From positions 1-20,757 of IMG/VR virus record IMGVR_UViG_3300007623_000040: DNA of 20,757 nt. The stretch is one strand, 5' to 3'. Below are positions 1 to 20,757 of the stretch, piece by piece. Under the pieces are notes generated by a model. The model was given only the letters and a program-made list of their open reading frames with translations. It made no database searches and was not told the DNA's origin. How positions within the stretch are numbered: position 1 is the stretch's first letter; each line of letters begins with the position of its first letter. Source of the stretch: a virus. The position numbers and the translations under genes were made by a program.

Positions 1-71
1 AACAATGGAATGATTTTAGTGATACCGAATAGAATAAAAAATAAACTAAGTGCTATGCGTAATTGATTCAT
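1..71 (-). CDS. Partial small membrane protein (N-terminus only)
   Basis: Only the first 23 or so residues are in the window; the gene continues past base 1. The start ATG (bases 69-71) follows a good ribosome binding site, GGAG, about nine bases upstream, and lies 22 bases after the peroxiredoxin stop, so it probably belongs to the same transcript. The visible peptide is MNQLRIALSLFFILFGITK and continues with hydrophobic residues, which looks like a first transmembrane helix. A short Arg/Leu/Phe-rich start followed by FGITK recalls the opening of DoxX-type small membrane proteins, but this is only an impression from a short fragment. I assign no function. Confidence 0.5.
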   Translation of the reverse strand, partial: MNQLRIALSLFFILFGITKIIPL

Positions 72-92
72 TATATATTCTCCGTAATTAGA

Positions 93-731
93 TTAATCTT
101 CAAGTTTTTGTTCTAGTTCTTGTGTCATTTTAGAAAGCTCATCTAAAGCTTCGGATTGTGTCATTTCTTCAACTGGTTTCTCTGAAGGTTCTTCTGGCTT
201 ATTCAATTCTTCGAGATATGAAATAACATTCTCAACTTTAGTTACTTCATATGGGTCTGGTGCTCCACTCATTGGGTCTTCTTCAAAAATCTTTTCGATA
301 ACACCATTTACAACATACATTACATATCGTCTAGAGCGTTGTCCGTATCCGAAGTGAGATTTATCAGTTAACATTCCAAGCTTTCTAGCAAGCATACCGT
401 TGCCATCAGCTAGTACTTTGATATTTTCAAGACCCAGAACCTCTTTCCAAACGTTCATAACCTGAATATCATTTACTGCTGTAACATATACTTCATCAAT
501 ACCAAGCTCCTTGAGTTTGGAAAAGTTATTTTCATAGTCTGGCACATGTTGCTTTGAACAAACAGGATTAAAAGCACCTACTGTACCAATTAAAATAACT
601 TTTTTCATACTGAAATAATTAGATGTTGGGAAAGAATTAAATCTTACTCCCGGATTGAAAACACCACCTTTACCAAATGGTTCCTCAAAACCTTCCCTCA
701 CCATAAACTTTAAAGAAGGAACTACTTTCAT
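93..731 (-). CDS. Peroxiredoxin, Prx5-like (AhpC/TSA-redoxin fold), single cysteine
   Basis: Likely thiol peroxidase of 212 residues that reduces hydrogen peroxide or organic peroxides in the cytoplasm of the infected cell. The Prx5-type active-site segment GAFNPVCSKQHVPDY lies at residues 52-66, with the candidate peroxidatic cysteine C58. VTAVNDIQVMNVW (83-95) and QRSRRYVMYVVNG (131-143), which carries the conserved active-site arginine, also match the family. C58 is the only cysteine, so it would act as a 1-Cys enzyme needing an external thiol. The usual PxxxTxxC motif is altered: the Pro is Val51 and the Thr is Asn55. A Glu/Pro-rich tail of about 35 residues (from 178) is an addition to the usual domain. 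The start has GGGAG upstream, inside the end of the thermonuclease gene, one base away. Family assignment is good; peroxidase activity is uncertain because of the Thr/Pro substitutions. Confidence 0.85.
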   Translation of the reverse strand: MKVVPSLKFMVREGFEEPFGKGGVFNPGVRFNSFPTSNYFSMKKVILIGTVGAFNPVCSKQHVPDYENNFSKLKELGIDEVYVTAVNDIQVMNVWKEVLGLENIKVLADGNGMLARKLGMLTDKSHFGYGQRSRRYVMYVVNGVIEKIFEEDPMSGAPDPYEVTKVENVISYLEELNKPEEPSEKPVEEMTQSEALDELSKMTQELEQKLED

Positions 732-732
732 A

Positions 733-1188
733 TTATTCTCCCGATTCCTGTAATGCTTTCTGCGCTAGGTATTCGTCATAATCAATTGACCAATACTCCC
801 AAATTCCAAAAGCCTCTCTATTATCATCACGATTTCCTCCAAGGTACGGTACGGCAAGTTTTTCTTCAACTAGAAGTTCATTGAGATTAACCGTTTTACC
901 ATCAAGTACCAATTCAATAGTACCCAAAATTCTTCCGTATTTCCCAGATTTATCTTTTTCAGTTTTAATTATAACACTCTTATTAGAGCCTGTCAAAGAA
1001 GTTACTAAATCTTTTGCCGCAATGCCCCAAGATTTTTCAGTAGCGTTTGATGTTCTTGTTTCCGCAGTATCAATTCCCATTAGACGAATTCTTTCGTCTC
1101 TAATCCACACACCAAAACCCAAATCAATATCAACGTCAACAGTATCACCATCAACTACATTTGTTACAATTGCTTTATATTCGTACAT
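733..1188 (-). CDS. Staphylococcal-nuclease-like (thermonuclease, SNase) protein
   Basis: A 151-residue SNase/OB-fold nuclease. The motifs are clear: VVDGDTVDV at 11-19 (acidic metal ligands D13, D15), RLMGIDTAETR at 35-45 (R35, D40, T41, E43) and KYGRILGTI at 83-91 (R86). These correspond to the catalytic Arg, Glu and Arg and the calcium-binding Asp residues of staphylococcal nuclease, so activity looks intact. No signal peptide precedes the domain, so it should act inside the cell, perhaps on host DNA or RNA or in nucleotide recycling. It lies two bases upstream of the peroxiredoxin gene and one base downstream of a 61-residue gene, in the same unit as DNA polymerase. The ribosome binding site is GGAGCATAAA directly before the ATG. 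The C-terminal 35 residues after the nuclease core are unremarkable. Confidence 0.92.
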   Translation of the reverse strand: MYEYKAIVTNVVDGDTVDVDIDLGFGVWIRDERIRLMGIDTAETRTSNATEKSWGIAAKDLVTSLTGSNKSVIIKTEKDKSGKYGRILGTIELVLDGKTVNLNELLVEEKLAVPYLGGNRDDNREAFGIWEYWSIDYDEYLAQKALQESGE

Positions 1189-1189
1189 T

Positions 1190-1375
1190 TTATGCTCCGT
1201 ATTCTAGGCACAAGGATTCCAAATATTCTATTGATGAATTTTCAAAGGACTCCACTGTATCAAAGTAATCCATATTTCGTTCACACCAATTATCAAATCT
1301 TTCATGTATTTCTATACATTTGGGATTTTCTGTTAGAATATCTACTAATTCTTGAAATTTTTCTTCGTATGTCAT
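1190..1375 (-). CDS. Small hypothetical acidic protein (61 aa)
   Basis: I do not recognise this gene. It encodes 61 residues, mostly predicted helical and acidic, with a Trp/Cys-containing centre (FDNWCERNMDYF) and a C-terminal helix (SIEYLESLCLEYG). It fits exactly between the DNA polymerase stop and the SNase start. Its ATG has the same GGAG-CAT-AA leader as the SNase gene, which supports it as a translated gene and not a gap. No membrane segment or known motif is visible. Co-transcription with polymerase gives a weak hint of a DNA-metabolism or host-takeover role. Confidence 0.7.
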   Translation of the reverse strand: MTYEEKFQELVDILTENPKCIEIHERFDNWCERNMDYFDTVESFENSSIEYLESLCLEYGA

Positions 1376-4006
1376 TTATGCTCCAAAAAAATCTGTTAAT
1401 GTTTGTTTCTTTTCGGTTTCCCAACCAATCACATCCAGAATTTTTTCTAGAGGAGATAGGTATGTTTTTTTCCACTGTTCTTCATAATCAAAAAACTTAT
1501 CCAAACCAAATTCTTTCGGACAACCATCTGGAAATGTTATAGAATTACTAAAGGCACTATTTGGCTCTTTAAGTGGCATAGTTTTACATTTATCTCCAGA
1601 CCTAATGTGTTGGTATTTAGAAAGATTCTTATCATCAATAATTTTATTATATACAAGTGCGCCTTTTACATGCTTAGGACAACTTGATTTCCATATAGTT
1701 GAAGAATCTGCCCATTTGTCCAAACCATTTACAGATGTTGGTGAAGATACATCTTGAACTGGTAAAGAGCCAAATTCAATACGCTTATCCGCAATGTATT
1801 TAATCATATCATCTTCTGTTTTATTAATAATAACATCAAAAGATTCTTCCAAATACTTACGAACAACTCCCGGAGTAGAAGAGCGAACACTTTCAATACC
1901 CATTATTTTCATTTTAGGTTTTGTATATTGCACACCCTCATTATTGAATACATTTAGTATGTACCTTTTCTTAGCTGTCCATATTCCTTTATTGGCAATA
2001 GCTTCACGCTCCATAAACATCTTTTGTTCATATGCATTTACATATTCAGCTAGTCGCTCATAAGATTTGTTAATATATGGTTCTATTTTATCCTTACATA
2101 CTGAATCAATAAACTTAACAATTTTATTAGGATTATTTACTTGGGTATCTTCATCAAAAAAATTATCCACTAGTTTTTTAAGTCTCAAATAGTTTGAATC
2201 TGTATCAATAGCCACAACATAATCATAATTTTCAGTTCCTAATAATTTATTAAAGTATTTGTTAAAACACTTTTCAATCCATCGAATAGACAACTGACCA
2301 GCCAAAGTAATTGATTCAGCAATGCGTACATCATAATATCTGAAATACTGGAAACCGATAGCACCATAAGCAGAGTTCAATGAAATCTTACGAGACATTT
2401 GAATATTATCATATTTTGATATTTCATTTGTCCAATGTTTATATTCATCCGAACCTTTCTTTGTATTCTCTCGCTCCTGCTGTGCATTTAGCATCATTTT
2501 CTTAAACTTCTTGCGTTCTTTGTATAACTTGTCCATCATTTCCGCAAGGAATCCACGCTTAGATACATCAAATACCGTACCACTAGGGCAAAGAGTCATA
2601 TTCATTCTTTTCAAGAAAGATAAATCAAGACTTTCCTCCAAGTATTTGTCAACTGAAATAATACTTTTAACTTCTAGTAATTTTTCCAAATCTTCAATTT
2701 CTTGATTTACATCATCACCATTAAATAACTGCTTATTCTTTTTAAGGTCATCTAGTCGCTTATACAATGTTGAGTCATCTATAATAGTTTCTGGAGAAAT
2801 TGAATATTGCATTATCAAGTGAGGATACAGAGAAGCCAAATCAAATGAAACTACCCATTCGTGGAACCCTTTAATTGGGTCTTTTACATAAGCGCCAGCA
2901 TAACCACCAGAAGATTCTTTTCGTTCAGGTCTTGAAGGAATTACCATCTTGCGAGATTTTAGCTCATTGTAAATCATTATATCCCACGATTTAGTTTGAG
3001 AAGCCACATCTGTAAAGTTGATTCCTGCGTCATATGCCATTGTGAATGTTAAGTCTAAAAGCTTCAACTTATCATCTAGGCGTTTTACTAGTTCAACATC
3101 CTTAATGTTATAGTCAATGAACAATTCCCAGTTTTCATTGTAAAGATTGTACAGAGAACCATATTCTTCATATGATAGCTTATTTTCTCCAAGTTCTACT
3201 TCTGCGATAAAATCTAGCTTGTAATTTTCACGCTCTGGAATAGCGGGAGACTTTCGATAGATATCTAAGTAATCCACAACTGCCAATCCTTGAATATCGT
3301 ATCGTATGATTTCCTGACCACGCTTGATTAATTTCTGTTCACGCATCCAACCCCATGGCGAAAAGTTTTTGGTCATTTCTTCACCTAAAACTTTATTACA
3401 ACGATTAATCAGATATGTCATATCAAATGAATCAACGTTCCATCCAGTAATAACATCAAAATCAACATCTCGCCACCACTGTATAAATGCTTTTAGAAGC
3501 CCATATTCAGTGTCATATTTGCGATAAACTACATCTTTACGCTTAGGTGTGTAATCATGCTCAAGACCAAAAACATAGTAAACTTCATTGTAATACATAC
3601 CAATGGCATTTACTCGTTCAGCCGCCAAAGCTGGCTCTGGAAATCCGTTTGAAGATTCAACCTCAATATCGAGAAATCCAATATTCAAGTGTTTTTTGCG
3701 ATATTCATCAAACTGGATAGAACCATACTTGTCGGAAATATATGTATAAGTAAAGTCTGTCAGTCCGTAGTATTTAAATCCATGAATGTCTTTATGAGAT
3801 TGGATATAATCTCTAGCATCCCTAGGGTCATCAAAAACTTTACGCTCTACATATTTTCCGTCAAGTGTTGTATACTCTGTCTTTTTAGAAGAGGGCAAGA
3901 AAAGAGAGGGCATATAAATCTCTTTTCTCTGTACTCGTCTACCGTCTTCAATACCCCGAAACAGGATATATTTTCCAGAACAGTGTACATTGGTGTAAAA
4001 ATCCAT
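1376..4006 (-). CDS. 43: Family-B replicative DNA polymerase (T4 gp43-like)
   Basis: The replicative polymerase, 876 residues (T4 gp43 has 898). The 3'-5' exonuclease domain comes first: Exo I LDIEVES (D113, E115), Exo II DVITGWNVDSFD (184-195) and Exo III YNIKDVE (299-305, D303). Polymerase motif A is SFDLASLYPH (387-396, metal ligand D389), motif B is KISLNSAYGAIG (540-551) and motif C is AIDTDSNY (599-606, D601 and D603). A thumb segment starting KKRYILNVF and the following KIMGIES and SSTPGVV closely resemble T4. The protein ends QTLTDFFGA, a hydrophobic tail in the position where T4 gp43 binds the sliding clamp gp45. All catalytic carboxylates are present. The start follows AAGGAATTATCA. 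It lies ten bases after the possible Sm-like gene and directly abuts a 61-residue gene downstream. There is no sign of a split gene or intein. Confidence 0.98.
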   Translation of the reverse strand: MDFYTNVHCSGKYILFRGIEDGRRVQRKEIYMPSLFLPSSKKTEYTTLDGKYVERKVFDDPRDARDYIQSHKDIHGFKYYGLTDFTYTYISDKYGSIQFDEYRKKHLNIGFLDIEVESSNGFPEPALAAERVNAIGMYYNEVYYVFGLEHDYTPKRKDVVYRKYDTEYGLLKAFIQWWRDVDFDVITGWNVDSFDMTYLINRCNKVLGEEMTKNFSPWGWMREQKLIKRGQEIIRYDIQGLAVVDYLDIYRKSPAIPERENYKLDFIAEVELGENKLSYEEYGSLYNLYNENWELFIDYNIKDVELVKRLDDKLKLLDLTFTMAYDAGINFTDVASQTKSWDIMIYNELKSRKMVIPSRPERKESSGGYAGAYVKDPIKGFHEWVVSFDLASLYPHLIMQYSISPETIIDDSTLYKRLDDLKKNKQLFNGDDVNQEIEDLEKLLEVKSIISVDKYLEESLDLSFLKRMNMTLCPSGTVFDVSKRGFLAEMMDKLYKERKKFKKMMLNAQQERENTKKGSDEYKHWTNEISKYDNIQMSRKISLNSAYGAIGFQYFRYYDVRIAESITLAGQLSIRWIEKCFNKYFNKLLGTENYDYVVAIDTDSNYLRLKKLVDNFFDEDTQVNNPNKIVKFIDSVCKDKIEPYINKSYERLAEYVNAYEQKMFMEREAIANKGIWTAKKRYILNVFNNEGVQYTKPKMKIMGIESVRSSTPGVVRKYLEESFDVIINKTEDDMIKYIADKRIEFGSLPVQDVSSPTSVNGLDKWADSSTIWKSSCPKHVKGALVYNKIIDDKNLSKYQHIRSGDKCKTMPLKEPNSAFSNSITFPDGCPKEFGLDKFFDYEEQWKKTYLSPLEKILDVIGWETEKKQTLTDFFGA

Positions 4007-4016
4007 TGATAATTCC

Positions 4017-4355
4017 TTATCCTTTTACAAATTTAGGAGTTGCTACTGCTGGTTTAATTTCATCATCTGGAAGAATTATACCAGAACCAAATACTTTGTT
4101 GTACTCATTATACAACTCTTTTACTGGTTCTACAATATATCCAATATAATGATTTCCAAGTCGAATTCCTTTTTCTAGATTAGCATAAGGAAGGTAAGGA
4201 GCAATACCTACTTTTGCTGTCGCCTGTCCGGGGTCAGCATATGATGTTGCTACTTGACATACATCCTTAATTGTGATAGTTCCATCACCATTTAGAACCA
4301 CATCGCCCAGAAGTTCTTCGCCTGACAGTAGGCGTACAAGTCTAACATTAGCCAT
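4017..4355 (-). CDS. Conserved phage hypothetical protein, possibly Sm-like (112 aa)
   Basis: I do not recognise a named gene. The N-terminal 30 residues, VRLVRLLSGEELLGDVVLNG and on to TITIKD, form a short-strand, turn, strand pattern with a GEE-x-x-G-D motif that resembles the start of Sm/Lsm-type small beta barrels. The rest includes a Pro/Tyr-rich part (APYLPYANLEKGIRLG) and a helical VKELYNEYNKVFG. Small proteins of this pattern occur in T4-like environmental phages, though I cannot name a characterised member. The start overlaps the end of the dsbA-like gene by eight bases, with GGAGAAGAAATTA before the ATG, so translation is probably coupled. The gene sits between a transcription-related DNA-binding protein and DNA polymerase. 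Confidence 0.7.
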   Translation of the reverse strand: MANVRLVRLLSGEELLGDVVLNGDGTITIKDVCQVATSYADPGQATAKVGIAPYLPYANLEKGIRLGNHYIGYIVEPVKELYNEYNKVFGSGIILPDDEIKPAVATPKFVKG

Positions 4356-4641
4356 TAATTTCTTCTCCGTTATCTAAACCGTTTACAGTTTCATATAAAA
4401 TTTCAAAATCTTCATTTGAAGCTTGCTCTTCTGTGAAGTTTCGTTTGTGGTGTACCTTAGCCATTCGATTGATGACTTTTGGAGGAAGTTGGAAATCTTC
4501 TTTCAGTTTCTTTTTAATTTCAGAGATATGTTCACGCTCAGATTCCATACGGGTCATTGAATTTGAAATTTCATCCATTGCCTGACGAATTTTCTTTTTA
4601 TCTTCTGGACTTGATGGAACAATAATATTAGAATATGCCAT
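4348..4641 (-). CDS. dsbA: DsbA-like double-stranded DNA-binding protein (T4 late-transcription region)
   Basis: A 97-residue protein resembling T4 DsbA (89 aa), a small DNA-binding protein reported to bind near late promoters. The similar segment runs from about residue 38 to 88: HISEIKKKLKEDFQLPPKVI, then NRMAKVHHKRNFTEE and EILYETVNGL. In T4 the equivalent reads IKDIRIRAKDELGVDGKMFN, followed by a LYHK-containing helix and VVELYDTVF. The order helix, NR-(M/L)-helix, H-K-R/N, acidic stretch, LY-(E/D)-TV is the same. The N-terminal 35 residues are mainly a charged helix. It is the second gene after the promoter near 5019-5047, six bases after the preceding gene, with GAGG before the ATG. I am fairly confident of homology and less sure that the transcriptional role is conserved. 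Confidence 0.75.
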   Translation of the reverse strand: MAYSNIIVPSSPEDKKKIRQAMDEISNSMTRMESEREHISEIKKKLKEDFQLPPKVINRMAKVHHKRNFTEEQASNEDFEILYETVNGLDNGEEING

Positions 4642-4647
4642 TATATA

Positions 4648-4983
4648 TTAACCTCTTTGTAGTTGTTTGTAGTACTTTTTGTCACGCTTAATTTGGTCGC
4701 GTAGAAAGTTTACCATTTCCTCTGCTGTTTTTCTTTCTTCTGGACCAGAATTCTTAATAATTCTTCGTTCAATAAACTTATAGTTTCTTTCAGTGAAGGC
4801 TTGTAGACATTGCATTTTGAATTCAGTTGATAATGTTTTCATGTTCATTATTGTCTGAATCATACCTTCATTTGGCATTGCTTCCTTGTGGTCTACCGTA
4901 TAAGTTTTTTGTTTTTGATTTGGTTTGCGGGTTATTTGTTTATTTAAATTATATTCTGGAACTCGTTCTAGTTCGTCTGCCAT
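4648..4983 (-). CDS. Hypothetical protein (111 aa) in the genomic position of T4 gene 33
   Basis: I do not recognise this protein. Its first 40 residues are polar and probably disordered. Residues 40-70 (GMIQTIMNMKTLSTEFKMQC, then LQAFTERNYKFIERRI) are helical, and the C-terminus is a basic helix ending YYKQLQRG. It is the first gene behind a clear promoter (5019-5047) and has GAGG before its ATG. In T4, gene 33 (late-transcription co-activator, 112 aa) lies immediately upstream of dsbA. This gene has the same position and almost the same length. However, the C-terminal hydrophobic clamp-binding peptide of gp33 is missing and I see no convincing sequence match. The gp33 equivalence is therefore positional speculation only. 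Confidence 0.75.
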   Translation of the reverse strand: MADELERVPEYNLNKQITRKPNQKQKTYTVDHKEAMPNEGMIQTIMNMKTLSTEFKMQCLQAFTERNYKFIERRIIKNSGPEERKTAEEMVNFLRDQIKRDKKYYKQLQRG

Positions 4984-5018
4984 ATTATAAAATCCTCATT
5001 TTATTAAACTATAGGTAT

Positions 5019-5047
5019 AGTTTATCAGAAAATTTATGGCTTGTCAA
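5019..5047 (-). promoter_or_regulatory. Sigma70-type promoter upstream of the gp43 transcription unit
   Basis: On the minus strand TTGACA (5047-5042) is followed by a 17-base spacer and TAAACT (5024-5019). It sits just behind the terminator of the preceding unit and about 36 bases before the ATG of the 111-residue gene, so it should drive that gene, dsbA, the Sm-like gene, gp43 and the genes beyond. The exact -35 box and optimal spacing make it convincing. Confidence 0.8.
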
Positions 5048-5061
5048 TAATAGGGAGGGGA

Positions 5062-5086
5062 TAAAAAGGGGAGCATTGCGCTCCCC
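5062..5086 (-). terminator. Rho-independent terminator after the Hc1-like gene
   Basis: A perfect seven-base-pair GC-rich stem (GGGGAGC, 5068-5074, with GCTCCCC, 5080-5086) and a five-base loop. Read on the minus strand it is followed by TTTTTA. It starts seven bases after the stop of the 60-residue Hc1-like gene and ends the dUTPase-Hsp20-Hc1 unit. Confidence 0.85.
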
Positions 5087-5092
5087 CAGATT

Positions 5093-5275
5093 TCAATCTT
5101 CGTTTTTGGCAGTCTGGATATCTGCGCGAAGAGTTTTACAGAGTTTAGAAATTTCCATAAGTGCTTTTCGAGCGCGGGTACCAGCAGAAGCATTGCCTTT
5201 CTCGTTAAATTTTTCAACTTCTACGTTGAATGTTTCAACAAGTTCTTCAAAAGATTGTGTATCTACTTTAGCCAT
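5093..5275 (-). CDS. Histone H1-like (Hc1-type) nucleoid protein, 60 aa
   Basis: A small protein matching the N-terminal domain of bacterial/chlamydial histone H1-like proteins of the Hc1 family. The diagnostic stretch is EKGNASAGTRARKALMEISK (residues 25-44), with a following KLCKTLRADIQ. In Hc1-type proteins the same place reads EKGNKAAGTRARKALQE. The lysine-rich C-terminal tail found in Hc1 is absent, so only the helical domain remains. Expected role: binding or compacting DNA, either the phage's or the host nucleoid; this is inferred from the family. It is the last gene of its unit, 26 bases after Hsp20, with GAGGAC before the ATG, and is followed at once by a terminator. Confidence 0.8.
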   Translation of the reverse strand: MAKVDTQSFEELVETFNVEVEKFNEKGNASAGTRARKALMEISKLCKTLRADIQTAKNED

Positions 5276-5301
5276 AATTAAGTCCTCAATTATTCATTTT
5301 T

Positions 5302-5784
5302 CTATTCAATTAAAAGTTCTTTCTCCGAGGCTTGTTCATGTTGAACTGACCCCTTTGAAATTGGGATTTGTTTAGTCTTTTTGTGCTCTGGTACAATAGT
5401 TTCTAAACTGATTTTCAAAAGTCCATTTTCCATTCTGGCACCAGTAACTTCTGTTGTATCAGACAAAGAAAACTTCCTAGTAAAGCTTCGGGTTCCTATA
5501 CCTTTATGTAGGTATTTAGATGGGTCTACAGAGTCTTCTGAGCTACCTTCTATTGTAAGGATTCCTTCGGACACTGAAACATTGATATCATCTTCACTGA
5601 AACCAGCAACAGCAATTTCCAATTCTGTTTCATTCTCTGTGTGACGAATAATATTGTAGAATGGATATTTTTGCTTGACATGTGTTGGAAAATCGTTTAG
5701 AGCACGATTGATTCTATCCAACATTCTATCATAGCCGATTGTTGAGTGAAATGGGTCAAAGTCCATAAGAGTATGTTTAGTCAT
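5302..5784 (-). CDS. hsp20: Small heat-shock protein Hsp20 (alpha-crystallin family, IbpA-like)
   Basis: An ATP-independent holdase chaperone of 160 residues. The N-terminal FDPFHSTIGYDRMLDRI (9-25) resembles IbpA of proteobacteria. The alpha-crystallin domain spans about 40-132, with ELEIAVAGFSEDDINVSVSE (55-74) and the conserved ARMENGLLKISL (116-127). A C-terminal QIPI (139-142) supplies the IxI/V-type motif used for oligomerisation. I chose the ATG at 5784 because AAAGGAG lies just upstream; a longer reading to 5808 would put that ribosome binding site inside the gene. Hsp20 genes are common in T4-like cyanophages and are thought to help fold or protect phage proteins. It lies between dUTPase and the Hc1-like gene in one unit. 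Confidence 0.95.
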   Translation of the reverse strand: MTKHTLMDFDPFHSTIGYDRMLDRINRALNDFPTHVKQKYPFYNIIRHTENETELEIAVAGFSEDDINVSVSEGILTIEGSSEDSVDPSKYLHKGIGTRSFTRKFSLSDTTEVTGARMENGLLKISLETIVPEHKKTKQIPISKGSVQHEQASEKELLIE

Positions 5785-5823
5785 AATAGTATCTCCTTTA
5801 TTAAGCAAGATTTAGTTTTTTAT

Positions 5824-6339
5824 TTAATGACCAGTTGAACCTAAACCACCGTTTCGGTCAGTTTTGGTTTCTGGCTTTTCATCGGTCTGGTTGAACAAGT
5901 AAGTCATATCCTCTACGAGTTCTCCCTGACACACTCTCATTCCGTCTGTTATTTTTACAACAGCATCAGAACGATTCTCTAGCAAAATGAAAAGTGGGTC
6001 AACATAATCACAGTCAATCACCCCTTCCAAATTTGCTAACCCCAAGCCCTGTTTGAGTGACAAACCAGACCTTGGATGTAATCTAACGGAATGTCCTTCT
6101 GGAATATCTAAAATCAGACCAGTAGGAACAATATACCTACACTTAGGCATTAACTGGATGTAACGTACTTTATCATTACCTTTAAGTGGCGTTACTTCCT
6201 TTTTATTATTCTGTTTATCATAATATGTAATTTTTTCAGCACCAATAAATGCTTTTAAATCAAAACATGCCGCCCACTGAGAACCTACTGTTGGTTCGTG
6301 AGCATTTTTATCTAACTTGTAAAACTTTAATTCTACCAT
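5824..6339 (-). CDS. dut: dUTPase (trimeric, dUTP nucleotidohydrolase)
   Basis: Hydrolyses dUTP to dUMP and pyrophosphate, keeping uracil out of phage DNA and supplying dTMP precursor. It has 171 residues. The five trimeric dUTPase motifs appear in order: motif 1 GSQWAACFDLKA (19-30), motif 2 HPRSGLSLKQGL (88-99), motif 3 GVIDCDY (106-112, catalytic D109 and base-reading Y112), motif 4 RVCQGEL (135-141) and motif 5 RNGGLGSTG (162-170). Motif 5 normally contains Phe where Leu stands here. An insertion of about 20 residues (37-57, rich in Lys and Asn) separates motif 1 from the core. It is first in a unit with Hsp20 and the Hc1-like gene, behind the promoter at 6371-6399, with AAGGTGA before the ATG. 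Confidence 0.96.
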   Translation of the reverse strand: MVELKFYKLDKNAHEPTVGSQWAACFDLKAFIGAEKITYYDKQNNKKEVTPLKGNDKVRYIQLMPKCRYIVPTGLILDIPEGHSVRLHPRSGLSLKQGLGLANLEGVIDCDYVDPLFILLENRSDAVVKITDGMRVCQGELVEDMTYLFNQTDEKPETKTDRNGGLGSTGH

Positions 6340-6358
6340 AAGTCACCTTCGCATAATG

Positions 6359-6387
6359 TATTTATATAGAAATATAATATATTTATA
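6359..6387 (-). promoter_or_regulatory. Two T4 late-promoter-like TATAAATA octamers
   Basis: On the minus strand TATAAATA occurs at 6387-6380 and again at 6366-6359, just upstream of the dUTPase start at 6339. This octamer is the T4 late-promoter element recognised by RNA polymerase with gp55. The region is very AT-rich, so chance occurrence is possible, but I found no other TATAAATA in an intergenic gap of this window. Confidence 0.4.
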
Positions 6388-6399
6388 ACAGATTGTCAA
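6371..6399 (-). promoter_or_regulatory. Sigma70-type promoter upstream of dUTPase
   Basis: TTGACA (6399-6394), a 17-base spacer and TATATT (6376-6371) on the minus strand. The -35 box sits immediately after the stop of the acidic-tail gene, and no terminator separates them, so read-through from the gp45 unit is also possible. It would drive dUTPase, Hsp20 and the Hc1-like gene. Confidence 0.8.
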
Positions 6400-6400
6400 A

Positions 6401-6808
6401 TTATTTTTCTTTTTCGGAGTCATCCGACTCTTCTGGCGCTTCTTCTTCACCCTCTGGAGCCTCTTCTGGAGCCTCTTCTGGCGCTTCTTCTTCACCCTCT
6501 GGAGAGATTTCACCTTCCTGTTGAGCGGCTTCTATAGCGTCAAACTGGTTCTTAACAACAAAGTCCTCAACCTTTTGTCTAACACTAGCCAAAGCCATCT
6601 CCATGTCTTCAACATCTTTTTTCAATGGATTTTCTGGACGCATCACTGAAACAACATCTAGGAAATTAATTTCTGTTAGCTGAGCTTGGATTTCCTTTAA
6701 CTTTAGAATAGCCGCCAAACGAACATTTTCTTCCTTTAGAAACAGTTCTGGCTTATTGTTTTTAATATTATCAACCACCATTTGACGGACTAGATTTTCT
6801 AACTTCAT
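6401..6808 (-). CDS. Hypothetical protein with acidic Glu/Pro repeat tail (135 aa)
   Basis: I do not recognise the family. The first 95 residues are helical (KLENLVRQMVVDNIKNN, then a coiled-coil-like LAAILKLKEIQAQLTEI and VEDMEMALASVRQKVEDFVV). The last 38 residues are very acidic, built from repeated GEEEAPEE and APEE units, and end in SEKEK. Such tails are usually disordered; they may mimic nucleic acid or keep a protein soluble. It follows RegA by eleven bases, with TAGGA before the ATG, and is the last gene before the dUTPase promoter. Confidence 0.75.
   Translation of the reverse strand: MKLENLVRQMVVDNIKNNKPELFLKEENVRLAAILKLKEIQAQLTEINFLDVVSVMRPENPLKKDVEDMEMALASVRQKVEDFVVKNQFDAIEAAQQEGEISPEGEEEAPEEAPEEAPEGEEEAPEESDDSEKEK
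6428..6504. repeat. Direct repeat of 32 bases within the acidic-tail gene
   Basis: A 32-base segment at 6428-6459 recurs without mismatch at 6473-6504, 45 bases apart (a multiple of three), with shorter copies of CTCTTCTGG between. It encodes the Glu/Pro-rich repeat of the preceding gene product. In-frame spacing suggests growth or shrinkage by slippage or recombination. Confidence 0.85.
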
Positions 6809-6819
6809 AGTGTTTCCTA

Positions 6820-7215
6820 TTATTTTTTGCCTATGTTATATTTAGCAACTAAATTCCAATCTTTTTTCTCTTTGTGGGGAAGAATTTTAATCTGAGAAAT
6901 AGGTGCAGATTTTTCAATTGGAGATAATATCTCTACCAATCCCCATTCCTGTAGTAATTTAGCAATAGCATTTCTTCTTTCTTTATCATTATCAGAGAAA
7001 TTTGTTTCTTTTCCATCCAATTCAAAAAGTTCTTTAAAGTGAACAATGGCATACTTGCCTTTCTTATGTAGAATGTGGCAAGATTGATATAGTGTATTAT
7101 CTTTCTTTGAGGCTATACCAATTCTTGTCAATGTTTCTCTAATTTTTAAAAAATCATCTTCTTTTGGTAGCGTTACCTCTATTCCTTTATTGCTAAAAAT
7201 GTTATCATCACTCAT
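6820..7215 (-). CDS. regA: RegA translational repressor
   Basis: Sequence-specific RNA-binding protein that, in T4, occludes the translation start regions of many early mRNAs, including its own. Its 131 residues match T4 RegA (122 aa) along nearly their whole length: DDFLKIRETLTRIGIASKKD (20-39), TLYQSCHILHKKGKYAIVHF (41-60), then KELFELDG, RRNAIAKLLQEWGLVEI and a closing WNLVAKYNIG. T4 has ETLTRMGIANNKDKVLYQSC and HILQKKGLYYIVHFKEM in the same places. The N-terminus is about ten residues longer than in T4. Gene order gp45-gp44-gp62-regA is the T4 order, with one gene inserted. An AT-rich hairpin lies directly before its start and may serve autoregulation. Confidence 0.97.
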   Translation of the reverse strand: MSDDNIFSNKGIEVTLPKEDDFLKIRETLTRIGIASKKDNTLYQSCHILHKKGKYAIVHFKELFELDGKETNFSDNDKERRNAIAKLLQEWGLVEILSPIEKSAPISQIKILPHKEKKDWNLVAKYNIGKK

Positions 7216-7225
7216 ATTATCGTCC

Positions 7226-7253
7226 CAAGTTATTATTATAATAATAAGACTTG
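7226..7253 (-). promoter_or_regulatory. AT-rich hairpin in the regA leader (possible RegA operator)
   Basis: Between the gp62 stop and the regA ATG lies a perfect 18-base palindrome (TTATTATTA and its complement, 7230-7247), extended by CAAG/CTTG (7226-7229 and 7250-7253) across a two-base bulge. In RNA this gives a 13-base-pair, mostly A-U stem with little or no loop, ending about ten bases before the start codon. T4 RegA controls its own translation at AU-rich start regions, so an operator role is plausible; a weak processing site is an alternative. Confidence 0.4.
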
Positions 7254-7260
7254 AGTAATG

Positions 7261-7713
7261 TTACTTGCCCAAGTCTTTAATCAAAGTCAATTCTTTTTCG
7301 GAAAGAAGTGGTAAGATTTCTTGAGCTTTTTGGAAGGTACAATTATAATATCTCATGACTATCTTAACCAATTCATCTTTCTTTCTGTCAAAACCTTTAT
7401 TGTATCGTTTTGATTTTCTCAGAATATTTATAAAATAATCAAAATGTAGCTGGTCATCCAAGTTTGGCAACCTGTTCATTTCTTGAGCATACATAATTGT
7501 ATCCCTACCATACGATAGAGTTCTGTTTATTAGAAACTTTGAATAGTCAATACCTCTGTCTTCAACATCGACCCATTCCTTAGTTTGGTTTATGTTTTTT
7601 AGCAAATCAAAGGATGAAACCTTTATTGGTTTGGCATCCTTTAGTTCAGATTCCAACAATTCACGCTTTTCTTCTGCTTCATTGTTCTGTTGTAGAAACT
7701 CGTGAATTTCCAT
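7261..7713 (-). CDS. 62: Clamp-loader small subunit (T4 gp62-like)
   Basis: Small subunit of the sliding-clamp loader, which with four gp44 subunits opens gp45 and places it on primer-template DNA in T4. Its 150 residues are shorter than T4 gp62 (187). Recognition rests on DYSKFLINRTLSY (56-68; T4 DYSKFMVENALSQ), then a MYAQEMN segment (74-80; T4 VYAMN) and LHFDYFINILRKSKRYNKG (89-107; T4 AHFNYLMAAVPRGKRYGK). The C-terminus lacks about 35 residues seen in T4. It has no ATPase motifs, as expected. It lies one base after the thioredoxin-like gene and 45 bases before regA. Confidence 0.9.
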   Translation of the reverse strand: MEIHEFLQQNNEAEEKRELLESELKDAKPIKVSSFDLLKNINQTKEWVDVEDRGIDYSKFLINRTLSYGRDTIMYAQEMNRLPNLDDQLHFDYFINILRKSKRYNKGFDRKKDELVKIVMRYYNCTFQKAQEILPLLSEKELTLIKDLGK

Positions 7714-7714
7714 A

Positions 7715-8140
7715 TTAGTTCAACTCTTCTGGTGGAATAGATTCTTTATCTAGGTTTGGAAAAAAGGTCTCCAAATAATCCGCACCTTCCATCACTTTAA
7801 CCATAGATTCCATATCACCACGGACAGCATCAAGTGGTCCAGCACCTTCACGCGGGATAGGCATCTTTGATGAATTTGGAACAAAGAAATAAGTAATTGG
7901 AGTACGCAAAGGTCGGAATGGAATCAACTGACTCTTATCTGATAGGTTCACTTTGTAAAATTCAAACTTTGATTCATCAACCTCAATATTTGAAAATACT
8001 TTTTCAATCATATATTTACAAGAGTCACAATCATCTCGACTAAACAAAAGTGCCAGAATAGTATTCTTATCTTTACTATTTTCTAGCCAATCATATGCCA
8101 TTTTTTCAGCATCTGAATAAGGTAAATCTTTAATATTCAT
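7715..8140 (-). CDS. Thioredoxin-fold protein with CDSC motif, between gp44 and gp62
   Basis: A 141-residue protein with the thioredoxin pattern: a beta strand (NTILALLFSRDD), the redox motif C38-D-S-C41 at the start of a helix (CDSCKYMIEKVFSNI), a second strand (FEFYKVNLSD) and the cis-proline strand RTPITYFFVP (79-88, P81). CxxC with cis-Pro suggests disulphide or redox exchange, although CDSC differs from CGPC of classical thioredoxin. The C-terminal 40 residues, ending KESIPPEELN, are an acidic extension. No signal peptide is seen, so it is cytoplasmic. It sits between the two clamp-loader genes, eleven bases after gp44 and one base before gp62, with GAGGATACAAT before the ATG. Partners could be the phage peroxiredoxin, ribonucleotide reductase or the loader itself; none is shown. 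Confidence 0.8.
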   Translation of the reverse strand: MNIKDLPYSDAEKMAYDWLENSKDKNTILALLFSRDDCDSCKYMIEKVFSNIEVDESKFEFYKVNLSDKSQLIPFRPLRTPITYFFVPNSSKMPIPREGAGPLDAVRGDMESMVKVMEGADYLETFFPNLDKESIPPEELN

Positions 8141-8151
8141 ATTGTATCCTC

Positions 8152-9111
8152 TTATTTAAACTCTAAATTTGCAGAAAATTCAATCAACATAGCTGTAGTG
8201 TTTATTTCAACATCAGCAACAAATGATAGCTTATATTGATATTCTCCCATTATTACGATAGCATGTGGTACGCTATCTGGCTGTAGCATGGTAGTCAGAT
8301 GGTCATATATAGCTCTGTATAGAGTTTTAGGGTCATTGTCAATGGTATCTACTACCCACTGTCTAATCTTTCTAAAGTCCTTAGTTTTCAGGGCTTCGGT
8401 AAGTGCATCCATTGATTCTTTCTGTACATTTCGTAGAATTCCTTCATCAATAACACCACTAGAAGAATACTTTTGTAGCTCGTTAAGAATTTTACGATTG
8501 TCTGGGAAATATTTTTCAATAACACCAGCAACTGCCTTTGGCTTATACTCTATGTTTTCATTCTTTAGGATTTCCAGACACCGCTTCATAAATTTCGCCA
8601 TCAATTCTGGACGCTCTTTTTTATCATATGAAAATTCAATATGAGAGCAACGAGAACGAATGGGTTCCATTATGCGATTTGGATAGTTACAAGTTAGGAT
8701 AAACCGACAATTGTGAGAAAATTCCTCAATCAATGAGCGCAAAGCTGGCTGTACAGAATCTGGATTCATGTAGTCAGCCTCGTCAATGAATACCACTTTC
8801 ATGGTTCCAGAAAGTGAAACTGTTGAAGCGTATTTACTGATTGTTGTCCGAACTGTATCAATGGAGCGACCTTCATTAGAACCATTCAAAAACAGAAAAT
8901 CATACCCTAGTTCATTGCACAAGGCTTTAGCCACAGTTGTTTTACCAGTACCAGCCGAGCCTGATAGGAGCAAATGTGGCATTTCACCTTTTTCAACAAA
9001 AGATTTAAATGTTTCTTTTATATCTTTTGAAAGAATACAATCGTCAATTTTATTCGGTCTGTAGGCTTCGACCCAAACGAATTGCTTTTCATTTTTAGTA
9101 ATATTGGACAT
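8152..9111 (-). CDS. 44: Clamp-loader large subunit, AAA+ ATPase (T4 gp44-like)
   Basis: ATPase of the sliding-clamp loader, 319 residues (T4 gp44 also 319). Walker A is GSAGTGKT (51-58), Walker B VVFIDEAD (106-113), sensor 1 ILTCNYPNRI (138-147) and the loader signature SRC with its preceding arginine (IRSRCSHIEF, 151-160). The N-terminal WVEAYRPNKIDDCILSKDIK (13-32) and C-terminal FSANLEFK parallel T4 (QKYRPSTIDECIL; CEMQWK). The Walker B box reads DEAD, where T4 has DEFD. It lies eleven bases after gp45 and eleven before the thioredoxin-like gene, in one transcript with gp62 and regA. Confidence 0.98.
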   Translation of the reverse strand: MSNITKNEKQFVWVEAYRPNKIDDCILSKDIKETFKSFVEKGEMPHLLLSGSAGTGKTTVAKALCNELGYDFLFLNGSNEGRSIDTVRTTISKYASTVSLSGTMKVVFIDEADYMNPDSVQPALRSLIEEFSHNCRFILTCNYPNRIMEPIRSRCSHIEFSYDKKERPELMAKFMKRCLEILKNENIEYKPKAVAGVIEKYFPDNRKILNELQKYSSSGVIDEGILRNVQKESMDALTEALKTKDFRKIRQWVVDTIDNDPKTLYRAIYDHLTTMLQPDSVPHAIVIMGEYQYKLSFVADVEINTTAMLIEFSANLEFK

Positions 9112-9122
9112 TATTCTTCCTA

Positions 9123-9788
9123 TTAATCAAAAGTGGAATCTGATTCAAGTGCGATATAATATTCAATGTCTTTATTTTTATTAATGAATCTAGAGATTAG
9201 TTTATTGGAGATTTCAACCGTATAATCCCCTTCGATAAGTTTTAAGTTCTCTGATTTGAAGAATACATTAAATTCTTTTCCATCAGCATCACCAACAAAC
9301 TCTTTAGCTTCATCAGAATCTGGATTCTTTTTATCCGTAGCTACAAGATAAATATTCCCATCTTCTGTTCGAAGTGAGTAATCTGGTAGGTCATTCAAAG
9401 CAGACATTTTATTCATAAATTGAACCATCTTGTTTGTTAGGTCAATTGTAACATCTGCTGTAGGCATCTTAATACCAGATGCTGGTGGAGCAATGATGGT
9501 AGATGAGTCCGATTTCATGAATCGCATCTGGCGAGAACCATCTTTAATCAGAACATATTCATCATTCCATTCCAATTCAGGATTTTCATACTGTACCAAA
9601 TTACCGACAAATCGGTTCAAGTCATAAATTCCAAAATCAGAAGGGAACTCTTCACCAACATCAGCATTAGCAAAGATGTTTTTCATATTTGAAATTGTTG
9701 ATATTTTATTTCCTTCTTTCAACATAATTGAAGAATTGATTGTGGAAAAATTCTTAAGAATTGTGATTGTTTCTTGACTAATTTTCAT
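9123..9788 (-). CDS. 45: Sliding clamp, DNA polymerase processivity factor (T4 gp45-like)
   Basis: Ring-shaped trimeric clamp that tethers gp43 to DNA and, in T4, also activates late transcription through gp33 and gp55. It has 221 residues (T4 228). The N-terminus MKISQETITILKNFSTINSS matches T4 MKLSKDTTALLKNFATINSG; a YDLNRFVG segment matches T4 YDLNGFLG; SSTIIAPP and the closing YYIALESDSTFD match T4 STVVAPN and YVVALEADSTHDF. It is the first gene of the clamp/loader unit, behind a near-consensus promoter with an inverted repeat in its spacer (9818-9847), and has CGGAGATGTT before the ATG. Confidence 0.97.
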   Translation of the reverse strand: MKISQETITILKNFSTINSSIMLKEGNKISTISNMKNIFANADVGEEFPSDFGIYDLNRFVGNLVQYENPELEWNDEYVLIKDGSRQMRFMKSDSSTIIAPPASGIKMPTADVTIDLTNKMVQFMNKMSALNDLPDYSLRTEDGNIYLVATDKKNPDSDEAKEFVGDADGKEFNVFFKSENLKLIEGDYTVEISNKLISRFINKNKDIEYYIALESDSTFD

Positions 9789-9817
9789 AACATCTCCGTT
9801 TTTTCATAATATACATT

Positions 9818-9847
9818 ATTATAACACCTCCATTAAGGAGGTGTCAA
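9818..9847 (-). promoter_or_regulatory. Consensus sigma70 promoter before gp45
   Basis: TTGACA (9847-9842), an 18-base spacer and TATAAT (9823-9818) on the minus strand: both hexamers are exact consensus. It lies 30-59 bases before the gp45 ATG and just after the stop of the CobS-like gene. It should be one of the strongest promoters in the window, driving gp45, gp44, the thioredoxin-like gene, gp62 and regA. Confidence 0.9.
9824..9844. repeat. Perfect inverted repeat filling the gp45 promoter spacer
   Basis: ACACCTCC (9824-9831) and GGAGGTGT (9837-9844) form a perfect eight-base inverted repeat around ATTAA. It occupies the whole spacer between the -35 and -10 boxes and three bases of the -35 box, the geometry of a repressor operator. 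As RNA it would be a hairpin after the CobS-like stop, but no U-run follows, so termination would be poor. Confidence 0.75.
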
Positions 9848-9862
9848 ATCAAGAAGTTTTAC

Positions 9863-11080
9863 TTAGAAGGGCAATTCTTCTTCAAGGTCACTTTGCTGGA
9901 AATCAGACTCTTCAGAAACCTCATCTTCATCAGAGCGAAGAGTTTCGTCCAAGTTGTAGTAGAGTTCAATAAATGACTCTTTTACTGATTCATCGAAGCG
10001 ATTTGTACATTTCTGAATAGACTCAATTCGATTTTCAAAAATTGAGAAAGTTTCAGCAATGTGTACCAGCCTACGAGTGGTAATGATTTCATCAATGGCA
10101 CCCTCTTTGTAGGATTTACGGATGATATCAGCCCAAGCGGTAAGTTTATCAATGAAAGCTAAATCTTTAACTTCCAAATCTTCGAACACTTTTGTCAGAA
10201 TCTTTTTCTCAACTGCTTGAGTTGGGTATTCCTGTTCGAAAGTGTTTTTGAAACGCTCAAGGAAAGCTTCATTCATAATGTTGGTGCCGATAAAGCGACC
10301 ATCCTCAGAACCTTTACCTTTGGTATTTGCCGTAGCAAAGATTTGGAAACCTTTAGCTGGCATTACATGTTTCTTGACTTTCTTGAGGTAAACACCCTTA
10401 CCATCAAGGATAGACTGAAGAGACATGATTTTGTTGGAAGCAAGGTCAACTTCATCAAGAAGAAGTACAGCGCCACGCTTCATGGCAATCAGAACAGGAC
10501 CATCGACCCATTTGATATTACCATTTTCTAGAGTCAAATCACCAATCAAATCTGATTCATCAGTTTCTTCGGTAATAGACACTGGAATGTATTCACGCTT
10601 GTTTAGAGCACAAGCCTGTTCAACACCCATAGTTTTACCATTACCAGACAGACCAGTAATGAATACAGGATGGAAACGCTTAGACTTGATAATTTTGTTG
10701 ATATCAGCAAAGTTACCAGTTTTGACATAAAGCGGGTTTACATCGGGAACATAAGTTTCAACATCTTCCACAATATGAGCGGGATTAACAACTGGATTGT
10801 GGAAAGCTACTGCTTCCATTGGAGCGGGAGCAACTGGTTCAGGAGCCACAACTGGAGCCACAACAGGAGCCACATCAGTAGCCAGAGTAGGAACAGAATA
10901 TTTACCATGAGAAACGCGGTAAGTATCTTTCATCAACCATGTTGGAGTTTTAATATCTCGACCTTCAATAAACTCTAAAATTTCAGAACGAGTAAGATTT
11001 AGAGTGCCATCTTCGCCAGCATTGAAGAATTTACGAGCTTCGCGAATGAAGGCAACTTGGTTTTTGTTGAATGATTTCAT
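9863..11080 (-). CDS. cobS: CobS/MoxR-type AAA+ ATPase
   Basis: An AAA+ ATPase of 405 residues similar to the CobS subunit of cobaltochelatase and to MoxR chaperones. An N-terminal domain (1-65, ending TYRVSHGKYSVP) is followed by a Pro/Ala/Val linker (70-88, repeated VAPVVAP), then the ATPase: Walker A GLSGNGKT (143-150), ESDLIGDLTLENGNIKWVDGP (175-195), Walker B VLLLDEVD (205-212), sensor 1 FATANT (248-253) and sensor-2-like TTRRLVH (334-340). The C-terminus is acidic and ends DLEEELPF, resembling the SSB tail. I start at 11080 (MKSFNKN) because the -10 box of its promoter covers an in-frame ATG at 11122. CobS-like genes are widespread in T4-like marine phages. With the CobT-like VWA protein encoded upstream it probably forms a remodelling machine; a cobalamin role is doubtful. 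Confidence 0.93.
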   Translation of the reverse strand: MKSFNKNQVAFIREARKFFNAGEDGTLNLTRSEILEFIEGRDIKTPTWLMKDTYRVSHGKYSVPTLATDVAPVVAPVVAPEPVAPAPMEAVAFHNPVVNPAHIVEDVETYVPDVNPLYVKTGNFADINKIIKSKRFHPVFITGLSGNGKTMGVEQACALNKREYIPVSITEETDESDLIGDLTLENGNIKWVDGPVLIAMKRGAVLLLDEVDLASNKIMSLQSILDGKGVYLKKVKKHVMPAKGFQIFATANTKGKGSEDGRFIGTNIMNEAFLERFKNTFEQEYPTQAVEKKILTKVFEDLEVKDLAFIDKLTAWADIIRKSYKEGAIDEIITTRRLVHIAETFSIFENRIESIQKCTNRFDESVKESFIELYYNLDETLRSDEDEVSEESDFQQSDLEEELPF

Positions 11081-11120
11081 AATATTTCTCTCACTTGAAT
11101 AATTTTTCATTTCAGATTTC

Positions 11121-11149
11121 ATAATACAGGTTTATGAAGGAAGTGTCAA
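11121..11149 (-). promoter_or_regulatory. Sigma70-type promoter before the CobS-like gene
   Basis: TTGACA (11149-11144), a 17-base spacer and TATTAT (11126-11121) on the minus strand, just after the stop of the 111-residue gene. The -10 box overlaps an in-frame ATG at 11122, which therefore cannot be the start used from this promoter; the ATG at 11080 with GAGAG upstream is preferred. Confidence 0.85.
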
Positions 11150-11156
11150 TACTTTT

Positions 11157-11492
11157 TTACGCTTTTTCAAACTTTTTTGTGTTGAAGTCTTCAAAAGCAT
11201 TGGCATTGCTTGAGTATGAACCTTTTATAGCATTCTTGCTAACAGTAAGTTTTCCGACACTGGGGAGGTTGGCATTGAACTTAACTTCCCACGCCACTAG
11301 CGAATTACGCTTTTCTCGGAACAGGTTTGCGAACACACGCATGACCTTGTTTTCAATGTCGTTAGAAGAACGACCAGCAATGTTGAAAACAGCAAGATTT
11401 TCTTCAAACTCAAGGTCAGCAAAAGTGGGTTTACGACCAAGTTCTGCTTCAGTCATTGCGCGATTGACATAGAGACGAACAACTGCCTTCAT
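11157..11492 (-). CDS. Hypothetical protein (111 aa)
   Basis: I do not recognise this gene. The 111-residue product is mixed alpha/beta, begins with a strand (MKAVVRLYVNRAMTEAELG), has a charged centre (NKVMRVFANLFREKRNS) and a basic, Ser/Asn-rich C-terminus ending KKFEKA. It has no cysteine and no membrane segment. Its ATG is two bases beyond the stop of the 74-residue gene, with GAGGT upstream, so the three small genes from 11941 down form one unit. They lie between the CobT-like and CobS-like genes, which makes them candidates for accessory or substrate proteins of that pair; this rests only on position. Confidence 0.75.
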   Translation of the reverse strand: MKAVVRLYVNRAMTEAELGRKPTFADLEFEENLAVFNIAGRSSNDIENKVMRVFANLFREKRNSLVAWEVKFNANLPSVGKLTVSKNAIKGSYSSNANAFEDFNTKKFEKA

Positions 11493-11494
11493 GA

Positions 11495-11719
11495 TTATGC
11501 TACCTCTGCTGGAATGTGGAAAACACCGATTGGAGAGCCGTTCACAGAACGAGTGCCGTACTCTTTGATTCTGTCGAAATGGATGTTTGATATATTATCT
11601 TCATCATCTCGCGTGACCACGAATTCACCATCAAAGTCAATAATTGTTGATTTTTCTGTTGGGTACATAGCGCCCCAGTTACAGAAGATAGTGTCGCCAA
11701 CTTTCATATCTTTAAGCAT
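11495..11719 (-). CDS. Hypothetical protein (74 aa)
   Basis: Unrecognised, 74 residues. KVGDTIFCNWGAMYPTEKST (6-25), then IIDFDGEFVVTRDD and IHFDRIKEYG suggest a small beta-rich domain, similar in pattern to SH3-like or KOW-like barrels that begin with a VGD turn. That likeness is weak. AAGGAGAAATCACA precedes the ATG at 11719, a strong ribosome binding site that fixes the start. It lies 12 bases after the 69-residue gene and two bases before the 111-residue gene. Confidence 0.75.
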   Translation of the reverse strand: MLKDMKVGDTIFCNWGAMYPTEKSTIIDFDGEFVVTRDDEDNISNIHFDRIKEYGTRSVNGSPIGVFHIPAEVA

Positions 11720-11731
11720 TGTGATTTCTCC

Positions 11732-11941
11732 TTAGCGAGTGATTTCAGTTTTGATGATTACTACTGATGAACCGTTAGGTCCAGACATATTAACATAGGC
11801 ATCGTTTTCAGTAGCAGTAATTTCTTCTTCACGACAATCACCGCCAGCCAGAATGTATTCTTCACCGTATGACATTGCTTTCTTTTTAGAACCGAAAGTC
11901 ATACAGTAACCATCTTCTGAACCCATCACAATGTAAATCAT
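11732..11941 (-). CDS. Hypothetical protein (69 aa)
   Basis: Unrecognised, 69 residues, apparently a small alpha/beta protein: strand (MIYIVMGSEDGYCMTFGS), helix (KKKAMSYGEEYILAGG), then a polar stretch and a closing strand (SSVVIIKTEIT). There are two cysteines and no CxxC. It is the first gene of the small-gene cluster, behind the promoter at 11972-12000, with AGAGGAAG before its ATG. Its position between the CobT-like and CobS-like genes is the only functional hint. Confidence 0.75.
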   Translation of the reverse strand: MIYIVMGSEDGYCMTFGSKKKAMSYGEEYILAGGDCREEEITATENDAYVNMSGPNGSSVVIIKTEITR

Positions 11942-11971
11942 CTTAACTTCCTCTCATCAACTTACCTATAC

Positions 11972-12000
11972 AGTATAATCGTTATTTGAGAAAAAAACAA
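11972..12000 (-). promoter_or_regulatory. Possible promoter overlapping the CobT-gene terminator
   Basis: TTGTTT (12000-11995), a 17-base spacer and TATACT (11977-11972) on the minus strand, upstream of the 69-residue gene. The -10 box is good but the -35 box is weak and overlaps the T-run and stem of the terminator. The terminator upstream means the small genes need a promoter here, which supports the call. Confidence 0.6.
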
Positions 12001-12024
12001 GGGGAATTTAAAAAAATTCCCCTT
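11991..12024 (-). terminator. Strong rho-independent terminator after the CobT-like gene
   Basis: A perfect eleven-base-pair stem, AAGGGGAATTT (11999-12009) with AAATTCCCCTT (12014-12024), a four-base loop and, on the minus strand, seven consecutive T bases one base after the stem. It lies twelve bases after the CobT-like stop. No plus-strand gene points at it. Confidence 0.92.
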
Positions 12025-12036
12025 TTAGTTAGAACA

Positions 12037-14466
12037 TTATGCTATAAGCTCTATGAATTTTGTCATAACAACACGAGAGTCGGTATTGCTATTGAGGTTT
12101 TTGATGAAAGCCGTTTTTAGCTGAGCTTTAGACATATCCTGAGACATTTCTTTTTGCTTAGCTTCACGCTTACCTGGAATGATGAAGTACTTGGTAAAAC
12201 CAGCAACAGTTGTTTCTAGGTATTTGTTTTTGTTGTACTCTTTACGCTTTTCGGACCAAGTTTTATCATCTAGGTACGCACGACCATATGGTGAGCGGTT
12301 TGGGTCTCGGGCTACATAGTTGGAAATGGCGTAGCGCAATTCACGAGCATTTGCCGAAATGTAGAAACCGATAACATTAATCTGGTATTTTTTCCGAAGC
12401 ATTTCAATCAGTGAGCTTGTTTCATTGAATGATGTGCTAGAATCAATTTCGTAGCTATTGTAACCATCTTTGATTGTGTATACATCACTCCTGTAAGAAC
12501 GAAGCGAACCATCCCATGAATTTCTACCAAAAGTTCCATCAATAGAGGCAGAAGCACCATCAGTCATTATAGCCAGATTCACTTTTTGAACATTGTTCTT
12601 AGCTTTGAATCGCTCAATAATTTTACCCATCCGTAGTAGGTTTACATTAAGTGGAGTATTACCAAGACCTTCAGATGGTGGAATGCTATTCCAAGAATTA
12701 TATCCAGTATCTGATAGGCGGTCAGCCAGTAGTGCCAAGTTCACCAAGGCATTCTTGTAATCTGTAGAATTCATATCAGATGTAATGTATTGACGAAGTG
12801 CTACTTGACCCAAATCTAAGTCACCTTCAACTGGAATTTGTGGAGTATTCATGTATCCAGTAGCTGGTGGAAGCTCAATGCCCAGTTCACTCATAATTCT
12901 ACGATGGTTTGAGAATGTCGAACCTTGAGCACCAAAAGAGTAGACTTCGAAAGGAATACCAACACGCTTAGCAAACATAACAGTATTAATTGTTTGGTGA
13001 ATGGCATCACGAATACAGTTATTCATGGAACCAGACCAATCAACCAAAAGAATCAAACCATGCGATTTAGCATTTTTGATTGTAGTTTTGCGAAGGAAAA
13101 TATCCTCAGAAACTTGATATTTGAACACTTTACTCATGTTCAGTTTACCAGTTTTTGATACTTTAGCATTCCTATGAGCGAAAGCCGCTTTCTTCATTTC
13201 AAACTCTTTTGCCAAGTAGTTTACAACTTTAGAGTTTTCAGAAACATAAGAGTCAAAATTAGCAATAATTTCTTGCTTGTACTTAGCATTATTTTCACGA
13301 TTGTAGTACATGAAATTACCAAGTCTTTCTTTATCTTTCTCAGAAACAGGAGCAAAGAAATCATCAATAATCATGTTTGTAACTTTAGCTGGAATGATGT
13401 AATCCTCAACATTGAATTTTGGAATCCGAGCTATTTGTGGTACAAATCGAGAATTTGTCTCTTTTTCAATAGAATCAATAGCGGTATTGAAGATTTCATC
13501 AGTCAGTGCTTCCACTTTCTGAACGTTTTGATTCATAGTTGTTGGGGAGGTTGACCCTGTAGCTTTCGTATCACTGACATTAGCTTCGACTTTATTGTCA
13601 GTTTCATCATTTGAAAGCTTATCTGAAGGTTCACTACCTGAATTCTCATCAGTACTAGATTCCGTTTTGTCAGAATCTTTTCCTTCACCAGATTCTTTAT
13701 CGGACTCAGAAGAATTGCTATCATCTGAGTCACCATCAGAAGAATCCTCAGAATCGCTTTCTTCATCCTCAGACTCACCAAACGGCATTGATTGACCATT
13801 GGGCTTTTCATACATATCTTCCTCTTCGTTGTCCGAACCCATCTCAGGTGAAAATGACTGATTTGAAGCTTCATCAAAATCACTATCTGAGTTTTCTTTA
13901 GCAAATTCGTAGATTTTCTCAGACAGTTCAAGAACATCTTCAAATGTCTTACAAGCGTAAGCAGAATCTACAAACTCTTTTTCTTCATCTGTAAAGATGA
14001 TACCCATCATCATACCACCTTTGTAGTAAAGGTTGATACGGTCGATTAGACTGAGTGAGTTAACATCACCAACAGAAAAACCCGGAAGCTTCATGATTTC
14101 TTTGTAACCATTGGTGAAGGCACGAATTACACCCGGATATTTATTTTTAACCAAGCGTTCAATGCGAACATCTTCGATGATGTTAATGTAAGCAGATGGG
14201 ATGCGATTGAAAACAGGATGAGCTTCACGGTCCCCATAAGTTTCTGGAGTGTAAAGAGCATGACCAATCTCATGCGTAATAAGCATGTTATAAAGGTCAT
14301 CTGAAACACCTTTCCAGATAGGCAAGTGAAGAATTCGGTCTTTGGTATTAAAAGCCGCAGTTTCAATGACTTGATGGACTACCTGAATATCTTCAGCCGC
14401 CATGAGACGGGCAAGGTTAGTCTTGAGTTCATCAGTGTAGCGATTTTCATTAACAACAGCATTCAT
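12037..14466 (-). CDS. cobT: CobT-like protein: HExxH N-domain, acidic linker and VWA domain
   Basis: A three-part protein of 809 residues. Residues 1-190 hold HEIGHALYTP (65-74) and, about 30 residues on, IIEDVRIERL (96-105). The first is a zinc-metalloprotease-type HExxH and the second supplies a candidate glutamate ligand (E98). Residues 192-300 are an almost pure Ser/Asp/Glu linker, as in CobT proteins. From about 320 a helical part leads to a von Willebrand A domain with an intact MIDAS: LLVDWSGSM (473-481; D476, S478, S480), T604 in GNTPL and D636 in IMTDGAS. MoxR-type ATPases usually act with VWA partners, and the CobS-like ATPase encoded at 9863-11080 is the obvious one. Its own promoter (14495-14522) precedes it, with GAGGAA before the ATG, and a strong terminator follows. 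Protease activity is inferred, not shown. Confidence 0.88.
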   Translation of the reverse strand: MNAVVNENRYTDELKTNLARLMAAEDIQVVHQVIETAAFNTKDRILHLPIWKGVSDDLYNMLITHEIGHALYTPETYGDREAHPVFNRIPSAYINIIEDVRIERLVKNKYPGVIRAFTNGYKEIMKLPGFSVGDVNSLSLIDRINLYYKGGMMMGIIFTDEEKEFVDSAYACKTFEDVLELSEKIYEFAKENSDSDFDEASNQSFSPEMGSDNEEEDMYEKPNGQSMPFGESEDEESDSEDSSDGDSDDSNSSESDKESGEGKDSDKTESSTDENSGSEPSDKLSNDETDNKVEANVSDTKATGSTSPTTMNQNVQKVEALTDEIFNTAIDSIEKETNSRFVPQIARIPKFNVEDYIIPAKVTNMIIDDFFAPVSEKDKERLGNFMYYNRENNAKYKQEIIANFDSYVSENSKVVNYLAKEFEMKKAAFAHRNAKVSKTGKLNMSKVFKYQVSEDIFLRKTTIKNAKSHGLILLVDWSGSMNNCIRDAIHQTINTVMFAKRVGIPFEVYSFGAQGSTFSNHRRIMSELGIELPPATGYMNTPQIPVEGDLDLGQVALRQYITSDMNSTDYKNALVNLALLADRLSDTGYNSWNSIPPSEGLGNTPLNVNLLRMGKIIERFKAKNNVQKVNLAIMTDGASASIDGTFGRNSWDGSLRSYRSDVYTIKDGYNSYEIDSSTSFNETSSLIEMLRKKYQINVIGFYISANARELRYAISNYVARDPNRSPYGRAYLDDKTWSEKRKEYNKNKYLETTVAGFTKYFIIPGKREAKQKEMSQDMSKAQLKTAFIKNLNSNTDSRVVMTKFIELIA

Positions 14467-14494
14467 ATCTTGTTCCTCAGTAATTTACCTTATC

Positions 14495-14522
14495 AGTATA
14501 ACACGCAGATTAGCTTTGTCAA
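14495..14522 (-). promoter_or_regulatory. Sigma70-type promoter before the CobT-like gene
   Basis: TTGACA (14522-14517), a 16-base spacer and TATACT (14500-14495) on the minus strand, between the stop of the lysine-rich-tail gene and the CobT-like ATG at 14466. The exact -35 box and good -10 box make this convincing; the spacer is one base shorter than optimal. Confidence 0.82.
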
Positions 14523-14527
14523 GTGCT

Positions 14528-15172
14528 TTATATAAAATTTTCTAAATTATTTTCACTTGTGCTAGTCTTGCGTTTCCTACCTACTGGTTTTTTGCGTTGC
14601 TGAGCCACGGTCATTGATTGTATTGCTTCATCCAAAGCGTTCTGACTACTACCAGACTTCTTAGGCTCCGTAGAAGCCTTTTCACGAGCTTTTACCAGAG
14701 CCAATCCACGAGGCTTGCGAGTCTTAGGAATCGTCTCTGAGGACTCGCTAGAGGCTTTCTTGGAGGTTCCTTTAGCTTTGGTTGCCTTTTTAGTTTTTTT
14801 AGTTGGAGTTTTACTAGCTTTTTTGCCTTTCTTTTGTTCTTTTCGAAGTGCTTGTGCAGTTTCAATTTCTTCTTCGGTTGCATCAGGTGAAATGAAGAAT
14901 GATTCTTGATATTCTCTGTACTCTACAGCTTTTGTTCTCGCCTTAGTCCAAGCAATCTTAGAAATTGGCTTGAGGTCATTGATTCCATATGGACCACTGC
15001 CATATGACTCATATGCTGGGTCTGCCCATTGAGCAACAGTGCCTTTTACACAATTTACACCCTCCATAATCTGGCTTACTTTTATATAGTGACCTTGATA
15101 ATTACAGCGTTCACCAACTACCTCAAAGCAATCCCCAATGGCAAATTCAACTTTTTCTTTAGCTTTTTTCAT
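14528..15172 (-). CDS. Protein with lysine-rich histone-H1-like tail (214 aa)
   Basis: Unrecognised N-terminal domain (1-75) with FAIGDCFEVVGERCNYQGHY and YGSGPYGINDLKPI, which looks like a compact beta-rich domain with three cysteines (C15, C23, C41). After a helical part (80-110) comes a very basic, low-complexity tail from about 113: KKGKKASKTPTKKTKK, then more Lys/Ala/Ser/Thr repeats, an RKPRG segment and KKPVGRKRK near the end. The tail resembles eukaryotic H1 C-termini and AT-hook-like R-P-R/G-R-K patterns, which suggests non-specific DNA binding. It has its own promoter (15199-15227) and GAGG before the ATG. Lys-rich repeats evolve quickly, so the tail alone does not prove descent from H1. 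Confidence 0.8.
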   Translation of the reverse strand: MKKAKEKVEFAIGDCFEVVGERCNYQGHYIKVSQIMEGVNCVKGTVAQWADPAYESYGSGPYGINDLKPISKIAWTKARTKAVEYREYQESFFISPDATEEEIETAQALRKEQKKGKKASKTPTKKTKKATKAKGTSKKASSESSETIPKTRKPRGLALVKAREKASTEPKKSGSSQNALDEAIQSMTVAQQRKKPVGRKRKTSTSENNLENFI

Positions 15173-15198
15173 ATAAACCTCACTATGTACTACCCATT

Positions 15199-15227
15199 AG
15201 TAAAGCACATAAGTTTTAGTTTGTCAA
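15199..15227 (-). promoter_or_regulatory. Sigma70-type promoter before the lysine-rich-tail gene
   Basis: TTGACA (15227-15222), a 17-base spacer and TTTACT (15204-15199) on the minus strand. The -35 box overlaps the stop codon of gp46. The -10 box matches four of six consensus bases. It lies 27 bases before the ATG at 15172. Confidence 0.72.
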
Positions 15228-16945
15228 GTTTCTTTTCGTTTTATTTTGCTGAAATTGCCATCTTTTGAGAACTCAATTGTGTCATTAAACTTATCTAAGA
15301 GAGGTGCGCCCTTATGACTAATAATAAAAATGTTAGTATTTCCAGAAACTGTTCGAATAAGCTTCATGAAAGACTCTACTCCCGTTTCGTCTAAAGAACT
15401 ATCAAAAACTTCATCTAAAATCAACAAGTTAGTGTTCACCGAAGACTTCATTTTAGCAATAGCCCTCCAAGAAAATAGGAGAGCCAAGTTGATTCTAGTC
15501 TTTTCACCTTCCGAGAATGAAGCATATGAAAATACATCTCTATGTCTAGATTTTATAGTCTCATCAAAATTTTCATCCAGTGTGAATTTAACATAAAAAT
15601 CCAGTGCTGATAAGTACTGATTAATCAACTTATTCATATGTGGAAGATATTTCTTCACAATTTTAGTCTTAATACCAGTATCTTTCAACAATAAACCAGC
15701 TAAGTCAAAATATTGACGCATTTTTAATAGCTTTTCTTTATCTTTTTCAAGTTTTGTTACTGCTTTCTTAAAACTTTCAAGTTCTTCCTGATTTACACTC
15801 TCAAATTCATCATCAATCAAACTTTTGATAGATGAATTTATCTTTTCGATATACTTGTTTATAGATGAAATTGTAGTATTGTTCTTAACAATTTTATTAT
15901 TGATTGTTGATATTTCATCATTGATTTCTGATATAGCATTTATATCGTTTTCGATAACTTCCATTTCAGAAATTAGTTCATCCAAACCTTCTTTGAGTTT
16001 ATCAGCCTTCTCCTGTCTTTTTTCAATTACAGTATTCTTGTACTCTTCTTTGATATCCTGACTACAAGTAGGGCATACATCATTTTCATGGAAAAATTTA
16101 ATAGTTTCATCAGAGTGCTCAATTTTATGAGTCACTTTAGAATGAATTTGTTTAAGTTGCTTTAATTTTGTTTTAAGCGTTTTGTCTTTCTTTGTTTTTT
16201 CCTGTAAATCAGAAATGCTATTCATGTAAGCGACATTAGCTTCGTTCAATTCATCCGCTTGCTGTTTGTTTTCTTCAATATCTTTTTTGTATTTACCAAT
16301 CTGTTCATTTTTAGAATCTTGATTTCGCTTCATGTTACTTTCCTGAAGCTGAATTTTCTCTTCATTGGTAAATATCTTATTTTCAATGTTAATCAAATCA
16401 GTTTTTAGATTTGACATTTTCTGCTTAAGAATAGTATTCATGGTAGTAAATACCTGAATATCAAGGATATTCTCAATAATGTCGCGTCTATCATTAGTTG
16501 ATAACTGCATAAATGGAACAAAAGTAGATGAACCAAGAATTACAACTTGTGTAAATGTTTTATAGTTTAATTTGAGAATCTGTTTTTCAAGTTGGTCTTG
16601 TAAGTCCTTTGCTTTGGCATCTTGGTCAATCATCTTTCCATCTTTCCAGACTTCAAAGATAGCTGGTTTAATTCCGCGTTTAACATTGAACTTATATTTG
16701 CCAATAGTAAAATTGACCTCTACAAGACAGTTCTTTTGGTTGACTGAATTGACTAGTTGAGGCTTGTTAATTTTTCGAAATGGTTTGCCAAATAAACAAA
16801 AAGTAAGGGCATCAAGGATGGTAGATTTACCAGAGCCATTGTGTCCAATAATTAATGTAGTAGGAACATTTTGAAAATTTACCTCAGTAGGCGTATTCCC
16901 TGTAGATAGGAAATTCTTCCACGATATATTCTGGAAAGTTATCAT
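15224..16945 (-). CDS. 46: Recombination endonuclease subunit gp46 (Rad50/SbcC-like ATPase)
   Basis: SMC-like ATPase of the gp46/gp47 complex, which resects DNA ends for recombination-dependent replication and helps degrade host DNA in T4. It has 573 residues (T4 560). Walker A is GHNGSGKS (34-41); the zinc hook C291-P-T-C294 sits in the middle of two long coiled coils (about 170-280 and 300-410); the ABC signature FSEGEKT is at 477-483, Walker B LLILDE at 507-512 and the switch histidine in IISHKG (H544). All key residues are present. The start overlaps the stop of the U32-like gene by one base, and GGAGAATAATACTTA precedes the ATG, so translation is probably coupled. Confidence 0.98.
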   Translation of the reverse strand: MITFQNISWKNFLSTGNTPTEVNFQNVPTTLIIGHNGSGKSTILDALTFCLFGKPFRKINKPQLVNSVNQKNCLVEVNFTIGKYKFNVKRGIKPAIFEVWKDGKMIDQDAKAKDLQDQLEKQILKLNYKTFTQVVILGSSTFVPFMQLSTNDRRDIIENILDIQVFTTMNTILKQKMSNLKTDLINIENKIFTNEEKIQLQESNMKRNQDSKNEQIGKYKKDIEENKQQADELNEANVAYMNSISDLQEKTKKDKTLKTKLKQLKQIHSKVTHKIEHSDETIKFFHENDVCPTCSQDIKEEYKNTVIEKRQEKADKLKEGLDELISEMEVIENDINAISEINDEISTINNKIVKNNTTISSINKYIEKINSSIKSLIDDEFESVNQEELESFKKAVTKLEKDKEKLLKMRQYFDLAGLLLKDTGIKTKIVKKYLPHMNKLINQYLSALDFYVKFTLDENFDETIKSRHRDVFSYASFSEGEKTRINLALLFSWRAIAKMKSSVNTNLLILDEVFDSSLDETGVESFMKLIRTVSGNTNIFIISHKGAPLLDKFNDTIEFSKDGNFSKIKRKET

Positions 16946-18324
16946 TAAGTATTATTCTCCGTTTCGCCCTCCACGCCCTCAGTAGGCAATGAATCGACAA
17001 TTTCCTTAACTCTAATTTTAACAAGAGGCTCTTGTTCTTCTTTGAACTCTTCCGTAATGTCGATAACACTATCAAAGTGCTCAACACCAAAAGTAATTTC
17101 ACATAGATGACAATCATAACATTGTGACTTACAGTTTGTCAATTTCTTTTCAAGTGCTCTTCCTTGTTTCGTATCCCATACAGTGATTGGAATCTCTGTT
17201 ACCTTCTCAACTGGTGGAGCAGTCTTATCAATCATGTCGAAAACTTCCTTAAAGAATTCTTGATTGATATTCAACTCTGTTGGGAGTCCTTCAACTGGCT
17301 TAATCTCTTCATCAATTGGTCTATCCTGTTCAGATGCAATAGGATTAGAAGCCATAGGTAAGAACCAAGACAAATAATCGCCTTCACCATCATTGTAGAT
17401 ACTTTCAAAGTTTGGTCTACGAATATCCAAATCTACATCTTCTGGTGGAAAATCTGAGCGGTCACCAAAGAACCATTCGAATTTTGAATTCTCATCAATA
17501 TGATAGAATCTACCAGAATACTTGAATACATCAACAAGTGGTTCATAAAGGTCAAATGTCTTAGAATACATCCAGTAAGCATCTAGATTGATTCTTGGAA
17601 TTTTTGTATTTTGGAATGACCATCTCTGACAAGCATTCTTAACACTGTAAGGTTTGCGAGTAGATAATGTCTGAGTATGTTCCATAAACATTGGACATTC
17701 TGGCATACAATCTTCATGTACTAACATATAAACTTTAGTGCCAAACTTATCTGCTACCTTACGAATGTTTTTGAGTTCATCAAGGTTACGATTAAGGCTA
17801 CGGTCTACCTGAATATTAGTATAACCCAATTTAACATAATCTATGTATTCTTGAGCAGTTTTAACTTTATGATTGACTGTATTTTTCCATTTCATATCAG
17901 GAAATTCTTTCTGTAGAATATTCAATCTCATTAGAGAAACATTTGATATTGTACAGTTTCGAACACCAGCGGCATAGAAATCCCCAACATAATTAACAAA
18001 TTGTTTAATTACATCATGGTCAAACATCAATTCCCAAGGATGGTAAGTTGGATTAATAGTCAATGAGGCTTCAAATCCAAAATCTTCTTGCGCTTTCATT
18101 AGCCAGTAAAATTCATCAGAATCTGGAGTGATACCAACACCCATGCTATTACTGTATACTTTCTTTTCACCTTTGTATTCATATTCAAAACTGGTACCGA
18201 AGTAAACATCTGCCAGTTCTTCAACAAAAGTACTATCTGCCCGTTTCATGGCATCATAGAACATAGAGCCTTTACAATAACTATCAGGATGTGCTATAGA
18301 AAATCTCTTTGCGAATCTAGCCAC
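16945..18324 (-). CDS. U32-peptidase-like (UbiU/UbiV-type) Fe-S protein
   Basis: 459 residues resembling the U32 family, TIM-barrel proteins that include UbiU/UbiV and RlhA and often carry a 4Fe-4S cluster. Matching segments, in family order, are ELADVYFGTSFEY (36-48), FEASLTINPTYHPWEL (84-99), CTISNVSLMRLNILQKEFPD (124-143), NTVNHKVKTAQEYIDYVKLG (148-167), the strong VDRSLNRNLDELKNI (173-187) and MLVHEDCMPECPMFMEH (200-216). C206, C210 and C232 are candidate cluster ligands. A second cysteine set near the C-terminus, C398-x3-C402-x2-C405-x2-C408, could bind another cluster or metal. The start is GTG at 18324 with GGAGGT six bases upstream; it overlaps the gp47 stop by one base and its own stop overlaps gp46 by one base. 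The substrate is unknown; a hydroxylase, RNA modification or nuclease-accessory role is possible. Confidence 0.72.
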   Translation of the reverse strand: MARFAKRFSIAHPDSYCKGSMFYDAMKRADSTFVEELADVYFGTSFEYEYKGEKKVYSNSMGVGITPDSDEFYWLMKAQEDFGFEASLTINPTYHPWELMFDHDVIKQFVNYVGDFYAAGVRNCTISNVSLMRLNILQKEFPDMKWKNTVNHKVKTAQEYIDYVKLGYTNIQVDRSLNRNLDELKNIRKVADKFGTKVYMLVHEDCMPECPMFMEHTQTLSTRKPYSVKNACQRWSFQNTKIPRINLDAYWMYSKTFDLYEPLVDVFKYSGRFYHIDENSKFEWFFGDRSDFPPEDVDLDIRRPNFESIYNDGEGDYLSWFLPMASNPIASEQDRPIDEEIKPVEGLPTELNINQEFFKEVFDMIDKTAPPVEKVTEIPITVWDTKQGRALEKKLTNCKSQCYDCHLCEITFGVEHFDSVIDITEEFKEEQEPLVKIRVKEIVDSLPTEGVEGETENNT

Positions 18325-19385
18325 TACTCTACCTCCAACGATTCCATATATAATTGTTTTAAAACACCCTTCAATATGTTTTTATCAGCTTCAATTTCAA
18401 GTTCATCTACATATCTTCCAAGCAAGGTCATAGTGTCTTCTGACAGATTAACATCATCATCCACTGTTTCATCATCAATGATTATATCTTCTACAATTGA
18501 TATATCTGCTGGATTTGATTTGTAAATTTTATCCATAAACTTATCGAAAAAATATGGATTGGTTTTGCTTTCAACAATAACCTTTACATAGCGTTCTTTT
18601 ATGACTTCTTCTTTTATTTCATCCAATAACTGAGGTAGTTCTTTGTCAATATCATCATAAAAAATCTTATGGAACATGGTAAAAGGATTTTCGATAAATT
18701 CTATCTCGGCAGTTTCCGTATCGAAAATATGAAATCCTCGCTTATCACCGTAATCAATCCATGTTATTTCATATTCATTTCCCAAATATGTGACATTTCC
18801 GTTTGTTGATTTGTGGTGAAAGTGTCCAGAATATACTTTGTCAAATTTATCGAACACCTTCATTGACAAGCCATGTTCATTTACCATTCCCGGATTCATG
18901 AGAAATCCAGATAGCTCCAAGTGTCCCATTGCTACAAGAGCACTTGTATTTTTAATTAGCTCTAATGTATATTCTTCGTTTTCTTGATTAATCCAAGGAA
19001 CCATAAGAATTTCTCTACCATCAAACTCTGCTACTTCGGCTTCTTCATAAATTGTAATATTATCATAGCTACCCAATAGCAATTTGACAGAATTTACCTT
19101 ATTGGTATTCTTATAATAAGTATCATGATTCCCCACGATTATGTGAGTATTGATATTTTTTTCTTTCAATTGAGAAAATAAATCAGACTTAATTCTATCA
19201 AGAATATTATAGTTGATATACTTGCGTCTATCAAAAACATCACCAAGATGAATTACAGTGTCAATATTTCTTTTTTCTAATTCTGGAAAAAATACATTAT
19301 TGTAAAATTTCATGAAATATTCATGAAATAATACCGAATCATTACGAGCACCAAAATGGGTATCTGTCAATAGAGCTATTTTCAT
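18324..19385 (-). CDS. 47: Recombination endonuclease subunit gp47 (Mre11/SbcD-like)
   Basis: Metallophosphoesterase nuclease subunit, 353 residues (T4 339). The phosphoesterase motifs appear in order: LLTDTHFG (5-12; D8, H10), HLGDVFDRR (46-54; D49), VGNHDTYY (84-91; N86, H87), MGHLE (153-157; H155) and YSGHFHHK (185-192; H188, H190). All expected metal ligands are present. With gp46 it forms the nuclease that processes DNA ends in phage recombination. Its start overlaps the preceding 65-residue gene by four bases (ATGA type), and its stop overlaps the GTG start of the U32-like gene. Confidence 0.97.
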   Translation of the reverse strand: MKIALLTDTHFGARNDSVLFHEYFMKFYNNVFFPELEKRNIDTVIHLGDVFDRRKYINYNILDRIKSDLFSQLKEKNINTHIIVGNHDTYYKNTNKVNSVKLLLGSYDNITIYEEAEVAEFDGREILMVPWINQENEEYTLELIKNTSALVAMGHLELSGFLMNPGMVNEHGLSMKVFDKFDKVYSGHFHHKSTNGNVTYLGNEYEITWIDYGDKRGFHIFDTETAEIEFIENPFTMFHKIFYDDIDKELPQLLDEIKEEVIKERYVKVIVESKTNPYFFDKFMDKIYKSNPADISIVEDIIIDDETVDDDVNLSEDTMTLLGRYVDELEIEADKNILKGVLKQLYMESLEVE

Positions 19386-19579
19386 CGGTAAGAACGTCTC
19401 CGTTTCATTTTTTTATCGTATTCAGATAAACTTTCATCTATAAATTTCTTTATAACCAACATACGTTGATGATATTGTTCTCTAGAAACATCAGTACCTT
19501 CGTCAACACCAAGTAAATGTCGAGACATTTGTATTAATTGTTGAGGGATTTGATGTTCATCATATTGTGCTTTCTTCAT
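19382..19579 (-). CDS. Small hypothetical basic protein (65 aa)
   Basis: Unrecognised, 65 residues, with a helical centre (QIPQQLIQMSRHLLGV and QYHQRMLVIKKFIDESLSEY) and a basic end, KKMKRRRSYR, suitable for nucleic-acid contact. I start at the ATG at 19579, with GGAG six bases upstream. The frame can be extended four codons to a TTG, but that would place this ribosome binding site inside the gene. The stop overlaps the gp47 start (ATGA). Coupling to gp47 suggests co-expression with the recombination genes. Confidence 0.72.
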   Translation of the reverse strand: MKKAQYDEHQIPQQLIQMSRHLLGVDEGTDVSREQYHQRMLVIKKFIDESLSEYDKKMKRRRSYR

Positions 19580-19603
19580 AAGAAACTCCAAGAGTACTTA
19601 GTA

Positions 19604-19981
19604 CTAATTCTTCCCTCTCCATGCAAGTTCTTTTTCAAACTGCTTAGCGACATATTGAGGTATGTGAGTTTGGGTTTTTAATATAGCTCTAATGTGGTCA
19701 TCTTCCAATCTATGAAGTGGTTTAAATTGCAAAGGCTGGTCTCCATTCTTACCACGAGTTCCCCACCTGAATCTTAGTCTAATTTCATCAAATGGGTCAT
19801 CATCATATAAACCAATCCATTCTTGGTCTTCATGTGCCGAACAACGAACATAATCTAAACCACCATCAATCATGTAAGTTTTACCATTAGTATCGGTATG
19901 TGTTTTATAGTCATGCCTGTGGAAACTTTCAAGTATCGTACCATCTGGAGTACGAATAGCATTGCGTAATAAATTAGACAT
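19604..19981 (-). CDS. Conserved phage hypothetical protein (125 aa)
   Basis: I recognise the pattern but not a function. The N-terminus RNAIRTPDGTILESFHRHDY (6-25), then KTHTDTNGKTYMIDGGLDYV (26-45) and a YDDDPFDEIRLRFRWGTRGK segment resemble small conserved proteins of phages and some bacteria. The second half includes HIRAILKTQTHIPQYV and ends with a basic helix. It is rich in His, Asp and Arg, so metal or nucleic-acid binding is possible but unproven. It is the first gene behind the promoter at 20024-20052, with AAAGAGGAAAT before the ATG, and leads the gp47-U32-gp46 unit. Confidence 0.78.
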   Translation of the reverse strand: MSNLLRNAIRTPDGTILESFHRHDYKTHTDTNGKTYMIDGGLDYVRCSAHEDQEWIGLYDDDPFDEIRLRFRWGTRGKNGDQPLQFKPLHRLEDDHIRAILKTQTHIPQYVAKQFEKELAWRGKN

Positions 19982-20023
19982 ATTTCCTCTTTAATAACGA
20001 ATTATTAATTTAAACATTATACA

Positions 20024-20052
20024 AGTATAGTATAAAATTTAGTCAATGTCAA
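20024..20052 (-). promoter_or_regulatory. Sigma70-type promoter for the gp47-U32-gp46 unit
   Basis: TTGACA (20052-20047), a 17-base spacer and TATACT (20029-20024) on the minus strand. The -35 box lies inside the last codons of the 132-residue gene, and a second TATACT partly overlaps the first. It should drive the genes from 19981 down to gp46. Confidence 0.82.
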
Positions 20053-20437
20053 GTTCTTTCCACCATCTTATTTTTCTGCCGTTTAATACTTCACCTTCAA
20101 AGATACTAATCAACATATCATAGTCCCAGACTTCTGTTGTCTCTAAGTCCCATAACCATTCGGAAAGTAATCTCCAATCCTCGCTAACCATTGGTGGTAC
20201 TGCGTATTCATTCCAACCATCATATCCATCTTTACTGCTATCGCGAATGTCGATACGACCAGCGGCATAGTGTGTATGAACTGTTTCGATTTCGTATGTG
20301 GCACCAATTGGTAGGTCTTTGATTTTAGAAATCATCTCAGACTCAACTGTTTCAGTAATGAAATGAGTTAGTCCACGCTCTCGGAACCAATCCATTGTGA
20401 TAGGACCCATAAAGTTTAAAAAATAACTAACACTCAT
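20039..20437 (-). CDS. Hypothetical protein (132 aa)
   Basis: Unrecognised, 132 residues, acidic and Trp-rich. MDWFRERGLTHFITETVESE (15-34) is followed by a strand-rich middle (ATYEIETVHTHYAAGRIDIR) and a C-terminal half with many Trp/Asp (EDWRLLSEWLWDLETTEVWD). The start at 20437 overlaps the upstream stop in an ATGA arrangement, typical of translational coupling; an internal ATG at residue 15 is possible. There is no membrane segment. It lies just upstream of the recombination unit, and the -35 box of that unit's promoter overlaps its 3' end. Confidence 0.75.
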   Translation of the reverse strand: MSVSYFLNFMGPITMDWFRERGLTHFITETVESEMISKIKDLPIGATYEIETVHTHYAAGRIDIRDSSKDGYDGWNEYAVPPMVSEDWRLLSEWLWDLETTEVWDYDMLISIFEGEVLNGRKIRWWKELDID

Positions 20438-20703
20438 TTTTTGGCTTTATACTCTCTAATCTTTTGTTGCATTTCGCGGTCCATGGCAATATACGCATCT
20501 GAGCACGATTTACAGAAATGTAACCTATCTTCGTGGTCATATCCGTAAGCAATAATAACACGGCAACCGTTACACAATAAAGCGCCATTGCCATTGTTGT
20601 ACTTCACTTCAGCATATTTAGAAGGACCTTCTGTAGGTCCAGTGCAGTTATCGTGGAAACATCCTGCTGTTAATGGTCCACCTTCGCAACATACTTTAGC
20701 CAT
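20434..20703 (-). CDS. Small zinc-ribbon-like protein (89 aa)
   Basis: Two CxxC pairs, C44-x2-C47 and C64-x2-C67, separated by 16 residues form a typical small zinc-ribbon/treble-clef pattern (LLCNGCRVI and HFCKSCSDA). Four more cysteines (C5, C6, C15, C20) stand in the N-terminal 20 residues and could make a second metal site. The C-terminus is a basic helix (REMQQKIREYKAKK). Metal binding is inferred from spacing; a DNA- or RNA-binding role is only possible. GTGGAC is a modest ribosome binding site before the ATG at 20703. The 54 bases beyond contain no promoter I can recognise, so the unit may begin outside the window. Confidence 0.75.
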   Translation of the reverse strand: MAKVCCEGGPLTAGCFHDNCTGPTEGPSKYAEVKYNNGNGALLCNGCRVIIAYGYDHEDRLHFCKSCSDAYIAMDREMQQKIREYKAKK

Positions 20704-20757
20704 TATTGTCCACTTCTTCCCACTTTTTCTTTACGATAGATAGCCGTTGTGTTTATA

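Follow-up and report, generated by a model that had tools for sequence, protein, structure and literature searches.

A divergent U32-superfamily protein encoded between gp47 and gp46 of a T4-like phage: a probable Fe-S redox modifier

The locus

The window, that is, the whole stretch of 20,757 bases from an IMG/VR virus record analysed here, holds the replication and recombination block of a T4-like phage. It is coded on the minus strand, with the gene order gp47, U32-like gene, gp46, CobT-like, CobS-like, gp45, gp44, thioredoxin-like, gp62, regA and gp43. The features considered first are the following.

18324..19385, minus strand: gp47 (Mre11/SbcD-like); PHROG 100, 4e-111; PF00149
18331..18336, minus strand: Shine-Dalgarno sequence GGAGGT of the U32-like gene, strong, within the 3' end of gp47
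16945..18324, minus strand: gene for the U32-like, putative Fe-S protein, open for 459 aa from a GTG start; assigned on family and fold evidence
15224..16945, minus strand: gp46 (Rad50/SbcC-like); PHROG 77, 3e-174
6820..7215, minus strand: regA; PHROG 242; in 18 viral relatives the U32-like gene follows regA

The stop codon of gp47 (TAG, 18326-18324) shares one base with the GTG of the U32-like gene (TAGTG), and the stop codon of the latter (TAA, 16947-16945) shares one base with the ATG of gp46 (TAATG). Reading frame and junction bases thus confirm what a sequence-only reading of this DNA had described, an open frame joined to its two neighbours by one-base overlaps, and the PHROG matches listed above confirm the identities that it had given to gp47 and gp46.

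Elsewhere in the window, the thioredoxin-like gene (7715-8140, minus strand) lies in the gp44-gp62 interval, in which related phages carry a similar gene together with a small MazG-like gene, and positions 20434-20703 (minus strand) encode a small cysteine-rich, zinc-finger-like protein of 89 aa that has no significant PHROG match. A search of the window for tRNA genes found none, and none of its genes was recognised as encoding a halogenase, methyltransferase or 2OG enzyme.

Relationship to the U32 superfamily

Searches of Pfam and NCBIfam with the window protein gave no family match (the gathering cut-off of PF01136 was not reached), a search of PDB sequences returned nothing useful, and no relatives emerged when viral contigs were scanned with the single sequence. 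PHROG gave matches to 1458 and 36869 only, neither of which has an assigned function. In its AlphaFold model, the window protein has a good barrel and a poor segment at residues 273-380 (pLDDT about 30-40); the best PDB match of this model in Foldseek is the U32 protein Mk0906 (5d88, E 1.2e-8), followed by the next TIM barrel at 1.2e-4. Because of the poor segment, a compact homologue of 346 aa was folded instead, with a pLDDT of 91 and a pTM of 0.91. It matches 5d88 at 1.2e-6 in Foldseek and superposes on it with Z 16.6 (226 residues, rmsd 3.2), ahead of the next fold at Z 12.8.

Profile-profile comparison (hhalign) with a canonical U32 profile built from TrhP, UbiU, RlhA and bin-derived U32 proteins gave an in-register match [prob 75, E 2.6e-5; 4e-5 on repetition] that pairs N91, T149 and R175 of the window protein with N67, S116 and R142 of TrhP. 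Against an alignment led by UbiV, the profile gave no significant match. Three chromosomal proteins (L216-L218) bridge the two groups, since they exceed the Pfam cut-off for U32 and also match the HMM of the family to which the window protein belongs. One locus (L190) was left out of the alignments, its open reading frame being in the wrong frame, and canonical U32 matches among phage records were not used, as they mostly resemble bacterial DNA in phage-labelled contigs. From the fold, the profile-profile match, the bridge sequences and the invariant residues that it keeps, we conclude that the window protein is a divergent member of the U32 superfamily. The U32-like TIM barrel proposed from the letters alone therefore stands, with Mk0906 as the top match of the protein modelled by itself; the direct HMM route to U32 failed at PF01136, and the link runs instead through profiles and bridges.

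Conserved residues and cysteine layout

The barrel and its conserved positions map to the window as follows.

17509..18324, minus strand: U32-like TIM-barrel region, aa 1-272; 5d88 match of the window model, Z 16.6 for the compact homologue
18052..18054, minus strand: N91, equivalent of the U32-invariant N67 of TrhP; hhalign and alignment, kept in 90 of 90
17800..17802, minus strand: R175 (in DRSL), equivalent of the U32-invariant R142 of TrhP (in SREL); hhalign, alignment and conservation
17695..17709, minus strand: C206-x3-C210, counterpart of U32 C170/C177, with the invariant E204 just before; joint alignment and conservation
17629..17631, minus strand: C232 (CxxW), counterpart of the last cysteine of the U32 motif (ACRW); joint alignment and conservation
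17509..17523, minus strand: K268-x2-G271-R272, counterpart of U32 KIEGR (TrhP K287-G290-R291); joint alignment and conservation
17101..17133, minus strand: C-terminal C398-x3-C402-x2-C405-x2-C408, not found in the aligned canonical U32 barrels

Seven cysteines (C206, C210, C232, C398, C402, C405 and C408) are identical in all 90 full-length proteins of clade I (defined below), as are N91, R175, R179, E204, H216, W235, K268 and R272, and both clades of the family, phage and bin-derived members alike, keep the seven cysteines without exception. With these cysteines, E204, R175, R179, K268 and R272 kept in every one of the 90 proteins, the pattern is not a product of chance. The motifs picked out in the sequence-only reading lie where it had placed them (NRNLDEL at aa 178-184, EDC-x3-C with C206 and C210, and the C-terminal C398/C402/C405/C408), and this conservation bears out its proposal of barrel cysteines accompanied by a second, C-terminal set.

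The canonical U32 motif is CX6CX15CX3/4C (PMC6747719). The window protein has CX3CX21C in its barrel and does not conform to that pattern, the third motif cysteine being missing. The position of Glu162, a residue essential in TrhP and RlhA (PMC6599085), is taken by Y199 and varies among Ser, Tyr, Cys and Phe across the clade, so that the glutamate is not conserved, although a different and invariant glutamate, E204, is close by. The loss of both the third motif cysteine and the glutamate suggests that the chemistry may differ.

Two other identities were considered and rejected. A radical SAM enzyme does not fit, because its CX3CX2C should follow the first strand of the barrel, whereas the one CX3CX2C present, at C398-C405, lies beyond the barrel, and PF04055 gives no match. 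That the protein is literally a U32 peptidase is suggested by the family name and by the label of 5d88 as a predicted protease, but the invariant cysteine sets and the oxidative neighbours described below speak against proteolysis, the characterised cysteine-bearing U32 proteins being hydroxylation factors, and we regard a protease as highly improbable.

Phylogeny and distribution of the family

The tree of the family shows two clades, with the window protein in clade I on a long branch of 1.5 changes per site. Quick trees did not place it firmly with the phage copies linked to regA (support 81 and 0.80), and we therefore call those copies relatives rather than orthologues. Clade II includes the cyanophage protein T4-GC_354, which is present in 123 isolate phage records as a hypothetical protein and sits in a fibre/denV module in the five records read. 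In this clade a Methyltransf_24 domain is fused to the U32-like protein or encoded by the next gene, and radical SAM or 2OG-Fe(II) genes are neighbours.

We found 129 viral loci of clade I and examined the neighbourhood of 80; the bin-derived loci treated as "cellular" may include viral contigs, and two of them (L180 and L188) look viral. The clade is one that has been overlooked and is common in environmental phages.

The gp47-gp46 junction

The order gp47-U32-gp46 was found in none of the 80 nearest gp47 loci (77 of them with gp46 also in view) and in none of the 80 clade-I loci, both counts leaving out records very near the window. In half of the gp47 loci (40) the two genes lie no more than 100 bases apart. 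Elsewhere the inserts between them are DUF3110-like genes (21 loci, two being isolate phages fetched separately), 2OG-Fe(II) oxygenases (seven loci: L096, L098, L107, L113, L117, L146 and L148) or other single genes; in L096 (7080-8331) two 2OG-Fe(II) oxygenases stand in tandem at the junction. This variety of inserts indicates that the junction is a cassette site. That an O2-dependent type of hydroxylase occupies it elsewhere and a U32 type here would form a parallel to TrhO and TrhP, which is suggestive, if unproven.

These counts bear on the proposal, made from the one-base overlaps on both sides and the shared operon, that the protein serves the Mre11-Rad50-like nuclease of gp46/47 as an Fe-S partner or regulates it, being produced in stoichiometric amounts through translational coupling. 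The sequence-only reading had itself named a neighbourhood not conserved in related phages as grounds for refutation, and among the loci covered that is the outcome. Against the proposal speak the unrelated cassettes that fill this slot in other phages, the distance of most relatives from 46 and 47, and the absence of the order seen in the window from every other gp47 or U32-like locus fetched, a sample from which near relatives of the window stand apart. Outside the T4-type block, moreover, the recurrent neighbours are Fe-S assembly and oxidative enzymes, not nucleases. We infer that the protein is not a nuclease partner, a role that we now consider very unlikely; translation in step with gp47 and gp46 would arise because the gene occupies a permissive cassette site in a replication and recombination operon, and not because its product is a nuclease subunit.

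Neighbourhoods of relatives

A T4-type replication block houses the U32-like gene in about 20 of the 80 clade-I loci, and in 18 the gene comes directly after regA. An iscU gene is found two genes downstream of the U32-like gene in five of the 80, with a further copy in L052. These genes (L052:8127-8510; also in L015, L230, L232, L236 and L237) encode a phage IscU [NifU_N, E 9e-51] and adjoin a 2OG-Fe(II) oxygenase gene in T4-type replication blocks.

A larger group of clade-I loci (47-48) has a tail-fibre-like gene and a small chaperone-like gene directly upstream, the fibre call being made mostly by sequence appearance. A tryptophan-halogenase-like flavoenzyme is encoded in 32 of the 80, mostly directly after the U32-like gene or one gene further on, which corresponds to about 20 distinct loci at <92% identity (a halogenase gene downstream was counted in 33); PF04820 was matched at about 1e-110 in 10 of the 12 records tested, and the same halogenase query matched one of the 80 gp47 loci. 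In several loci, the gene between the U32-like gene and the halogenase matches 2OG-Fe(II) weakly, with E between 2e-6 and 3e-5, which falls below the Pfam cut-off. Among bin-derived homologues, the neighbours also include SPASM radical SAM, SapC, DUF6445 and C39-transporter genes.

Several other arrangements were seen among the relatives. A cassette of radical SAM gene, 346-aa U32-like gene and methyltransferase gene recurs in phage regions of tail-fibre type (L034:4872-7552 and relatives, 26 loci). An Arcobacteraceae bin (L174:95-3387) carries a tandem pair of U32-like paralogues, each extended by a long N-terminal stretch, and after them a SapC-domain gene, and in a Hydrogenimonas bin (L183:4450-5763) a RAMP-superfamily (CRISPR type III-like) gene lies directly upstream of the U32-like gene.

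Proposed function

U32 oxidases add hydroxyl groups without O2, with prephenate implicated as the oxygen source (PMC6599085, PMC6747719, PMC11574389). The canonical TrhP/RlhA type is marked by a [4Fe-4S] cluster and prephenate-dependent hydroxylation. We think it likely that the window protein is an Fe-S redox modifier of U32 type that oxidatively modifies a macromolecule; its Fe-S content, its redox chemistry and the macromolecular nature of its substrate are what we infer from the features above. For this protein, a role in chemical modification is more likely than a place in the nuclease, since members of its clade usually stand beside other oxidising enzymes. Points against the redox reading are the altered motif and glutamate position, the lack of a direct Pfam or NCBIfam match, the long branch, the poorly modelled residues 273-380 and the fact that no halogenase, 2OG enzyme or methyltransferase was seen in the window. 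The suggestion in the sequence-only reading of a modifying enzyme thus gains support from the halogenase, 2OG-Fe(II)-like and methyltransferase genes that accompany the relatives. An Fe-S cluster is predicted in the TIM barrel, where it would probably be held by C206, C210 and C232; the C-terminal set may supply the fourth ligand, or C398, C402, C405 and C408 may hold a second cluster. The iscU genes that accompany some relatives count in favour of Fe-S binding. The protein would most likely act in the manner of TrhP, RlhA and UbiU/V, making an oxidative change to a phage or host macromolecule, which is probably independent of O2 and for which hydroxylation serves as the model. In B. subtilis, the hydroxyuridine produced by TrhP homologues is subsequently methylated (PMC6599085), and the fused methyltransferase of clade II would fit a similar sequence of hydroxylation followed by methylation. 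Candidates for the substrate are RNA, DNA, a protein of the virion or tail fibre, and the glycan on such a protein.

The nuclease reading discussed above and the two that follow are alternatives for the substrate or partner. A modifier of nucleic acids or nucleotides during replication, hydroxylating a base of DNA, tRNA or rRNA, would have the substrate closest to those of TrhP and RlhA: those characterised U32 proteins that act on RNA place the hydroxyl at C5 of pyrimidines (PMC6599085), and about 20 relatives are found in the replication block, next to regA. More relatives, however, adjoin tail-fibre-like genes together with halogenases and 2OG enzymes, and the window is without a tRNA gene, so that we hold this option to be rather doubtful.

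Somewhat likelier, if still short of an even chance, is the tailoring of a virion (tail-fibre) protein or of its glycan in concert with a methyltransferase, a flavin halogenase or a 2OG-Fe(II) oxygenase; copies in replication blocks would then have been relocated. The fibre-like and chaperone-like genes upstream and the halogenase genes downstream point in this direction, as do the cyanophage copies, which carry a fused methyltransferase and are located in a fibre module. The copy in the window, on the other hand, belongs to an early-type operon where no fibre gene is seen, and the fibre annotation in most loci was made by appearance.

Beyond the redox modifier that we favour, one may venture a wider proposal, put forward here as speculation. 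The family might form a large branch of U32-type hydroxylases that is borne by phages, needs no O2 and has a two-site arrangement of cysteines which the characterised members lack. Together with flavin halogenases, 2OG oxygenases and methyltransferases, it would decorate nucleic acids or virion proteins, and in this phage it would have moved into the recombination-nuclease operon.

Comparison with known systems

Few enzymes are believed to hydroxylate without O2; U32 proteins belong to these, and the role of their Fe-S clusters is open (PMC11574389). A compact and well-modelled member of 346 aa with a second conserved cysteine set provides new material for this question. A hypothetical protein of more than 100 cyanophage records and many environmental phages is now given a family, and the recurrent halogenase, 2OG oxygenase, methyltransferase and IscU neighbours point to an unexplored system of oxidative modification in phages.

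The window protein resembles TrhP, RlhA and UbiU (PF01136) in its TIM barrel, in the residues equivalent to N67, R142 and KxxGR, in three of the four barrel cysteine positions and in profile similarity. It differs from them in having CX3C rather than CX6C, in lacking the third motif cysteine and Glu162, in the added C-terminal CX3CX2CX2C and in falling below Pfam detection. With Mk0906 (5d88) it shares about 9-15% identity, and the matched region is the barrel (model residues 1-280), with the C-terminal cysteine extension lying outside it. The bridge proteins L216, L217 and L218, from two metagenome-assembled genomes, have the CX3C, the further barrel cysteine and a C-terminal CX3-4CX2CX2C as the family does, but they are chromosomal, lie beside genes that by inspection appear to serve lipid or secondary metabolism, and are intermediate in sequence. 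Cyanophage T4-GC_354 (PHROG 1458), which stands for the phage relatives known from isolates, has the same seven cysteines and barrel as the window protein, from which it is set apart by its place in clade II, its C-terminal Methyltransf_24 domain and its location in a tail-fibre/denV module.
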